From: Deltaproteobacteria bacterium | GTDB taxonomy: Bacteria > Desulfobacterota > DSM-4660 > Desulfatiglandales > Desulfatiglandaceae | Length of the DNA stretch: 64,000 nucleotides | NCBI GenBank assembly: GCA_021737785.1 | Contig: JAIPDI010000002.1 | Location: 62,001-126,000, forward strand | Direction: 5' to 3' | Part shown: in pieces, positions 1 to 64,000 of the stretch | How the letters are laid out: each line of letters starts with the position of its first letter | Numbering within the stretch: position 1 is the stretch's first letter | The notes under the pieces: model-generated | Seen by the model: the letters and a program-made list of their open reading frames with translations, nothing else | What the model was told of the DNA's origin: nothing | Databases searched by the model: none | Program-made: the position numbers and the translations under genes

Positions 1-3000
1 CCGGGACCAGGACCAGGCTCAGAAAGGTGGAGGCCAGCATGCCGCCGAATACGGCCGTGCCCAGGGAATTCCGGCTCGCGGCGCCGGCCCCCGTAGCCAC
101 CACCATCGGAACCACTCCAAGGATAAAGGAAAAGGCGGTCATCAAGATGGGACGCAGCCGTTCCCGCGAGGCATGAACCGCCGCCTCCACAATGGACATG
201 CCCTGGTTCCTCAGTCCGCGGGCGAATTCCACAATCAGAATGGCGTTCTTGCTGGCCAGACCGATGAGCATCACCAATCCGATCTGACAGTAGACGTCAT
301 TGGCGATGCCGCGAATGTGTTGGGCAAGAAGGGCACCCAGAATGGCTAAGGGGACCGCCAGCATTACCATGAGGGGCATGACCCAGCTCTCGTACTGGGC
401 CGCTAAAAACAGGAACGCAAAGATCAGGGCCAGGGTGAAAATATAAGGGGCCATTCCCCCGGCCTTGATCTCCTGATACGCCGTCCCGGTCCATTCATAT
501 CCATATTGACTGGTCAGGTGTTTGGCGGACAACGCCTCCATCGCCTCGATGGCCTGCCCCGAACTGTAACCGGGGGCATTGCCGCCGTAAAGGGAAACCG
601 TGCGGTAAAGATTATAATGCTTGATACTTTGCACTCCCCGGATCTGCTTGACTTTGATCAGGGCGCTCAGGGGCACCATGCTGCCGTCCGCAGCCCGCAC
701 ATAGAGCTTGGCAATATCTTCCCGTTTGGCCCGGTATTCATCTTCAGCCTGAATGAACACCCTGTACACGCGTCCGAATTTATTAAAGTCGTTGACGTAC
801 ATGGACCCCAGGAACGTCTGAAGGGTAGTGAAGATGTCCGAGATGGTGACCTTAAGGCTTTTGGCCTTGGTTCGGTCCAGCTCCACATAAAACTGGGGAT
901 AATTGACCTCAAAGGTGGTGCTCAGAGGGGTCAGACTCGGCTGGTTGCGGCCCTCTTCAATCAGTTTTTCCGCCATGTCCCGAAGCTCGACCAGGCTCCC
1001 TCCGGTAAGATCCTGCAGCTCATATTCAAAGCCGCCGGTGGTGCTGAGTCCTTCGATCGGGGGCGGGGGAAAGGGCATGATAATCGCCTCATTGATCCCC
1101 TGGACCCGGCCCATGAAGTTTCCCATGATGCTGTCAAGGCTCAGCTCAGGGGTATCCCTTTCATCCCACGGCTCCAGCATCACAAAAGCGGCCGCCGATG
1201 CCGGATCCATCGCTGAGTTGAGAAGGTTATAGCCTCCGATGGAGACAAAGCTTCGGACCCCCGGCGTTTCGTGAAGGGCCTTTTCCACCTTGTCGACCAC
1301 GTCGCCGGTTCGATTCAGGGATGCCCCTTCAGGGGCCTGAAGCATGACCATGAAATACCCTTGGTCCTCGGCGGGGACGAATCCGGTGGGCACGATTCTG
1401 AACATATAATAGGTGGCGAGAAAAAGACCCGCAAATACCAGCAGCACCACCACCCACGCCCGGATGAACCATCGGACCCCTTTCAGATACCGGCTTCTGG
1501 ACCATTCAAAGGCCTGGTTGAATTTTCGGAAAAACCAGGTCTGCTTTTTGGGCGTGGGCCGAAGGAGGAGCGCGCACAGGGCCGGACTGAGGGTCAGGGC
1601 ATTAATGGACGAGATGCTCACGGAAAAGGCGATGGTGAGGGCGAACTGGCGATACAGCTGGCCGGTAATGCCGGGCATGAAGGCCACGGGCACAAAGACC
1701 GACATAAGGACCAGGGTGGTGGCGATCACCGGACCTGTCACCTCCCGCATGGCCGCTTTGGTGGCTTCTTTCGGCGTCATGCCTTTTTCGTCGATGCAGC
1801 GGGAGGCGTTTTCCACCACCACGATGGCATCGTCCACCACGATGCCGATGGCCAGCACCAGACCGAACAGGGTCAGCGTGTTAATGGAAAAACCGAATGC
1901 CTGCAGCACCGCAAACGTTCCCACAAGGGACACGGGGATGGCGATGGCGGGGATCAGGGTGGCCCGCCAGTTCTGAAGGAAAACAAAGACCACCAGAAAT
2001 ACCAGCAGCATGGCTATCAGCAGCGTCTTGATGACTTCCTTAATGGACTCCTTCACAAATAGTGTTGTATCGTAACTGATCGCATACTTGAGTCCTTGCG
2101 GAAACCGCTGTGACAGACGTTCCAGATCGCCATACACCTGTTCGGCCACCTGGAGGGCATTGGCGCCCGGCAGTTGAAATACGCCGATGGAGGCCGCCTT
2201 CTCGCTGTTTAGGTGCGCAAACCAGCCGTAGTTCTCAGCCCCCAATTCCACGCGGCCCACATCCTTGACCCGCACCACGGACCCGTCTGTCCGGGTCCGA
2301 ACAATAATGTCCTCAAACTCCTCCGGCGAGGACAACCGGCCCAGGGTGTTGATGGAATAGGTGAATGTCTGATCAGGGGGGGCGGGCGGATCGCCGATCT
2401 TTCCCGCGGCCACCTGGACGTTCTGCTCCTGAACGGCCGCGATGACATCCATGGCGGTCATGTTCATGCTGGTCAGCTTGTCAGGATTCAGCCACAACCG
2501 CATGGCGTATTTTCTTTCGCCGAGGATCTGGACATCCCCCACACCGGGAACCCGTTTCAGGATGTCCACGATGTTGATGGCGGCATAGTTGCTGAGAAAG
2601 AGCTCGTCAAGGGACTCGTCCGGAGAATAGAGGGAGATAATGAGCACAAAATCAGGCGATTGCTTCTGGGTGGTAATCCCGTACCTGCGAACATCCTCAG
2701 GGACCTGGGGCTGGGCCATGGTCACCCGGTTCTGGACGTCCACCGCCGCGATGTCGAGATCATAGCCCACGTCAAAGGTGACGGTAATGTTGCTGGTGCC
2801 GTCGTTGGAGCTGATGGAAGACATGTAGGTCATCCCTTCCACGCCGTTGATCTGCTCCTCGATGGGGGTGGTGACGGTTTTCTCCACCACCTCGGCACTG
2901 GCGCCGGTGTAGGAGGCGTTGACCTGGACCGTGGGCGGCGTTATCTGGGGAAACTGTGCGATGGGGAGCAGGTTGATGCAGACAGCACCTGCCAGCGATA

Positions 3001-3058
3001 TCACGATGGAAATCACGCCTGCGAAAATGGGTCGCTCAATGAAGAAATCGACAAACAT
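1..3058 (-). CDS. RND multidrug efflux pump, AcrB/HAE1 type (3' end outside window)
   Basis: Inner-membrane proton-driven pump that exports hydrophobic or amphiphilic compounds through a periplasmic adaptor and a TolC channel. About 1019 codons are visible; AcrB-type pumps are about 1030-1050 residues, so only the extreme C-terminus is missing. The start MFVDFFIERP is typical of the family. The fourth transmembrane segment carries VDDAIVVVENA, with the paired aspartates of the proton relay. The C-terminal part contains a second membrane block ending in GLASKNAILIVEFA and the PILMTAFSFILG stretch. It is the last gene of a minus-strand trio, 20 bp after the adaptor, so co-expression is likely. 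The substrate cannot be read from sequence. Confidence 0.96.
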   Translation of the reverse strand, partial: MFVDFFIERPIFAGVISIVISLAGAVCINLLPIAQFPQITPPTVQVNASYTGASAEVVEKTVTTPIEEQINGVEGMTYMSSISSNDGTSNITVTFDVGYDLDIAAVDVQNRVTMAQPQVPEDVRRYGITTQKQSPDFVLIISLYSPDESLDELFLSNYAAINIVDILKRVPGVGDVQILGERKYAMRLWLNPDKLTSMNMTAMDVIAAVQEQNVQVAAGKIGDPPAPPDQTFTYSINTLGRLSSPEEFEDIIVRTRTDGSVVRVKDVGRVELGAENYGWFAHLNSEKAASIGVFQLPGANALQVAEQVYGDLERLSQRFPQGLKYAISYDTTLFVKESIKEVIKTLLIAMLLVFLVVFVFLQNWRATLIPAIAIPVSLVGTFAVLQAFGFSINTLTLFGLVLAIGIVVDDAIVVVENASRCIDEKGMTPKEATKAAMREVTGPVIATTLVLMSVFVPVAFMPGITGQLYRQFALTIAFSVSISSINALTLSPALCALLLRPTPKKQTWFFRKFNQAFEWSRSRYLKGVRWFIRAWVVVLLVFAGLFLATYYMFRIVPTGFVPAEDQGYFMVMLQAPEGASLNRTGDVVDKVEKALHETPGVRSFVSIGGYNLLNSAMDPASAAAFVMLEPWDERDTPELSLDSIMGNFMGRVQGINEAIIMPFPPPPIEGLSTTGGFEYELQDLTGGSLVELRDMAEKLIEEGRNQPSLTPLSTTFEVNYPQFYVELDRTKAKSLKVTISDIFTTLQTFLGSMYVNDFNKFGRVYRVFIQAEDEYRAKREDIAKLYVRAADGSMVPLSALIKVKQIRGVQSIKHYNLYRTVSLYGGNAPGYSSGQAIEAMEALSAKHLTSQYGYEWTGTAYQEIKAGGMAPYIFTLALIFAFLFLAAQYESWVMPLMVMLAVPLAILGALLAQHIRGIANDVYCQIGLVMLIGLASKNAILIVEFARGLRNQGMSIVEAAVHASRERLRPILMTAFSFILGVVPMVVATGAGAASRNSLGTAVFGGMLASTFLSLVLVP

Positions 3059-3078
3059 AGGGCTTAAATGGGGCGCGC

Positions 3079-4353
3079 CTATTCACCGCACGTGGACGGC
3101 CCGCTGGTTCCTTTTCCCGCCTCAGTAGGAGTTGCTGCTTGCGATTTACCGTGGTCGGTTGCGGAAGCCGACTGTTTATCGTCCGAATGAAGCGACTTAT
3201 CGCTGTCCTCTTCCGGGTTCCCCACCTGGTTATTCCGGAGTTGGACCGTCATGCCCTGGCGGACCATCTGCAGACCCTCGGTGATGACGAGTTCCCCCGC
3301 CTTCAGACCTTTCCAGATGATCTTCCGGTGATCGTACAGGAATCCCACCTGGACCGCCCGTTTTTCCACCGTGTTGTCCTTTGTCACCACATAGACATAC
3401 ATTCCGGTCTGGTCTTCGGAAATCGCCTTTTCAGAAATCAAGGGGGTATCTGCCACCTCGCACAGGAAGAGACTGGCCTGAACATAGATGCCCGGGAGCA
3501 GCGTCTTTTCAGGATTCGGGATGACAGCCCTCATATTGATGGTGTTGGCCGCGGGATCTGCTCTGTTGTCGATGAAGTCCACCGTTCCCGGGTACGCATG
3601 GGTACTGCCGTCGGACAGCTTGATGTCTACAGGGATATCTTTCTTCTGCCGGTGCTTCAGGATCAGACGCAGGTCCTTTTCACTGGGACTGAAATAGGCA
3701 TAAATAGGGTCCAACTGCGCAATGGTGGCCAGTTTGGTATCATCACCCGCGCCCACCAGGTTGCCCACATTCACCAAGGTGCGACCGATGCGCCCGTTGA
3801 TCGGGGAGTACATGGTGCAATACCCAAGATTGAGCCGGTCCTGCCTGATCTTAGCCAAATCCGCCTTGACCGCTGCGGCCGCCTCCCGTGCCCTGGTCTC
3901 GTAATCCTCAAAGGCCTCCTGGGTTACAAAATCCCTTTCCGCAAGGGGCCGGTATCGGTCCACCTGATCCTGAGCAAACGAAAGCGCCGCATTATCCTGG
4001 GCCAATTGGGCCAGGCTCCGTTCCAGCTCCGCCTCATAGGGGGCCTTTTCAATGACGAAAATCAGATCCCCTTTGCGGACATCCGATCCCTCCACAAATC
4101 GTCGCTCTTCCAAAAAACCCTCCACCCGGGCGCGGATATCCACGACCTTGACCGATTCCGTAGTGGCCACATAGTTGAGGTGAACCGGAACCGTCCGAAG
4201 GACCACTTTTTCCACCGTAACGCTGGGAGGGGGCGGCTTGGAGGGCTGTTCCTGTTCATTCTTGCATCCCCAGAAAAAAAACACCGCAATAAGCGGCAAT
4301 GCCGCCGCAAGGATGATGGATCGTGTTGTCGGAACCCGCAAATTAACGGCCAT
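3079..4353 (-). CDS. RND efflux periplasmic adaptor (HlyD/AcrA family)
   Basis: Membrane fusion protein of 424 residues linking the RND pump to its outer-membrane channel. I chose the start at MAVNLRVPTT because it is followed at once by a hydrophobic export segment ending FFFWGC, a weak lipobox, so it is probably a lipoprotein or N-terminally anchored. Then come the lipoyl/barrel-sandwich half (GFLEERRFVEGSDVRKG), an alpha-helical hairpin (about residues 95-165) and the second lipoyl half (YSPINGRIGRTLVNVG). The C-terminal about 60 residues are polar and low in complexity. An in-frame ATG 42 bp upstream lies further inside tolC and is less likely. The gene overlaps the upstream channel gene by 11 bp. 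Confidence 0.93.
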   Translation of the reverse strand: MAVNLRVPTTRSIILAAALPLIAVFFFWGCKNEQEQPSKPPPPSVTVEKVVLRTVPVHLNYVATTESVKVVDIRARVEGFLEERRFVEGSDVRKGDLIFVIEKAPYEAELERSLAQLAQDNAALSFAQDQVDRYRPLAERDFVTQEAFEDYETRAREAAAAVKADLAKIRQDRLNLGYCTMYSPINGRIGRTLVNVGNLVGAGDDTKLATIAQLDPIYAYFSPSEKDLRLILKHRQKKDIPVDIKLSDGSTHAYPGTVDFIDNRADPAANTINMRAVIPNPEKTLLPGIYVQASLFLCEVADTPLISEKAISEDQTGMYVYVVTKDNTVEKRAVQVGFLYDHRKIIWKGLKAGELVITEGLQMVRQGMTVQLRNNQVGNPEEDSDKSLHSDDKQSASATDHGKSQAATPTEAGKGTSGPSTCGE

Positions 4354-5929
4354 CGGCGGCACCCTCCCCCTTTTCCAGAGATATGGACAGATCATTCAGA
4401 CTCTCGGCAGGAAGTCCCGCACCGATGGCATGCACGAGCTCTGCGTATGAGGTGAAGAGGCTGGTCCGGGCCCCCACCCGCTGGGCCCGAGCCGCGGCCA
4501 GCTGGCTCTGGGCATTGAGCAATTCCACGATATCCGCTGCCCCGGCCCGGTACCGCGCCAAAGAGACCTTGTAAGATTCGCTGGAACTGGTCAGGAGTGT
4601 TTCGCTGGTCTCAACCGCCTGGGCCGCGGTATGGACGTTATAATAGGCGGACCAAACATCCGCGATCACCGACTCCTCTTTTGCCCGAAGGGCCGCCCGC
4701 GCCGCTTCCAGGGAAGCCTTCGCCTCCCGGACCCTGTTCCGGAGAGAAAACCCCTCAAAAATAGGAATCTGCAGCGCGAGCCCCCCGTAGTAGTTGGTAT
4801 CGTCTCCTTCATAATCGATCCCGCCGACCTTCCCGTCCACCGCTGTCCATCCGGCATTCCCCGTGGCAATCAGCTTCGGCCACAGGGCGGACTCGGATTT
4901 TTTGAGTTCCGCTTCACCCTGACGCACGGCTGCGCGGGCGGCCGCCAGATCCGGTCGGTCGCGCACGGCCAGCTCGATCAGCTGTTTGGTGTTCTGCTCC
5001 ATTCGATTCAAGGGAATATCCCCGGGGGCTTCGGCCACGTCAAAGGCCGTGTTGGCAGGCCATCCGACAGCGGTCGCCAGTCGGCCGCGGGAAACCTGCA
5101 CCGCCCCCCGATCGGCCACCAGGTCGAGACGAACCTGATCTGCATTGGACCGGGCCTGCAATACATCGGCAACGGTACTCACGCCTGCATTTTTCCGCTC
5201 CTCGGTAGAGCGCAGGCTGGTCAAGGCCTCCTTCAGGCTCACCTCTGACGCACGCACCCTGGCCTTGTTGCCCAGATACTCATAATAGGCCTGGGGCACA
5301 TCGCGGAGAAGGTCCTGGATGCTCTGGTTGTGGTTCCAGTTGGCGGCGATCAGGGCCTGCCGGGCGCTCTCAGCAGCGGCCTCCCGGCCCCCGAAGTCGA
5401 GGAGAAGATAGCTGAGACTGACGCCTATATCTCCATATACCCCTTTGAACGGACCCAGACTCGATGCCTGGGATAATTTTCCACCGGTCCCGCTCACGTC
5501 CGCGCTCACCGTCGGATAGTAGCTCCCGCGGGCGGCGCCCCATTCAGCGGCCGCAGCCCTGGCCCGTTCCCAGGCCGCGCGGGTGGTGGGGTTGATCTGA
5601 AGGGCGATGTCCACGAGTTGGGCCAGGTTCAGTTTGTCCCTGAACGGGGCAAGGTCTTCAGGGATACCCGGCTGTCTTTCATCAGGGAGCAGATCCGCCC
5701 TTGTCTCCCTGGGGACCTCATAGGCTTTTCCGGGAACCGTTGACACATATCGCCCGGGATCCAGCTCGGGAAGGTCTTTTTGACATCCCGGACCCGCCGC
5801 CGCCAATGCAACGGACAGGAAGAGGGATGTTATTCCCCCCTGCAGTTTCTTAGAGAGCCGCGACCGATCCGACACACGGCCATCGGCTGTCAGCCGCGGG
5901 CGGGCGGCGTCTCTTTTCCTGACAATCAT
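4343..5929 (-). CDS. TolC-type outer-membrane efflux lipoprotein (NodT/OprM-like)
   Basis: Outer-membrane channel component of 528 residues for the adjacent adaptor and RND pump. A basic N-terminus and hydrophobic segment ending AAAGPGC give a likely lipoprotein signal. Two TolC repeats follow, with long Ala/Arg-rich coiled-coil helices (for example EAKASLEAARAALRAKEE and LNAQSQLAAARAQRVGART). I placed the start at MIVRKRDAARP (5929). The frame stays open to an ATG at 6013, but those 28 codons come from a dispersed repeat also found near 28.7 and 54.1 kb, so they are not believable coding sequence. It is the first gene of the efflux trio and its end overlaps the adaptor gene. Confidence 0.93.
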   Translation of the reverse strand: MIVRKRDAARPRLTADGRVSDRSRLSKKLQGGITSLFLSVALAAAGPGCQKDLPELDPGRYVSTVPGKAYEVPRETRADLLPDERQPGIPEDLAPFRDKLNLAQLVDIALQINPTTRAAWERARAAAAEWGAARGSYYPTVSADVSGTGGKLSQASSLGPFKGVYGDIGVSLSYLLLDFGGREAAAESARQALIAANWNHNQSIQDLLRDVPQAYYEYLGNKARVRASEVSLKEALTSLRSTEERKNAGVSTVADVLQARSNADQVRLDLVADRGAVQVSRGRLATAVGWPANTAFDVAEAPGDIPLNRMEQNTKQLIELAVRDRPDLAAARAAVRQGEAELKKSESALWPKLIATGNAGWTAVDGKVGGIDYEGDDTNYYGGLALQIPIFEGFSLRNRVREAKASLEAARAALRAKEESVIADVWSAYYNVHTAAQAVETSETLLTSSSESYKVSLARYRAGAADIVELLNAQSQLAAARAQRVGARTSLFTSYAELVHAIGAGLPAESLNDLSISLEKGEGAADGR

Positions 5930-5972
5930 GGGGTTATCCTCAGATAAAACATCGATCGGAGGTTGTGTATTG

Positions 5973-6050
5973 GAATCTTTGGTTGTAATCCCGCCTTGCG
6001 GGACACCATGCAAAGAAGTTGGTGTCTTATCGGTAAGCGCGTGGGGGTCT
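5973..6050 (-). repeat. Dispersed REP-like repeat, copy 1
   Basis: About 78 bp, read on the minus strand, resembling 28662-28727 and 54030-54108. The shared core contains CATGGTGTCCCGCAAGGCGG, whose TCCCGC/GCGGGA arms with an AAG loop form a perfect 6-bp hairpin. It lies between uspA and the tolC-type gene and creates a misleading in-frame ATG for the latter. Confidence 0.8.
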
Positions 6051-6086
6051 CTTTGTCCCGGCCAAGGGCGGCGTTCTTCATCGCTA

Positions 6087-6506
6087 TCATTTGACCAGCA
6101 TTACCGGACACTGGGCCAGGATACCCACCTTGTAGCTGATGGTCCCCCACCCCTGGGCCCTGTCCTCCACATCTATACGGTGCGATTTCATGATAATCAA
6201 ATCGATCTGGTTTTCGTTTGCAAACCTGAGGATCTCCTGGGCCCGGTTACCGTATATGACCGCCGGCGCGAAATCGACCCGGCGCTTCCGGTATGGGGCA
6301 ATCATGGCGTTGAGGTCCTTGAAGGACTTCTCCTCGAGCCTGGTATAGAAATCTCTGAACTCGTCAAAAGTGGTATTGGCGATAACCTCTATGACATGGA
6401 GCAGATGAATTTTTCCCTTATCGATGGAGCAGAGTTTTACGGCGATATCAAGGGCATGGCTGTTCTTGTCGGAAGAATCCGTGGGAACCAAGATATTCTG
6501 GAACAT
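6087..6506 (-). CDS. Universal stress protein, UspA family
   Basis: Single USP domain of 139 residues, cytoplasmic, start MFQNILVPTDSS. The beginning and the end (ILAQCPVMLVK) match the family. The usual nucleotide-binding loop of the ATP-binding subgroup (G-2x-G-9x-G-S/T) is not evident: the region reads MKSHRIDVEDRAQGWG instead, so it may be a non-ATP-binding member. The gene starts 11 bp after the acyl-CoA ligase stop, which suggests one transcript. The physiological partner is unknown. Confidence 0.92.
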   Translation of the reverse strand: MFQNILVPTDSSDKNSHALDIAVKLCSIDKGKIHLLHVIEVIANTTFDEFRDFYTRLEEKSFKDLNAMIAPYRKRRVDFAPAVIYGNRAQEILRFANENQIDLIIMKSHRIDVEDRAQGWGTISYKVGILAQCPVMLVK

Positions 6507-6517
6507 GCTTTTTTCTC

Positions 6518-8254
6518 CTATTTGTTTATTTTTTTCAACGCTTCATCCCGGAGAACCCGCCTCAGGACCTTTCCCACCACCGAAGTGGGGAGACTCTCCC
6601 GGAATTCGATAGACCGGGGCCGCTTGTACCCGGACAGCCGGTGCTTGCAGAACTCGAGGAACTCCTCCTCGGTGGCAGTCTGGCCTTCCTTCAGCTGAAC
6701 AAAGGCCTTGACCGCCTCTCCGGTATGAGGATCCGGGACCCCTACCACCGCAGCCAGAGCGACCTTTGGATGGGTGTACAACACCTCTTCAATCTCCTTG
6801 GGATAGGCATTGAATCCCCCCACGATGATCATGTCCTTTTTTCGATCCGTAATGATCAGAAATCCGTCCTCATCAAAATGACCGATATCACCGGTGAGAA
6901 AATACCGGTTTCCCTCTATCTCTCGGAATACCTCCTTATTTGCCTCGGGCTTATTCCAGTACTCCAGCATGACCTGGGGTCCGGATGCAGCGATTTCGCC
7001 ATCGTCGCCCGCAGGCAGTTCCTGGATTCCGGTCTCCAGGTCGACGATCTTTATATCCACGCTCAGATAGGGCATCCCCACCGATCCCACCTTGCGCCGG
7101 TCAGCATCGGTCGGGTTGAGTGTAATAACAGGGGAGGTCTCGGTAAGGCCGTACCCCTCGAAAATGACCGCACCGGTCTTCTCCTCAAACTGTCTGATGA
7201 CCTCCACCGGCAGCGGAGCCGCCCCCGAACCGCATCCCACAACGGAAGAGAGGTCGAATTTGTCAATCAATGGATGATGGACAAAGGCGGAATAGATGGT
7301 GGGGACCCCCACAACAATGGTCACCTTGTATTTTTCGATCGATTTGAGAACCTCTGTGAACGGCGGTTTCCCGGCTTTGGGATCCGGGATGCAGACCAAC
7401 CTGGAGGCATTCCTGCAGCTTGTCAGCATGCAGAGGGTCAGGCCGAAGCTGTGATACCAGGGGAGCACCCCGAGATACGTATGGGCCCCCCCTTTTTCGA
7501 TCATCTGCGCAGGTCCTGAATCCTCGGGAATGCGTACCCATTGCTCGGTGCTCAACACATTTGAAAGGAGGTTGGCATGGCTCAGGCACGCCCCCTTGGG
7601 GACCCCCGTTGTCCCGCCGGTGTAGAGAACCAGGGCCTGGTCGTTGAGCGCATCGATGGAAAGCCGGGGGGGCTCGGGCCGGGCCGACCGGAGGATTTCA
7701 TCGAAAAGGAAATGTCCGGGTTCATGGTGGTCGGCCCTTGGAATTTTCCCCAGCAATGATCCTATAACCCCTTTGATCCTGGGGAGATAGGTCTTTACAT
7801 TACAAACGACCACGGTCTCCACCTCGGAGCCGATGACGGCCTTGGCCGCGGTAGGATAAAACTCAGGGTGATCCATGACAAAGACGGCCTTGGCGCCCGA
7901 ATCCTTGAGTTGAAAGTTCAACTCCGACGCCCGGTACAGCGGATTACAGGTGACGCACACCCCCCCTGCCTTGAGGATGCCGAAAAAGATCTCGGGGTAA
8001 TGGGGAAGATTCGGAAGAAAGATGGCTACCCGATCCTTTGGTCGGACGCCCCGCGAGACCAGAAAATCGGCAACGCGGTCGGCCGCATCCTTCACCTGAG
8101 CGAAGGTGCGGGTAAAGCCATTAAAGATGGTATAGATTTTATCCGGATAATCACGCGCTGCCTCATCTAATATAGAGAACAGGGGCTTGTCATATCCGGT
8201 GATTTCATACGGAACCCCTTCAGGCCATTTCTGACCATGCCACAATTTAGACAT
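6518..8254 (-). CDS. Long-chain fatty-acid--CoA ligase (AMP-binding, FadD-like)
   Basis: Activates a carboxylic acid, probably a fatty acid, to its CoA thioester through an acyl-adenylate; 578 residues. The adenylation core motifs are in order: LYTGGTTGVPKG (P-loop), GYGLTETSP, TGDIGHFDEDGFL and DRKKDMIIVGGFNAYPKEIE, followed by the C-terminal SGYKRPRSIEF lysine region. The start MSKLWHGQ is preferred over an ATG ten codons upstream because GGGAG sits 6 nt before it. No membrane segment is apparent. It heads a two-gene unit with the universal stress gene. Chain-length specificity cannot be derived from sequence alone. Confidence 0.93.
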   Translation of the reverse strand: MSKLWHGQKWPEGVPYEITGYDKPLFSILDEAARDYPDKIYTIFNGFTRTFAQVKDAADRVADFLVSRGVRPKDRVAIFLPNLPHYPEIFFGILKAGGVCVTCNPLYRASELNFQLKDSGAKAVFVMDHPEFYPTAAKAVIGSEVETVVVCNVKTYLPRIKGVIGSLLGKIPRADHHEPGHFLFDEILRSARPEPPRLSIDALNDQALVLYTGGTTGVPKGACLSHANLLSNVLSTEQWVRIPEDSGPAQMIEKGGAHTYLGVLPWYHSFGLTLCMLTSCRNASRLVCIPDPKAGKPPFTEVLKSIEKYKVTIVVGVPTIYSAFVHHPLIDKFDLSSVVGCGSGAAPLPVEVIRQFEEKTGAVIFEGYGLTETSPVITLNPTDADRRKVGSVGMPYLSVDIKIVDLETGIQELPAGDDGEIAASGPQVMLEYWNKPEANKEVFREIEGNRYFLTGDIGHFDEDGFLIITDRKKDMIIVGGFNAYPKEIEEVLYTHPKVALAAVVGVPDPHTGEAVKAFVQLKEGQTATEEEFLEFCKHRLSGYKRPRSIEFRESLPTSVVGKVLRRVLRDEALKKINK

Positions 8255-8800
8255 ATCATACTCCCATCGGTTGTTATTCAGCAATCCATTCGCGACCCTG
8301 CGTCGGCTCCGGAGTTGCTGTGAAACCGTTATTTATATCACAGAAAAGACAATGGATCAATTCGGAAAATGAAGTCTGAACAGTCCCCCCGACATCCCCT
8401 TGAACCGATAAAACTACGTATGCCGCTCAAAGGATACATTTCTTTAGAGGATTGGGTTTTGGAAAGGAGAATGTGCCCCAGGCTGATTGTCGGCAGGCAT
8501 CCGGTCTTCCATATCGTCAAAGAGATGCCAGACAGGTCCGCTGAAACCCTCCCCGGCGCCCACGCTTTTACCGTCTGCGGGTCATGGGAATTTTGGATCT
8601 CAACAAAACTTCAGGCTTTTGAGGATATGATAAAATATCCGGCAGGGGATCTCATTAGAAAAAACCGAAACCATAAGGGGACCGTAACACCCGATGATCG
8701 GTCCTTCCCCTTTATGCACCCATACCCTCCCCGAACTGCTTCAAGGAGGTTGTCCGGCCATTCCGGATTTGTCACAGGCGAGGTCTGTCAGGTCCGACGG
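8255..8800. other. Intergenic region without a confident gene
   Basis: About 545 bp between the heme gene cluster and the acyl-CoA ligase. A plus-strand frame is open from an ATG at 8369 to 8863, but it has no good ribosome site, no recognisable domain and runs 63 bp into the siroheme-decarboxylase gene on the other strand. I treat it as chance. No clear promoter or terminator was seen. Confidence 0.5.
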
Positions 8801-9247
8801 TTACACATCGAAATCCACCTTGATCTTGAACATCTTTTCCGCAGGCAGGTTGAGGATTTCTGAGATCCCCGTCTCATCGGAAATATCTCTCAAAGCATTC
8901 TCAATAAAATTAATATCTTCTGCAATAAAGGTGAACCAGATATTATAGGTATTGTTTCTCAGATAATTGTGGGTTACCCCGGGATACCGGTTAACCCGTT
9001 CAACAAAGCGCTCGATCTTCTCCTCAGGGACCTTGGCAGCGCAGAGGGTGCTCACAAAATTGAGCCGGGAAGAGTGGAAATTGCCGCCGATGCGACGGAT
9101 AATCCCCTTCTCCTTGAGCCTTCTGACAGCCGCCAGCACCTCGTCTTCGGTTAGATTAAGCTTTTTCCCAAGCTCCTGGTAAGGACGGGACGTAATAGGG
9201 AAATCAGACTGGATTTCATTCAGGATCTTTCTGTCAATCGGGGTCAT
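8801..9247 (-). CDS. Siroheme decarboxylase subunit (AhbA/AhbB type, Lrp/AsnC-like)
   Basis: Part of the alternative heme pathway in which siroheme is decarboxylated to 12,18-didecarboxysiroheme. The 148-residue protein starts MTPIDRKILNEIQSDFP: a winged-helix half (EDEVLAAVRRLKEKGIIRRIGG) followed by an AsnC-like ligand half with GVTHNYLRNNTYNIWFTF, a signature of the AhbA/AhbB/NirDL family. The frame stays open 59 codons upstream, but that part is derived from a repeat and holds no domain. The family normally works as an AhbA-AhbB pair; only one is here and I cannot say which. It lies immediately downstream of ahbD. Confidence 0.85.
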   Translation of the reverse strand: MTPIDRKILNEIQSDFPITSRPYQELGKKLNLTEDEVLAAVRRLKEKGIIRRIGGNFHSSRLNFVSTLCAAKVPEEKIERFVERVNRYPGVTHNYLRNNTYNIWFTFIAEDINFIENALRDISDETGISEILNLPAEKMFKIKVDFDV

Positions 9248-9366
9248 AGCGTCTTTAGGTTTGTTGGATTTATTGAGTGCATCCGGCGCAAGGCCCAAGG
9301 AATTCCATAAGCGATCCGCCATCCAGTTTAGAGTGCTCAAGGCTGAAAGGGACAACCAATAACAAT

Positions 9367-9400
9367 CATCCAGTATCCAGTATCCAGAACCCAGTATCAA
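9367..9400 (-). repeat. Heptamer array, CCAGTAT family (copy A)
   Basis: About five 7-nt units (TGGATAC/TGGTTCT type on the minus strand), beginning at the ahbD stop codon. Same family as 10432-10526, 10909-10937, 13203-13238 and 34475-34521. Confidence 0.85.
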
Positions 9401-10530
9401 GCCCTGAGGGGCTCGTAGGCGCACAACGGTTCCTCTGCCAGAAAATCGCCTGTAGCCTCATAGGCCCGGGCCCGGCACCCGCCGCAGAATTTCATGTATT
9501 CGCATCGGCCGCATTTTCCCTTGTAAGCGGAAAACTCTCTCAGTTGCTTGAAAATCTTCGAATCCCGCCATACAGAGGGGAAGGGACTCTGTTTCAGATC
9601 CCCGCAGTCAAGCTCCAGATAGCCGCACGGCTGGACAATCCCTGTATTTGAAATAAATACGAACGATGTGCCGCCGAGGCAGCCCCGGGTCACGGCATCC
9701 AGGCCATAGGTCTCAACATCGACTTTTTGGCCCTTCCGGTGGGCTTCCTGACGCAGTATCCGGTAGTAATGGGGGGCGCACGTGGCCTTTAAATGAAGGG
9801 GGACCTGGTCCCGCATTTCATAAAACCAGTGAAGCACCCGTTCATATTCAAGGGCGTCTATCTCCTGGTTGAGCATATCTTTGGCCCGGCCCGTGGGGAC
9901 CAGCAGGAAGATGTGATGGGCTGCAGCACCGAGACCAACGGAAAGCTCCAGAATCTTCTCCAGATCCCCGACATTGTGGCGGGTCACCGTGGTGTTGATT
10001 TGAAACTCCATGCCGCCGCTCTTAAGACACTCGATACCCTCCAGGGCCGATTGATAGGCCCCCGGGACCTTTCGGAAACCATCATGCTGCGCCGCGTCGG
10101 CCCCGTCGATGGAGATGCTGACCCGTTTGATGCCTGAATCCTTCATCCGCGTCACGAGCCCCGGATCCAACAACGTTCCGTTGGTGGCCAGGACCATACG
10201 AAGACCCAGATCGGTTCCTTTCTGCGCAAGATCAAAGACATCCTCCCGCATCAGAGGCTCGCCCCCGGTCAGGATCACAATCGGCGTCCCCACCTCACGG
10301 ATCTCCTCCAGGAGTTCGAGGCATTTGGCGGTGCTCAGCTCCCCGGGATATGGTCCCCGCTCGGCCCCGGCCCTGCAGTGAACGCAGTTGAGGTTGCACT
10401 TCCGGGTAATCTCCCACGCCACAAGACGGAGCTGGTTTCTGGATACTGGATGCTGGATACTGGATGCTGGATCCTGGATGCTGGATCCTGGATCCTTGAT
10501 GCTGGATGCTGGGTGTTGAATGCTGATCAT
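9397..10530 (-). CDS. ahbD: AdoMet-dependent heme synthase AhbD (radical SAM)
   Basis: Last step of the siroheme-dependent heme route: oxidative decarboxylation of the two propionates of iron-coproporphyrin III to vinyls. The radical SAM cluster motif is C45-x3-C49-x2-C52 ([11 protein letters not shown]), followed by TGGEPLM. A second cysteine-rich cluster site sits at the C-terminus ([13 protein letters not shown]). The internal [14 protein letters not shown] stretch is typical of AhbD. The first about 32 residues are a heptad peptide (SSIQDPA-like) translated from a 7-nt repeat array; the conserved protein starts at [12 protein letters not shown]. Its ATG overlaps the stop of the four-helix-bundle gene as ATGA. 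A GTG within LRLVAWE is an alternative start. Confidence 0.9.
10432..10526 (+). repeat. Heptamer array, TGGATAC family (copy B), inside ahbD 5' end
   Basis: About twelve tandem 7-nt units of the type TGGATAC, TGGATGC and TGGATCC. It lies within the first 33 codons of ahbD on the opposite strand and is inverted relative to array 10909-10937, with which it brackets the four-helix-bundle gene. Confidence 0.9.
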
Positions 10531-10904
10531 TTTTCGCTCATGTGGGCCTTGCTGACCGATTGGATGAATTTGTTCAGTTTCTTGCCTAAAATTTCTAACC
10601 GCCTTCCTAAATCGTGATAAAAATGTTCATCTTTCAAAGACCCTGTTTCATAAAGCGTGTCCAAATGATCAATAGTCTCATCATTTGAGGCAATCGCATA
10701 AGTCAGGAAACGCATAAATTCCTGCTTATGCATCCTTCTCCCATACCCCTCCACAATTGTGGACCTCACCGACTTGATGGATCGACGAATCTGACTCCCC
10801 TCTTCAAACATTTCAAACTTCGGCAAGTTATTCAGCGTCATTAAATGGATATCAACAACCAAGCCCCTCGAAAATTGCCATATCTCCAGCTTCTTGTAAC
10901 TCAT
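10527..10904 (-). CDS. Four-helix-bundle protein (23S rRNA intervening-sequence protein family)
   Basis: A 125-residue, wholly helical protein of the S23/IVP family (four helix bundle). Family marks are the start [16 protein letters not shown], the [21 protein letters not shown] stretch and an amphipathic C-terminal pair of helices. Members are encoded inside 23S rRNA intervening sequences in some bacteria, and the related Avd protein belongs to diversity-generating retroelements; no reverse transcriptase is seen here. It sits between hemB and ahbD, is visibly AT-richer than both, and is flanked by inverted heptamer arrays, so it looks like an inserted cassette. Its stop overlaps the ahbD start (ATGA), which would couple their translation. 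Molecular function is unknown. Confidence 0.88.
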
Positions 10905-10908
10905 GGTT

Positions 10909-10937
10909 GCATCCAGTATCGAGTATCCAGCATCCAG
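10909..10937 (-). repeat. Heptamer array (copy C), abutting the hemB stop codon
   Basis: Four 7-nt units (minus strand CTGGATG, CTGGATA, CTCGATA, CTGGATG). It begins at the base after the hemB TAA and ends 4 bp before the four-helix-bundle ATG. It is complementary to array 10432-10526, so the two could pair in the operon mRNA. Confidence 0.88.
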
Positions 10938-11897
10938 TTACAATTTCTGCGCCGCTTCCCTGGCAAAATAGGTCAGGATCAGGTCGGCCCCTCCCCTCTT
11001 GATGCACGTAAGCATTTCCATCATGACGCGCTCCCCGTCGATCCACCCCCTGCTCGCCGCGGCTTTGACCATGGCGTATTCGCCGCTGACATTATAGGCG
11101 GCCAACGGGAGAAGGGATATCTCCCGGACCCTTGATATGATGTCCAGATAGGGGAGCGCGGGTTTCACCATGATCATATCCGCGCCCTCATCCATGTCCA
11201 GCTGGGCCTCCTTCAAGGCCTCCAGGGCATTGGCAGGGTCCATCTGATAGCCGGTCCGGTCGCCGAACTGGGGCGCTGAATCGGCGGCATCCCTGAACGG
11301 CCCGTAAAAGGCGGATGCGTATTTCACTGCATAGGAAAGGATGCCGGTCTGTTCAAGCCCTTCCCTGTCCAGGGTCTTGCGGATGGCGGCCACGCGGCCG
11401 TCCATCATGTCGGAGGGCGCCACAAAATCCGCCCCGGCCCTTGCATGGGATACGGCCTGACGGGCCAACAGTTCCAGAGTTGCGTCATTGTCCACCACGC
11501 CGTCTGAAATAACCCCGCAGTGCCCATGGTCCGTGTATTCGCACAGGCAGACATCTGTCATTACCACCAGTTCGGGGACCCTTGCCTTAATGGCCGATAT
11601 TGCCTGTTGGACAACCCCGTCTTCGGCCCAGGACCGGCTGCCGATGGGATCCTTGCTGTCGGGAAGGCCGAAAAGGATAATGGACGGGATCCCCAGGGAC
11701 CATAACTCCTGGGCCTCTTTGACAATGGTATCCGGAGAAAAGTGCACCTGTCCGGGCATGGAGGGAATGGGGTCCCTGACGCCCTTCCCGGGCTTTACAA
11801 ACAGCGGTGCAATAAAATCCTTTACTGAAAGGGTGGTCTCGCGGACCATATCCCTGATGGCCTGAGTCCTTCGAAGCCTTCTGGGTCTTATGTTCAT
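10938..11897 (-). CDS. hemB: Porphobilinogen synthase (delta-aminolevulinate dehydratase)
   Basis: Condenses two 5-aminolevulinate molecules to porphobilinogen, the first common tetrapyrrole precursor. At 319 residues it is of normal length. It shows the metal-binding [14 protein letters not shown] loop, the Schiff-base lysine region VKPALPYLD and the upstream lysine in [14 protein letters not shown]. The ATG at 11897 is 10 nt from GGAG; an in-frame TTG one codon earlier is possible. Its stop codon is directly joined to a heptamer repeat array. It lies between ahbC and ahbD, the usual company of hemB in sulfate reducers that make heme from siroheme. Confidence 0.96.
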
Positions 11898-11981
11898 CAA
11901 TGTTTATCTCCTTCAAAAAATTCGGCCTTTCACGTTAAACGAACCGCCGAAGGCGTACTACAAAATTTCAGGCACTTTGGC

Positions 11982-13181
11982 TCACTTGGTCACCTTAGGC
12001 ACGTCCCTTATTTCTTCATCCGTCAGGTAACAGGCAGGATCCGGCGCCCAGACATCTCCTGTCACCGCCTCTGCCCTTACTCTGAAATTGCCCCCACACA
12101 CATCCAGCCAACAGCACGAGGCGCAACGCCCCGTGACATATCTCTTCTTCTCCTTCAACCCTGCCATTAAGGGGTTGGAAAGATCGGACCAGATCTCGCT
12201 GAAGGGCCGTTCGAGCACATTGCCGAAGCTGTAATGCCGCCAGAATTGATCCGCATGCACCGCGCCGTCCCAGCTGACGCAGCCGATCCCCCGGCCCGAG
12301 CTGTTCCCCTCATTCATCTCCAGAAGACGGAGCACCTCTCCCGCCCTCGGGTGTTTTTCCCGCACCATCCGCAAATACAAGTATGGACCATCCGCGTGAT
12401 TGTCCACGGTCAGAACCTCTGCAGCCATGCCCCGGTCGTGAAGATCTTTGGTCCTGTCAATGATGAGGTCCACCGCCTTTCTGGTCTCGCCGGGGTCCAG
12501 GTCGTCCTTGATGATTTGGGAGCCCCGTCCTGCGTATACCAGGTGATAGAAGCAGACCCTCGGTATTTTATTTGACTCGAGCAGATCAAAGATCCGGGGG
12601 ATCTCCATCACATTCATCCGGTTGATGGTAAAGCGCAATCCCACCTTCAGCCCCGCATCCTGGCTGTTCCGGATCCCCGCCATGGCATCCCTGAACGCGC
12701 CCTTTTTGCCCCGGAAACGGTCGTTCACCGCCTCCATCCCGTCCAGGCTCACGCCCACATAGGAAAGCCCGATGGATTTCAGTTCCCGGGCCTTGGCCCG
12801 GGTGATCAAAGTCCCGTTGGTTGAGATCACTGCCCGCATCCCCCTGTCCACCGCATGGCGGGCCAGTTCGATCAGATCGGGCCGCATCAGGGGTTCCCCA
12901 CCGGAGAAGAGGACCACCGGCGCCCCGAACCGGGCCAGATCGTCTATCAGACGGAGGCCCTCTTCATGGCTCAACTCCATCTCTGCCTTCCGATCATTCG
13001 CCTGGGCGTAACAATGGACGCATTTGAGATTGCAGGCCCGGGTGACGTTCCACACCACCACGGGCTTCTTGTCTTCTGAAAACTGAAGCAGATGGGAAGG
13101 CAGGTCCCCGGATCGTCTGCCGTAGCGGAGGGCGTCGGAGGGCTCCACCGTTCCGCAATAAAGTTTGGATATCCCGATCAT
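11982..13181 (-). CDS. ahbC: 12,18-didecarboxysiroheme deacetylase AhbC (radical SAM)
   Basis: Removes the acetate side chains from didecarboxysiroheme to give iron-coproporphyrin III. The protein has 399 residues. The radical SAM motif is C50-x3-C54-x2-C57 (TRACNLKCVHC), then FSGGEPLMRPD. The C-terminal auxiliary cysteine cluster reads GRCASCCWLDVCGGN. The start MIGISKLYCG has GGAG 7 nt upstream. It is the first gene of a minus-strand run ahbC, hemB, four-helix-bundle gene, ahbD and one decarboxylase subunit. Together they mark the alternative heme pathway of sulfate reducers and archaea rather than the protoporphyrin route. Confidence 0.92.
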   Translation of the reverse strand: MIGISKLYCGTVEPSDALRYGRRSGDLPSHLLQFSEDKKPVVVWNVTRACNLKCVHCYAQANDRKAEMELSHEEGLRLIDDLARFGAPVVLFSGGEPLMRPDLIELARHAVDRGMRAVISTNGTLITRAKARELKSIGLSYVGVSLDGMEAVNDRFRGKKGAFRDAMAGIRNSQDAGLKVGLRFTINRMNVMEIPRIFDLLESNKIPRVCFYHLVYAGRGSQIIKDDLDPGETRKAVDLIIDRTKDLHDRGMAAEVLTVDNHADGPYLYLRMVREKHPRAGEVLRLLEMNEGNSSGRGIGCVSWDGAVHADQFWRHYSFGNVLERPFSEIWSDLSNPLMAGLKEKKRYVTGRCASCCWLDVCGGNFRVRAEAVTGDVWAPDPACYLTDEEIRDVPKVTK

Positions 13182-13202
13182 CTATTTTCTCCCCTGTCTG
13201 GG

Positions 13203-13238
13203 TTCTGGATACTCGATACTGGATTCTGGATGCTGGAG
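13203..13238 (+). repeat. Heptamer array (copy D), upstream of ahbC
   Basis: Five units of the TGGATAC/TGGATTC/TGGATGC family just upstream of the ahbC start, in the same orientation as copy B. With copy A it brackets the whole heme gene group. Confidence 0.8.
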
Positions 13239-13305
13239 TTTATTGGGTTTGTTGCGTTAAAGGCGCTCTGCCCTATCCTTGCAATCCTCCCACACAGCCG
13301 ATAAC

Positions 13306-13460
13306 TAGTGCCTGAACGAAAATCACGCCTTGGCGTGATTCAGGCACAATTGCGAATTGAGGAATTGCGAATTCCGAATTGATGGAATAGAGTTGAAATT
13401 AATAAAACCAAGTTTTCGATTCCACCCTTTTTGCATTTCCGGGTTTTCGTTCAGACACTA
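13306..13460 (+). mobile_element. 155-bp MITE-like element, copy 1
   Basis: A non-coding element with terminal inverted repeats: left GTGCCTGAACGAAAA, right end the same on the other strand with one C/T change, each bounded by TA, as for IS630/mariner-type insertions. The left end also folds on itself through the palindrome AATCACGCC-TT-GGCGTGATT. A second copy of the same length lies inverted at 28736-28890. No ORF is inside. Confidence 0.85.
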
Positions 13461-13826
13461 CTGATAACGTCTTTTTCCCTTTCAGCTTTGAGCTTTCAGC
13501 TTCTTTCCTATGCCTTGCGCCTCACGCCTCACGCCTTGTCCCTTGCGCCTCACGCCGCTTAAACCATACCAGACTACCGGACAAGACTTCAAGTCTTTTG
13601 CCTCAATATGCATTTTTGGAAAATCAGAAGTTGCATTCTGTGAAAAAATTATTGTAAATTAACATCTCATATTGCCTCGACATTCCAAAGCCCTTTGCAA
13701 CACATTAAAAATGGAAATTAAAATTCCTCCTCTTGCCTGGAGGGGTATGGGGACGATTTTCTCAGGGAACTTCGGACGATGGTGTTCTATTATTTTTTTA
13801 ATGAGAGAAGGTAAGGAGGGAAGCGT
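13461..13826. other. Intergenic region with a CCTTGCG heptamer array
   Basis: No gene. Bases 13512-13557 hold six or seven 7-nt units of the form CCTTGCG/CCTCACG. The part from about 13600 to 13800 is AT-rich and is the probable promoter region of the TauE-type gene, but I could not assign boxes with confidence. AAGGAGG lies just before the gene start. Confidence 0.7.
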
Positions 13827-15044
13827 ATGAAACCGGCGGTAAAAAGGATGTTGCGTCTCATGGCGGCAGTGGCTGTCATCTCACTCTTTTTCACAGGACC
13901 GGCCCGCAGCCAGGATGCGGCTACCGGCCAGGCAACAGCGGCTGCTGAAGAAACGACCACCTCAGTGGGGAATGACTTGGGTCTCCAGGGAAAGCTGGGC
14001 AAGGCCATCTCACAGGCGACCGCGGGAAAGACGGAGGGACTGATCGATATGGATGCGGAACGAGGATACCTGGGCATCCCCGGCGCTCCCAAGGTCAACC
14101 TCCTGATCGGCTTTCTCTGGGCCATCTGGGTGGGCTGGGTCTTTTCCACGGTAGGCGCCTTCGGGGGCATTATGGCCGGCGTCGGACACATCACCATCTT
14201 CGGGCTGGGAGCTTACGCCAAGACCTTCAAGAACTCCGCGCCCGAACTCAACAAGTACATCACCGACAGCATCCGGGTATCCAATCAATGGCTGGTGGGT
14301 CTTTCGGCCCTGGTATCCAGTTATAACTACGGCAAGCAGAAACGGCTGGTGACCTCCCTCGGCGTTTTCCTGGGACTCGGAGCCCTCGTCGCCACCCTCC
14401 TCGTGGTCTTCACCACCGCCGGCAAGCTGAAATTCTCTCAGTATCAGGGGTATTTCGGTCTGATCGTCTTTATTATCGGCGGTTTCATGGTGTATGAAAT
14501 GACGCCGAAAGGCCAAAAATCCAAGAAAACCGCCCAGGCCGCGGCCAAGGCCTTTGAGGACACCGTCAAAAAGAAAGGGGATATCCAGGAGCAGGGGGTG
14601 AAAACCCTGAAATGGAGTCTTGCGCAGACGGAGATATCCTTTTTCGGCCAGACCTTCCGGTTCAGCCCCATCTGGGCCTTCATCGGCGGGTTTGTCATTT
14701 CCGCTGTGGCCTCCTTCATCGGGGTAGGCGGGGGCTTTCTATACGTCCCGTTTCTCACCAGCGTGGTCGGACTCCCCATGTTCGTAGTGGCCGGGACATC
14801 CGCCCTCTCAGTGCTCATCGGCATGATCTTCGCCATCTTCAACTTCATGGTCCTGGCCGGCGTCAAGGTCTATTGGCCGATGATCGGGGCTGAACTGGTG
14901 GGCATCTTCGTCGGCTCCATGATAGGGCCGAGGACAGGCAAATACATCCCCAACAAGGTCCTCAAACTGATCTTTATTGTATTGGCACTCTATGTGGGAC
15001 TCCGGTACACCCTCAGGGGATTCTTCGGCATCCAGTTGCTTTAG
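13827..15044 (+). CDS. TauE/SafE-family sulfite/organosulfonate-type exporter
   Basis: Inner-membrane permease of 405 residues. A short hydrophobic N-terminus (MAAVAVISLFFTGPARSQD) looks like a cleaved signal or first anchor, followed by a polar segment of about 60 residues. Then come two TauE/SafE halves, the second with FIGVGGGFLYVPFL and GTSALSVLIGM. A charged cytoplasmic loop (about residues 225-260) separates the halves. The family moves sulfite, sulfonates or other small anions; in a sulfate reducer, export of sulfite or a related ion is plausible but unproven. The start has a strong Shine-Dalgarno (AAGGAGG). A small membrane protein gene follows 79 bp later. Confidence 0.88.
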   Translation: MKPAVKRMLRLMAAVAVISLFFTGPARSQDAATGQATAAAEETTTSVGNDLGLQGKLGKAISQATAGKTEGLIDMDAERGYLGIPGAPKVNLLIGFLWAIWVGWVFSTVGAFGGIMAGVGHITIFGLGAYAKTFKNSAPELNKYITDSIRVSNQWLVGLSALVSSYNYGKQKRLVTSLGVFLGLGALVATLLVVFTTAGKLKFSQYQGYFGLIVFIIGGFMVYEMTPKGQKSKKTAQAAAKAFEDTVKKKGDIQEQGVKTLKWSLAQTEISFFGQTFRFSPIWAFIGGFVISAVASFIGVGGGFLYVPFLTSVVGLPMFVVAGTSALSVLIGMIFAIFNFMVLAGVKVYWPMIGAELVGIFVGSMIGPRTGKYIPNKVLKLIFIVLALYVGLRYTLRGFFGIQLL

Positions 15045-15123
15045 ATAATGTTCTATTGCGCGTCCGGGACAGAGGCATCTGACAGGTCCCGGATGCGCCC
15101 TCCATCGTCCGCCCGGTCCAGCC

Positions 15124-15675
15124 ATGCAGGAATTCATCGCCACCTTTGCCCTTTTCGCGGACAGCTGCCTGATTCTTCTGTACAGGACCGCACCAGACCC
15201 CCTACTGGCCTATCTGATCGGGACCTTTCTGCTGACATTTCTGTGTGTGATCATAGGAGAACTGAGCGTATCCCTCGCCATCCGGTATAATCGGCGGTAT
15301 CTGAATCAGATGACCGAGGAGATGACCAGGAAGGAAAAACTGTCCATCGCAGCCTACGAGACCGGCGACAGGGAGAGCTACAAGGCCTTGAACAAGGAGG
15401 CCACCGACGTTTGGGGCAGGAAGTTCTTTACAATGGTCGCATATTCCGCGGGGATCCTCTGGCCCATCCCCTTTGCCCTGGCCTGGATGCAGAACCGCTT
15501 TCACGGCATCGACTTTCCCCTGGCATGGCCCCTGTCCATCGTGTTCGGGGATACCGTGGGGTACACCTTTACCTTTATCCCTCTCTATATCCTCTGCCGC
15601 ATCCTGTTCAAGTACATGCGGCCCTGGCTTCCCTATTTTCGAGGGGTCCAGAAACTCCTGGACGCCAGTAAGTAG
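15124..15675 (+). CDS. Small membrane protein, possibly EMC3/TMCO1-like (DUF106 topology)
   Basis: The 183-residue protein has a hydrophobic segment at about residues 23-48, a charged helical stretch (NQMTEEMTRKEKLSIAAYETGDRE, about 55-95) and two or three further membrane segments (about 103-122 and 138-160). This order, a membrane helix, a cytoplasmic coiled coil, then a pair of helices, resembles the Oxa1-superfamily DUF106/EMC3 proteins, but I see no decisive motif. It follows the TauE-type exporter in the same direction and may act with it. No strong ribosome site precedes the ATG. Function is unknown. Confidence 0.65.
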   Translation: MQEFIATFALFADSCLILLYRTAPDPLLAYLIGTFLLTFLCVIIGELSVSLAIRYNRRYLNQMTEEMTRKEKLSIAAYETGDRESYKALNKEATDVWGRKFFTMVAYSAGILWPIPFALAWMQNRFHGIDFPLAWPLSIVFGDTVGYTFTFIPLYILCRILFKYMRPWLPYFRGVQKLLDASK

Positions 15676-15733
15676 CGCAAGTCTTAAAGCGCCGAGATCC
15701 ATCCCCCCTGCCCTATGGTCTATGCTCCCTGCT

Positions 15734-16999
15734 CTACCACCCCTTGGTCCACATTTCGTCATCTTCGTAGACCTTCTCATCTTCCATATGGGCCTCTTCC
15801 GCGTCCTCTTCGCTCACGCGCGGGGGATTGGGGTCGTTGAGCAGCTCCTTATAATATTCATGCTGGATGAGGAGGCTCATGATCTCATTGGTGCCGGTCC
15901 AGATCTGCGACAGTCTCGCGTCCCGCACCATCTTCTCGATGGGGAATACATTGGTGTACCCGATCCCCCCCGTCATGCGCATGGCCTGGTTAGAGACCTC
16001 CCAGCACATATCCGTGGCGAATTTCTTGGCCTCGCTCACCAGCCGCCGGGCCGACGGAAGCCCCTGATCCGCTGCCTTCCCGGCCGCATGGGTGATGGCC
16101 CGGGCCGCATCCAGCAGGGTGATGCTGTCCGCCACCTTGAAGCTGACGGCCTGATAATCTCGGATTTTCCGGCCAAAGGCATACCTGCGGTTGGTGTAGC
16201 GGGTGGCCACCTCGAGGGCCGCCCGTGCCAGCCCCAGGGCCCCCCCTGCAGAGGTCAGGCGCTCCGGAACCATCATGGAGTTGAAGATCAATGCACCCTG
16301 ATTCAGCTCCCCGATCAGGTTGGAAACAGGGACTCCCACATCTTTGAAAAGGAGCCGGCCGGTCCCTCCCCCCCGGGTTCCCATGAGGTTGTACAGGTGT
16401 TTGGCCTCCACCCCTTCCCGGTCCGCCTCGATCAGGATAAGGCTGATGCGCTGGTGGGGCTTCCCCTCCGGATCGGTCCGGCAGTAGACCACAAAGAAGT
16501 CCGCGCCGCTTGCGGCCACCACAAACCGCTTCTGGCCTCTGATAATAAAGTGATCCCCCTCGCGTTTGGCCGAGGTGGTGGCCCCGAAAAAATCAGACCC
16601 CCCCCTGGGTTCGGTCAGGGCCTCTGCCGACACAAGCTCTCCCTTCAGCATCGGTCTTAAAAACCGCTCTTTCAGCTCTTCCGAGCCGAATCCGTGAAGG
16701 GCCTCTCCCACAATGGAGGGCATGGAAAAGGCGCACCCCAGGGCCATGCCCAGGACCCCGATCTCTTCCAGGGCGGCGATTTCGGCCGTCCAACTGAGTC
16801 CCCGGCCTCCGTACCCCTCGGAAAATCGCAACCCCAACAGATTGCGCTTCCCAAGGGCCTCTACAAATTCCCTCGGGTAGGTGATTTCATCACGGTCCAT
16901 CTTCTTGAGCAGGTCCGGGGGCACCTCCTGCCTTACAAATGCCCGGACCTCCTCTTTGATCCCTCTTTCCACATCGGTCAAAAGAATATCCTGCAACAT
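15734..16999 (-). CDS. Acyl-CoA dehydrogenase
   Basis: FAD-dependent alpha,beta-dehydrogenation of an acyl-CoA, with electrons passed to ETF; 421 residues. It has the N-terminal helical domain, the middle beta domain with ALTEPRGGSDF, and the C-terminal domain with RYAFGRKIRDYQAV and GGIGYTNVFPIEKMVRDA. The position used as catalytic Glu in medium-chain enzymes is Thr here (IWTGTNEIM). A Glu in VPERLTSAGG sits where isovaleryl-CoA-type enzymes have their base, so it is likely an active enzyme of that mechanistic class. The C-terminus has an unusual acidic tail (EEDAEEAHMEDEKVYEDDE). It is transcribed alone, convergent with the membrane protein gene. GGGAG precedes the start. Confidence 0.92.
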   Translation of the reverse strand: MLQDILLTDVERGIKEEVRAFVRQEVPPDLLKKMDRDEITYPREFVEALGKRNLLGLRFSEGYGGRGLSWTAEIAALEEIGVLGMALGCAFSMPSIVGEALHGFGSEELKERFLRPMLKGELVSAEALTEPRGGSDFFGATTSAKREGDHFIIRGQKRFVVAASGADFFVVYCRTDPEGKPHQRISLILIEADREGVEAKHLYNLMGTRGGGTGRLLFKDVGVPVSNLIGELNQGALIFNSMMVPERLTSAGGALGLARAALEVATRYTNRRYAFGRKIRDYQAVSFKVADSITLLDAARAITHAAGKAADQGLPSARRLVSEAKKFATDMCWEVSNQAMRMTGGIGYTNVFPIEKMVRDARLSQIWTGTNEIMSLLIQHEYYKELLNDPNPPRVSEEDAEEAHMEDEKVYEDDEMWTKGW

Positions 17000-17085
17000 T
17001 GTCTCTTCTCCCTTTCATGGAGTGATTAGGGTTTCAGCCACCTTCCTTGTGCCCTTTTAGCATAGATACTCCAAAAACACAAAGC

Positions 17086-17310
17086 TCAGGCCGGGCATGG
17101 CCCCAACGGCAGTTTTTTGATCGGGTCCTTAACCTTTTCAGCGGATGAAGAGGGATCTTCCACGATGCCTGTACGGTCCCGGGTATCCCCCTTGCCCGTC
17201 AAGGTGGCCACGCCCTTGGGCGTCAGGCGAAAATCCAATGTCTCCTGAACCAGATCGGCCTCCCCTGTGGCTGTCAACCGCATGAAGAGGGTTACCATGC
17301 CGGCGCTCGA
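17086..17310 (-). pseudogene. AsmA-family C-terminal remnant
   Basis: The minus-strand peptide MRLTATGEADLVQETLDFRLTPKGVATLTGKGDTRDRTG matches the well-known C-terminal repeat of AsmA outer-membrane-assembly proteins (pattern G-x-DL-x-x-ETLD-x-R-x-x-PK-x-VATL-x-G). Only about 45 residues match. The expected upstream body is absent and the tail diverges after the match, so this is a decayed 3' end rather than a gene. It marks the left border of a debris-rich island. Confidence 0.6.
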
Positions 17311-17637
17311 CGTTTGGCCGTTATGGCGCCTTGTATCCGGTAAGCATAAAGAATCGTTTAGGAATAAATATGGGGTGAATTATTTATTTATGGGTGCGGA
17401 CAGTAGGAAGGTATCTGCGAAATCGGCGCCGGGCGAATTTACACTTCTCCATCAGCGTCAGACGGTCTTATGGGGTTATACCCCTTGCAAAGGTCATCTC
17501 GTCGACAAAATTTTTCCTGACGAACTTTAAGCAGACGGTGAGGTTGCCCTGAACATCTTTCTCAGCATTTAATTGTTACGGGTGGGGGTTTTGAGATCCG
17601 GATAAAGGACCGTCCGCTTCGAGCGCTGTTCACATGA
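17311..17637. other. Intergenic stretch, nothing recognised
   Basis: An open plus-strand frame (17267-17530) has no domain or convincing ribosome site and overlaps the AsmA relic. No repeat or promoter could be assigned. Confidence 0.4.
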
Positions 17638-18507
17638 TCAATGAATCACGGCCGCCTGATACAGAGGCAACAGGCGTGTGAACAGCCGGGCGATGTTTTC
17701 GACAATATCCAGACCGCACGCCACGGCCTCGTTTTTATCTATAATACCGGAAAGTTGAAGATCGAAAGGCCTGGTTTCCGGCGTGTCATTGATATACCCT
17801 GTCAGGGCTTCGCATGATTGACATCCCGCTTTGTCGGCACACCAGCCGTCATCTGAAGCCAGCAGGGTGCCTGAGGAGGGGCTTACAAGGTTGCTGACGG
17901 TCAGTTTTTCCTTTAGGGCGATTTCATGGAGCATACGCTCATTCTCCTGATGGATCAACCAGTCGCTGAATGCCTTCCAGTCGGCGGCCACATCGCCCTT
18001 GTTATCCGGGCGAGCCACTCGGAACCCGTAATAGAGGGCCCGGTAGTCCACTTTGATGAAAAATCTGGCCTGATATTCATTTTCCGTCAGACCATGGTGT
18101 TCAATGTCCTGTACATGCATTTCAGGTTTGTTGCCGAATGCCCAGGAATTGAATTTGAATCGGGCGGTGTCGATTTTTTGAGCGACAGCTGCACCCAGCT
18201 GGCTGCGGGAGCGCCAGATCGTTCCGGACGCGCTCTTTTTGAAGTCAGTCGGCGCAAAACCCGAAAACACTGGTTTTTCCCCGGCCGTCGCGGATTTGGA
18301 AGGATTATCTGCGAACTCCCGTTCCTGTTTTTCCCTCTGTCTGCGCTCTGCAATGCGTAGCTGCAGATCGATCTCCGTACGGATTTCTTCGCCGTTTTCC
18401 CAGCGGATAATCATCTCGTCTCCCTGGATGGCAATGACTCTGAACACACCTTTCTCATTTTCGTATTGTTCATCAACGCTGAATTCAAATTCTGCCGGCT
18501 GGTTCAT
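17638..18507 (-). CDS. Hypothetical protein with N-terminal small beta module
   Basis: Soluble protein of 289 residues with no family that I recognise. The first about 45 residues (EKGVFRVIAIQGDEMIIRWENGEEI) look like a small SH3-like beta module of the kind found in DNA- or nucleotide-associated proteins. A charged linker follows, then a long body with a cysteine group (WCADKAGCQSCEA). The start MNQPAEFEF has GGGAGG 5 nt upstream and is preferred over an ATG eight codons earlier. A 53-residue gene and an excisionase-like gene lie upstream on the same strand, which suggests a small mobile-element-derived operon. Confidence 0.75.
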   Translation of the reverse strand: MNQPAEFEFSVDEQYENEKGVFRVIAIQGDEMIIRWENGEEIRTEIDLQLRIAERRQREKQEREFADNPSKSATAGEKPVFSGFAPTDFKKSASGTIWRSRSQLGAAVAQKIDTARFKFNSWAFGNKPEMHVQDIEHHGLTENEYQARFFIKVDYRALYYGFRVARPDNKGDVAADWKAFSDWLIHQENERMLHEIALKEKLTVSNLVSPSSGTLLASDDGWCADKAGCQSCEALTGYINDTPETRPFDLQLSGIIDKNEAVACGLDIVENIARLFTRLLPLYQAAVIH

Positions 18508-18607
18508 AATACCTCCCTTTTTTTCCATCACATCCTCGGATGGTTCGCACTTAAATACGACTCACCGGATCCCCAAGATACAAAGGGAACACCGGTTTGG
18601 TTGTTGT

Positions 18608-18769
18608 TCAGATGGAAAACCGCTTATCCTTTTCACCCTTCCGACGGCGAATGGTATTGCCGGTGCCTGGTTTTAGCGTTGGTTGCTTCTGTTTTTCTTC
18701 GCCTTTATCGAGCTGATTAAGTAGCTTCTTAAGTTTTATATCTAATTGATTCCGTGTACTTTCGTTCAT
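18608..18769 (-). CDS. Small basic hypothetical protein (53 aa)
   Basis: Starts MNESTRNQLDIKLKKLLNQL and ends KGEKDKRFSI: an amphipathic helix followed by a lysine/arginine-rich tail. AAGGAC precedes the ATG by 5 nt. It lies 100 bp upstream of the 289-residue hypothetical gene, same strand. The composition suggests a nucleic-acid-binding or regulatory peptide, but no family is recognised. Confidence 0.5.
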   Translation of the reverse strand: MNESTRNQLDIKLKKLLNQLDKGEEKQKQPTLKPGTGNTIRRRKGEKDKRFSI

Positions 18770-18967
18770 TATTGGTCCTTTTTCCGTTTGATGTAGACGT
18801 TTTGCATCTATCGATTAGAGATGCGCACACCTTTATGAGGAGAGGTCTCGAACAGCGCATCTGGACACTACACTTTGAGGTATTGAGGGCGTACCGACTG
18901 TTTTAGGCGATGCGAGGCCAAAGAGACCCGGGTAGGATTAAATGAGAACCCCCTTGCATTGATTGCC
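18770..18967. other. Non-coding spacer in the island
   Basis: No gene. It includes a short hairpin with GCATCT/AGATGC arms near 18804-18826. Confidence 0.35.
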
Positions 18968-19129
18968 TTAGCCTTTGGCGATCCATTCATCAATGATCTC
19001 TTTGTCAAATCGCCAAACCCTGCCAATTCGAATTGCAGGGATCTTACCTTCCTTGGATAGTTTGCATATTGTTATTTGATGTAAATGTAGGTACTTAGCC
19101 ATTTCTTTGGTTGTCATAATTTGCGCCAA
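18968..19129 (-). CDS. Excisionase-type helix-turn-helix protein
   Basis: A 49-53 residue DNA-binding domain of the excisionase/MerR-like HTH_17 family: MTTKEMAKYLHLHQ, then KLSKEGKIPAIRIGRVWRFDKE and IIDEWIAKG, the standard order of helix-turn-helix, wing (IPAIRIGRVWRF) and last helix. I favour a TTG start at 19129 because GGAG lies 7 nt before it; the ATG at 19117 has no ribosome site. Such proteins control excision or transcription of mobile elements. No integrase is present in the surrounding island, so this is probably a remnant or a stand-alone regulator. Confidence 0.75.
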   Translation of the reverse strand: MAQIMTTKEMAKYLHLHQITICKLSKEGKIPAIRIGRVWRFDKEIIDEWIAKG

Positions 19130-19269
19130 ATGAATTCTCCTGTCTCTTCATCTTTTAAAAGGCCCGGCCTGGGTAAGAAAACATACGCTATTCCACAAAC
19201 AAGATCCCTTACACGCCGGAGGGGTGAAACACAAACTTATAAGCTGCAACCCAGCCCTGCGCCGATTGC

Positions 19270-19308
19270 GTTTCCATCCCCCTCCATTTCCTGGTGGGGG
19301 GTGGAAAC
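19270..19308. other. Isolated 39-bp hairpin
   Basis: Arms GTTTCCATCCCCC and GGGGGGTGGAAAC (one G-T wobble) enclose a 13-nt loop that can itself pair. It resembles a CRISPR-repeat stem, but only one copy exists and no spacers follow, and there is no T-run for a terminator. Confidence 0.6.
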
Positions 19309-19409
19309 ATCACGCCACCGGTTGCATTTGCCGCCAGAGTTGCACCTGTCATCATCATCATCCTGTGAGAAACCAGGCTGCAGCTTGGAAGTTACACAGG
19401 CACGAGGCC

Positions 19410-19769
19410 TTACATCTTGAGATTCGTAAGCCGCCTGGCAACCTCATCGGCAACTTGACTGTCGGGTCCCTTCTCGCCGGGCATCGTCGCCCAGCCCTGC
19501 TTCTCAACATAGTCACTTCTGTTGTTGGCTCCCCAGGTCTCCAGCCCTTTCATCTCCTCGAGACGCTGTTCCTTGTTTGGGTCTTGCATAAACTGCGCAA
19601 TACCGATGGGCGCCAGTCGATCCATGACGGCATCCGTTGCCATTTCCTTGGCTTCGGCTTCGGCAGACCCGGTGGTCACAACCCATCCTGCGGAGAAAAT
19701 GACAATGAGCAACACTCCCATGCCGACCGCCATTCCCCATACAAATGGCTTAATATATTCTTTTTTCAT
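19410..19769 (-). CDS. Conserved hypothetical single-pass membrane protein
   Basis: The 119-residue protein begins MKKEYIKPFVWGMAVGMGVL with one membrane segment (about residues 8-28, WGMAVGMGVLLIVIFSAGWV). A soluble domain follows: KEMATDAVMDRLAPIGIAQF, PNKEQRLEEMKGLETW and KQGWATMPGE. I recall this as a conserved hypothetical seen in diverse proteobacteria, with no assigned function. GGAG precedes the ATG by 6 nt, and the gene stands alone. The frame is open upstream for 74 codons without a domain, which I discount. Confidence 0.8.
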   Translation of the reverse strand: MKKEYIKPFVWGMAVGMGVLLIVIFSAGWVVTTGSAEAEAKEMATDAVMDRLAPIGIAQFMQDPNKEQRLEEMKGLETWGANNRSDYVEKQGWATMPGEKGPDSQVADEVARRLTNLKM

Positions 19770-20308
19770 ATTAACTCCTTTTAATTCCATAGTGGTGTAT
19801 ATGGGCCTCCGCTGATCCATAAACAGAGGCAACTCCCGAAAAAAATCGTTTCCTTCTAAACACTCAAGCGCAGCAGCACCGCTGCCGCCATTGAGATCTG
19901 GTTGTGAATCGACCCGAAAGATAAGGCTGCTGAAGGGTAAAAAATATAGACAAAGGATAAGCGATCTGAAGGACGGTGGGAAAAGCCGCATTTTTCTGGA
20001 TTGCTACGCAGAACCTCCTTTTTCGCGACCATATTCAGGCTCCCGGAAGAATAGCCATATTCCACCGGGAGCACTCTCAGAGCATATTGAGCAGTTTCAC
20101 CATGGAAAATTCCTTTCCAGAATTTTTGAAAGACGGGCTAATGAATTAACAAGATATGGCTTTTTTGTATTTAACAATAATCTAAATCAATAATTAACTT
20201 ATGTCAAGTCTTTATTGCATTTTATTTATTTTCATAAATTAACTAATATTTATGCTAACTATTTAACCCCTCTTTTCACGAAAGATCCTCGGTACATGGG
20301 TCCCTTCT
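19770..20308. other. AT-rich non-coding region with a long hairpin
   Basis: No gene over about 540 bp. A 34-bp near-perfect hairpin (20039-20072) has GCTCCCGG and CCGGGAGC outer arms and GAATA/TATTC inner arms. No T-run follows on either strand. Bases 20150-20280 are strongly AT-rich. Confidence 0.6.
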
Positions 20309-21415
20309 TTATCCAACCGCCTTTTCCTTCAGGTAATTTATCACCCTCTCAGGGAGTGTCTCGTTTACGTCTGCAAGTTCCAGGCGAGGGATCCCTCCCC
20401 AGAGCGCGGCCGCGGTTGAAATAACCGGATCGGTTCGGACCGAACGGATCGGAATCGAACCGTAGGTCTCAGAATTCAGGAAGGCCCCGCCCCCCCAGAT
20501 CAGGCCTACAAAGATCCGGTTCATCATGCCCGGATAGGTGTTATAGGGGTCACGAAACCAGGTCAACTGCCCATGCGGCGTGGTGTACTCCCGGTTCCAG
20601 AGGAGCCAGCCCAGTGCGATCATGTCGTGGGCGAGGAGGGACTCCGATCCGAATACGATACCCGGGTCAGGCTCGGCCGAAAAGCCCCGGTCCGGCCCGA
20701 AGGTCGTCTGCACCTTCGTTGCCACGCTGAGCACGAGCCTCAATTTCGTTCTCAACACCATGGCGTCATTGATTTCCGCTGTCTTTTTAAAAAAACCGGC
20801 AGCATCTCTGTGGAGTTCCAGCCGGCTGTCATCCCGAAGCCATCCCACCGCAGCTTTCAATCCGAAGGTGGCCCCCGCGAGCACGTGCCGGCTGACACGG
20901 GGAAGGAGAACAATATGATCGACCCGGTTCAGGATATTCGGAAAAAGCAACTCCCCCCTCCAGTGACCGGCGTGCTCCGCACTATCGGCAAAAAAGGCAT
21001 CGAAACCCGCCTCTTCAAAATAATGGACCTCGGCGCCCGATTCGAGGGCGGCCTGCTGAAGACCATTTCGGATGAGGACATCGCGGCTCGACCCTTTTTG
21101 AATTTCTTTATTCTGATAGACTGACTGCACGCCGGGTTTATCTCCCACGATTACCCGGCCGGCACCTTTCTCGATGAGCAGGCGCACCATACCCCTTACG
21201 GACAGGGGGGATGTGGTGGCCGGATAGCGGTTTGCAGAGTTGGATGCGAGTTTAATGAAGACCGTATCTCCCCGGGAAAGCCATGAAAAGTCCGTTGCCG
21301 CTTCCGCTACCCGTTTCACAGCGGTCACGACGGATTCCTCATTTGGGCCCCGGGGGACCGCAGCGATAGCTACCTGCGCGCTTGATTCGGAAAATTCGGG
21401 CAGAGATCCTGTCAT
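20309..21415 (-). CDS. DUF362-domain protein
   Basis: A 368-residue protein of the DUF362 family, soluble and without cysteine clusters. Visible marks are FIKLASNSANRYPATTSP, VIVGDKPGVQSVY, the SRDVLIRNGLQQAALESGAEV segment, and NRVDHIVLLPRVSRHVL followed by ATFGLKAAVGWL. These fit the DUF362 core (often next to ferredoxins, here alone). The family is poorly understood; roles in redox or cofactor chemistry have been suggested elsewhere but nothing here supports one. The start is preceded by AAAAGGAGGAAAAAG, a strong ribosome site. Confidence 0.85.
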   Translation of the reverse strand: MTGSLPEFSESSAQVAIAAVPRGPNEESVVTAVKRVAEAATDFSWLSRGDTVFIKLASNSANRYPATTSPLSVRGMVRLLIEKGAGRVIVGDKPGVQSVYQNKEIQKGSSRDVLIRNGLQQAALESGAEVHYFEEAGFDAFFADSAEHAGHWRGELLFPNILNRVDHIVLLPRVSRHVLAGATFGLKAAVGWLRDDSRLELHRDAAGFFKKTAEINDAMVLRTKLRLVLSVATKVQTTFGPDRGFSAEPDPGIVFGSESLLAHDMIALGWLLWNREYTTPHGQLTWFRDPYNTYPGMMNRIFVGLIWGGGAFLNSETYGSIPIRSVRTDPVISTAAALWGGIPRLELADVNETLPERVINYLKEKAVG

Positions 21416-21829
21416 CTTTTTCCTCCTTTTGCTGGCAGAAGGTCATAGAAAGAGAGAAGTATGAAATAGTGAGGCGGTCAAAGTAAGATTAAGATTACCA
21501 TCAAATCCAATTTAGCACAGAACGTATCTGGCTGCAAATTGAAGGGGCCGTATTTCAGAAAACCCTGGAGGAAGGAACGATTACGTTATCTTTGGTTCTC
21601 AAGCCCCGGGATCACTTCTCCGATGGACCCGTTGCATCCATCCGTGACGATCCGCCGGATCGGACAGGGTATCCCTAACCCCACCACGCCGTCAGCTCTC
21701 CGGCGGCCCTGAATCCATCCCCCCGCTTTCTGAGCTTGAATTTTGCCGGGTCCTGTGCCATAGTAAAACAAGGTCTTCAAAAAATGTTGCAGACATCAGC
21801 AACACCGTCGGGCTGAATGGTCGGGGAAC
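21416..21829. other. Intergenic region, nothing recognised
   Basis: Separates the divergent DUF362 and lipoprotein genes and should hold both promoters; no clear boxes were found. A 64-codon minus-strand frame (21586-21780) has no supporting signal. Confidence 0.4.
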
Positions 21830-22534
21830 ATGTTGCAAAACAATTTTGATCGTCTCAAATGGCTGTTATTCTCCTGCATGGTCGGGCTTTCGTTATGGGG
21901 ATGCGAAAAGCCGGAAAATGAACCTGCCGCGGTATCAGACGTCCCGGAATCATTCCAGTTTATGGACATCGGCGCCAATACCGTCATGGACTCCGAAGTG
22001 CGCGACCGCCTCAGGGCCGCTCTGGGTACCCATTCCATCGATCCCAGGAGCACAATAGATCTGGAACTGAAATATTCGGGATTTCTGAAGACATACTATC
22101 CGGATCTGGCGAAGTTGGACCAGCGACTCAATGTTAACGATGTGATGCGAAAAGAATATCCGGCCACCAAACTGACGTTTCGCAATACTCGTTCGAGAAA
22201 CAGCGTTTTTGAATACGTGGAGTTTATTTACGATGATGCATCCGGTTGCCCGCTCTTAATCAAAATGATCGCCGATAAAGAACTTCCGGAACTCATCCAG
22301 ACCGTGAAGGAAAAGTACGGCCCGCCATCGAAGATCCCCATTTCAGAAGGAAAAAGCTGGTCTCTGAGTTGGCGCGAAAACAATGATGTGTTTGTCATTG
22401 CCCGTATTCTCGGACGCTATGATCAGCCTGAGTACCACATAATGATTGTTTACACCAATCGTTTGGAACAGCTTTTGGCCCGTTCTGAAAATGAAGACCG
22501 CCAGGAAGACAAGCCGGTCGACAGAATATTTTGA
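21830..22534 (+). CDS. Hypothetical lipoprotein
   Basis: The 234-residue protein has a lipoprotein signal: a hydrophobic stretch to LSLWGC, giving Cys25 as the lipidated residue, followed by an acidic linker. The soluble part has two segments of note, TIDLELKYSGFLKTYYPDL and KLTFRNTRSRNSVFEYVEF, and a C-terminal KYGPPSKIPISEGKSWSLSW that looks like a small alpha/beta fold comparing two values. No family is recognised. It is followed 24 bp later by the ThDP enzyme but shows no functional link to it. Confidence 0.75.
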   Translation: MLQNNFDRLKWLLFSCMVGLSLWGCEKPENEPAAVSDVPESFQFMDIGANTVMDSEVRDRLRAALGTHSIDPRSTIDLELKYSGFLKTYYPDLAKLDQRLNVNDVMRKEYPATKLTFRNTRSRNSVFEYVEFIYDDASGCPLLIKMIADKELPELIQTVKEKYGPPSKIPISEGKSWSLSWRENNDVFVIARILGRYDQPEYHIMIVYTNRLEQLLARSENEDRQEDKPVDRIF

Positions 22535-22558
22535 CGCTCACCCATTCAACCACCATCC

Positions 22559-24187
22559 ATGACACGATTTTCTGAACACTTTGTCCGAGCATTGAAAACT
22601 GGAGGGGTCAGCCATGTCTTCGGCATTCCCAGCATTCATAATATCGGCTTCTACAATGCCCTCCGGGATGAATCGTCTATTCGGCACATCCTCTGTCGTC
22701 ATGAATCCGGCGCCACTCACATGGCGGACGGATATGCCCGGGCCGGAAAAGGGGTGGGCGTCGTCATTACCTCCACCGGCCCGGGCGCCGGCTATATGAC
22801 GGCCCCCCTTATCGAGGCCTGGGGAAGCGCATCTCCGGTCTTGGCTGTCACCACCAATATTGCTGCAAAGCAAATCGGTCAGGGCACAGGAACACTCCAC
22901 GAAGTGGCGGATCAGGATCTGATTTTCAGGAGCATTACCAAAAAACGGTACTGCCTTCGGACAGGGACCGATGTGCATACCATGCTTCCGGAGGCGATCC
23001 TGACGGCCCTTTCAGGACGTCCGGGCCCGGTCTACTGTGAAGTGCCGACGGATCTATGGGACCAAGAGGTCCCAAGGAAACCAAAGACCGCGCCTTGCCC
23101 CAAACCGGCTCAAGAACGAGAACCGTGGGTGGGCGATCTTCACGAAGCCGCCAGGCGCCTCTGTGAGGCGGAACGTCCCATCGTCCTTGCCGGTACATCC
23201 GCGGTGCGTGCCGGGATTCATGGAGAGATCCGGGCCGTTTGTGAGGCACTCCAGGCCCCGCTGGTTACCGGTGCGGAGGCAAAGGGGCTGATCCCCGAAG
23301 ACCATGAGCTCGCCTTCGGCAATGCGGCCCGTCGGGGAGTCGTCCGGGAGCTTCTTGAGTCCGGCACTATCGTCCTGGCCATCGGGTCTCGTCTTCGAAG
23401 GACGGATTATCACCGACGGGGCGTGTCTCTGCCTCGACTCATTCATATGGATTGGGACGATACATGGATCCACAAGAATTATCCCGCAGAATTGACGATT
23501 CTCGGCGATATCCGGATCATTGCCCGCCGGCTTGCGCAAATGGTTCTGGCCAAGTCGCCCGACCGCAAAACAGGGGGATGGGACGTCTCTGCCCTGCGGG
23601 ACAGGACGAGGGAAGAGCGGACCGCCATTACTGAAAAATGCCGGGAGATGGATTATCTGGAAACGGTTCGCCGGGTCATCCCCCGTGACGGCAGTCTCGT
23701 GATAGATAATACCCTGCTGGGATACTGGGCCGAATACTTCTACGCGTCCCACATGCCCGGAGGCCTGGTCACGGCCAAGGGGTCTTCCATTATCGGCTTC
23801 AGCCTTCCGGCTGCGATCGGTCTCAAGATCGCCTGTCCTGAACGGACGGTGGTCGCCCTGATCGGAGACGGCGGCTTCTTCTATGGGGCACAGGAATTGG
23901 CCACGTGCCGGCGCCACGGCATCGGCTTTCCGGTCATTGTGGTCAACGACGGTGCCTACGGAATGATCGACCTTCTGCAACATCAGATGTACGGCCGAGG
24001 GGATTTCGAAACAGATCTCATCAATCCTGATCTGCAGACGTTTGCCGCCTCCTTCGGAATTGCCGCCGATCGGGTCCATACCCCCCGGGGCCTTGAACAG
24101 GCACTCGAATCCGCCCTGACATCCGGGGACATGCGGATCATTGAACTGGCGGCCTCCTTCAGGGAAAATCCGTTTGCAGCATACTAA
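22559..24187 (+). CDS. Thiamine-diphosphate-dependent enzyme (acetolactate synthase-like)
   Basis: A 542-residue member of the acetolactate synthase/benzoylformate decarboxylase superfamily: N-terminal pyrimidine-binding domain with the activating Glu49 (CRHESGATHMADGYA), a central Rossmann domain (about 190-330), and a C-terminal diphosphate domain with ALIGDGGFFYGAQEL and the metal ligand region VVNDGAYGMID. It is shorter and more divergent than true IlvB and no small subunit is nearby, so a 2-oxoacid decarboxylase or carboligase of unknown substrate is more likely. Thiamine salvage genes follow about 700 bp downstream, which fits a demand for the cofactor. Confidence 0.87.
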   Translation: MTRFSEHFVRALKTGGVSHVFGIPSIHNIGFYNALRDESSIRHILCRHESGATHMADGYARAGKGVGVVITSTGPGAGYMTAPLIEAWGSASPVLAVTTNIAAKQIGQGTGTLHEVADQDLIFRSITKKRYCLRTGTDVHTMLPEAILTALSGRPGPVYCEVPTDLWDQEVPRKPKTAPCPKPAQEREPWVGDLHEAARRLCEAERPIVLAGTSAVRAGIHGEIRAVCEALQAPLVTGAEAKGLIPEDHELAFGNAARRGVVRELLESGTIVLAIGSRLRRTDYHRRGVSLPRLIHMDWDDTWIHKNYPAELTILGDIRIIARRLAQMVLAKSPDRKTGGWDVSALRDRTREERTAITEKCREMDYLETVRRVIPRDGSLVIDNTLLGYWAEYFYASHMPGGLVTAKGSSIIGFSLPAAIGLKIACPERTVVALIGDGGFFYGAQELATCRRHGIGFPVIVVNDGAYGMIDLLQHQMYGRGDFETDLINPDLQTFAASFGIAADRVHTPRGLEQALESALTSGDMRIIELAASFRENPFAAY

Positions 24188-24224
24188 AGCGGATAACCGC
24201 AACCAAAACGACTGTGTGCTGTCC

Positions 24225-24302
24225 CGTCATTCCGGCGTGCCCTTAGCCGGAATCCAGTCCGCCGGTTTTCTGGATTCCGGCTGGAAGCGTGCCGGAATGA
24301 CG
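24225..24302. repeat. 78-bp palindromic repeat
   Basis: Outer arms CGTCATTCCGGC and GCCGGAATGACG with inner arms AGCCGGAATCCAG and CTGGATTCCGGCT, a nested palindrome typical of REP/BIME-like intergenic elements. Only one copy is in this window. Confidence 0.8.
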
Positions 24303-24458
24303 GAAGGCTAAGGGTGCAGTGGAGGATGGCCATATTTTCTTGTAGAAGACCTGGGAATAGGTGCTAATGCATCGAACCGGTTGCGTCTTTTCAAGATGGG
24401 AACGCCGGAGAATGGAATGATGGAAGGTTGAAAAGTCCACCCTACAGGAGCGAAAGAA

Positions 24459-24734
24459 ATGGATCTGAAGGTCATGCTGACCACATTCGGTATGATATTC
24501 CTGGCAGAGCTGGGCGACAAGACGCAATTGGCGACCTTTGCGTTTGCCGCGGAGAGCAAGACCAAATGGGCCGTGTTTATCGGCTCCGCAGGGGCGCTCA
24601 TAGTGACCTCCCTGCTGGCCGTGGTCTTTGGTTCGGCCGTGAGCCGGCTGATTCCCCCCAACTACATCAAGATGGGCGCGGGGGGCCTGTTCGTCCTGTT
24701 GGGAGCATGGATGCTCCTATTTCCAGGCAAATGA
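24459..24734 (+). CDS. Half-size GDT1/TMEM165 (UPF0016) family protein
   Basis: Membrane protein of 91 residues with a single UPF0016 domain: motif AELGDKTQLATFAFA in the first helix pair, then about two more hydrophobic segments. Full-length family members carry two such E-x-G-D-K-T/S repeats in antiparallel arrangement and are implicated in Mn/Ca transport. A single-repeat form would have to work as a homodimer or with a partner not seen here. A GGAG ribosome site lies 9 nt before the ATG. It stands between a palindromic repeat and the thiamine operon. Confidence 0.88.
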   Translation: MDLKVMLTTFGMIFLAELGDKTQLATFAFAAESKTKWAVFIGSAGALIVTSLLAVVFGSAVSRLIPPNYIKMGAGGLFVLLGAWMLLFPGK

Positions 24735-24879
24735 CGCCTTTTCACTTGCCCCCGATATCCGATTTAGGTACTCTTCGGCCAAACTCGCGACGCTTCTCGA
24801 TGATTGCAAACGGCTGAGAGAGATATTTGATTTCGCTTATTTTATGAATTTCCCGGTGTATCCGTGTGAGGTACTGACC

Positions 24880-25530
24880 ATGATTCAAAAAATTGGAAAG
24901 CTGCATGTCCTGACGGATACCCAGCTGCAATCGCGGTTCTCCCATGTTGAACTGACGGAGATGGCGATTGCCGGGGGGGCGGATGCCATCCAGTTCCGTC
25001 AAAAAAAGGGCTCGACGCGTGAGTTGATTGAGATCGCCGTACAGATGAAGCAGGCATGCGCCAAAAAGGGTGTCGCTTTTATCGTGAATGACCGGATCGA
25101 CGTTGCCATTGCAGCACAGGCCGATGGCGTGCATCTGGGGCAGGACGACTTCCCGATCCCGCTGGCAAGAGACTTGTTGGGAAAAGAAAGGATAATCGGC
25201 GGCTCCGCAGCGACACTGGAGGAGGCCCGAAAATGTCTTGCAGACGGCGCCGACTACGTCGGTTTCGGGCCTGTTTTTCCCACCGGTTCCAAAGACGACG
25301 CAGGCCCTGTGAGCGGAATTGAGACCCTGAAAACGGTCGCTGAGACTATTCCCCTGCCGATCATTGCCATCGGCGGGATCGGTCTTGTAAACACCCCTGC
25401 CATCATAGGAGCAGGCGCTCACGGGATCGCTGTCATATCGGCCGTCTGCTGTCAGGATGACCCTTGTCGGGCCACAAATACCCTTTGTGAGCTGTTGACG
25501 TCGGTACCTTCCGGAGGACGCCATGTCTGA
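24880..25530 (+). CDS. thiE: Thiamine-phosphate synthase
   Basis: Joins the pyrimidine diphosphate and the thiazole phosphate to thiamine phosphate. At 216 residues it is of normal length and is a TIM barrel. Motifs: QFRQKKGSTREL, IVNDRIDVAIAA, DGVHLGQDDFPI, GFGPVFPTGSK and AIGGIGLVNTPAI. The start MIQKIGKLHVLTD is preferred to an ATG 12 codons earlier. Its 3' end overlaps thiL by 8 bp, so the two are translationally linked. No TPP riboswitch precedes it. Confidence 0.95.
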   Translation: MIQKIGKLHVLTDTQLQSRFSHVELTEMAIAGGADAIQFRQKKGSTRELIEIAVQMKQACAKKGVAFIVNDRIDVAIAAQADGVHLGQDDFPIPLARDLLGKERIIGGSAATLEEARKCLADGADYVGFGPVFPTGSKDDAGPVSGIETLKTVAETIPLPIIAIGGIGLVNTPAIIGAGAHGIAVISAVCCQDDPCRATNTLCELLTSVPSGGRHV

Positions 25531-26548
25531 GACACTGGCGGTGATCGGCGAATTCGGACTGATCGATCGCATCGACGCTCTCCTTGAAAGGGCCGGCATC
25601 CATGTGCCGGAAGTGTCGGTGGGAATCGGGGACGACTGCGCTGTTTTTCAGCCCCGGGCCGGATATGACATCCTGGTGACCTGCGATGTCATGGTGGAAG
25701 GGCGGCATTACCTGCCACAATTCATTTCCCCCCTGGACCTCGGCCGGCGGGCCATGACCCTCAATATCAGCGATATCGGCGCCATGGGAGGCGTTCCCCG
25801 GTATGCGCTGGTCTCTCTCGGATTGCGCTCCGATACGGCGATCGAGGATGTGGAGGCGATCTACCTCGGGTTTATGGAAGAACTCAATCCGTTCCACGCC
25901 GTCATTATCGGTGGGAACCTGACAAAAACCGAGGGCGCCAACTTTATCGATATCACCCTGATCGGCGAAATCGCGGCAGGGACATCGGTAGGTCGTTCCA
26001 CCGCAACCCCCGGCGACGTCATAATGGTTACCGGATATCCGGGAGAGGCGGCCGCCGGGCTCCGGATCCTCTTATCGGGCCGGCCTGCTCATGACCTGGA
26101 AAACAACCCCCTGGTGCAGGCCTATAACAGGCCTTCTCACCGGGCGGCCGAGGGGGGAGCTGTTGCGCGTTCCGGTCTTGCCACCGCCATGATCGATACC
26201 AGTGACGGGCTCGTGGGGGATCTGGGTCATATCTGCGACAAGAGCGGGGTGGGCGCCCTCCTCGTTCAGGAAAAACTCCCCATCAGCCCTCCCCTTCGGG
26301 AGGCGGCAGCGCATTTCAACCAGGACCCTGTCGATCTTGTCCTCGGAGACAGCGACGACTATGAGCTGATCATTACCTGCCCTTTCAAACATGCGGACGG
26401 CGTAAGCGCTCTGATCACTGCGCTGGGCCAGGTCCAGGTCAGCACCATCGGAGAAATCACCAGCACATCAGGAAAAATCCAACTGAGATCGGCCGACGGC
26501 AGTTCCCGCAGCCTGAGCCGGTCCGGATGGAACCACTTCGCTCAATAA
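25523..26548 (+). CDS. thiL: Thiamine-monophosphate kinase
   Basis: Phosphorylates thiamine phosphate to thiamine diphosphate with ATP. The protein has 341 residues. The family motifs are in order: VGIGDDCAVF, LNISDIGAMGG, IIGGNLTKTEG, MIDTSDGLVGDLGHI and LGDSDDYELIITC. It overlaps thiE at the start and is followed by thiM, making a compact thiamine salvage and finishing operon. Confidence 0.95.
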   Translation: MSETLAVIGEFGLIDRIDALLERAGIHVPEVSVGIGDDCAVFQPRAGYDILVTCDVMVEGRHYLPQFISPLDLGRRAMTLNISDIGAMGGVPRYALVSLGLRSDTAIEDVEAIYLGFMEELNPFHAVIIGGNLTKTEGANFIDITLIGEIAAGTSVGRSTATPGDVIMVTGYPGEAAAGLRILLSGRPAHDLENNPLVQAYNRPSHRAAEGGAVARSGLATAMIDTSDGLVGDLGHICDKSGVGALLVQEKLPISPPLREAAAHFNQDPVDLVLGDSDDYELIITCPFKHADGVSALITALGQVQVSTIGEITSTSGKIQLRSADGSSRSLSRSGWNHFAQ

Positions 26549-26559
26549 GGAGAAAGCAC

Positions 26560-27402
26560 ATGACGGATCAAACCCTGGGACAAAAGGCGGCAGAAAATCT
26601 TGAAACCCTTCGCACCAAAAAGCCGTTGATCCATAACATCACCAACTTTGTGGTTATGAACTACACCGCAAATGCCCTGCTGGCCTGCGGCGCTTCCCCT
26701 GTAATGGCCCATGCACCCGAAGAGGTGGAGGAGATGGTCTCATTCGCCGGGGCCCTGGTACTCAACATCGGGACTCTCAGCACATCCTGGGTGGACGCCA
26801 TGCTTATCGCCGGTAAGAAGGCGAACGAACTCAGTATCCCCATTATCCTCGATCCTGTGGGATCCGGGGCCACCCGGCTCCGGACCGAATCGGCCAAACG
26901 GCTCATCAACGAACTCTCTGTCAGCGTAATCCGGGGGAACGCCTCCGAGGTCCTTTCTCTGGCCCGGGAGGGGGCCCGGACCAAAGGGGTGGATTCAATA
27001 CACCGTGTTGATGAGGCCGAGGCTGCGGCCCTGGCACTGGCCCGGGACCTCGACGCCACCCTGGCCATTACCGGCCCCGTAGATCTGATTACGGACGGAA
27101 AGCGCGTCTGCAGGGTCTTAAACGGGCATGAACTCATGGGGTTCGTGACCGGGACCGGCTGCACGGCCACTGCCCTGATCGGTGCATTTCTGTCTGTGGA
27201 CCGGGAGCCCGTCAATGCCACAGCCACCGCACTGGCATACTTCGGTCTTGCAGGTGAACGGGCCGCCGCGCATTCAGAAGGCCCGGGCTCCTTCCAGATG
27301 GCCCTCCTTGATGCTCTCTTCCGCATGGACGGAGAGACCCTCAGGATCGGGGCCAGGATAGAGGACAATAAAGAAGCTCAAGATATGGGAGACCAGGCGT
27401 AA
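26560..27402 (+). CDS. thiM: Hydroxyethylthiazole kinase
   Basis: Salvage enzyme that phosphorylates 4-methyl-5-(2-hydroxyethyl)thiazole; 280 residues. Motifs: KPLIHNITNFVVMN, ANALLACGASPVMAHA, ILDPVGSGATRLR, VIRGNASEVLSLA and the GFVTGTGCTATALIGAF anion hole. The start is 11 bp after the thiL stop with AAGGAG before it; an upstream in-frame ATG inside thiL is less likely. No thiD is nearby. With thiE and thiL the operon would make ThDP from salvaged thiazole plus the pyrimidine. Confidence 0.95.
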   Translation: MTDQTLGQKAAENLETLRTKKPLIHNITNFVVMNYTANALLACGASPVMAHAPEEVEEMVSFAGALVLNIGTLSTSWVDAMLIAGKKANELSIPIILDPVGSGATRLRTESAKRLINELSVSVIRGNASEVLSLAREGARTKGVDSIHRVDEAEAAALALARDLDATLAITGPVDLITDGKRVCRVLNGHELMGFVTGTGCTATALIGAFLSVDREPVNATATALAYFGLAGERAAAHSEGPGSFQMALLDALFRMDGETLRIGARIEDNKEAQDMGDQA

Positions 27403-27541
27403 AGGAGGGGGTGAACGACCTTGCTCTGAAGCCTGCGCCCTGAGCTTCATTCAGAGAGTTTGTGGAGACGCTTCCGTCTGCTTAATTATTTTGACTATAT
27501 GCGCCTGGATTACTATAGTAGCGCTCCAAGGGGTTTCTTCC

Positions 27542-28603
27542 ATGGAAAAAAGATACGGCGCCGCACTATTTCTCGTGTTCCTGATCTGCTCTCTGGTTCT
27601 CCTCCTGAAGCTTTTCTGGACCTATATGTCGGCGATCGTGCTGGCGGCGCTTATCGCAAGTGTTTTTTATCCCCTCTACCATCGGGTCAAGACGGCCTTT
27701 CGGAACAGGGAGTCCCTGGCGTCCCTCTGCGTCACTCTTTTCCTGCTGGCGATATTGGTAGTTCCCGTGGGGTGGTTTGTGGGGACCTTGTCCAATGAGG
27801 CTTTTGATTTCTACAGGCGAAGCACCACAGAGGTCTCTGTGAAGCGGATTCAGGATATTATCGAGCACGACCCGGTCTGGGCGGAACGCTTCAAGAAATT
27901 CGGCAAAATGACGGGTCTGACCATTACCCCCCATACGGTGGAAGAATTGGCCGACGCCATCGGCAAGAAAGTGGGTCTGTTTCTGTACAGTCAGATCCGG
28001 TCCGTGGCCTCCAACATGCTCAATTTCCTGGTCCACTTCTTTCTGATGATGCTGACCATCTTCTATATTTTTCAGGACGGCGGCCGGCTCAAGGCGTATC
28101 TCATCGATTTGATGCCGGTCCCCAGGGAACAGGTTGAAAAGGTGACCGACAAGTTCCATGAGATGGGGAGGGCCCTGATTGTGGGAAACGGCCTGTCAGG
28201 GATCATTCAAGGGATTTTCGGAGGGTTTGGGTTCTACTTTTTCGGGCTGGGTTCTCCATTTCTGTGGGGGACGGTTATCACTTTTATGGCCTTTCTCCCC
28301 ATTGTGGGGGCCACGGCCGTGTTTGTCCCGGCCACCGCCATCCTGTTGCTCAAGGGGAATACAGGACTTGCATTGGGGTACCTTATCTACAATGTGACGT
28401 ACAGTTCTATTGTGGAGTACTTTGTCAAGCCCAGGATGATCGGCCAGGGCATGCAGATGAATGCGCTCCTGGTATTCATCGGCATCTTAGGGGGTATCAA
28501 ACTTTTCGGCATATTGGGGATCATCTACGGCCCCCTGATTATTACCACATTTCTGACATTAGCGGAGATATACAGGCTTGAATACCAGGAACGCACCATC
28601 TAA
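27542..28603 (+). CDS. AI-2E family (PerM/UPF0118) membrane permease
   Basis: A 353-residue membrane protein with the standard layout: two N-terminal helices (about 5-50), a third helix, a cytoplasmic helical region (about 95-150), then a C-terminal group of helices. Marks of the family are FLMMLTIFYIFQDGG, GNGLSGIIQGIFGGFGFY, a run from FLPIVGATAVFVPA, and VEYFVKPRMIGQGMQMNALL. Members include exporters of small molecules and Na/H antiporters; the name does not prove AI-2 transport. The start MEKRYGAAL is preferred because AAGGGG lies upstream. The frame is open 17 more codons to an ATG at 27491. Confidence 0.92.
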   Translation: MEKRYGAALFLVFLICSLVLLLKLFWTYMSAIVLAALIASVFYPLYHRVKTAFRNRESLASLCVTLFLLAILVVPVGWFVGTLSNEAFDFYRRSTTEVSVKRIQDIIEHDPVWAERFKKFGKMTGLTITPHTVEELADAIGKKVGLFLYSQIRSVASNMLNFLVHFFLMMLTIFYIFQDGGRLKAYLIDLMPVPREQVEKVTDKFHEMGRALIVGNGLSGIIQGIFGGFGFYFFGLGSPFLWGTVITFMAFLPIVGATAVFVPATAILLLKGNTGLALGYLIYNVTYSSIVEYFVKPRMIGQGMQMNALLVFIGILGGIKLFGILGIIYGPLIITTFLTLAEIYRLEYQERTI

Positions 28604-28661
28604 GGCGTTAGCATCGCAGCCGCAACCAAGAAGGTATTGATGCAAATCCCGGCAATTTTTA

Positions 28662-28727
28662 AGCGCTTACCCATATATGGCGTCAAGTTCTCCGCATGGT
28701 GTCCCGCAAGGCGGGATTACAACCAAG
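28662..28727 (+). repeat. Dispersed REP-like repeat, copy 2
   Basis: Same family as 5973-6050 and 54030-54108, containing CCGCATGGTGTCCCGCAAGG and the TCCCGC/GCGGGA hairpin. It ends 8 bp before the second MITE copy. Confidence 0.8.
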
Positions 28728-28735
28728 GGCCTAAA

Positions 28736-28890
28736 TAGTGTCTGAACGAAAACCCGGAAATCCAAAAAGGGTGGAATCGAAAATTTGGTTTTATTAATTT
28801 CAACTCTATTCCATCAATTCGGACTTCGCAATTCCTCAATTCGCAATTGTGCCTGAATCACGCCAAGGCGTGATTTTCGTTCAGGCACTA
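28736..28890 (-). mobile_element. 155-bp MITE-like element, copy 2
   Basis: Same length and nearly the same sequence as 13306-13460, but in the opposite orientation. Ends are GTGTCTGAACGAAAA and its inverted partner with TA outside both ends; the AATCACGCC-AA-GGCGTGATT palindrome sits beside the right end. No coding sequence is inside, so movement would need a transposase supplied elsewhere. Confidence 0.85.
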
Positions 28891-29007
28891 AATATACCAA
28901 TTGCGTTAGCCTCAACAGATGCATATTCGCTTGCGGCGTAGAAGTTACCAATAATTCGCCTGAACACAAACAGAATTGGACTTTCAATTACCTAAGGAGG
29001 ATAAGAC

Positions 29008-29496
29008 ATGGACGTTCAAAAGATTCTTAAAGGAAAGCGGATCCTAATTGTGGACGATGAGGAGGATATCCTCGATTTTCTGACAGAACTGCTGGAGATG
29101 TGCAAGATCGACAGGGCATCAAACTTTGAAGATGCGAAAAACCTGCTTGAATCCAATTATTACCATGCGGCCGTGCTCGATATTATGGGGGTTCGGGGAT
29201 ATGAGCTGTTGGAAATCGCTAATAAACGGGAAGTTCCGGCCCTTATGCTGACGGCCCATGCCCTCTCACAGGACAACCTGAAAAAGTCGTTTAAGGAAGG
29301 GGCTGCCTATTATGTGCCCAAGGATGAAATCGGCAAGGTGGATGTGTTTTTGGCAGATATCCTCGATGCCATCGACAAAAAGAAAAACGTTTTTACCAAA
29401 TGGTACGAAAGGTTGAGCGGATTTTGCGACAGGAGATTCGGCCCCAACTGGAAGGACGATGACCCAGATTTCTGGAATTCTCTGATGAAGTATTGA
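29008..29496 (+). CDS. Single-domain response regulator
   Basis: A CheY-like receiver with a short C-terminal extension (162 residues). Acidic pocket at Asp16-Asp17 (LIVDDEED), phospho-acceptor Asp58 (AAVLDIMGVRGYELL), switch Thr82 (MLTAHAL) and Lys105 (YYVPKDEIG) are all present. After residue 125 comes a basic/aromatic tail (KWYERLSGFCDRRFGPNWK) without a known output domain. No histidine kinase is adjacent. AAGGAGG precedes the start. The role is probably protein-protein signalling; the stop lies at the head of a weak GAATTGAGG-type repeat. Confidence 0.92.
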   Translation: MDVQKILKGKRILIVDDEEDILDFLTELLEMCKIDRASNFEDAKNLLESNYYHAAVLDIMGVRGYELLEIANKREVPALMLTAHALSQDNLKKSFKEGAAYYVPKDEIGKVDVFLADILDAIDKKKNVFTKWYERLSGFCDRRFGPNWKDDDPDFWNSLMKY

Positions 29497-29698
29497 GAGA
29501 TTCAGGAATTGAGGCATTTAGAAATTGCCACCTGTGACATCTGCGCCTGCTCCGTGAATGCTTTTTATATGGTATTTCGTCGGGGTAATCTGTGGATTGA
29601 ATTGGGGGATGGGGGCTTTTGCATCGAGCAGGGAAAACAGAAAGCCTCCGCCTTTTTCAACCTCTGAACCGTGAACCCTTGAACAAGGAGGTGGGAAC

Positions 29699-30739
29699 AT
29701 GACAAGAAAAGGGGTTGGCATCACGATTACGCAGCACATCTTACAGCAACAGCGGCAGAATCCCGAGGCGACCGGCGGCTTTACTACCCTCCTCAATGAA
29801 TTGATCGTTGCGGCAAAGGTGATTTCGAGAGAGGTGAACAAGGCGGGCCTCGCAGATATTCTGGGAGCTACCGGCCGCACCAATGTGCAGGACGAGCAGG
29901 TCCAGAAGCTGGATGTATTCGCCAACAGCGTCATCATCGAACGGCTGCAACACCTGGGCCAGCTCTGCTGCATGGGTTCTGAAGAAGACGCAGACCTGAT
30001 CGATATCCCATCTCAGTATCCGAAAGGGAACTACATCATTGTCTTTGATCCGTTGGACGGATCTTCAAATATCGACGTCAATGTGAGCATCGGCACCATC
30101 TTCGGCATCTACAAGAAAGTAAGCCAGGAGAACGACATCGACATGCTCATGAATGATTGCCTGCAGCCGGGCATAAACCAGGTGGCCGCCGGCTATTTCA
30201 TCTACGGTTCCAGCAGTATGATGGTCTACACCACAGGCAATGGAACCGGCGTGCATGGCTTTACCCTCTATCCCAGCGTGGGGGAGTTCCTCCTCTCTCA
30301 CGAAAATATCCGCATTCCGCAAAGGGGAAAAATCTACAGCGTCAACGAGGGCAACGAGGCATTCTGGGATGAAAAAACCAATGCCATGGTGAATTATTTC
30401 AAGGCCAAAGACCGGGAAAGCGGCCGGCCCTATACGTCCAGATACATCGGAAGTCTGGTGGCCGATTTTCACCGCAATCTCCTCAAGGGCGGGATCTTCA
30501 TGTACCCGGCGGATAACAAAGACCCCAGAAAGTCAACCGGAAAGCTGCGTCTGATGGTGGAGGCCAATCCTCTTGCACTGGTGGTGAGAGAGGCGGGGGG
30601 GTATGCCAGCGACGGTTACGGGCCGATTCTCAATATCAACCCGACGGAATTGCACCAGAGAGTCCCACTCTATATCGGCAGCAGGGAAGACGTTGAAATA
30701 GCCGAGGAGTTTATCAGCGGGAGAAGGAGTTCATCCTGA
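29699..30739 (+). CDS. fbp: Fructose-1,6-bisphosphatase, class I
   Basis: Gluconeogenic phosphatase converting fructose-1,6-bisphosphate to fructose-6-phosphate; 346 residues, close to the usual 330-340. Metal site: MGSEEDAD and the strong FDPLDGSSNIDVNVSIG. Substrate site: SRYIGSLVADFHRNLLKGG and the C-terminal GKLRLMVEANPLALV with REAGG. In eukaryotes class I FBPase is inhibited by fructose-2,6-bisphosphate and AMP; the fact that a PFK-2/FBPase-2 lies 2.5 kb away makes that regulation possible here. AAGGAGG precedes the ATG. Confidence 0.97.
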   Translation: MTRKGVGITITQHILQQQRQNPEATGGFTTLLNELIVAAKVISREVNKAGLADILGATGRTNVQDEQVQKLDVFANSVIIERLQHLGQLCCMGSEEDADLIDIPSQYPKGNYIIVFDPLDGSSNIDVNVSIGTIFGIYKKVSQENDIDMLMNDCLQPGINQVAAGYFIYGSSSMMVYTTGNGTGVHGFTLYPSVGEFLLSHENIRIPQRGKIYSVNEGNEAFWDEKTNAMVNYFKAKDRESGRPYTSRYIGSLVADFHRNLLKGGIFMYPADNKDPRKSTGKLRLMVEANPLALVVREAGGYASDGYGPILNINPTELHQRVPLYIGSREDVEIAEEFISGRRSSS

Positions 30740-30748
30740 CGCGGGGAC

Positions 30749-31396
30749 TCAGGCGGCAACAGAATAAAACCGCTCTTCAGGGAGTTCTATACAGGTCAAC
30801 CGGCGTCCATAAACAGCCCCGGTATCGATGCCGATCTTGTTTTCCATGATGAGCGGCCGGGGAAACGGCGTGTGGCCGAAGATGACCTTCTTTCCAAAAT
30901 CATATTCCGAGGAAATGAAGGGCTCCCGGATCCAGATCATATCCTCCACGGACTGATGTTCTATCTCTATGCCCGGTCGAAAACCGGCGTGAACCACATA
31001 ATAGGCTTCCAGTTCTATGAACGGCTTCAGGGAACGGTAAAAAGACATATGGTCAGGGGGCAACAGAGCCCCCTCCCCTGCCGGTTTTCCCGCCAGATAG
31101 TCTCTCAATGTGGTCATTCCCCTGTTGGCAAGATAGAGATCCTGATTGCGGCCTGCGAGATAATCCAGCAGCATGGCCTCGTGGTTCCCCAGAAGACAGG
31201 TCACCTGAGGGTCCGTTCGGATGAGATCGAGGATAAGGTCTACCACGGCCCTGGAATGGGGTCCCCGGTCGATGCAGTCTCCCACAAAAACCAGTCGGTC
31301 CCTCCCGGATCGCCATGGAATCTCATGGAGAAGCCGTTTCAGCAGGTCGAGACACCCATGGATGTCGCCTACCACAAATGTCTTTTCCCTCTCCAT
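30749..31396 (-). CDS. Metallophosphatase, ApaH/PrpE-like
   Basis: A calcineurin-like phosphoesterase of 215 residues. Dinuclear metal motifs: VVGDIHGCLD, VGDCIDRGPHS, LLGNHEAM, VVHAGFRPG and IFGHTPFPRP. This is the serine/threonine protein phosphatase or diadenosine-tetraphosphatase group; substrate cannot be decided. Its start overlaps the stop of the radical SAM gene by one base (TGATG), so the two are translationally coupled. It is convergent with fbp, 9 bp apart. Confidence 0.92.
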   Translation of the reverse strand: MEREKTFVVGDIHGCLDLLKRLLHEIPWRSGRDRLVFVGDCIDRGPHSRAVVDLILDLIRTDPQVTCLLGNHEAMLLDYLAGRNQDLYLANRGMTTLRDYLAGKPAGEGALLPPDHMSFYRSLKPFIELEAYYVVHAGFRPGIEIEHQSVEDMIWIREPFISSEYDFGKKVIFGHTPFPRPLIMENKIGIDTGAVYGRRLTCIELPEERFYSVAA

Positions 31397-32331
31397 CAGA
31401 ATCCGAAAATGATGCGGGGCCGCTCCCTGGAATCCAGGCGATGCAGCCCTGCCTTTCTGGCCGCTGCCACGGCCTCCCGGTACTCCTGCGAGGTCAGTCT
31501 CCGGTTGACGGCGGGATCCGCCTCTGCCGGACCGCAGGGCCGGTACTGGTCCATGACGTTGAGATAGGTGTCTTTTGATATCTCCTCGGCCAGGAAATTC
31601 ATAATATCAGCGGTTCCGGCCACGCCGTCGGGCATGACCAGATGCCGCACCAGAAGCCCTCGAACGGCGATCCCCTCGCTATCCATTACCAGATCGCCCA
31701 CCTGACGATACATCTCCCGGATGGCCGTCCTGGCCGCGTCCGGATAATCGGGTGCATGGCAGAACCGCTCGGCCCACGAATCCTCCCAGAACTTGAAATC
31801 GGGCATATAGATGTCGACGATCCCGTCCAATAGTCGCAGGGTCTCTATGCTCTCATATCCGCCCGAGTTGTAGACCAGCGGGATATTCAGACCTTTTTTA
31901 ACGGCGAGTTCAAGGGCCTCCAGGATCTGCGGCACCACATGGGTAGGCGTCACCAGATTGATATTGTGGCACCCCTTCTCCATCAGGTCGATCATCATGC
32001 CGGCAATCTGGTCAGGCACGACCTCAATCCCTTCATTGAGGTGGCTGATCTCAAAATTCTGGCAGAAGGTGCAGAGGAGGTTGCAGGAACTGAAGAACAG
32101 GGTCCCTGAGCCGTGCCTTCCCACCAGCGGGGCCTCTTCGCCGAAATGGGCGTTGTAACTGGCGATCCTTGCATTCCTCCCGGTACGGCAATACCCGGTC
32201 TTGCCATTGGGCCGGTCCACCCCGCACGATCGGGGGCAAAGGCAACACGCCTCCAGCAGACTCAGGGCCCTGTCCACGCGACGGGCAAGCTCCCCCTCCC
32301 TGTAAAGTCTTAGATAGGACGGCTCATTCAT
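31396..32331 (-). CDS. Radical SAM protein, PflX-like (COG1313)
   Basis: A 311-residue protein related to pyruvate formate-lyase activases. The radical SAM motif SSCNLLCTFCQN is preceded by an extra cysteine set (CCLCPRSCGVDRPNGKTGYC), typical of this uncharacterised subgroup. Further marks are TPTHVVPQILEALE and the conserved NSGGYES and LDGIVDIYMPDFKF. The target is unknown; some members may activate glycyl-radical or related enzymes. It forms a tight pair with the metallophosphatase. Confidence 0.9.
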   Translation of the reverse strand: MNEPSYLRLYREGELARRVDRALSLLEACCLCPRSCGVDRPNGKTGYCRTGRNARIASYNAHFGEEAPLVGRHGSGTLFFSSCNLLCTFCQNFEISHLNEGIEVVPDQIAGMMIDLMEKGCHNINLVTPTHVVPQILEALELAVKKGLNIPLVYNSGGYESIETLRLLDGIVDIYMPDFKFWEDSWAERFCHAPDYPDAARTAIREMYRQVGDLVMDSEGIAVRGLLVRHLVMPDGVAGTADIMNFLAEEISKDTYLNVMDQYRPCGPAEADPAVNRRLTSQEYREAVAAARKAGLHRLDSRERPRIIFGF

Positions 32332-32354
32332 GGGTTGGCGACCCCCAAAACAAA

Positions 32355-32390
32355 ATCCCCCTGAAAGACAGCCAGCGCCTTCAGGGGGAT
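32355..32390 (-). terminator. Probable intrinsic terminator after the Bax-inhibitor gene
   Basis: A 11-bp perfect stem (ATCCCCCTGAA / TTCAGGGGGAT) with a 14-nt loop, followed on the minus strand by TTTTGTTTTGGG. It lies 21 bp beyond the stop of the BI-1 family gene and before the start of the radical SAM gene. Confidence 0.75.
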
Positions 32391-32411
32391 ACGGTCATAC
32401 ATCAAAAAGTA

Positions 32412-33116
32412 CTATTCGCGGGATCCCCCGAATATTCTGAGCAGCATCAGGAACAGGTTGATAAAGTCGAGGTAAAGGGAGAGGGCGCCCAGGATAGCCC
32501 CTTTCCGCACCACCGCGCCATCCACGCCGGCCGGTTGGGTGAGGGCCATGTTTTTCAGCTTCTGGGTGTCATAGGCCGTCAACCCCACAAAGACGATGAC
32601 CCCGATATAGCTGATAATCATGCTCATGGCGCTGCTCCGGATAAACATATTTACCAGGGATGCGATGATAATCCCTATCAGGCCCATCATGAGAAACCCG
32701 CTCCACGACGTCAAATCCTTCTTGGTGGTCCATCCATAGATGCTGCATGCGACAAAGGTGCCTGCGCAGATGAAAAAAGTGCTGACAATGGACGTCCGGG
32801 TATAGACCAGGAATATGAAAGAAAGCGTCACCCCGTTCAGGGCTGAATAGATCACAAAGAGTGACGTGGCCGTCCCTGCGCTCATACGATTGACCGCCCC
32901 GGCAAGCGCAAATACCATGCCCAGTTCCGCCAGTATCAAGACAAAGAATATCATCGAATTTCCAAATATGAGACGCATCATCGTCTCACTGCTCGAAACA
33001 TAGAGCGCCACGACCCCAGTGAGACAAAGCCCCACCGCCATCCAGTTGTAAACACTCCTGACAAAGTCATTTACCAAAACTTCGCTACGGGATCTTGCAA
33101 CGGAAGTCTGTGCCAT
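32412..33116 (-). CDS. Bax inhibitor-1 (YccA/YbhL) family membrane protein
   Basis: A 234-residue protein with seven hydrophobic segments from about residue 22 to 228. Family marks are NDFVRSVYNWMAVGLCLTG near the N-terminus, GVTLSFIFLVYT, and AYDTQKLKN in the last loop, with aspartates (ALSLYLDFINLFL) in the final helix. Family members act as pH-sensitive calcium leak channels or interact with the FtsH protease; the role here is unknown. A hairpin terminator follows. It is divergent from the PFK-2/FBPase-2 gene, with 134 bp between them. Confidence 0.95.
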   Translation of the reverse strand: MAQTSVARSRSEVLVNDFVRSVYNWMAVGLCLTGVVALYVSSSETMMRLIFGNSMIFFVLILAELGMVFALAGAVNRMSAGTATSLFVIYSALNGVTLSFIFLVYTRTSIVSTFFICAGTFVACSIYGWTTKKDLTSWSGFLMMGLIGIIIASLVNMFIRSSAMSMIISYIGVIVFVGLTAYDTQKLKNMALTQPAGVDGAVVRKGAILGALSLYLDFINLFLMLLRIFGGSRE

Positions 33117-33250
33117 TCCTACCTCCTTCTAAATATGCCTGCTCTGCAGGAAATTTTCTTGATTGAACAATTCATGTTGAATTATAACTGTTTTGAAAAA
33201 AATTTCAAGATGATAAATCCGTCACTTCAACACGCAACGCCCTGGGTGAA

Positions 33251-34474
33251 ATGGATACTGCTAAAAAACTGTACATTGTAATGGTCGGGTTGCCCGCCAG
33301 GGGAAAATCGACCATCGCCGGCAAATTAAGAGAAAACCTGGTTCGGGACCACATAAAGGCCCGTATTTTCAACAATGGGGATCTCAGAAGAAAGCTCAGC
33401 CCTGAAGACACCTCCTATCCTGAATTCTATGACCCCGGCAACAGACAAGGGGCGGCACTTAGAGAAAAGATCGCCCTGATCAATATCAGACGGGCCATCC
33501 ATTACCTGGAGGGGAGCGGCCGGGTTGCTATCCTGGACGCCACCAATGTCAGCGCCGGGAGGAGGAAGAGAACCGCCGAGATGCTCAACGACCATCCGGT
33601 TCTCTTTATTGAATGCATCAACCAGGATGACGAGATCCTCAAGGCCAGCATTGATCGAAAGGTGACGCTACCGGAGTTCAATCACCTGGGAAGGGAAGCG
33701 GCCATTCAAAGTTTCAGACAACGCATCCACTATTATGAGTCCATCTACACCCCTGTCAAGAAGGAACGCAATTTTGTTCGGCTGGATTCACTTTATAACA
33801 AGATCCTTTACGAGGAACTCTCAGATGATATTCCCCATTACGACCTGATCCGGGATCTTCTGGTTGCCGACACGGTCAAGAATCTCTTTCTGATCCGACA
33901 TGGGGAAACCTACTTCAACCTTGAAAACCGGATCGGCGGTAATTCGGGTCTGACCGAAAACGGCAAGGTCCAGGCCAGGGCATTGGCCCGGTATTTCAGA
34001 AACAGGGATATCCCGGTGATCTTTACAAGCAGCAAAAAGCGGACCGTACAGACGGCCTTTCCGATCATGCGCGGACAACAGAACGCCACTATCATTCCCC
34101 TGAAGGAATTCGACGAGATCGACAGCGGGGCCTGCGAGCGGATGAGCTATGCGGAAATCCGTGATAAGATGCCGCACGTGTATATGGCGAGAAAACACAA
34201 CAAGTATAATTATGTCTATCCCCAGGGAGAGGGATATGTCTCCATGAAGGAGCGGGTGGACAAGGGCATCAAGAAGGCCCTGTATCTGAGCCGCAATCCC
34301 CAGAACATTATGATCGTCGGTCACAGGGCCGTCAACCGGATGATCCTTTCCCACTTCCTCTACCGGCGGGAAGAGGATGTTCCCTATATCTATGTGCCCC
34401 AGGACAAATTCTACCACATCGTGGCCACCCAGACCAAAAAGCTCTTCCAGTTAAAGCCCTATGACATGAGCTGA
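33251..34474 (+). CDS. Bifunctional 6-phosphofructo-2-kinase / fructose-2,6-bisphosphatase
   Basis: A 407-residue fusion with the domain order of the eukaryotic enzyme. Residues 1-210 form the P-loop kinase: GLPARGKST (13-21), FNNGDLRRKL and LDATNVSAGRR. Residues 211-407 form the histidine-phosphatase: RHGET with His217, the RIGGNSGLTENGK stretch, Glu289 in FDEIDSGACERMSY and His358 in VGHRAVNRM. All three phosphatase residues are kept, so both activities look intact. The product fructose-2,6-bisphosphate is a regulator of glycolysis in eukaryotes and rare in bacteria. The class I FBPase gene is nearby. The ribosome site is weak. The stop codon runs directly into a heptamer array. Confidence 0.9.
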   Translation: MDTAKKLYIVMVGLPARGKSTIAGKLRENLVRDHIKARIFNNGDLRRKLSPEDTSYPEFYDPGNRQGAALREKIALINIRRAIHYLEGSGRVAILDATNVSAGRRKRTAEMLNDHPVLFIECINQDDEILKASIDRKVTLPEFNHLGREAAIQSFRQRIHYYESIYTPVKKERNFVRLDSLYNKILYEELSDDIPHYDLIRDLLVADTVKNLFLIRHGETYFNLENRIGGNSGLTENGKVQARALARYFRNRDIPVIFTSSKKRTVQTAFPIMRGQQNATIIPLKEFDEIDSGACERMSYAEIRDKMPHVYMARKHNKYNYVYPQGEGYVSMKERVDKGIKKALYLSRNPQNIMIVGHRAVNRMILSHFLYRREEDVPYIYVPQDKFYHIVATQTKKLFQLKPYDMS

Positions 34475-34521
34475 TGCTGGATACTGGATACTTGATCCTG
34501 GATACTTGATTCTGGATGCTT
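34475..34521 (+). repeat. Heptamer array (copy E) directly after a stop codon
   Basis: Six to seven 7-nt units (TGGATAC, TTGATCC, TGGATAC, TTGATTC, TGGATGC) beginning at the base after the TGA of the PFK-2/FBPase-2 gene. Same family as the arrays of the heme operon. Confidence 0.9.
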
Positions 34522-34596
34522 GCCACCGGTTGACAATTGCGGGTTGGTGGCTGATGCATTTTTTATCTTCTGACCGCTGACTCCTGGTCTGCTGCT

Positions 34597-34636
34597 CCCC
34601 CCTCCCTGCTCCCTGCTCCCTGCTCCATGCTGCTCT
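34597..34636 (+). repeat. CTCCCTG heptamer array
   Basis: Four or five units of CTCCCTG/CTCCATG, just past the end of the convergent SpmA/SpmB-type gene. A related degenerate run is at 15697-15735. Confidence 0.75.
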
Positions 34637-34661
34637 TCACCTTTAGCCCACTTCCCCAGCC

Positions 34662-35963
34662 TTATCCGTAAAGGAGCGAGCAGATCACTACAGCGGCCGC
34701 AATCCCCACTACATCTGCGGTGAGGGCTGCTGCAAGGGCATGGCGGATGCGGCGGACCTGGACCGCCCCGAAATAGACCGCCAGCACATAAAAGGTGGTC
34801 TCCGTGGATCCCTGAAGGGTAGAGACGAGATAGCCGGTATAACTGTCCGGCCCGACAGCCGGGTTGTTGATAATGGAGGCCATGATCCCGTAGGCCCCTG
34901 ATCCGGAAAGCGGTCGCAACAGGGCCATCGGAAGGGCCTCTGCGGGCATTCCCAGCCGGGTGGTCATGCCGCCGATGGCGTTGACCATCGCCTCCATGGC
35001 CCCGCTGGCACGGAACATTCCCACGGCCACCAGGATGGCCACCAGGTAGGGGATGATCTTGACGGCCACCTGAAAACCGTCTTTCGCCCCCTCCACAAAG
35101 GCCTCATAGATGCGCACCCGCCTTACCACGCCGAAGGTGAGGAACCCTAACATGAGTCCGGGAATGATCCAGGGTGAAATGGACCTGCCGAAAAAGATGG
35201 TTAGGGGGATCAGCGACATCAGGGCGCCGATGGCGATGCCGCTCATCCACAGGGGATAGGCCCCGGTTTCCTCAGGGGTATCTTCGGGCCGCTGATCCCC
35301 GGTTTCCATTTCGACCGGACGCGTTTTTCTGAACATGGGGAGCCGGCCGTACATCTTGGCCGCACATATGGCCGCGATGGTGGAGCAGACGGTGGCGAAC
35401 AGCGTTGTAGGGAGAATTCCCGCCGGATCCATAGACCCCGCGGCCGCCCGAAGGGCGATGACGCCTGTGGGGAGGAGTGTCACGTTGGAGGTGTTGATGG
35501 CCAGGAAAAGGGCCATGGAGTCGGTAGCGGTGCCGTGGCGGGAGTTGAGCTTGTCCAGATCCTCCATGGCCCGGATGCCGAAGGGCGTGGCCGCATTGCC
35601 CAAGCCCATGGCATTCGCAGACATATTCAGTATCATGGCGCCCATGGCCGGATGCTCGGCCGGAACGTCGGGAAAAAGTCGAACCATGATGGGACGGATC
35701 AGACGGGCCAGGATGGTGAGCAACCCTCCGGTCTCGGCGATCTTCATGAGTCCCAGGAACAGGGTCATCACCCCGATGAGTCCCAGGGCCAGCTCCACCG
35801 AACCGGCGGCGGATTCTATCATAGATCTTGACAGGGTTTCCATCGGAGACAGATCCCCGTCCCCGACATGCCACGTGATCTCCCGCCAGCCCGCCGAGAG
35901 AAACGCCCCCAAAACAATGATAAAAAAGACGACGTTCACCTTCTTACCCCTTGCCCATAACAT
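34662..35963 (-). CDS. Nucleoside-recognition (Gate) domain protein, SpmA-SpmB fusion
   Basis: A 433-residue membrane protein with two Gate domains. The first half is SpmA-like: LGLIGVMTLFLGLMKIAETGG, MILNMSANAMGLGNAATPFG and LFLAINTSNVTLLPTGVIAL. After a charged loop (about 215-240) the second half is SpmB-like: IPYLVAILVAVGMFRASGA, RPLSGSGAYGIMAS and LVSTLQGSTETTFYVLAVYFG. In spore formers SpmA and SpmB affect spore core dehydration; in non-sporulating bacteria such fusions are common and the solute is unknown. No strong ribosome site precedes the start. Confidence 0.93.
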   Translation of the reverse strand: MLWARGKKVNVVFFIIVLGAFLSAGWREITWHVGDGDLSPMETLSRSMIESAAGSVELALGLIGVMTLFLGLMKIAETGGLLTILARLIRPIMVRLFPDVPAEHPAMGAMILNMSANAMGLGNAATPFGIRAMEDLDKLNSRHGTATDSMALFLAINTSNVTLLPTGVIALRAAAGSMDPAGILPTTLFATVCSTIAAICAAKMYGRLPMFRKTRPVEMETGDQRPEDTPEETGAYPLWMSGIAIGALMSLIPLTIFFGRSISPWIIPGLMLGFLTFGVVRRVRIYEAFVEGAKDGFQVAVKIIPYLVAILVAVGMFRASGAMEAMVNAIGGMTTRLGMPAEALPMALLRPLSGSGAYGIMASIINNPAVGPDSYTGYLVSTLQGSTETTFYVLAVYFGAVQVRRIRHALAAALTADVVGIAAAVVICSLLYG

Positions 35964-36154
35964 CTAAGACGAACACACCCGAACCCGAAAGTCCTTAAAC
36001 AAAGATACGGAGACATGAAGATTTTGTTGTTTTTTTATAACGGATTCAGAGGAATGGCCTTTCACGCCCTGGGCCGAATACTCCTCGCCTCGCGCACTGC
36101 GCCGACTTTGGACCCTATCTGCTGAACGCGCCCCCGTCAATTATAAAAAAATGC

Positions 36155-36209
36155 TTGACAGCCCGGTCGAATATTCACATCATATATGAAACTAATCGTT
36201 TCAAATATG
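36155..36209 (+). promoter_or_regulatory. Promoter and palindromic operator of the IclR operon
   Basis: A perfect -35 box TTGACA (36155-36160) is followed after 17 bp by CATCAT (36178-36183, 4 of 6 to consensus). Overlapping the presumed start of transcription is an inverted repeat: arm CATATATGAAAC (36181-36192), 5-bp spacer, arm GTTTCAAATATG (36198-36209), with 11 of 12 positions matching. It ends on the ATG proposed for the regulator. Its position suggests that the IclR protein represses its own operon. Confidence 0.8.
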
Positions 36210-37019
36210 AAAATAACTGCAAATACCAAAAAAGCCCCGGCCCTTGAGAGGGGATTGAAAGTTCTCGATCTGTTGGCCGAGGAAGGATCCGAACTGGGCC
36301 TCAAATCAATCGCTCAGACACTGAATATCCCTGTGCCTTCTTTGTGGCGAATACTCGGGGTGCTCAAGGAAAACGGGTATGTCCTCTTCGACCCCGACAA
36401 GAAAACCTACCGGCTCGGTTTCAAGTTCCTCTATCTCGGCAACATCGTTCTGAACCGGATGGGCTTCCGCTCCCAGGCCAGGGGGTATCTCAGGCGGTTG
36501 GTGGAACTGACCGGAGAAACCGCTGAACTCTCAGCGCGTGTCAAGGATCAGCTGATTCTGATCGACCAGGTGGAGGGGCCTGACGCGGTGAGGCTCTTTT
36601 CCAGGATCGGGAGTGCCTATCCCTATTTCCACGCCACTGCACCTGGAAAGGTCTATCTGGCCCATCTGGAGAGAGAAAAGCTGCAAAGCGTCATGACGCG
36701 CATGGGCCTCCCTAAAATTACGGCGCATACCATCACCCGTCTTGATGGGTTGGAAAATGACCTCAGATCGGTCCTTGCAAACGGTTTTGCGTCCGACACA
36801 GAGGAGATGCGGGCCGGGGTCTGCCGCATTGCATCTCCGGTATACGATAAAACAGGGAAGGTAGCGGCATGTCTCGGCATCGCGGCCCCCTCTTTCCGCA
36901 TCCGGAAACAAGATTACAAACAAATCGGAAACACTATCAAGGATCTGGCGCAGGAGTTGAGCGCTGAACTCAAGGAGTACAACGCTGCAGACTGGTTGCC
37001 GTTTGGCGGATTCCGATGA
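36207..37019 (+). CDS. IclR-family transcriptional regulator
   Basis: A 270-residue regulator with an N-terminal winged helix (about 10-75; GLKSIAQTLNIPVPSLWRIL) and a C-terminal effector domain (about 85-255; YFHATAPGKVYLAH, and near the end GVCRIASPVYDKTGKVAACLGIAAPS). It sits 21 bp upstream of two acyl-CoA dehydrogenase genes, the likely targets, with an acyl-CoA or aromatic acid as a plausible effector. I prefer the ATG at 36207; the frame also has an ATG at 36186, inside the left operator arm. Neither has a ribosome site, so the mRNA may be almost leaderless. Confidence 0.92.
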   Translation: MKITANTKKAPALERGLKVLDLLAEEGSELGLKSIAQTLNIPVPSLWRILGVLKENGYVLFDPDKKTYRLGFKFLYLGNIVLNRMGFRSQARGYLRRLVELTGETAELSARVKDQLILIDQVEGPDAVRLFSRIGSAYPYFHATAPGKVYLAHLEREKLQSVMTRMGLPKITAHTITRLDGLENDLRSVLANGFASDTEEMRAGVCRIASPVYDKTGKVAACLGIAAPSFRIRKQDYKQIGNTIKDLAQELSAELKEYNAADWLPFGGFR

Positions 37020-37040
37020 AAAATGGAGTAGGAGGTTACC

Positions 37041-38168
37041 ATGTTTGAACGTACTGAAGAACAGGGTATCCTGTTAAAAAACCTCAAACGGGTTGTCGAT
37101 GAAAAAATAGCGCCTGCCGCTGCAGAAACCGACCGGACCGGCGAATTCAACTGGGAAATCGTCTCCCTCTTCTGGGACTTGGGGCTCCTGAAGATCATGC
37201 TTCCCCCGGCATACGAGGGATGGCCCGGCAACCCCACCCATACCCTCTGTCTCTCCATAGAGGAAATCGCAAAGGCCTGCGCATCGTCCGCCCTTCTCTT
37301 GGTTATTCAGGCCGTGGGCAGCTATCCCCTGATCTTCGCAGGAGATGAGGCCCAAAAGGAAAAGTACTGCCCCTTGATATCGGACGAGAGGCGGCTCATC
37401 GGCTACCTGGTTACCGAACCCGGGGCCGGTTCGGATGTCCGGGCGATCCGGTGCACTGCCAGGCGGACGGGCGATGACTATCTCCTCAACGGGCGTAAGG
37501 TCTTTGCCACTAACGGTTCGGTGGCCGGGGTCTATTCAGTGCTTGCCAAGACAGGGGATAAGGAGCTCTCGTTTTTTATTGTGGAGAGGGATCGAAAGGG
37601 GATTTCCATCGGCAGGATAGAAGACAAATGCGGTTTCCGCGGCAGCAACACCGCGGAGGTCATTCTGGAAGACGTCGTCGTACCCGAATCCAATCTTATA
37701 GGAAAACCAGGGCAGGGGTTTAAGATCGCCATGGGTGATTTTGATATGTCCCGACCGGCTGTGGCGGCCCTCTCCCTGGGCCTGGCCGAAGGGGCACTGG
37801 ACTATACCATCGAGTATGCCGGGCAGCGTCAGACCTTTGGAAAGCCCCTCATTCAACATCAGGCGATCCAGTTTCTGTTGGCCGATGCCGCCACCCTGAT
37901 CGAAGCCAGCCGGGGGCTCATGGAACGGGCGGCCCTCGCGTTTGACTCGGGGCAAAGAAACACCAAACTCGCATCCATGGCCAAATTTTTCTGCAGCGAT
38001 GCGGCCATGAAGATCACCACGGATATGGTCCAGGTCCTCGGGGGGTATGGGTATATCCGCGATTATCCCATTGAACGGATGTTCCGGGACGCCAAGCTGA
38101 CACAGATCTTTGAGGGGGCCAACCAGATCCAGCGGATGATTATCGGAAGAGAGATCAGCAGGAGGTAA
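37041..38168 (+). CDS. Acyl-CoA dehydrogenase
   Basis: A 375-residue FAD enzyme. Marks: LVTEPGAGSDVRAI, NGRKVFATNGS, RQTFGKPLIQHQAIQ and VLGGYGYIRDYPIERMFRDAK. The catalytic base is Glu358 (QIFEGANQIQRM), as in medium- and short-chain enzymes. It is the first structural gene behind the IclR regulator, 13 bp before the next dehydrogenase, and GGAGG precedes the start. Substrate unknown; the pairing of two different dehydrogenases suggests successive or alternative steps on one acyl-CoA. Confidence 0.94.
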   Translation: MFERTEEQGILLKNLKRVVDEKIAPAAAETDRTGEFNWEIVSLFWDLGLLKIMLPPAYEGWPGNPTHTLCLSIEEIAKACASSALLLVIQAVGSYPLIFAGDEAQKEKYCPLISDERRLIGYLVTEPGAGSDVRAIRCTARRTGDDYLLNGRKVFATNGSVAGVYSVLAKTGDKELSFFIVERDRKGISIGRIEDKCGFRGSNTAEVILEDVVVPESNLIGKPGQGFKIAMGDFDMSRPAVAALSLGLAEGALDYTIEYAGQRQTFGKPLIQHQAIQFLLADAATLIEASRGLMERAALAFDSGQRNTKLASMAKFFCSDAAMKITTDMVQVLGGYGYIRDYPIERMFRDAKLTQIFEGANQIQRMIIGREISRR

Positions 38169-38181
38169 AGGAGGATGTAAC

Positions 38182-39387
38182 ATGAATTTTTCGTTGACCA
38201 AGGAGCAGAAGGACATCAAAAAGGCGGCCGCTGAATTTGCCCGGGGCGAATTTCAGACCGATTTGATTTTGGCGTGCGAATCCGGCCATCGGTTTCCACG
38301 GGAGGTCTACAAAAAGGCGGGGGAACTCGGCTTTATCGGCCTGGATTACCCGGAAGAGGTAGGGGGCGGCGATCTGGGGGTCATGGAAAACGTCCTCGTG
38401 ATCGAAGAATTCTGTAAGGCGGATTCGGGCATGGGCATGGCCCTTCACCTGGCCTATCTCCCCGCAAAGATCGTCAAGATCTTCGGAACCCCCGGACAAC
38501 AGGAAAAATTCCTGTCGCCGCTGGTCAAGGGCGACTGGGTCTCTGCAGTATCATTTACCGAGCCCGACCACGGAAGCGACCTGACCCGAATGGAAACCAC
38601 CCTCCGGGAAGCGGCGGACGGCTTTGTCCTGAACGGGACCAAGGTCTTCACCACCAATGGCGGCTATGCCGACTTCTTCATCGTCCTGGCCCAGGAAGAT
38701 CCCGATGCGCGACCCGGCAAGGGGATGACGACCATCCTGGTGGAGAAGGACCCCTCCTCCTGGCTGGGCGGCAGTCTGGAGATCAATGAACTTACCGGCA
38801 AGATGGGACTCCATATGACCTCCAGCAGCGAGCTGGTGTTTCACGATCTGAAAATCGCAAAAGAAAATATTCTGGGAGAACGGGGCCGGGGACTCCTGAA
38901 TGTCCTCGATTTCCTGGACGAGAGCCGGATTGAGATCGGGGCCCAGGCCCTGGGGAACTGCGAAGGGGCCTTCCTGAAGGCCCTGAACCATGCCAGGGAA
39001 AGAAAACAGTTCAACCGTTCGATTATCGACTTCCAGGCGATCGGTCACAAGCTGGGCAGGATGTGGAGCCGGATCCAGTCTCTCAAATGGCTCAATTATT
39101 ACGGGGCCTGGCTCTGCGACCACCGGCCGGAAAAGCTCGCCGGCGTCGTGCCCCTGTTGACCTCTGTGGTCAAACACCATGTACCGGAAACGGCAAAGGC
39201 AATTATCGACGATGCCATCACCGTTTTCGGAGGATATGGGTATTTTCTGGACCAAGAGGTGGAAAGACGCTATCGGGACAATCGCATCATCGAGATGTAT
39301 GAAGGGACCGTGGAGGTTCAATTGAACAATATCGTGCGTATCCTGAAAAAGATGCCCCCGCGTTTCATCGACACGGAACTTCTCTGA
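38182..39387 (+). CDS. Acyl-CoA dehydrogenase, second of the IclR operon
   Basis: A 401-residue FAD enzyme distinct from its neighbour: FTEPDHGSDLTRMETTL, NGTKVFTTNGGYADFF, RKQFNRSIIDFQAIG and VFGGYGYFLDQEVERRYRDNR. The catalytic Glu374 is present (EMYEGTVEVQ). The TEPDHGSD motif and length resemble dehydrogenases for dicarboxylyl or cyclic acyl-CoAs, but this is a guess. AAAGGAGG precedes the start. It ends the operon. Confidence 0.93.
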   Translation: MNFSLTKEQKDIKKAAAEFARGEFQTDLILACESGHRFPREVYKKAGELGFIGLDYPEEVGGGDLGVMENVLVIEEFCKADSGMGMALHLAYLPAKIVKIFGTPGQQEKFLSPLVKGDWVSAVSFTEPDHGSDLTRMETTLREAADGFVLNGTKVFTTNGGYADFFIVLAQEDPDARPGKGMTTILVEKDPSSWLGGSLEINELTGKMGLHMTSSSELVFHDLKIAKENILGERGRGLLNVLDFLDESRIEIGAQALGNCEGAFLKALNHARERKQFNRSIIDFQAIGHKLGRMWSRIQSLKWLNYYGAWLCDHRPEKLAGVVPLLTSVVKHHVPETAKAIIDDAITVFGGYGYFLDQEVERRYRDNRIIEMYEGTVEVQLNNIVRILKKMPPRFIDTELL

Positions 39388-39597
39388 GATGCTTCGGCCG
39401 GTGCCGGTGCTTGCCATATCGATCAGCCGGGCTCGGGCATGCTCGTTTTTCAAACACGGGTTGTCAACAGGAAAAATATCAGGTATGTTCCCGTCAGCTA
39501 GGCGTGTCTACCACGTCTTCAGAATAGATCCGGCCGGGCACCACTGCTGCCGAGGCGTGGTGCGGACGTCTCATTCCATAAAGGGCAAGGGTTGGCA

Positions 39598-40755
39598 ATG
39601 AGGGAAACAAAAGAAAATGCATCGTGCCCCTGCGAACTGGGATTTGAGAGACCGGATCAGGGGACCCTCGTGATCAGGATGGCCGGAAGCTGGACCCTCA
39701 ACAACAGATGCCCTTCTGCAGAGCGTGTCCTGAAAGAGATGGAGTCCGGCCCCCGGACCGAAAATATCGCCTTTGATGCATCAGCCCTGACCGATTGGGA
39801 CAGCGGATTCCTGATTTTTTTGACGCGGGTGATCGACGCGTGCTCGAAGGAGGGCGGCCCGGCAACGGATATGAAAGGATTGCCGGAAGGGGCCCGGAAA
39901 CTCCTGACCCTTGCGGCGACTGTTCCCGAGAAGAAGGGGGCGGAAAAAGCACCCGGCAGGGCATCACTTCTTTCACGGGTTGGGGAGGAAACCGTTGATT
40001 TTTTTCGTTCCTCCGGCGAGATATTGGCGTTCATCGGAGAGGCCTCCGTTGCTTTTTTTAGGTTTGTCACGGGAAAGGCACGTTTTCGAGGTTCCGACCT
40101 GACCAGGATCATCCAGGAGTGCGGCATAGAGGCGCTTCCCATCGTCTCCCTCATCAGCCTCCTGGTGGGCCTGATTCTCGCCTTTGTGGGGGCCGTTCAG
40201 TTGATGCTCTTCGGGGCGCAGATCTATGTGGCGGATCTGGTGGGCATCGCCATGGTCCGGGTAATGGGGGCGGTCATGACCGGCATCATCATGGCCGGCC
40301 GTACCGGGGCCGCCTTTGCAGCCCAACTGGGCACCATGGAGGTGAACGAGGAGATCGACGCATTCAAGACCATGGGGATATCACCGATGGAATTCCTGGT
40401 CCTTCCTCGAATCCTGGGCCTGACGCTCATGATGCCGCTCCTTTGTCTTTATGCGGATTTCATGGGGGTCCTGGGCGGGTTGATCGTGGGGGTGGGGATG
40501 CTGGACCTCAGCGTGGCGGAATACTATCACCAGACAAAATCCGCGGTGGGGCTCACCAATCTGTGGATAGGTCTCTTTCAAGGCACGGTTTTCGGCGTGC
40601 TGGTGGCGGTGGCCGGATGCCTCCGGGGGCTGCAGTGCAGCCGGAGCGCCTCTGCTGTCGGCGATGCGGCCACCTCCGCGGTGGTTACGGGGATCGTCAG
40701 CATCATCGTGGCAACGGCCGTTATCACGGTGATATGCAATGTACTGGGGATTTAG
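39598..40755 (+). CDS. mlaE: MlaE-type ABC permease with N-terminal STAS domain
   Basis: Inner-membrane permease for lipid transport between membranes; 385 residues. Residues about 15-110 form a STAS-like domain (FDASALTDWDSGFLIFL), the part that in E. coli is the separate protein MlaB. The permease follows from about 160: a gate region with SLLVGLILAFVGAVQL, and GIIMAGRTGAAFAAQLGTM plus MEVNEEIDAFKTMGI. The start is ATG 39598, with AGGG before it; an in-frame TTG two codons earlier is possible. It heads a four-gene set with an MCE protein, a lipoprotein and an ATPase. Confidence 0.92.
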   Translation: MRETKENASCPCELGFERPDQGTLVIRMAGSWTLNNRCPSAERVLKEMESGPRTENIAFDASALTDWDSGFLIFLTRVIDACSKEGGPATDMKGLPEGARKLLTLAATVPEKKGAEKAPGRASLLSRVGEETVDFFRSSGEILAFIGEASVAFFRFVTGKARFRGSDLTRIIQECGIEALPIVSLISLLVGLILAFVGAVQLMLFGAQIYVADLVGIAMVRVMGAVMTGIIMAGRTGAAFAAQLGTMEVNEEIDAFKTMGISPMEFLVLPRILGLTLMMPLLCLYADFMGVLGGLIVGVGMLDLSVAEYYHQTKSAVGLTNLWIGLFQGTVFGVLVAVAGCLRGLQCSRSASAVGDAATSAVVTGIVSIIVATAVITVICNVLGI

Positions 40756-40907
40756 AATTGAGGGAATTAGTGAAAAAGCAACCCCTTTGCGTCTCTGTGT
40801 CTCTGTGTGAGACAATTTTGGCTGCGGCTGTGCCGCTTTAGAAGCGTACCTGATGGGAATCCTCACAACAAAAAGGGAAACCCCAATCCCATAGAAAGAC
40901 GAAAAAC

Positions 40908-41966
40908 ATGGACCGACAGGCAAGCAAGACCCTTATCGGCGCCTTTGTTGTGGGCGCGGTCATCCTGATGGCGGCCGGCGTCATGATCTTCGGTAGCGGC
41001 AAGTTCCTGAAAGACACGAGCCGTTTTACACTCTTCTTCAAGGGGTCTCTTCAGGGGCTCAGCGTGGGCAACGCGGTCTTGTTTCGGGGTGTTAAGGTTG
41101 GATCGGTAAAAAGCATCACCATAGAGGCGGATTCAAAAGACCTTTCAGTTTCGATTCCCGTAATTATAGAGATCGACCCCGCCCTGGTAAAAATGGTACA
41201 CGAAAAACGAAGGCTGGATATCCGAATCTCCCTGCCACAGCTCATAGACCGTGGGTTCAGGGCGCAACTGACTATGGGGAGTCTGGTGACCGGTCAGCTC
41301 ATGGTCGGCCTCGGGTTTTACCCCGACACACCTGTTCGGACGTCCGGAATAGAGACCGAATATCCGGAAATCCCCACGATCCCCTCTCCCATCGAACGGA
41401 TCACCGATGTGATGCAGCGGCTCCCTGTAGAAGACATCATCAACAAACTCCTGTCTGCATTCGAGGCCGTTGAAGCACTGGTCGAATCGCCGGACATCCC
41501 GAATGCCCTTCATGCCCTGAGGCAGACGGTTGAGGATGCCGGAAAACTGATCAACAACCTGGACAGCCGCATCGAACCACTTTCAGTAAGCGTCGATCAA
41601 ACGGTCGCGGCATACAAGAAGCTGGCACAGGATGTGGATGCCCATGTGGAACCCCTGGCCTCGCGCATGGACACCACACTGGAGGACGCCCGGAAGCTGG
41701 TTCAAAACGTCGACGGCCGTTCAGGGGACTTGGCACGCAGCATGGAGACCACCCTTGAAAAGGCCCGGGAGGCACTGGAGCACGGGAGAAAGACGCTCGA
41801 TGCGGCAAAAGAAACCATCAGCAAGGACTCGCCCCTGATGTATGAGTTGGATCAGACAATAAGAGAGATTTCCACCATGGCGCGTTCCATCCGCTCCCTG
41901 GCAGATTATCTGGAGCGCCACCCGGACGCCCTCCTCTATGGTAAGGGCGCGCCTAAAAGGAGATGA
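40908..41966 (+). CDS. mlaD: MCE-domain (MlaD-like) lipid-binding protein
   Basis: A 352-residue periplasmic protein anchored by one N-terminal helix (about 8-30). A single MCE domain follows (about 38-118: FFKGSLQGLSVGNAVLFRGV, then VKVGSVKSITIE). The rest is a long helical, coiled-coil-like part (about 195-330) with repeats such as RMDTTLEDARKLVQNVD and SMETTLEKAREALEHG. The family forms hexamers that carry phospholipid between membranes; the long helix could form a tube or reach the outer membrane. A lipoprotein gene follows 4 bp later. Confidence 0.93.
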   Translation: MDRQASKTLIGAFVVGAVILMAAGVMIFGSGKFLKDTSRFTLFFKGSLQGLSVGNAVLFRGVKVGSVKSITIEADSKDLSVSIPVIIEIDPALVKMVHEKRRLDIRISLPQLIDRGFRAQLTMGSLVTGQLMVGLGFYPDTPVRTSGIETEYPEIPTIPSPIERITDVMQRLPVEDIINKLLSAFEAVEALVESPDIPNALHALRQTVEDAGKLINNLDSRIEPLSVSVDQTVAAYKKLAQDVDAHVEPLASRMDTTLEDARKLVQNVDGRSGDLARSMETTLEKAREALEHGRKTLDAAKETISKDSPLMYELDQTIREISTMARSIRSLADYLERHPDALLYGKGAPKRR

Positions 41967-41970
41967 CATC

Positions 41971-42597
41971 ATGCTGCAACCGTTTCGTAAAATTACCGTC
42001 ACAGTTATCGCTCTCCTGCTGATGGCGCTCACGGCATGTGCGAGCAGCGCCCCTGCGCGGTTTTACATTCTGACCCCCCTTGAAAACGCAGGCCAGGAAG
42101 CCCAGGGAACGACCTCTAAGCCCCGTGCGAGCATAGGGATCGGGCCCGTGGCGTTTCCGGCCTATCTGGACCGTCAGCAGATCGTGACCCGTGTCGGCGG
42201 CAACGAACTCCATCTTGCCGGATTCGACGAGTGGGCCGAACCCCTGAAAGACAACTTCACCCGTGTCCTGGTGGAAAACCTCTCCTATCTCCTCCCCGCC
42301 GATTCCTTCACCATTTTTCCGTTCAGAGGCCCCGAGACCATGGATTGGCAGGTGGCGGTGGAGGTCATTCGCCTGGATGGCGCCCTCAATGCGGATGTCT
42401 CGCTCCTGGCCCGCTGGACCGTATACGACAAGAAGGACAACGAGATGCGCCTGACAAAGAAGTCGCAATTCTTACAATCTGCAGCCGGCCCCGGATACAG
42501 GGAACTGGCAGCGGCCCACAGCCGGGTCATCGAGGCCCTCAGCCGGGAGATGGCCGGTTCGATCCAGGTCCTTTCCCTTAAAAGGGGAACCCCCTGA
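41971..42597 (+). CDS. ABC-transport auxiliary lipoprotein (PqiC/YmbA family)
   Basis: The 208-residue protein has a lipoprotein signal ending LTACASS (Cys23). The body starts APARFYILTPL and contains SIGIGPVAFPAYLDRQQIV, EWAEPLKDNFTRVLVENLS, and a late RELAAAHSRVIEALSREMA, as in PqiC/YmbA. It probably sits in the outer membrane as docking partner of the MCE protein. AAGGAG lies 7 nt before the ATG, which follows the MCE stop by 4 bp. Confidence 0.9.
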   Translation: MLQPFRKITVTVIALLLMALTACASSAPARFYILTPLENAGQEAQGTTSKPRASIGIGPVAFPAYLDRQQIVTRVGGNELHLAGFDEWAEPLKDNFTRVLVENLSYLLPADSFTIFPFRGPETMDWQVAVEVIRLDGALNADVSLLARWTVYDKKDNEMRLTKKSQFLQSAAGPGYRELAAAHSRVIEALSREMAGSIQVLSLKRGTP

Positions 42598-42627
42598 AGA
42601 TCCGGATCTTCGGGGAAGGAAGAACCC

Positions 42628-43392
42628 ATGCCCTCTCAGGCCCCTATCATTGCCAAAGATCTGGAAATCGCCTATGGCGACAAAGTCATCCAGCAAGATC
42701 TCAACTTCGCCGTCCAGAGCGGGGAAATTTTTGTGCTCATGGGGGGCAGCGGGTGCGGCAAGACCACGGTGATGCGGTCCTTGACCGGACTAAAAGAACC
42801 CTCCAAAGGAGAGGTCTTCCTGGATGGCATCAGCTTCTGGGAGGCCGAGCAAGCGACCCGGGATCGTCTCGCCCGCAACATCGGGGTGGTGTATCAAAGC
42901 GGGGCCCTGTGGAGCTCCATGACACTGGCTGAAAACATCAGCCTTCCCCTGGATGAGTTCACAGATCTCCCTTCGAGGGAAATCAGGGACCTGGCCGCGC
43001 TGAAGCTTTCTTTGGTGGGGCTTGCCGGGTTTGGAGATTATTATCCCGCGGAAATCAGCGGGGGCATGCGGAAGCGGGCCGGCGTGGCCCGGGCCCTGGC
43101 CCTTGACCCCAAATTCCTTTTCTTTGACGAACCATCGGCAGGTCTCGATCCGGTCACCTCTTCCCTTCTGGACGACCTCATTTTAGAGCTCCGAGACAGC
43201 CTCGGGACCACCATGGTCCTGGTGACCCATGAGCTTCCCAGCATCTTTTCCGTGGCCGACAACTGCATCTTCCTGGATGCGGAGACCCGGACCATGATCG
43301 CCGGCGGCGACCCCAAACGCCTCAAAAAGGAGTCCACAAACCCCAATGTCCAGGCCTTTCTGACCCGGGGCGGCAAGAACCGGACCGGGTAA
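42628..43392 (+). CDS. mlaF: ABC transporter ATPase (MlaF-like)
   Basis: A 254-residue ATPase for the lipid transporter. Walker A GGSGCGKT (39-46), Q-loop VYQSGALWSSMTL, signature ISGGMRKRAGVARAL, Walker B FLFFDEPSAGLDPV and switch VTHELPSI. The SGGMRKR form of the signature is typical of MlaF. It is unusual that the ATPase is the last gene of the set rather than the first. The reading direction, spacing (30 bp) and gene content support one operon 39598-43392. Confidence 0.94.
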   Translation: MPSQAPIIAKDLEIAYGDKVIQQDLNFAVQSGEIFVLMGGSGCGKTTVMRSLTGLKEPSKGEVFLDGISFWEAEQATRDRLARNIGVVYQSGALWSSMTLAENISLPLDEFTDLPSREIRDLAALKLSLVGLAGFGDYYPAEISGGMRKRAGVARALALDPKFLFFDEPSAGLDPVTSSLLDDLILELRDSLGTTMVLVTHELPSIFSVADNCIFLDAETRTMIAGGDPKRLKKESTNPNVQAFLTRGGKNRTG

Positions 43393-43607
43393 GGTGAAAA
43401 TCGAGTTGAGTCAAAAAATATAACATCGAGCTGACCGTTTATACTATTTTGCTGCCTGCCTGGGTGTAAACGGGGAACTTTCTGCTCGTCCAGAAGGCGA
43501 ACCAAAAGACACTGCTGAACGGAATGATTATTATAGCGTCATGCTGGGGGGATGTATTTGGTGATCGCGGATTGAGGAATTGCGAATTTGGAATTAATGG
43601 AGCAATA

Positions 43608-44582
43608 ATGACGCACATTGAAGAAGTGGCAGACAATATTTATCGAATGGAGATCCCCCTTCCGGGGAACCCCCTGAGGGCGGTGAATTCATATGTGATC
43701 AAAGACGCAGGGCGGAATCTGATCGTGGATACGGGGCTCAACCGGGACGAGTGCATGGAAGCCATGCAGTCGGGCCTGAAGGCGTTGAACGTGCACCTGG
43801 AGGAGACCGATTTTTTCGTCACCCACCTTCACGCGGACCACTTCGCCCTGGTCCCGGGACTGGTCGCTGACGCACGGACCATCTATTTCAACCGGCCGGA
43901 CGCTGAAAGCGCAGCCAGGGGTGGCGTGTGGGAGCGGATGGCGGAGTACGCATGTGAAAACGGGTTTAGCGTCGAGGAATCCCAGAGGGCCCTGGAACGG
44001 CATCCAGGGCATCGCCATGGTTCCAAGCTGAACCATGTCCTTACGCTCCTGGATGGCGGGGAAATTCTGTCGATCGGCGACTACGCCTTTACCTGCATAT
44101 CAACGCCCGGTCATACCAGGGGGCACATGTGCCTCTATGAGCCGGACCGGAAAATCCTGATATCGGGCGATCACATTTTGGAGGACATCACCCCCAATAT
44201 CCAGTCCTGGTCGGATGAGACACAGCCCCTTCGAAGCTACCTGGCCAACCTGGACGAGATCTACAAACTGGATGTTGACATTGTCCTTCCCGGGCATCGC
44301 CGAATTTTTTCGCACTGCCGAACGCGGATCGAGGAACTCAAACATCACCACCGAATGAGGCTGGAAGAGGTTTTCAGCATCCTTGGAAAGGGTCCCCGAA
44401 ACGCCTACGACACCGCATCAGAAATGACCTGGGATATCAACTGCAGGTGCTGGGAAGACTTCCCCGTAGCCCAGAAGTGGTTCGCCACGGGAGAGGCCTT
44501 GGCCCACCTGAAATACCTGGTAGAAGACGAAAGGGTGGTCCGGGATCGAATAGAAGGACAGTTCGTGTTCCGCCTGGCTTGA
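43608..44582 (+). CDS. MBL-fold metallohydrolase
   Basis: A 324-residue metallo-beta-lactamase-fold protein. Metal motifs: THLHADHF, the GHTRGHMCLY histidine, SGDHIL and LPGHRRIF. A helical C-terminal part (about 250-320) with CWEDFPVAQKWFATGEALAHL follows and is common in the group with thioesterase- or lactonase-like activities. I use the start MTHIEEVADN because GGAG lies 6 nt upstream; the frame is open 28 codons more over a repeat similar to the MITE interior. Substrate unknown. Confidence 0.9.
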   Translation: MTHIEEVADNIYRMEIPLPGNPLRAVNSYVIKDAGRNLIVDTGLNRDECMEAMQSGLKALNVHLEETDFFVTHLHADHFALVPGLVADARTIYFNRPDAESAARGGVWERMAEYACENGFSVEESQRALERHPGHRHGSKLNHVLTLLDGGEILSIGDYAFTCISTPGHTRGHMCLYEPDRKILISGDHILEDITPNIQSWSDETQPLRSYLANLDEIYKLDVDIVLPGHRRIFSHCRTRIEELKHHHRMRLEEVFSILGKGPRNAYDTASEMTWDINCRCWEDFPVAQKWFATGEALAHLKYLVEDERVVRDRIEGQFVFRLA

Positions 44583-45042
44583 AAGGTTTATACCGCTTTC
44601 ATTGGATCTGTGGCACCCGAAGGTCGAATACTCCTTCCAACGCCCTAAAAAGACGCTAATTTGGGCTGCTCCGCTCATGAATCAGCTCCGCCGGGTGGTC
44701 CCTTTTAAAAATGGTGCCACTATTCGCCGCCTTATGTTTTTCGTACTTCAACTGAATGGCACATGTGGTAGAAGGCAATAGGAGGAATAAATCCATAATG
44801 CGGGAAGGGATGCCAAGATTCAGAGATTCCTTTCTGACACGCAGAGCTCAGGGCGCCCTCTTTTGATGGATGAGATCAATATCGGCGAAACCTACTATAT
44901 TCTTTATCGGAAAAGGAGCCAGGACAAAGCGGAGCACCTTACCTGGGACCGCATGAAACGCTTAGTCGCCTCCTGGATACCACCGGCTCGTATCTGTCAT
45001 CCTTATCCACTTGTTGCGCTTTGGCGTTATTACCTGAGGCAG
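44583..45042. other. Intergenic region, possible intron debris
   Basis: No confident gene. A plus-strand peptide around 44940-45040 (LTWDRMKRLVASWIPPARI, then HPYP) is reminiscent of sequence translated from the region ahead of group II intron domain V, but it has no independent support as a protein. Confidence 0.4.
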
Positions 45043-45115
45043 GAGCCGGATGAGGTAGTCCCTCAAGTCCGGATCTGTGCCGGGGGTGCCGGGTAACCGG
45101 CATTCCTACCGCGAC
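45043..45115 (+). mobile_element. Group II intron 3'-end relic (domains V and VI)
   Basis: Bases 45043-45075 follow the domain V plan: GAGCCGGATGAGG, a four-base TAGT loop, CCCTCAAG and TCCGGATC. The AGC triad is kept, but the G-U pair opposite its G is replaced by A (GGATC for GGTTC), and the loop is not GAAA. A domain VI-like hairpin follows (GGGTGCCGG, GTAA loop, CCGGCATTC) with an A before the 3' stem end. No maturase gene remains, so it is a dead fragment. Confidence 0.5.
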
Positions 45116-45210
45116 CAATTTCGCAACTTCCCCACAGGACCTTCATCATCCAATTCTGTTTCCCAGTGGTGATCTGGTTCTAATTGCCTTACTCTTCATA
45201 TTGACCGCTC

Positions 45211-45249
45211 ACCAAAATTCTTGACAGTTACCAAAATTGCTGGTATTTT
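45211..45249 (+). promoter_or_regulatory. Sigma-70-type promoter for the secreted protein
   Basis: TTGACA (45221-45226), 17-bp spacer, TATTTT (45244-45249). Two direct repeats ACCAAAATT at 45211 and 45230, 19 bp apart, flank the -35 box and could bind a regulator. The gene start is about 150 bp downstream. Confidence 0.65.
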
Positions 45250-45402
45250 TTAAAAAGGTGACCTTTGACTGCATTTCATCGTATTTTCGATAGCTATTTC
45301 ATATCACTACAGCGAAACATTAATCTTTTTTCCACCCCAAAATACTCCAAAAAAGTGGCCTTTTACATAAAAATGTCGAATTAAAGCACAGGAGATAGGA
45401 CC

Positions 45403-46908
45403 ATGACATATAATAGTGTGAAACCCCTTTTTGTTTTATTCCTTTCCGTGATAGTTGTTTCTTTGACCATTGCGGTCTGTTCTTCAGAGGAATACGGTAT
45501 TCCGGTAGAAAGCACAGGTGTTCAGTCTCAGCTAAAGGATGTTCCGAGCCCTACGGACATCTTCCAGCAAAAAGGAGAGCGCCCATTATCCGACCTGGAG
45601 CATAAAATCGGTATCATGATAGAGGTGCAAGGAGATGACGACACCTCTTGGGTATTACAGACGGATGCCACCGATGAATTGAGGGTACGAATAGGCTATC
45701 AGATTTTTGAAACCGTCAGTAGCGGAGGCGACCGGTTCGTAGTGGTCAACACACCTATGGACGGCCCCTTTAACTGGTTCAGCCACTGTTGCTGGCCGCG
45801 TAACGAATGGAGTCACGGTATATGGGGTGATGAAACCTATACTTCGTTCAACGCCATGCAGGAATGGATCTCGCAGGAAGTTCTGAAATTGAACGTTAAA
45901 GGTCTCCCGGTCGGCACCTACAGGTTTTATCACGCGTATGACCTAAATCCCAACGGCCTGGTGGATTTCGAGTCCCTGAAGTTCTGCTCCGCTGCGGTAC
46001 GTGTGAAAAACCCTATCTCCGTATCGCTCACGGCTAGCCCGCTTTCCGGCAAAGCACCCCTGGAAGTGGACTTTCAGGTTATTGTTAATGATCCGTACTA
46101 TCCGGATAGCATCGTGGACACATGTTCGCTTATTGTGGGTGACCAGCGGGCCGCGTGCGCCACGTATAACAAACTCACCCTTATGGAAGGTACCCATACG
46201 GCATGGGCCGAGGTGAAGGATAAATTCGGCCGGTACGTGATGAGTGACCCTCTTACGATCACTGTGTCACCCCCGGCCCAGAATCAGCCGCCCACCATAT
46301 CCAATCTGACCGTGACGCCTGCCGCAGTCTATTCATACGATGAGAGTTTCACTATCCACTACGACTACGATGACCCTGACGGAAAGGACGACGTAGAAAC
46401 GCACGTAATTGGGATCGGCGTGTGGTCCCAGACATATCCCGCCGGAGGGTCAGGACAGTTCCAGCGTTCTTACCATTTCACCGAAGGCACAACACCGGGA
46501 GACCACTATATCGACGCGTACGTAATTGATTCCGCGGGAAACTACAGCAACACGTTGAGCAGTTCCATCTATTTCGGCGGCGGCTCGAAGCCCTGCGGCA
46601 CCTTCACTGAAGCGGGGAGTGACGCTGCGGAAACGCACTATGTGGAAATGGGACAGACTTCCGGTTGGTTTTGGTTTGAGTACGAAACATTCACCCAGGA
46701 AGACCGGATCACTATCTATTACGAAAACAACCCCGTACCCATATTCGATTCAAAGTGCATCGGAACCAACGGCACGCGAAGCGCGCACATTAAGTTCGGA
46801 CCGGGGAATTCCACCAAAATTATGGTCCACGTGGAACCCAATTGCTTTGGCGGATCCGGAACCCGGTGGAATTTCACGGTGCGCTGTCCCACTGTTGGGC
46901 CTTATTGA
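45403..46908 (+). CDS. Secreted protein with PKD/Ig-like domains
   Basis: A 501-residue exported protein: signal segment of about 28 residues (FVLFLSVIVVSLTIAVCSS), a first region without recognised fold (about 50-200) rich in Trp and Cys (FSHCCWPRNEWSHGIWG), then a PKD-like domain (SLTASPLSGKAPLEVDFQV, about 207-290). A second Ig-like domain starts NQPPTISNLTVTPAAVYSYD (about 295-390), and a C-terminal beta-rich region follows (about 395-501). Such proteins act outside the cell in adhesion or polymer binding. Codon use is less GC-rich than in neighbours, which suggests acquisition. GGAG precedes the ATG. Confidence 0.85.
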   Translation: MTYNSVKPLFVLFLSVIVVSLTIAVCSSEEYGIPVESTGVQSQLKDVPSPTDIFQQKGERPLSDLEHKIGIMIEVQGDDDTSWVLQTDATDELRVRIGYQIFETVSSGGDRFVVVNTPMDGPFNWFSHCCWPRNEWSHGIWGDETYTSFNAMQEWISQEVLKLNVKGLPVGTYRFYHAYDLNPNGLVDFESLKFCSAAVRVKNPISVSLTASPLSGKAPLEVDFQVIVNDPYYPDSIVDTCSLIVGDQRAACATYNKLTLMEGTHTAWAEVKDKFGRYVMSDPLTITVSPPAQNQPPTISNLTVTPAAVYSYDESFTIHYDYDDPDGKDDVETHVIGIGVWSQTYPAGGSGQFQRSYHFTEGTTPGDHYIDAYVIDSAGNYSNTLSSSIYFGGGSKPCGTFTEAGSDAAETHYVEMGQTSGWFWFEYETFTQEDRITIYYENNPVPIFDSKCIGTNGTRSAHIKFGPGNSTKIMVHVEPNCFGGSGTRWNFTVRCPTVGPY

Positions 46909-47340
46909 GTCCTCTTCATCCAACCTCTATTCAGGAGGTTGTCTTATGAAAAACTCATTTAACGCGGATACCCGCAACCAATCCCGCCGCGGGACTCACA
47001 CCCCAGTACCATTTTCCGAAGCTACGGGGTAAACAATGACACCAAAGCACACAAAGGATTTTTTTTGTAAAGAAACGGGAACATGCCTTTTCTCTGTATT
47101 CTTTGTGGCTCCGTGTGAGCCTATGAAATAAGGCGTGCTGAGATAGAAACAGATTTTCTTGTTATTTGCTACAGGGTTATCGGAAATAAGGGCCTAAATT
47201 CCCACGTATAACTCCCGATAGGGTCTGCTATGACCTGCTGGGAAATCAGACCCCGTAAAGGAATATTGATCAGGTTAACCCCAGCATCAATTTTCATGAA
47301 AAAAAAGGGGGAGTAGAAATGCAAAGAAAAAGACTTTAGA
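46909..47340. other. Non-coding stretch with one tiny ORF
   Basis: No confident gene. A 28-codon ORF at 46946-47032 has a perfect AGGAGG 8 nt before its ATG but encodes only MKNSFNADTRNQSRRG and twelve more residues, so it may be a leader or the remains of a gene. A CTTTGTGGCTCCGTGTGAG-type run near 47100 resembles one at 40785. Confidence 0.4.
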
Positions 47341-47468
47341 AAAATGCATTTTTTTTGATGTTTTTCATGAGAAAGAGGTTGCTATTTTTGTTGATAAACT
47401 GGTGGGATTTATGTTTTCTTATTTAAGATTATCTCCAACAGAACACCGGCCACCTATCGAAACGCAAA
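47341..47468 (+). repeat. Direct repeat DR1 flanking the toxin-antitoxin block
   Basis: 128 bp similar along its whole length to 48779-48906, sharing GAGAAA-AGGTTGCTATTTTT, TTGATAAACTG, TTTTCTTAT and CCTATCGAAACGC. Both copies are in the same direction. Confidence 0.75.
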
Positions 47469-47545
47469 ATGGTAAGGAGTCCGGGTATGCCGTCAAAATG
47501 CGAAAAATCGCCGCGGATGAGGCATCATGATATGGCAGGGAATAG

Positions 47546-47665
47546 GGAATAGGAAGGACAAGCCTCGCATTGGATGAACGCCTGTTGGAAGAGGCTGTAG
47601 AGGCCATCGGCGCAAGATCAAATAAAGAAGCTGTCGAGGCAGGGTTAAGGGCGCTCATTCGTTGA
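47546..47665 (+). pseudogene. VapB-type antitoxin remnant
   Basis: An open frame of 39 codons reads RTSLALDERLLEEAVEAIGA, then RSNKEAVEAGLRALIR and a stop. This is the ribbon-helix-helix part of VapB-family antitoxins. There is no usable start codon (an in-frame stop is directly upstream) and the toxin-binding C-terminus is missing, as is vapC. Confidence 0.6.
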
Positions 47666-47823
47666 GGATATTTAGAACAGAAGTTGCTGAGATGGATTGA
47701 GCGCTGCTGCTCCCCAACGCCACAAGGAAAAATCGGAACTCGAGGAGGATGTGATTGGCAGACCTTGAATCCGAAATCAGGGCTGGCCTTGGCAATAATA
47801 TTTTGGAGAGGGGGAAAGACGTC

Positions 47824-48054
47824 ATGTCACAGAATATTGAAGAATTGGAATCTCAAGCAATGGATTTGAGTCTGGAGGGGCGGGCACGGCTTGCGAAGAA
47901 ACTCCTGTTAAGTCTGGATGCGCCGTCTGAGGAAGAGAACCTGGCTCTATGGGTGGCCGAAGCCGAGCGACGACTACGGGAATTGCGAGAGGGCCGGGCT
48001 AAAGAAATCCCAGCCGAGGAAACTTTTCGACGAGCGAGAGCAGCCATCTCATGA
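47824..48054 (+). CDS. Antitoxin, addiction-module component family
   Basis: A 76-residue protein of the putative addiction-module family (RelE/ParE-associated): MSQNIEELESQAMDLSLEGR, KKLLLSLDAPSEEENLALWV and AEERRLRELREG-like helices with the terminal IPAEETFRRARAAI. It neutralises the toxin encoded next and overlaps it by 4 bp (ATGA), the usual layout. A frame open 23 codons upstream lacks a good start. It is enclosed by direct repeats. Confidence 0.85.
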   Translation: MSQNIEELESQAMDLSLEGRARLAKKLLLSLDAPSEEENLALWVAEAERRLRELREGRAKEIPAEETFRRARAAIS

Positions 48055-48359
48055 AAAAGGCGACGTTTCATGAAGACGCAGATGCCGAAATGATAGAAGC
48101 AGCCAAATTTTACGAAGAAAGATCGTCGAACCTTGGTTTTTCTTTCCTTGCTGCCGTTGAAGAGGCTGTCATCCAGATATGTGACAATCCCAAAGCGTAT
48201 CCTCTTCTGGGTGATGACATTCGACGGAAGCTCGTGAAACGGTTTCCATACGGCGTTATATTCGCCGAGGAACATGATCGAATTCGAATTGTGGCCATTG
48301 CGCACCTCAAACGTCGTCCTGAATACTGGCGCTATCGGCTTGCGACGGAACAACAGTGA
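48051..48359 (+). CDS. RelE/ParE-superfamily toxin
   Basis: A 102-residue toxin: FHEDADAEMIEAAKFYEERS, FLAAVEEAVIQICDNPKAYP and a C-terminal beta part FPYGVIFAEEHDRIRIVAIAHLKRRPEYW, which ends in the typical H-x-x-RRPxYW pattern. ParE types poison gyrase and RelE types cut mRNA; the sequence does not decide. It is translationally coupled to the antitoxin. Its last 28 bp overlap the convergent zinc-ribbon gene. Confidence 0.88.
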   Translation: MKKATFHEDADAEMIEAAKFYEERSSNLGFSFLAAVEEAVIQICDNPKAYPLLGDDIRRKLVKRFPYGVIFAEEHDRIRIVAIAHLKRRPEYWRYRLATEQQ

Positions 48360-48682
48360 GAATATGTACGGTGTTTTTCGGCCCGGGGGGAGCGGCCCTT
48401 GGGCAAGTCTCCTATGCAATGCCGACTGAAACACTCCGGGCACCTGTCATAGATCTCACCCATGAATCGGTGCCCGCACGCCCGGCATTTCATCTTTTTT
48501 TTGCCGGTCCCGGTGATCTCATCCTGGGCATCGTCGCTTAGCAAAAAATAGGCGCTGGCGAGGTCTGAAATTTCCAAGGGATCGAGGCTGCCTGAGGAAG
48601 CCTCATCCGGCATGGTGCCGGATCGGTGTACGCCATGGGCCGTCTCGTCATATCCGGCATTGAATTCATCATCCCAGTCCAT
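48332..48682 (-). CDS. Small zinc-ribbon protein
   Basis: A 116-residue protein with an acidic N-terminus (MDWDDEFNAGYDE) and a zinc ribbon made of Cys66-x2-Cys69 (CRACGHRF) and Cys81-x2-Cys84 (CPECFSRH). The first 60 residues look disordered. GGAGG precedes the ATG. No family name can be given; a nucleic-acid- or protein-binding role is possible. The 3' end overlaps the toxin gene on the other strand, so transcription of one may affect the other. Confidence 0.75.
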   Translation of the reverse strand: MDWDDEFNAGYDETAHGVHRSGTMPDEASSGSLDPLEISDLASAYFLLSDDAQDEITGTGKKKMKCRACGHRFMGEIYDRCPECFSRHCIGDLPKGRSPRAEKHRTYSHCCSVASR

Positions 48683-48778
48683 CAGTCCCTCCTTTGCAAT
48701 CCCCTATTTGCCACTCTGAATTTGGATTATGGCATAAGGGTTTGGCAGATATGGTCATAACCCGCAGCGCGTTTCTGA

Positions 48779-48906
48779 AAACTGCATTTTTTTGATATTC
48801 TTTTGAGAAATAGGTTGCTATTTTTATTGATAAACTGATGTAATTTGCATTTTCTTATCAGAATTATATCTATCAGCGCATCGGCGCCCTATCGAAACGC
48901 GAAACA
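48779..48906 (+). repeat. Direct repeat DR2
   Basis: Second copy of the 128-bp repeat at 47341-47468, diverged by small indels and substitutions but alignable from end to end. The interval between the copies holds the vapB relic, the toxin-antitoxin pair and the zinc-ribbon gene. Confidence 0.75.
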
Positions 48907-49016
48907 ACTATTTTGTTGAAATTCCGGCATCAGCCAGGTAGAAGAATCGGATCGTATCAGGGGCCAAGACGGCAAAGGCCCTGCATCCGGACCCGCCCAC
49001 AATGAAGGAGAAAAAC

Positions 49017-49743
49017 ATGATCCGTCTGAAAGATACCCTTTCCCATCTGACCTACACCCAGGCCTGCAAGCTGCTGGGCGCCAACGGTCCCAGACTCATT
49101 CGGGCGGGCGGGACGTACGATATCGATCTGACAGAGCAGGTAACGCTCACAAAGGACCTTTTTCAGCTTCACCTGGATGGGGCTGTCGTTACCATAGAAC
49201 CGGACCCATCGAGGCCGGACCATCTCGCGTATGCCTGCGATAGCTGTGAAACGGCCGGTGCAGATATTTCTGCTGGTTACGGAAGGGACCCTGGAAGAAA
49301 ACCTGCTCGGCACCCTCTCGGCAAAGCAGGCCCTGTTCCTGGCCGCCCTTGACCCCGAGTCAGAGGCAACCGCCGTAGATCTTCAGACCGGCGTAGAGGA
49401 ACTCAAGAACCGCCTGGAAATACTCTTGGGACAAAAACCGGATGCCGCAATCGATGAAAGCCTCAAGGAAGACGTTGAAAAAGAGGCCGAACTCCTGGCG
49501 CGGCGTGAAAGAATCTCAGCAGCAGGCGGACAGCTTTTAGGCGCGGCCTTCTCATTTATCGGCGAGATCTTCTCCGGAAAGGAGGAGACTGAGCAAAGCA
49601 TTCAAATGGCCGAGGCCTTCAAGCGGAGGCTGACCGAGTGCCTGGAAAGGGGGGAAGACGGCAGCCTGAAGATGACCGTCACCCTTCCGGACGAATCGGC
49701 CCTGGACACCCTCTCCCGGTCCCTGGCGCAGATTCTTGCATGA
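49017..49743 (+). pseudogene. SNF2-type helicase gene with large internal deletion
   Basis: The first about 75 codons (MIRLKDTLSHLTYTQACKLL, GPRLIRAGGTYDIDLTEQVTL) match the N-terminus of bacterial SNF2-family helicases of about 1000-1100 residues. From about 49255, in another frame, comes the C-terminus of the same type of protein: RPVQIFLLVTEGTLEENLL, LSAKQALFLAALDPESEAT, and a late AAGGQLLGAAFSFIGEIFSG. The whole ATPase core is missing and the two parts are out of frame. A ribosome site (AAGGAG) still precedes the start. A helicase that lost its motor cannot remodel DNA, so the locus is inactive. Confidence 0.75.
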
Positions 49744-50008
49744 AACAGGTGTTCGTTGCTCGTTACGCGTTGCTGGGTACTCGTTGCCGGTGGGTCACTT
49801 TTGGTGTTCGTTGGGTTTGTTGGGTTTATTGAGTTCGTTGGGTTTTTGCCGACCTCTGACGTCTGACTTCCGACCTCTGGTCTTTGTTGCTGGCGATAGC
49901 GGTGCCGGGGCGGGATTGGAGTGTGCAACTTTCTGCTTGACACCGGCCCTGTGAGCGTCTACTTTTATGGTTTAACCAATGAATGAATAACAAAGGAGAA
50001 TCAACTCA
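49744..50008. repeat. Spacer with a 9-nt periodic array
   Basis: Bases 49804-49850 hold units of TTCGTTGGG/TTTGTTGGG/TTTATTGAG. The array starts after the helicase remnant. No gene is seen in this 265-bp spacer. Confidence 0.65.
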
Positions 50009-50149
50009 ATGGCTTCCAACAGCAAAAAGACCAAGGCCATCCGTGCCCGCAAGGCAAGGCCGAATAAGAAAAATATCAAGAAAAACCTGGAGCGGATTCA
50101 AGAAAATGCCGCCATTTTGAGGGAACTGGCTTCCAAATCAGAATCCTGA
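50009..50149 (+). CDS. Small basic conserved protein (46 aa)
   Basis: Starts MASNSKKTKAIRARKARPNK and continues with helical KNIKKNLERIQENAAILREL. Very rich in Lys and Arg in the first half. AAAGGAG lies about 10 nt before the ATG. Similar short basic proteins are seen in other deltaproteobacteria to my memory; function is unknown, nucleic-acid binding is likely from composition. Confidence 0.7.
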   Translation: MASNSKKTKAIRARKARPNKKNIKKNLERIQENAAILRELASKSES

Positions 50150-50310
50150 TCCGTCTGTCATCCCCATCCCCGCCCGTTTGTCCTATTCCCAGAATGCCTG
50201 TCACCGGAGTATTTTCCTCCTGTTCACGTCCGCGCCGGCGTTGAAATGTCCGGCGTTTGTCCGGGCGCAAAAACGTCCATTATTTAACTTTCTGAACACG
50301 AAAAAAGCGC

Positions 50311-50340
50311 TTGACACGATCAATTGTATACAGTACACAA
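50311..50340 (+). promoter_or_regulatory. Promoter with overlapping GntR/FCD-type operator
   Basis: TTGACA (50311-50316), 17-bp spacer, TACACA (50334-50339). Within it lies the palindrome TTGTATACAGTACACAA (50324-50340), seven of eight base pairs symmetrical about the central A. It has the form bound by FCD-type GntR repressors. The GntR gene at 54185 is the natural candidate. The CoA-transferase start is 80 bp downstream. Confidence 0.75.
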
Positions 50341-50420
50341 CCCTCTAAGACCAAACCCGAATCGCATCTCCTCATCCACCCTTCGATTGACGGGGAGTCA
50401 CGCCAGCAAGGAGGACCTCA

Positions 50421-51611
50421 ATGGATCTATTCAGGAATATCAAAGTCTTATCCCTCGAACAGGCAACCGTACTCCCCTATTTGACCTACCGGCTGGCCCA
50501 TGACGGGATACAGGTCATTCGATTGGAACACCCTGTATACGGCGATCCCAACCGGATGATCGGCGAAAATGTCCTGGGCGAAGAGCGAATGAACGCCTAT
50601 TTCCTCTGTATCAATGCCGGAAAAAAGGCCCTGACCCTGAATCTCGCCGATCCGGAAGGCCAAAAGATCTTCCATCGCCTGATCAATGAGTTGAAGGTGG
50701 ATATCTTCGCGACCAACCAGCTCCCCAGAAATTATAAGAAGTTAGGGATCGACTACGACACCCTGAAGGGCGTAAAACCCGATCTCATCTGGCTCGGCGT
50801 CACCGGTTTCGGCCCGGACAGCAACGAGGCGGCCTATGATCCCATCCTTCAGGCGCGATCGGGCCTCATGGAATTGACCGGCGAGGCCGGCGGCGATCCC
50901 CAGGTATTGGGCATCCCCCTCCCGGATATGGGGACCAGCGAGCATTCCTACGGGCTCCTCATGAAGGCCCTGTTCAAACGCCAGGCCACGGGTGAGGGGT
51001 CCTGCATCCACATGTCCATGTTCGAATCTTCCGTATCCTGGATGACCGTGCCCATTACCCTCACCACCCTCCTCAAGAAGAAGATCACACGACGGGGAAA
51101 CACCCACGAATTCTTCTGCCCGGTCTCGGTATACCAAACCGGCAACGGGTTTGTTTATATGGCTGTCGGAAATGACCGGCAATGGAAATCCATGGTCTCC
51201 CTGGATATGTTCCAATCGCTGGACAAGCCTGAGTATGAGAAAAACGCAGGAAGAATAAAGGATGTGGATAATCTGAATCGGACCATCAATGAAGTGACCC
51301 GCCAGCATACTTCGGAAGAACTGATCGACCTGTTTAATTCCCTGACCCTGCCTATCAGCAAGATCAAGACCATCCCGGAGGTGGTTGCGGATCCCCTGGT
51401 GGAAAGACGCCTCCTTTTTGCCACGGATAAGAAAACCGGCACGGAGATTACGCTACCGCCGCCCCCCAACATGACCCCATTTCTGGAGCAACTGGACCGC
51501 AGGCTCCCCTTCCCTCCCCGTTTCGGAGAACACAACCCTGAAATATACGGACAACGGCTCGGGTACTCAGACCAGGAATTGAGGAAGTTGAAGGAGAAAG
51601 GCGTTATATAG
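50421..51611 (+). CDS. Class III CoA-transferase (CaiB/BaiF family)
   Basis: Transfers CoA between carboxylic acids without an ATP cost; 396 residues. The catalytic Asp169 lies in the typical GIPLPDMGTSEHSYGLLMKAL. The N-terminal Rossmann part and the domain-swapped C-terminus (IKTIPEVVADPLVERRLLF) fit the family. The glycine loop and other specificity features do not define the acid. It is the first gene after a regulated promoter, with AAGGAGG before it, and heads a run with an ETF subunit and an acyl-CoA dehydrogenase. Confidence 0.94.
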   Translation: MDLFRNIKVLSLEQATVLPYLTYRLAHDGIQVIRLEHPVYGDPNRMIGENVLGEERMNAYFLCINAGKKALTLNLADPEGQKIFHRLINELKVDIFATNQLPRNYKKLGIDYDTLKGVKPDLIWLGVTGFGPDSNEAAYDPILQARSGLMELTGEAGGDPQVLGIPLPDMGTSEHSYGLLMKALFKRQATGEGSCIHMSMFESSVSWMTVPITLTTLLKKKITRRGNTHEFFCPVSVYQTGNGFVYMAVGNDRQWKSMVSLDMFQSLDKPEYEKNAGRIKDVDNLNRTINEVTRQHTSEELIDLFNSLTLPISKIKTIPEVVADPLVERRLLFATDKKTGTEITLPPPPNMTPFLEQLDRRLPFPPRFGEHNPEIYGQRLGYSDQELRKLKEKGVI

Positions 51612-51648
51612 GGGAATTCCTGAATTCGTTCTTTAAGGAGACACTCAC

Positions 51649-52839
51649 ATGACCGTTTGGATTGAAACCGATCTCTGTAATGGATGCAAGCGTTGCATAA
51701 AGGCCTGCCCCTACGGGGCCGTTGAACTTCGAGACGGCAAGGCCCATATCCTGGAGAACTGCACCTCATGCGGGGCCTGTATCGCGGTCTGCAAACAGAT
51801 GGCCATCCAGACCGACATCGAGCCCAGAGCCATCCCTGATTTCAGCGACTGGAAGGGCGTATGGGTCTTTGCCGAACAGCGCGACGGCGCCCTGAGCCGC
51901 GTCTCCCTCGAACTCCTCGGCAAGGCCCAGTCCCTTGCCGCAGACCTGGGCCAGGAAATATCGGCCGTGCTCCTGGGCCATAAGGTATCCGGATTGACCA
52001 AGGCCCTGTTCGAATACGGGGCGGACCATGTTTACCTGGCCCAGCACAAGGCCCTCAAAGACTACCGCACCATCGCCTATACCAAGGTCCTGGGGGGCCT
52101 GGTCACGGAATACAAGCCCAATATCCTCCTGATGGGGGCCACCCATATCGGTCGGGATCTGGGGCCTCGTCTCTCCAGGCGCGCGGGCGTGGGGTTGACC
52201 GCGGACTGCACGGAACTGACCATCGATCCGGAAGAACGAATTCTCCTTCAGACCCGGCCTGCCTTTGGCGGAAATGTCATGGCCACCATCGCCAACCGCT
52301 ATTCCAGACCACAGATGGCCACGGTTCGACCCGGTGTGATGGAAGCGGTTAAGAAAGGGCGCACCAAAGGGGATGTGATCAAGTGTAAGGTCACTCTGGC
52401 TGAAAAGGAAATCGGCACAAAGGTCCTCGAACAGTTCAAGGAAAAGAAAAAAGGGGTCAGCCTGGACAATGCCAGGGTAATCGTGGCCGGAGGGAGGGGC
52501 ATCGGTTCCGAGGCAGGCATGAAATCCCTTTTTTCCCTTGCAGCGGCCCTTGGCGGCGAGGTGGCCGGCACGCGGATCATCGTGGAAGAGGGATGGCTCC
52601 CTGTTGAAAGACAGGTGGGGCAGACCGGACAGACCGTCAGGCCCGAGATTTATATCGCCTGCGGCATATCCGGGGCCATCCAGCACCGGGCCGGCATGCT
52701 GGGCTCCCGATATGTCATTGCCATTAACAAGGATGCGGGGGCGCCCATCTTTCAGGTGGCGGACTGGGGCATTGTGGGTGATCTTCACCAGGTGATTCCC
52801 GAATTGACCCGGGCAGTTTCGCAAAGCAAGCGCAAGTAG
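51649..52839 (+). CDS. etfA: Electron-transfer flavoprotein alpha subunit with N-terminal ferredoxin domain
   Basis: A 396-residue fusion. Residues 1-55 are a 2[4Fe-4S] ferredoxin with Cys10, 13, 16, 20 and Cys38, 41, 44, 48. Then the EtfA N-terminal domain (about 68-250) and the FAD domain (about 270-390) with [36 protein letters not shown] and IQHRAGM. Such ferredoxin-fused EtfA occurs in electron-bifurcating or iron-sulfur-linked complexes such as caffeyl-CoA reductase. The beta subunit, normally adjacent, is absent from this window. It lies 9 bp upstream of an acyl-CoA dehydrogenase, the obvious electron partner. Confidence 0.94.
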
Positions 52840-52848
52840 GGGGAGACC

Positions 52849-53982
52849 ATGTTACGTTCAGATATCGAAACGCTCCATAGAAAAATCATGGCCAGGTTTG
52901 TGAATGAGGAAGTCATCCCCGTCGCCAGAGAGCTGGATGAAAAGGGGGATTTCCCATTTCATCTATTCCGGAAACTCGCTGATATGGGGATCTTGGGCAT
53001 CCGGTATCCCAAAAAGGTGGGGGGCTCGAACGGAAACACAACCCTCTACTGCATTGCCATGGAAGAACTGGCGAGGGGGTTTTTGAGCCTGGCTGCAACT
53101 ACCGCCATGCAGTGTCTCATGGCCACCAACGGCCTCTACCTCTATGGGACCCCCCAGATGCACGATGAATATCTGCGTCCCGCCCTGCAGGGGGAAAAGA
53201 TCGGGGCCTTTCAGTTGACGGAGCCGGAGGCAGGCTCTGATCTGGGCGCGGTCAGGACATCGGCCACAAAGGTAGATGACGGATGGGTCGTCAACGGCAT
53301 GAAGACATGGTCCACCAGCGGACCCTATGGCCATTTTCATACGGTCCTCTGTCAGACCGACCCGGCCAAGAAATTGAAGGGCCTCATGTTTGTTCTCATC
53401 CCAAGCGACACGCCCGGCTTCTCTCACAGCAAAAAATTCGAGACTCTCGGCACCCGGACATCCTCGCTCTCCGAAATATATTTCAACAACTGTCACGTCC
53501 CAAACGAATACATGCTGGGCGAACTCGGGAAAGGTCTGGATGTTCTCCTCACCATCCTGGCCGAGATCCGGATCATGACCGCCTGCCTGGCCATCGGTCT
53601 CCATCGGGCCGCCATGGATGACTCCATCAAATATTGCAAGGAACGGGTGCAGTTCGGGAAGCCGATCGGAAAATACCAGCTCATTCAGGCCAAGATCGCC
53701 AATATGGCGGTCAACCTGGAGGCCGGCCGCCTCATGGCCTACAAGGTGACCCATCTCATCGACAACAAGGTGGCCTGTCTGAACGAGGCCTCCATGGCCA
53801 AATATTTTACCGTTGAATCGGCCTGCAGCGCCTGCGACGAGGCGACCCGGATCTATGGGGCATACGGCTATTCCATGGAATACAACGTTCAAAGATATTA
53901 CCGGGACAACCGGTTTCTCCTCTATGGCGGCGGCACCCATGAGGTCCTCCAGACGACGATTGCCAGACAATTCGGCATTTAA
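52849..53982 (+). CDS. Acyl-CoA dehydrogenase linked to ferredoxin-EtfA
   Basis: A 377-residue FAD enzyme: LTEPEAGSDLGAV, NGMKTWSTSGPYG, RVQFGKPIGKYQLIQ and IYGAYGYSMEYNVQRYYRDNR. The usual catalytic Glu near the end is lost (LLYGGGTHEVLQ). A Glu in LAEIRIMTA lies where isovaleryl-type enzymes have theirs, so activity is possible through that residue. Directly behind etfA, the two probably form an electron-transfer pair. Substrate unknown; the CoA-transferase upstream may supply it. Confidence 0.93.
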   Translation: MLRSDIETLHRKIMARFVNEEVIPVARELDEKGDFPFHLFRKLADMGILGIRYPKKVGGSNGNTTLYCIAMEELARGFLSLAATTAMQCLMATNGLYLYGTPQMHDEYLRPALQGEKIGAFQLTEPEAGSDLGAVRTSATKVDDGWVVNGMKTWSTSGPYGHFHTVLCQTDPAKKLKGLMFVLIPSDTPGFSHSKKFETLGTRTSSLSEIYFNNCHVPNEYMLGELGKGLDVLLTILAEIRIMTACLAIGLHRAAMDDSIKYCKERVQFGKPIGKYQLIQAKIANMAVNLEAGRLMAYKVTHLIDNKVACLNEASMAKYFTVESACSACDEATRIYGAYGYSMEYNVQRYYRDNRFLLYGGGTHEVLQTTIARQFGI

Positions 53983-54029
53983 ACCAGCGCAGCTGCTGGG
54001 TTTTTGTCCCGCCTTATGGGCGGGAGAAG

Positions 54030-54108
54030 CAGACCCGCGCGCGCTGACTCATAAGGCACCAACTTCTCCGCATGGTGTCCCGCAAGGCGGGATTACCATC
54101 AAAGATTC
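54030..54108 (+). repeat. Dispersed REP-like repeat, copy 3
   Basis: Third copy of the family at 5973-6050 and 28662-28727, with CACCAACTTCTCCGCATGG and the TCCCGC/GCGGGA hairpin (54078-54092). It separates the dehydrogenase from the GntR gene. Confidence 0.8.
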
Positions 54109-54184
54109 TAAAGCATTCCGGTTCCCAGCAACCACTCTTTCGATCGGGGCGAAGCCCCAAATATATTCAGGACTCTGATTTGCC

Positions 54185-54889
54185 ATGCTTGAAGCAAATA
54201 AAATTGAAGATCCGCCTTTTGAAAGATTGAGATCGTTGCCCCTGAGGAGATCGTTAGGCCAGTCTGTCTTTGAAACCCTCAAACGCGCCATTGTACAGGG
54301 AGACTTCAGCCCGGGCAGTCGCGTAGTGGAAACCCGTCTGGCGACTGCCCTAGGCATCAGCCGCACGCCGGTAAGGGAAGCGATTCACAAGCTGGAACGG
54401 GAGGGGCTGCTTAGACAGGACCCGAAGCGGGGTTTCTTTGTGGCCGGTCTGGGCCGTGCAGATATCGAGGAGACCTTCGGCATCCGGAGTGTGCTGGAAA
54501 GCTATGCGGCAAGGCTGGCGGCCATCCGTCACGTGGAGGGTGAACTGCAACCCCTGGAGGATAAACTCGAGGAATACCAGCAGTTCCTGGATAGCGGGGA
54601 CCTGGGGCCGCTGCCTCAGATCAATACGGAATTCCACGATCTTCTCTATGGCCTCAGCCGCAGCCCTCGACTGACAAAGATGATCAATGATCTGAGAGAC
54701 TACATATACCGTTACAGGCTGGTTATCCTCAAGGTGAAGGCCATGGCCGAGTTGAGTAACACGGATCACCGGTTGATGCTGGAGGCCATAAAGGGGAGGG
54801 ACGCTGATGGTGTGGAAGAATTGGTGAAAGAACACATCCTGCGGGGACAGGAGATTGTCCTGAAGGAATTTGATATGGCGGGGAACTGA
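54185..54889 (+). CDS. GntR-family regulator, FCD subfamily
   Basis: A 234-residue regulator: winged helix at about 22-95 (SLGQSVFETLKRAIVQGDFS, ATALGISRTPVREAIHKLE, and the REGLLRQDPKRGFFVAGL wing) and an all-helical FCD effector domain (about 100-225) with metal-ligand-type residues in the INTEFHDLLY and NTDHRLMLEAIKGRDADG segments. It probably represses the CoA-transferase/ETF/dehydrogenase genes through the palindrome at 50324-50340; the effector may be a carboxylic acid or its CoA ester. Its stop codon overlaps a GAATT-type repeat array. Confidence 0.93.
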   Translation: MLEANKIEDPPFERLRSLPLRRSLGQSVFETLKRAIVQGDFSPGSRVVETRLATALGISRTPVREAIHKLEREGLLRQDPKRGFFVAGLGRADIEETFGIRSVLESYAARLAAIRHVEGELQPLEDKLEEYQQFLDSGDLGPLPQINTEFHDLLYGLSRSPRLTKMINDLRDYIYRYRLVILKVKAMAELSNTDHRLMLEAIKGRDADGVEELVKEHILRGQEIVLKEFDMAGN

Positions 54890-54912
54890 GGAATTGGGAA
54901 TTGAGGAATTAA
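54887..54912 (+). repeat. GAGGAATT short array at the GntR stop codon
   Basis: Three units of GAGGAATT/GGGAATT with a 7-8 nt period, beginning within the TGA of the GntR gene. Related runs at 29500 and 43570 and inside the MITE. Confidence 0.7.
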
Positions 54913-55007
54913 ATATGCTCCTTTTTGGGGACATGAATTCCTGAATTCCAGAATCTGATGGTTCTTAAATTCCTGAATCGCTAAATTTAATCAAGGAGTT
55001 CTTAGCA

Positions 55008-55409
55008 ATGGCAGAGAGAAAAATACGCGTCCTGTTGGCCAAGCCGGGCCTTGACGGTCACGACCGGGGGGCCAAGGTGGTCGCCCATGCGATGCGGGAG
55101 GCCGGGATGGAGGTCATTTACACCGGCCTTCATCAGACCGTGGCCAGCATCGTGAATCAGGCGGTTCAGGAGGATGTGGATGTCATCGGCCTGTCGATCA
55201 TGTCCGGGGCCCACATCCCGATCTGCAAAAAACTGATGGGCATGGTAAGGGAACAGGGCCTGGACAACAAGCTGGTGGCGGTGGGGGGGGTCATCCCCAA
55301 TAAAGATGTTCCTGCCCTGAAAGAGATGGGGGTCGAAGGAATATTTCCCGGTGGCAGCTATTTCAATGAAATCGTGGAGTTCATTGAAAAACATGTGCCT
55401 GCCAGGTGA
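55008..55409 (+). CDS. B12-binding subunit of a methylmalonyl-CoA mutase-family enzyme
   Basis: A 133-residue cobalamin-binding domain: the lower-ligand His18 in GLDGHDRGAK, then the SIMSGAHIP and VAVGGVIPN loops and GVEGIFPGGSYFNEIV. It needs the large subunit encoded 75 bp downstream. AAGGAG precedes the ATG. Having the small subunit first is a different order from fused mutases and supports a split enzyme of the kind used for isobutyryl- or other special acyl-CoAs. Confidence 0.94.
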   Translation: MAERKIRVLLAKPGLDGHDRGAKVVAHAMREAGMEVIYTGLHQTVASIVNQAVQEDVDVIGLSIMSGAHIPICKKLMGMVREQGLDNKLVAVGGVIPNKDVPALKEMGVEGIFPGGSYFNEIVEFIEKHVPAR

Positions 55410-55483
55410 CATGCCCCTGATCCGGAAAGCCGAAAAGCGCTTCCACATTACATAACCTCCAACATCTGACAGGAGAGGCGGAC

Positions 55484-57112
55484 ATGGGAGTAGCAACATA
55501 TATCAAAGATGAGAAGGATGCCATCAAGGAGGTCCTTTTGCAGTCCGGCATCAAGGTGAAGCCGGTCTATACGCCTAAAGATCTCGAGGAAATCGGCTTC
55601 GATTACCAGAGCGATTTAGGGGAGGCCGGAGAATTCCCTTTTACCCGAAGCATCCATCCGTTGGGTTACAGAAGCCGTAACTGGACCACCCGGCAGTATA
55701 CCGGATTCGGCACGCCCGAGGAGACCAACGAGCGGTTCAAGCTGATGATCTCCCACGGCCAGACCGGTCTCAATGTGGCCTTTGACCTTCCCACACAGAT
55801 GGGCTACGATTCCGATGACGAGATGGCAGAAGGTGAAGTGGGGCGGGTCGGGATGGCCGTAGACTCCCTGAGGGATTTCGAGATCGCCTTCAAGGACATT
55901 CAACTCAACCGCATCGGGAGCGGACTCACCATCAATGCGGTCGCATCCATCATGCTGGCCATGTATCAGTCCGTGGCGGAGGGGTTCGGGTATCAAAAGA
56001 CGGAAATTTCCGCAACCCCCCAGAATGACATCCTCAAGGAAATCGTCGGCCGGGGGGCATGGATCTATCCCGTGGAACCGGCCGTGCGGCTGATCGGAGA
56101 CACCATCGAATACGCCATGAAGGAACTCCCCAGGTGCAACCCGGTTTCCATCTGCGGGTATCATATCCGGGAGTCCGGCTGCACCCCGGCCCAGGAGATC
56201 TCCTACGCCTTCATGATCGCCTTTGCCTATATCGACAATGTGGTTGCCCGTGGATACAGGGCCGAGGATTTTGTGGGCCGGTTCTCATTCAACCTGAATA
56301 TCTACGGAAATCTGTGGGAGACCGTGGCCAAGTTCAGGGCTGCCCGGAAGCTGTGGGCCAAACTCCTGCGGCAGCGATATGGGGTTCAAAATGAAAAGGC
56401 CCTCTTTCTCCGAGGCATATTCGGCGGGGGAGGCTCGGGCATGACCAAGCAGCAACCTGAGAACAACATTATGCGCGGCGCCTATTATGCCCTGGCCGCG
56501 GCCCTTTCCGGGGCACAGACCACGGCCCTCTGCTCCTTTGACGAGGCCTACACCATTCCCACTGAACGCGCGGCCCTCCTGTCCCTCCGCACCTTCCAGA
56601 TCCTCATGGACGAGATCGGTCTCCGGGATACGGTGGACCCCCTTGCCGGTTCGTATTTTATGGAGACCCTCACCAAGCAGATGGAAGAGAAGATCCTGGA
56701 AGAGATGGAAAAGGTGGAGAAGATGGGGGGCATGGTGGAGGCGGTGGCCTCGGGATATGTTCAGAGGGAGGTAGGGCGGCAGGCCTATGAATTTGAAAAG
56801 AAGCTTCAGTCAGGGGAGGTGATAAAGGTCGGCGTCAACAAATATACGGAAGGTGTTGATATGGAAGTAGAACTCCATGAGTATAATGACGCATGGGCCC
56901 AGCTCCAGATTGATCGGCTTCGAAAACTCAAACAGGAGAGGGACAACACCGCTGTAAGCCGATCCCTCAAGGCCCTGGAGGAGGCGGCCCGCCAAAAGAA
57001 AAATGTCATGCCGTATCTGGTGGACTGCTGCAAATCCTACGCAACCGTGGGCGAGATGGCCCATCTGTTCAGAGACGTCTTCGGTGAGTACAGGGAACCG
57101 AGCATCTTTTAA
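55484..57112 (+). CDS. Acyl-CoA mutase large subunit (methylmalonyl-CoA mutase family)
   Basis: A 542-residue catalytic TIM barrel that rearranges the carbon skeleton of an acyl-CoA with adenosylcobalamin. Compared with propionibacterial methylmalonyl-CoA mutase, the residues that hold the carboxylate are kept: Tyr72 (Y89), Arg65 (R82), Arg190 (R207) and His227 (H244). The position of Ser114 is Asn97 (TGLNVAFDLPTQMGYDSD). A dicarboxylyl-CoA substrate is therefore favoured over isobutyryl-CoA, but it may be larger than methylmalonyl-CoA. It is linked to the GntR regulator and a TRAP transporter. Its stop is followed at once by a GAAGAAT array. Confidence 0.92.
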   Translation: MGVATYIKDEKDAIKEVLLQSGIKVKPVYTPKDLEEIGFDYQSDLGEAGEFPFTRSIHPLGYRSRNWTTRQYTGFGTPEETNERFKLMISHGQTGLNVAFDLPTQMGYDSDDEMAEGEVGRVGMAVDSLRDFEIAFKDIQLNRIGSGLTINAVASIMLAMYQSVAEGFGYQKTEISATPQNDILKEIVGRGAWIYPVEPAVRLIGDTIEYAMKELPRCNPVSICGYHIRESGCTPAQEISYAFMIAFAYIDNVVARGYRAEDFVGRFSFNLNIYGNLWETVAKFRAARKLWAKLLRQRYGVQNEKALFLRGIFGGGGSGMTKQQPENNIMRGAYYALAAALSGAQTTALCSFDEAYTIPTERAALLSLRTFQILMDEIGLRDTVDPLAGSYFMETLTKQMEEKILEEMEKVEKMGGMVEAVASGYVQREVGRQAYEFEKKLQSGEVIKVGVNKYTEGVDMEVELHEYNDAWAQLQIDRLRKLKQERDNTAVSRSLKALEEAARQKKNVMPYLVDCCKSYATVGEMAHLFRDVFGEYREPSIF

Positions 57113-57147
57113 ATGAAGAATGAAGAGTGAAGAATGAAGAATGAATA
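57113..57147 (+). repeat. GAAGAAT heptamer array at the mutase stop codon
   Basis: Four to five 7-nt units (GAAGAAT, GAAGAGT) starting at the base after the TAA. It is followed at about 57175-57235 by a looser AGGCACTTT-type repeat seen again at 62984-63026. Confidence 0.85.
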
Positions 57148-57329
57148 TTCGTCAACGGATTCTAGCACTGTGCGTTTAGGCACTTTAGATCACTTTAGGC
57201 ATCTTAGGCACTTATAACTTCAGGCACTTCACACGGTTACAGCGGGAGTCAAGAAAGGGGGTGAAAAATCAGCGTCCACGTTGGCTTTTGGTTAACAACT
57301 CGTCCATATTAATTAAGGAGGTCTGAATC

Positions 57330-58355
57330 ATGAAAAAAAGTTTAGGATTCATCGTGGCCGGAATTTTTCTGGCAGCCGTCTTCACAATGGCCTGGATGCC
57401 GGCAAGTGCGACAGCAGGACCGATCAAACTCACCTATGCCAACTTCCCGCCGGCCCCCACCTTCCCCTGCGTCCAGATGGAACGGTGGAAAACCGAGGTT
57501 GAAAAACGGACCGATGGAAAGGTCGCCGTCCAAACCTTCCCGGGAGGGACGCTCGTGGACGCCAAAGGGATGATGGATGGCGTCATTTCAGGGACCGCGG
57601 ACATCGGCTGTCTGTGCATGGCCTATCAGCCGGGTCGGTTCATCGTGACCAACGCCACGGCCCTTCCGATGGGTTTCCCCAATGCCACCGTAGCCAGCCT
57701 GGTTCTTTGGGACCTCTACGATAAATACAAACCAGAAGAATTCTCCAAGGTCAAGGTCCTCACCATGTTCGCCTGCGCCCCTGCCAACATCTACGCCAAC
57801 GTGCCGGTTCACACCCTCGCAGACCTAAAGGGACTCCAACTGCGGGCATCGGGCGGCGTGGCCGAGGTGCTCAAGGCCCTGGGCGGCACCCCTGTGGGCA
57901 TGCCCCAGTCCGAGACCCCGGAGGCCCTCCAGAAGGGGGTGGTGAAAGGGGCGGTTTCCTCGCTCGAAACCCTCATGGATTTCAAATATGCCGAACTCTG
58001 TCGTAATGTCACCATCTTCAACGGTCCCATCTACCCGTTTGCCGTGGTGATGAACATGGCCAAATGGAACAGCCTGCCCGAAGACGTCAAAAAGGTCTTT
58101 GACGACCTGAGGGTGGAGCAGGCCGAATGGACCGGCAAGTACATGGATGATCATGTGAATAAGTCCATTGCCTGGTCCAAAGAAAACTACGATATCAAAA
58201 TCTATGAACTCCCCCCGGCTGAAATGGCCCTCTGGAACGAGAAGATGGCCCCCATTACCGCCAAGTGGATCGAAAACGCCAATGCCAAGGGTCTCCCCGG
58301 TGCGGCCATTGTGGACGACATGAAGGCCTTCAGCAAGAAGCACCAGGGCAAATAG
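57330..58355 (+). CDS. dctP: TRAP transporter substrate-binding protein (DctP family)
   Basis: A 341-residue periplasmic receptor: signal peptide of about 29 residues (FIVAGIFLAAVFTMAWMPAS, then ATA), then two lobes. Family marks are KLTYANFPPAPTFPCVQME, FPGGTLVDAKGMMDGVISG, the conserved Arg in LKGLQLRASGG that holds a substrate carboxylate, and GTPVGMPQSETPEALQKGVV. A carboxylate ligand is thus likely. AAGGAGG precedes the start. It belongs with the two permease genes downstream. Confidence 0.95.
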   Translation: MKKSLGFIVAGIFLAAVFTMAWMPASATAGPIKLTYANFPPAPTFPCVQMERWKTEVEKRTDGKVAVQTFPGGTLVDAKGMMDGVISGTADIGCLCMAYQPGRFIVTNATALPMGFPNATVASLVLWDLYDKYKPEEFSKVKVLTMFACAPANIYANVPVHTLADLKGLQLRASGGVAEVLKALGGTPVGMPQSETPEALQKGVVKGAVSSLETLMDFKYAELCRNVTIFNGPIYPFAVVMNMAKWNSLPEDVKKVFDDLRVEQAEWTGKYMDDHVNKSIAWSKENYDIKIYELPPAEMALWNEKMAPITAKWIENANAKGLPGAAIVDDMKAFSKKHQGK

Positions 58356-58448
58356 CTCACTCATTCCTCTTGCCCCTCTCCCCGCTGCACACGCGGATTC
58401 ATTTGCAGGGCGGCGGATGAGGGGAAAGAGTCTTTACAGAGGAAAGAA

Positions 58449-58940
58449 ATGGCATTTCTGAATAAATTCGCACTGGCCCTCAACCGCCTTCTCATGGCCA
58501 TAGGGTGCGGCTTGCTGATCGTGATGATCTTTCTGACCTGCGCCAATATCTTCCTGCGGAGCGTTTGGGTCCCGATCCAGGGCACCTATGAACTCATGGG
58601 CTATTTCGGGGCAGTGCTGACGGCCTTTGCCCTTGGATACACCCAACTCCATCGAGGCCATATCTCGGTTGACCTCCTGGTTCTGGGATTTTCTCCAAAG
58701 ACCCGGAGGGCACTGGAGGGTATCAATAACCTCATCTGCATGGTCTTTTTCGGGCTGGTGGCCTGGCGGATTACCCGGTATGGCACGACCCTGCGGAACA
58801 CCGGGGAGATCACCGAGACCCTGCGGATTGTCTACTACCCCTTCGTCTATGCCGTAGCCCTGGGCTGCGCCACCCTCTCCCTGATCTTTCTGACAAATCT
58901 GCTGCGCTCCATTTCCCAGACAAAGGAGGGCACCCCATGA
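58449..58940 (+). CDS. dctQ: TRAP transporter small permease (DctQ)
   Basis: Four-helix inner-membrane protein of 163 residues: LNRLLMAIGCGLLIVMIFLT, RSVWVPIQGTYELMGYFGA, RGHISVDLLVLGFSPKTRRA, and two more segments. The R-G-H-I-S-V-D motif is typical. It overlaps dctM by 4 bp (ATGA), so the two are coupled. Confidence 0.94.
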   Translation: MAFLNKFALALNRLLMAIGCGLLIVMIFLTCANIFLRSVWVPIQGTYELMGYFGAVLTAFALGYTQLHRGHISVDLLVLGFSPKTRRALEGINNLICMVFFGLVAWRITRYGTTLRNTGEITETLRIVYYPFVYAVALGCATLSLIFLTNLLRSISQTKEGTP

Positions 58941-60241
58941 GTATGACCCTGGTCGGGCTGTTGGGCATTGTGGTTCTCCTTCTGGTTCTGTTTTTCCTCG
59001 GCATGCCCGTGGGGTTCGCCATGGGGATCGTGGGCTTTTGCGGTTTCTGGTATGCGGTTTCCTTCGAGGCTGCCATCAACGTGGTGGCCACGGATGTCTG
59101 GACGACGTTTTCCAAGTACGGCCTGACCGTGATTCCCCTCTTCATCCTGCTCGGATATATCGCCTTCAACTCTGGGATTGCGGAGCGGCTATACGCGGCG
59201 GCATACAAATGGGTGGGTCAGTGGCGGGGAGGGCTTGCCATTGCCACCATCGGCGCCGACGAACTCTTTGCGGCCATCTGCGGTTCCAATACGGCAACGG
59301 CCGCCACCATGGGGACCGTGGCCCTTCCCCAGATGAAAAAGTACAACTATGACACCCGGCTGAGCAGCGGGACCGTGGTGACCGGCGGCACCCTGGGAAC
59401 GGTCATGCCGCCCAGTGTGGTCCTCATCGTCATCGGGCTTCAGACCGAACAATCCATCATCGACCTTTTCCTGGGCGGGATTCTTCCGGCCATTGTCCTG
59501 GGGCTCCTTTTCGTCCTCACCATTTTCGTGCTGTGCCGGATCTATCCCCAGTACGGTCCTGCAGCGCCAAAGACAAGCTGGAAAGAAAAATGGAAATCCC
59601 TGTGGGGAGTCGTGGAGGCCCTCGTTATCTTCGTGCTGGTCATCGGGGGCCTCTATTCGGGGCTTTTCACTCCTACCGAGGCAGGGGCCGTGGGTGTTTT
59701 CTTTGCCCTGGCCGTTACCGTCATCACACGGAGACTGACCTGGAAAAAGTTTGTCAGCTCCATGATGGAGAGCCTTAAGATCACAAGCATGGTCTTTTTC
59801 CTGGTCACGGGGGCCATCATCTTCGGACGCTTCCTGGCCGTGACCCGGATTCCCTTTATGATTGCCGAGGTTGCCTCTTCCCTCCCGGTCTCCCCTTATG
59901 TCATCCTGAGCTTTATTCTCATCATCTATCTCATCGGAGGCTGCTTCGTGGACTCCCTCGGATTTCTGGTCATGACCATCCCCATTTTCTTTCCCCTGGG
60001 CATGGCGCTCGGCTTTGATCCCATCTGGTATTCCATCCTGCTGACCATGGTCACCACCATGGGGGCCATCACCCCCCCTGTGGGTGTCAACATATACGTG
60101 GTAAAGGCCCTGGCCCCTGAAATCGAACTCAGCACCATCTTCAAGAGTGTGAGTTATTTTCTCATGGCCTGCGTCGTCTGCATCATAATTTTGATTATTT
60201 TTCCGGATATCGTTTTGATCATACCGAACATGGCGAAATAG
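58937..60241 (+). CDS. dctM: TRAP transporter large permease (DctM)
   Basis: A 434-residue sodium-coupled carrier with about 12 hydrophobic segments. Marks: FFLGMPVGFAMGIVGF, ADELFAAICGSNTATAATMG, VTGGTLGTVMPPSVVLIVIG, and MVTTMGAITPPVGVNIYVV. With DctP and DctQ it completes a secondary uptake system for an organic acid. The stop codon is directly followed by a GATTGTT heptamer array. Confidence 0.95.
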   Translation: MSMTLVGLLGIVVLLLVLFFLGMPVGFAMGIVGFCGFWYAVSFEAAINVVATDVWTTFSKYGLTVIPLFILLGYIAFNSGIAERLYAAAYKWVGQWRGGLAIATIGADELFAAICGSNTATAATMGTVALPQMKKYNYDTRLSSGTVVTGGTLGTVMPPSVVLIVIGLQTEQSIIDLFLGGILPAIVLGLLFVLTIFVLCRIYPQYGPAAPKTSWKEKWKSLWGVVEALVIFVLVIGGLYSGLFTPTEAGAVGVFFALAVTVITRRLTWKKFVSSMMESLKITSMVFFLVTGAIIFGRFLAVTRIPFMIAEVASSLPVSPYVILSFILIIYLIGGCFVDSLGFLVMTIPIFFPLGMALGFDPIWYSILLTMVTTMGAITPPVGVNIYVVKALAPEIELSTIFKSVSYFLMACVVCIIILIIFPDIVLIIPNMAK

Positions 60242-60448
60242 GATTGTTGATTGATAATTGATGATTGCTGATTGGGACCCGGATGGAAAATCCCTGATGT
60301 TCAGTTGCGATGAAGTAATAAAGGACGTAGTGGCTTTTTGGAGTAGAAAGGCAAACCGGTTTTGCACTTTTTGGCTAGCATCGCTCCAGGACTCCTTTTT
60401 GTCCACTTAGGAATAGAAGTTCAATCATCAATCGACAATCAACAATCA
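60242..60448. repeat. Inverted pair of GATTGAT heptamer arrays with 146-bp core
   Basis: Left array of five 7-nt units (GATTGTT, GATTGAT, AATTGAT, GATTGCT, GATTGGG) at 60242-60276; right array is its inverse (CAATCATCAATC, AACAATC) at 60423-60448. The core has a further imperfect inverted repeat with AGTGG/CCACT and GGAGT/ACTCC blocks. No gene is inside. It fills the space between dctM and the ligase gene. Confidence 0.75.
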
Positions 60449-60474
60449 TAAATCACATAGAGGTGAACTGAAAA

Positions 60475-61770
60475 ATGCCGAAACGCTTTATGCCTGACAT
60501 GAAGACAGAGGAGGAACTGAAGGCCCATCAATTGGAAGGACTCAAGTGGACCGTGGCGCACGCCTACAACGGATCTCCTGTCTACAAACACAAACTGGAC
60601 AAGGCCGGGGTTAGGCCCGGGGATATCCGTTCGCTCAATGATTTGAGGCGCCTTCCCTTCACCACCTCCAAGGACCTGCAGGAAGGATACCCCTTTCCCC
60701 TCCTCTCGGTTCCCCTTGAAAAGGTCGTGCGGATTCACGCATCGTCGGGAACCACGGGAAAACGGAAAATCCTCTGCTATACCCGGAAAGATATCGAGGA
60801 TTGGAGCCATTTCTTTGCCCGCTGCTACGAGATGGCGGAGCTGACCCCTGAAGACCGGGTCCAGATTGCCGTGGGATACGGGGTCTGGACAGCGGGCATC
60901 AGCTTCCAGATGGGATGCGAGACCTTCGGGGCCATGGCCATTCCCGCCGGGCCCGGAAACCTCGACATGCAATGCCAGTTCCTGGTGGATCTTCAGACCT
61001 CTGTCATGTGCTGCACCGCGTCCATGGGGCTTCTGATGGCGGAAGAGGTCCATAAGCGGGGTATCCGGGACAAGATCCATCTGAAAAAAATGATATTCGG
61101 CTCCGAGCGCTCCAGCGACGCCATGAGAAGGCGTATCCGAGACCTTCTGGGGATCGAACACATGTTCGATATACCGGGCATGACAGAGCTCTACGGCCCG
61201 GGCACCGGCCTGGATTGTCCCTTCCACACGGGTATCCATTACTGGGCCGATTATTACATCCTGGAGATCCTGGACCCGGACACCCTGGAGCCGGTGCCTG
61301 AAGGGGAGACAGGCGAGATGGTGGTAACCACCCTCAGAAAGGAGGCGGCGCCGCTGATCCGTTACCGGACCCGTGACCTCACCAAGATCATTCCGGGCCC
61401 GTGTCCCTGCGGTTCCATCCTCCCCAGACACGATCGTCTCCTGGGGCGTTCCGATGATATGATCATCTTCAGGGCCGTCAACATCTATCCGGGCCAGGTG
61501 GATCACGCCCTTTCCGGAATGGAGGGGATCGGCAGCGAGTATCAGATCTTCTTGGAAAGAAAAGCAGACGGGAAAGACTACATGACCCTCAAGGTGGAAC
61601 GGGGCCAGGGGGTGGGTCCGGATCGTGATGGGGAATTGGCCATGAAGATTCGGACAGAGATCAAAAAGCAGATCATGGTCACCGCGGAGATTGCGCTTTT
61701 CGAATACGGCGCATTGCCCAGATCGGAGAGAAAGAGCAAGCGGGTATTCGACAACCGGGAGATGGATTAG
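60475..61770 (+). CDS. Phenylacetate-CoA ligase-like (PaaK family) enzyme
   Basis: A 431-residue adenylate-forming ligase: HASSGTTGKRKILCY (P-loop), TELYGPGTGLDC, GEMVVTTLRKEAAPLIRYRT, RDLTKI, GRSDDMIIFRAVNIYPGQV and the C-terminal RSERKSKRVFDNRE lysine region. The family includes phenylacetate, coumarate and other aryl-CoA ligases; the true acid is unknown. Neighbouring uptake and molybdenum hydroxylase genes suggest an aromatic or heterocyclic acid. Confidence 0.92.
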   Translation: MPKRFMPDMKTEEELKAHQLEGLKWTVAHAYNGSPVYKHKLDKAGVRPGDIRSLNDLRRLPFTTSKDLQEGYPFPLLSVPLEKVVRIHASSGTTGKRKILCYTRKDIEDWSHFFARCYEMAELTPEDRVQIAVGYGVWTAGISFQMGCETFGAMAIPAGPGNLDMQCQFLVDLQTSVMCCTASMGLLMAEEVHKRGIRDKIHLKKMIFGSERSSDAMRRRIRDLLGIEHMFDIPGMTELYGPGTGLDCPFHTGIHYWADYYILEILDPDTLEPVPEGETGEMVVTTLRKEAAPLIRYRTRDLTKIIPGPCPCGSILPRHDRLLGRSDDMIIFRAVNIYPGQVDHALSGMEGIGSEYQIFLERKADGKDYMTLKVERGQGVGPDRDGELAMKIRTEIKKQIMVTAEIALFEYGALPRSERKSKRVFDNREMD

Positions 61771-61776
61771 GGACAA

Positions 61777-61898
61777 CTGGAATGTTGGAATGCTGGAACA
61801 CTGGAATAATGGGCTTAACGGAATCAAGACAATTCGAATGTGATTTCTTCCGCTTCTCATTCCCAACATTCCATGATTCCAATATTCCATCATTCCAG
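61777..61898. repeat. Inverted pair of TGGAATG arrays
   Basis: Left array at 61777-61812 (TGGAATGT, TGGAATGC, TGGAACAC, TGGAATAA, an 8-nt period), right array inverted at 61859-61898 (CATTCCATGATTCC and similar). It begins 6 bp after the ligase stop codon. No gene is inside. Confidence 0.75.
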
Positions 61899-61995
61899 AT
61901 CCAGAGCACTCAAAACCGATATCAAAAAGTATATGATTACAATAAGTTGTACAAAATTCCGAGACATCAATTTTCACTCTCTATGGGGTGTTGAA

Positions 61996-62868
61996 ATGAT
62001 CGACTATGATTACAGAAAACCCGAAAGCCTGGAAGAGGTCTTTACTCTTCTCAGGGAATACGGCCACAAGGCAGCCCTGATCGCCGGGGGCACCGATGTA
62101 ATGGTCAAGATCCGGAATACAAAAAGGGCCCCTGAGGTGCTCATTTCCTTAAGGGGTCTCAAGGATCTCTCCTATATCCGGAAGAACGGGGGCTATCATA
62201 TCGGGGCGCTCGCCACCCACAGGATGCTGGAGCAGTCTGATCTGATTCAAAAGGAGTTGACGGCCCTCCATGAGGGGGCCTCCCGGATCGGTTCGGTCCA
62301 GGTCCGCAATGTGGCCACCCTCGCCGGGAATATCTGCAATGCGGCCCCCTCGGCCGACACGGCCGGTCCGCTCCTGGCGCTGGACGCTCAGGTCCTGCTG
62401 CAGGGCCCTGATGGAGAACGTGTTGTGCCTGTTACGGAATTTTTTACCGGTACCTACAAGACGGTTAGAAAAGAGACCGAGGTGGTCACCGAGATCCGGA
62501 TACCGGCTCACATGGAACGATTCGGAAGCGCCTACTGGAAACAGTCCAGAAGAAAAGCCATGAATCTCCCCATCGTGGGCATTGCTGTCTCGCTGCGGCT
62601 CGACAAGAGGACGATTTCAGACTCCAGGATCGCCCTGACAGTGGCCGCACCCACGCCGATCCGGGCCCACAAGGCCGAGGAATTCCTGGCAGGAAAGCCC
62701 ATGGACGACACGGTGCTGGCGGAGGCGGGGAGGATTGCGGCATCCACCGAATGCTGCACCCTCAGAGACAGTCTGAGGGGCGAGGCGTGGTATCGGGCCG
62801 AGATCATCGAGGCCTATGTCCCCCGCATGGCGAGGCTGGCGGCCCAACGGATAAGAACAAGTGTCTAA
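61996..62868 (+). CDS. Molybdenum hydroxylase FAD subunit (CoxM/XdhB type)
   Basis: A 290-residue FAD-binding subunit: ALIAGGTDVMVKIRNTKRAP (FAD loop), the VRNVATLAGNICNAAPSADT loop and a C-terminal CO-dehydrogenase-like domain (about 175-285). It lacks the extra iron-sulfur insertion that marks the beta subunit of 4-hydroxybenzoyl-CoA reductase. I chose MIDYDYRKPES as start; the frame is open upstream through repeat sequence. A 2Fe-2S and a molybdopterin subunit follow. Confidence 0.92.
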   Translation: MIDYDYRKPESLEEVFTLLREYGHKAALIAGGTDVMVKIRNTKRAPEVLISLRGLKDLSYIRKNGGYHIGALATHRMLEQSDLIQKELTALHEGASRIGSVQVRNVATLAGNICNAAPSADTAGPLLALDAQVLLQGPDGERVVPVTEFFTGTYKTVRKETEVVTEIRIPAHMERFGSAYWKQSRRKAMNLPIVGIAVSLRLDKRTISDSRIALTVAAPTPIRAHKAEEFLAGKPMDDTVLAEAGRIAASTECCTLRDSLRGEAWYRAEIIEAYVPRMARLAAQRIRTSV

Positions 62869-62983
62869 AGTTTAAAGTGCCTGAAATGACTAAAGTTAAC
62901 GAACACACAATGGCCCAAAGTCTGACAACCACGGCGCGAATTTCAGTCCCTTTGGTCAATTGGGTCGAATACGTCCTTTCCAC

Positions 62984-63026
62984 CCACTTAAGTCACTTTA
63001 GTTCACTTTAGATCACTTAAAACTCT
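62984..63026 (+). repeat. TCACTTTAG periodic array
   Basis: Units of about 10 nt (TCACTTTAGT, TCACTTTAGA, TCACTTAAAA), in the 177-bp spacer before the 2Fe-2S gene. A similar run is at 57175-57235. Confidence 0.7.
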
Positions 63027-63045
63027 CTTTTGCAAGGAGACTGCC

Positions 63046-63519
63046 ATGAAAAAGATATCGGTTTCGTTCATCCTGAACGGGGACCCTGTCACGGCCGAGG
63101 TGCCGGTGACCTGGACGCTTCTGAAAACCCTGCGGGAATACTTTGAACTGACGGGCGCCAAGGAAGGGTGCGGCGTGGGAGAGTGCGGGGCCTGCACGGT
63201 CATCGTGGATGGACAGGCTGTCAATTCATGCCTCTATCCTGTCCCCGAAGCAGAAGGAAAGACCATCACCACTATCGAGGGGGTTGCAGCGCAGGACGGC
63301 GCTCTTCATCCCATACAAAAGGCTTTCTTGGAAAATAACGGGGTCCAGTGCGGCTTCTGTACCTCCGGGATGATCATGTCTGCGAAGGCCCTCCTGGACG
63401 AGAACCCTGCCCCGAATGAAGACGACATCAGGAAAAGCATTTCAGGCAATTTCTGCCGCTGCACCGGATATGTGCAGATTGTCGAGTCGATAGAAATGGC
63501 CGCCGGGGCGGACAAATAG
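63046..63519 (+). CDS. Molybdenum hydroxylase 2Fe-2S subunit (CoxS type)
   Basis: A 157-residue subunit with two [2Fe-2S] clusters: plant-type Cys42, 47, 50, 62 (GCGVGECGACTV) and the helical second cluster Cys102, 105, 137, 139 (QCGFCTSGM and FCRCTGY). It passes electrons between the molybdenum centre and the FAD subunit. Normal length for the family. GCAAGGAG precedes the ATG. Confidence 0.96.
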   Translation: MKKISVSFILNGDPVTAEVPVTWTLLKTLREYFELTGAKEGCGVGECGACTVIVDGQAVNSCLYPVPEAEGKTITTIEGVAAQDGALHPIQKAFLENNGVQCGFCTSGMIMSAKALLDENPAPNEDDIRKSISGNFCRCTGYVQIVESIEMAAGADK

Positions 63520-63533
63520 AAATGGAGGAGAAG

Positions 63534-64000
63534 ATGCCTGACAATCTCTTTGTAGGAAAGAGCATCCCCAGGACCATCGAGGCGGACAAGGTGACCGGCA
63601 AGGCGGTCTACATCAACGACCTGAAACGTCCCGGAATGCTTTACGGGAAAATACTTTACAGCGCCCATGCCCATGCCAGGATCAAGCACATCGATACGTC
63701 CCGGGCCGAACGGCTCCAGGGGGTCAGGGCCGTCCTGACCGGACAGGATATTCCCGACGTAAGGGTCGGATTTTTAAAGGACCAGACCGTGCTCAAAAAG
63801 GATGTGGTCCGCCAGTTCAGGGATGAGGTGGCGGCGGTCGCGGCCATCAGCCCCGAAATCGCAGAGGAAGCCCTCAGCCTCATTGAGGTGGAATACGAAA
63901 AGCTTCCTGCAGTGTTTGATCCGTTCGAGGCCATGAAAGAGGGAGCGCCTCTGATTCACGAGACAGATGCCAGGGGCCGGCCCCTTAAGAGCAACATCCT
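63534..64000 (+). CDS. Molybdenum hydroxylase large subunit, xanthine dehydrogenase type (partial)
   Basis: The first about 155 codons of the molybdopterin-binding subunit: GKSIPRTIEADKVTGKAVYI, NDLKRPGMLYGKILYSAHAH, then DQTVLKKDVVRQFRDEVAAVAA-like sequence and LSLIEVEYEKLPAVFDPFEAM. This is the a/b hammerhead domain; the cofactor-binding part lies outside the window. GGAGGAG precedes the ATG at 63534; an ATG four codons earlier has no ribosome site. The set (FAD, 2Fe-2S, Mo) would hydroxylate or reduce an aromatic or N-heterocyclic compound. Confidence 0.93.
   Translation, partial: MPDNLFVGKSIPRTIEADKVTGKAVYINDLKRPGMLYGKILYSAHAHARIKHIDTSRAERLQGVRAVLTGQDIPDVRVGFLKDQTVLKKDVVRQFRDEVAAVAAISPEIAEEALSLIEVEYEKLPAVFDPFEAMKEGAPLIHETDARGRPLKSNI

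Follow-up and report, generated by a model that had tools for sequence, protein, structure and literature searches.

Fructose-2,6-bisphosphate (F2,6BP) is taught as a eukaryotic signal, which the bifunctional enzyme PFK-2/FBPase-2 makes and breaks down in animals, plants and fungi. Class I fructose-bisphosphatase (FBPase) is the type inhibited by this metabolite, and its best-known other target is the eukaryotic phosphofructokinase PFK-1 with its fused regulatory half. In the mammalian enzymes PFKFB1-4 (PDB 1k6m, 2axn), a P-loop kinase is followed by a histidine phosphatase. The window analysed here, a stretch of 64,000 nucleotides from a deltaproteobacterium of sulfate-reducer type in the phylum Desulfobacterota, encodes a protein with the same domain order, all catalytic and nearly all fructose-6-phosphate (F6P) binding residues of the mammalian enzymes, and also the phosphatase Arg of the liver type. 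It differs from PFKFB3, to which it is about 34-40% identical, by a P-loop that starts at residue 13 instead of about 41 and by a short C-terminal tail.

A bacterial exception for F2,6BP, Desulfovibrio desulfuricans, is named in the passage of PMC9721465 that cites Rider et al. 2004. This former deltaproteobacterium, for which F2,6BP is reported, belongs to the same broad group as the organism of the window, so that the basic idea of bacterial F2,6BP is already known; the present locus comes from another lineage and has the FBPase gene fbp close by as well. The openly accessible literature that we found did not describe the family-wide distribution of the enzyme, its co-occurrence with FBPase or its residue conservation. 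The bifunctional enzyme in this phylum is thus a real, little-studied feature of an already known kind.

Layout of the locus

The first-pass annotation had placed a class I FBPase and a PFK-2/FBPase-2 within 5 kb of each other. This was confirmed: both open reading frames had exactly the ends it had given (Table 1), and the two genes lay 2.5 kb apart on the same strand. That they form one operon could be ruled out, because three genes on the opposite strand stand between them. The PFK-2/FBPase-2 gene is separated by a gap of 134 bp from the divergent Bax1-I gene and is followed by a convergent one. With an upstream region of its own and a convergent gene after it, it would probably be monocistronic, transcribed alone from this short divergent region.

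Table 1. Genes and catalytic motifs of the locus, in positions of the window
Feature	Position	Strand	Basis or remark
Single receiver-domain response regulator, directly upstream of fbp	29008..29496	+	Position conserved in relatives
Class I FBPase (fbp), 346 aa	29699..30739	+	NCBIfam equivalog and Pfam
Metallophosphatase (ApaH/PrpE-like), between fbp and the PFK-2/FBPase-2 gene	30749..31396	-	Pfam Metallophos, 56.6 bits
Radical SAM protein, weak likeness to AmmeMemoRadiSam enzyme	31396..32331	-	
Bax1-I/YccA family membrane protein	32412..33116	-	Pfam Bax1-I, 217.6 bits
Bifunctional PFK-2/FBPase-2, 407 aa	33251..34474	+	Pfam 6PF2K and His_Phos_1, PFKFB3 match
Kinase P-loop GLPARGKST, residues 13-21	33287..33313	+	Aligned to PFKFB3 GLPARGKT (Lys47 loop)
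Phosphatase RHG, Arg216-His217-Gly218	33896..33904	+	Glu289 and His358 further on

The block of response regulator, fbp, a gene of the metallophosphatase's size, radical SAM, Bax1-I and PFK-2 genes recurred in many relatives and in independent assemblies, with an open reading frame of equal size at the metallophosphatase position. The survey of fbp neighbourhoods that the annotation had proposed gave a divided answer. Close linkage of fbp and the PFK-2 gene, over 3.3-5.4 kb, was found in ten genomes, all of them from families f1 and f2 of the window's order; in the other carrier families it was lost, and fbp lay distant from the PFK-2 gene or on a separate contig. A general linkage of the two genes could therefore be ruled out, and a co-directional, adjacent fbp-PFK-2 operon was not conserved across carriers.

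Identity and conserved residues of the bifunctional enzyme

Both Pfam domains of the 407-residue protein scored above their gathering scores, 6PF2K (PF01591) with 126 bits over residues 3-173 and His_Phos_1 (PF00300) with 125 bits over residues 212-390. The kinase domain is N-terminal and fused to a branch-1 histidine phosphatase, a fusion also present in relatives. The closest solved structures were all mammalian PFKFB enzymes, aligned over residues 7-384, with human PFKFB3 (6ibz) matching at E 2.7e-57; the scores obtained for this protein and for the FBPase exclude a chance match. Single-domain bacterial histidine phosphatases belong to the same phosphatase superfamily, but the window protein fell far under the curated cut-offs of the NCBIfam models CobC, GpmB and PspA and, unlike these proteins, has a fused kinase and the PFKFB pocket for F6P. 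No plasmid record covered 80% of the protein; the matches listed concerned the phosphatase domain only.

Residues were compared across 84 bacterial homologues, 38-83% identical to the window protein, in PFKFB3 numbering and with the functional roles of the positions as established for the family. The catalytic motifs named by the first-pass annotation were indeed kept and aligned with PFKFB3: the P-loop GLPARGKST, and His217, Glu289 and His358 with its His253, Glu322 and His387. The GLP and GK of the P-loop were invariant in a set of 64 homologues, GK in 84 of 84. The kinase residues for F6P binding and catalysis (R74, R75, R98, D124, K168, R189, Y193) showed no exception in the 84 sequences, nor did those for catalysis and F6P recognition in the bisphosphatase (R252, H253, E322, R347, K351, Y362, H387, R392), so that the catalytic Arg, His, Glu and second His of the phosphatase were unchanged throughout. 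Exceptions in the phosphatase pocket were Y333, kept in 82 of the 84, and Gln388 of PFKFB3, which was Arg in 64 of them. The weak phosphatase activity of PFKFB3 is associated with a Ser at position 302. All 84 bacterial homologues had Arg there, as has the liver enzyme, and a working phosphatase would thus be expected.

With the catalytic residues complete and the F6P-binding residues nearly so in 84 relatives, synthesis and breakdown of F2,6BP are very likely, and we regard the enzyme as real, intact and, with good confidence, bifunctional. The N-terminal P-loop kinase would form F2,6BP from F6P and ATP, and the C-terminal histidine phosphatase would return it to F6P via a phospho-His217 intermediate. 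The regulatory extensions at the N- and C-terminus of the animal enzyme are largely missing, so that metabolites presumably govern the balance between kinase and phosphatase.

An AlphaFold2 model, computed from an alignment of 26 family members, reached a pLDDT of 90.2. Its 26 best Foldseek matches in the PDB were all PFKFB, and the fold of both domains was recovered. Over the whole chain, however, the model fitted the mammalian crystal structures poorly (TM 0.48, rmsd about 16-17 Å), whereas its phosphatase domain superposed well when taken alone (TMt 0.90), which indicates that the model and the mammalian enzymes differ in how the two domains are arranged relative to each other. This divergent placement may be real or may be a modelling error.

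Fructose-bisphosphatase and phosphofructokinase as candidate targets

The 346-residue protein carried the Pfam FBPase N and C domains (PF00316/PF18913) with 231 and 146 bits and matched the NCBIfam equivalog NF006778 'class 1 fructose-bisphosphatase', whose cut-off is 368 bits, with a score of 476.7. It belongs to the same family as the class I FBPase of E. coli (2gq1, 2qvr; 2gq1 at E 1.1e-94), with which it shares the conserved sugar-bisphosphate site. The metal and sugar-site residues were all kept (74, 97, 98, 118, 121, 212, 243, 244, 264, 274 and 280 in human numbering). Neither a class II nor an archaeal-type FBPase (PF03320, PF01950) was found in the window's genome, which leaves the class I enzyme as the sole FBPase found there among the three types checked. 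At the AMP site (human T27, K112, Y113, R140), T27 and Y113 were kept; the enzyme differs from that of E. coli in Asn and Lys at positions 112 and 140. Among 50 genomes with the bifunctional gene, 48 had lost K112, as had 38 of 50 non-carriers; with genomes counted without correction for phylogeny, this difference (P 0.008) is suggestive, and no weight was placed on it.

All 57 carriers of the bifunctional gene had a class I FBPase, as compared to 172 of 338 non-carriers (Fisher 2e-15, genomes counted). Counted by family, it was present in 10 of 10 carrier families and in 61 of 107 families overall; the resulting P of about 0.003 is the safer figure.

The most likely target of F2,6BP would be this FBPase, where it would act as a competitor for the conserved sugar-bisphosphate site. 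Inhibition of the enzyme would slow gluconeogenesis and thus act as a brake on the flow of carbon to sugars. Control of FBPase by the bifunctional enzyme via F2,6BP appears to us the best explanation, and a fairly probable one; we infer both activities, the presence of the effector in the cell and its target from homology, residues, distribution and co-occurrence. Binding at the sugar site is possible on the grounds of its residues. This site was invariant in genomes with and without the bifunctional enzyme alike, and its equal conservation in the latter does not mark the FBPase as a dedicated target. A sugar site particular to carriers was considered and rejected, as it was identical in both groups.

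The window's genome also encodes three PFK-A paralogues, all single-half proteins, among which no fused PFK-1 of eukaryotic type was found. One is a PPi-type enzyme (GGDD) and another a trypanosome-like ATP-type enzyme (GGDG; best PDB match 2hig, E 3.2e-110). The remaining paralogue (L079/L204) shows an unusual feature: its phosphate-donor motif GGED is replaced by GGPNS, and in relatives by GGFDN, GGFDS or GGSEN. Each of the nine f1 and f2 members sampled had a changed motif, and GGEDT was retained in all 21 orthologues sampled from other families. The F6P-contact motifs of this paralogue were kept, and LSHLQRGG had become LRHLQRGG, with an Arg gained beside HLQRGG.

These observations are the main argument for another reading, which we hold to be rather unlikely: that the enzyme makes and breaks F2,6BP with a phosphofructokinase, or pyruvate kinase, as its main target in place of FBPase, the paralogue without a donor motif serving as receptor in the window's order. 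The nine members with the lost motif all carry the bifunctional gene, and their change has a parallel in eukaryotic PFK-1, where the catalytic half has GGDGS and the regulatory half, the site of F2,6BP (PMC12203962), has GGFEA. On the other hand, the loss of the motif was probably one evolutionary event without independent replication, and six carriers in families f33 and f35 retain it intact. The paralogue has also kept its catalytic Asp (PKTID), had no match in the carriers G070, G132 and G033 and just a weak one in each of G208 and G252. A motif change in one lineage is a lead and does not evidence a function. The paralogue may nevertheless be more novel than the enzyme pair itself. One could go further and imagine, for the window's order, a full F2,6BP circuit separate from that of eukaryotes, made up of the bifunctional enzyme, with class I FBPase among the targets, and as receptor the phosphofructokinase paralogue with its donor site lost and its F6P pocket kept, converging on the GGF[D/E] of the PFK-1 regulatory half. 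We consider this scheme speculative and improbable.

It is likewise unlikely that the protein is a kinase/phosphatase pair for another phosphorylated sugar, for example an intermediate of the cell envelope or of a storage sugar, built on a retained PFKFB fold. No biochemical test of a member of this clade was found, and the low identity to human PFKFB3 and the long branch leading to it would leave room for such a shift. A changed substrate would however be unexpected given that the F6P and F2,6BP contacts of either domain varied little or not at all among the 84 sequences, and the only conserved neighbour from a sugar pathway is fbp, in one order. We therefore retain F2,6BP as the probable product, with FBPase as its probable target.

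Distribution and descent

The first-pass annotation had assumed that bacterial homologues are few and that the gene may have arrived by transfer, but neither rarity nor a recent transfer was supported within the phylum. With Pfam 6PF2K matches above 100 bits, 57 of 395 genomes, about one in seven, carried the gene. The nine genomes sampled from the window's family all had it, as had the five from family f2 of its order; three genomes of f3, a further family of that order, were without it. In E. coli, which served as control, no 6PF2K match was obtained. A scan of genome contigs seeded with the protein yielded 47 loci, nearly all in records of Deltaproteobacteria or Desulfobacterales type. Strain NaphS2 carries a homologue with 71% identity.

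The phylogeny suggested as a check gave no support for a recent import. In a tree of the 84 bacterial sequences with human PFKFB3 as the one eukaryotic sequence, 83 grouped with strong support in a single clade, separated from the human enzyme by a long branch; within this clade the host families were recovered with the minimum number of changes. The GC3 of the gene (0.674) resembled that of its neighbours (0.63-0.72), and the surrounding block was common to relatives; together with the tree, this led us to reject a recent transfer from eukaryotes. That the gene is a recent eukaryotic acquisition or an assembly contaminant can be dismissed as highly improbable: eukaryotes supply the best-known members of the family and one divergent sequence could be an independent acquisition, but 83 of 84 sequences follow their hosts, the block stands in many independent assemblies with neighbour-like composition, and nine of nine genomes of the window's family carry the gene. 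By its sequences, the bifunctional gene is an old Desulfobacterota clade that follows the host families. An ancient transfer, in either direction, may still have taken place, as judged from a tree with one eukaryotic sequence.

If members of this Desulfobacterota family do make F2,6BP, a central metabolic switch would be common to different domains of life, and its origin could be traced in bacteria whose genomes contain one FBPase only. As a natural experiment, the phylum would lend itself to this, with carriers beside non-carriers. L002 of genome G359, the one sequence that did not join the main clade, may have had a separate origin or have been acquired independently.

Donor motif of a PFK-A paralogue

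A PFK-A paralogue of the window's own genome (locus L079) carries GGPNS in place of the GGED phosphate-donor motif, and its relatives have GGFDN, GGFDS or GGSEN at this position. Within the window's order the motif was replaced in all nine L079-type paralogues sampled, which retained the F6P-pocket motifs; GGEDT was intact in the orthologues sampled from other families (21/21). In this the L079-type paralogues resemble the regulatory half of eukaryotic PFK-1, with GGFEA at the same place.

FBPase AMP site and a divergent PFK-2/FBPase-2

Of the genomes that encode the bifunctional enzyme, 48 of 50 had lost AMP-site Lys112 of FBPase, versus 38 of 50 that lack the enzyme; these raw genome counts, which ignore kinship, are suggestive of weaker AMP control in the carriers. 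The PFK-2/FBPase-2 of genome G359 (locus L002) shared only 38% identity with the window protein and fell outside the main bacterial clade; it possibly stems from an independent acquisition.

Neighboring genes

The response regulator keeps its position upstream of fbp in relatives (loci L039, L040, L042, L047, L049, L051), and several relatives have a second homologue (51-54% identity) 5-7 kb 3' of the bifunctional gene. The block's radical SAM protein weakly resembles the AmmeMemoRadiSam enzyme. At L039 a putative Memo-like protein, judged by eye, is its candidate partner, encoded across the bifunctional gene from the radical SAM gene.

Coordinates of the features discussed
Feature	Position	Strand	Remark
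Single-receiver response regulator	29008-29496	+	immediately 5' of fbp
Class I FBPase (fbp)	29699-30739	+	AMP-site Lys112 compared across genomes
Radical SAM protein	31396-32331	-	
PFK-2/FBPase-2	L002:853-2049	-	genome G359
PFK-A paralogue	L079:1354-2451 = G000:C24:15252-16349	- (at L079)	own genome, outside window
Putative Memo-like protein	L039:17154-18029
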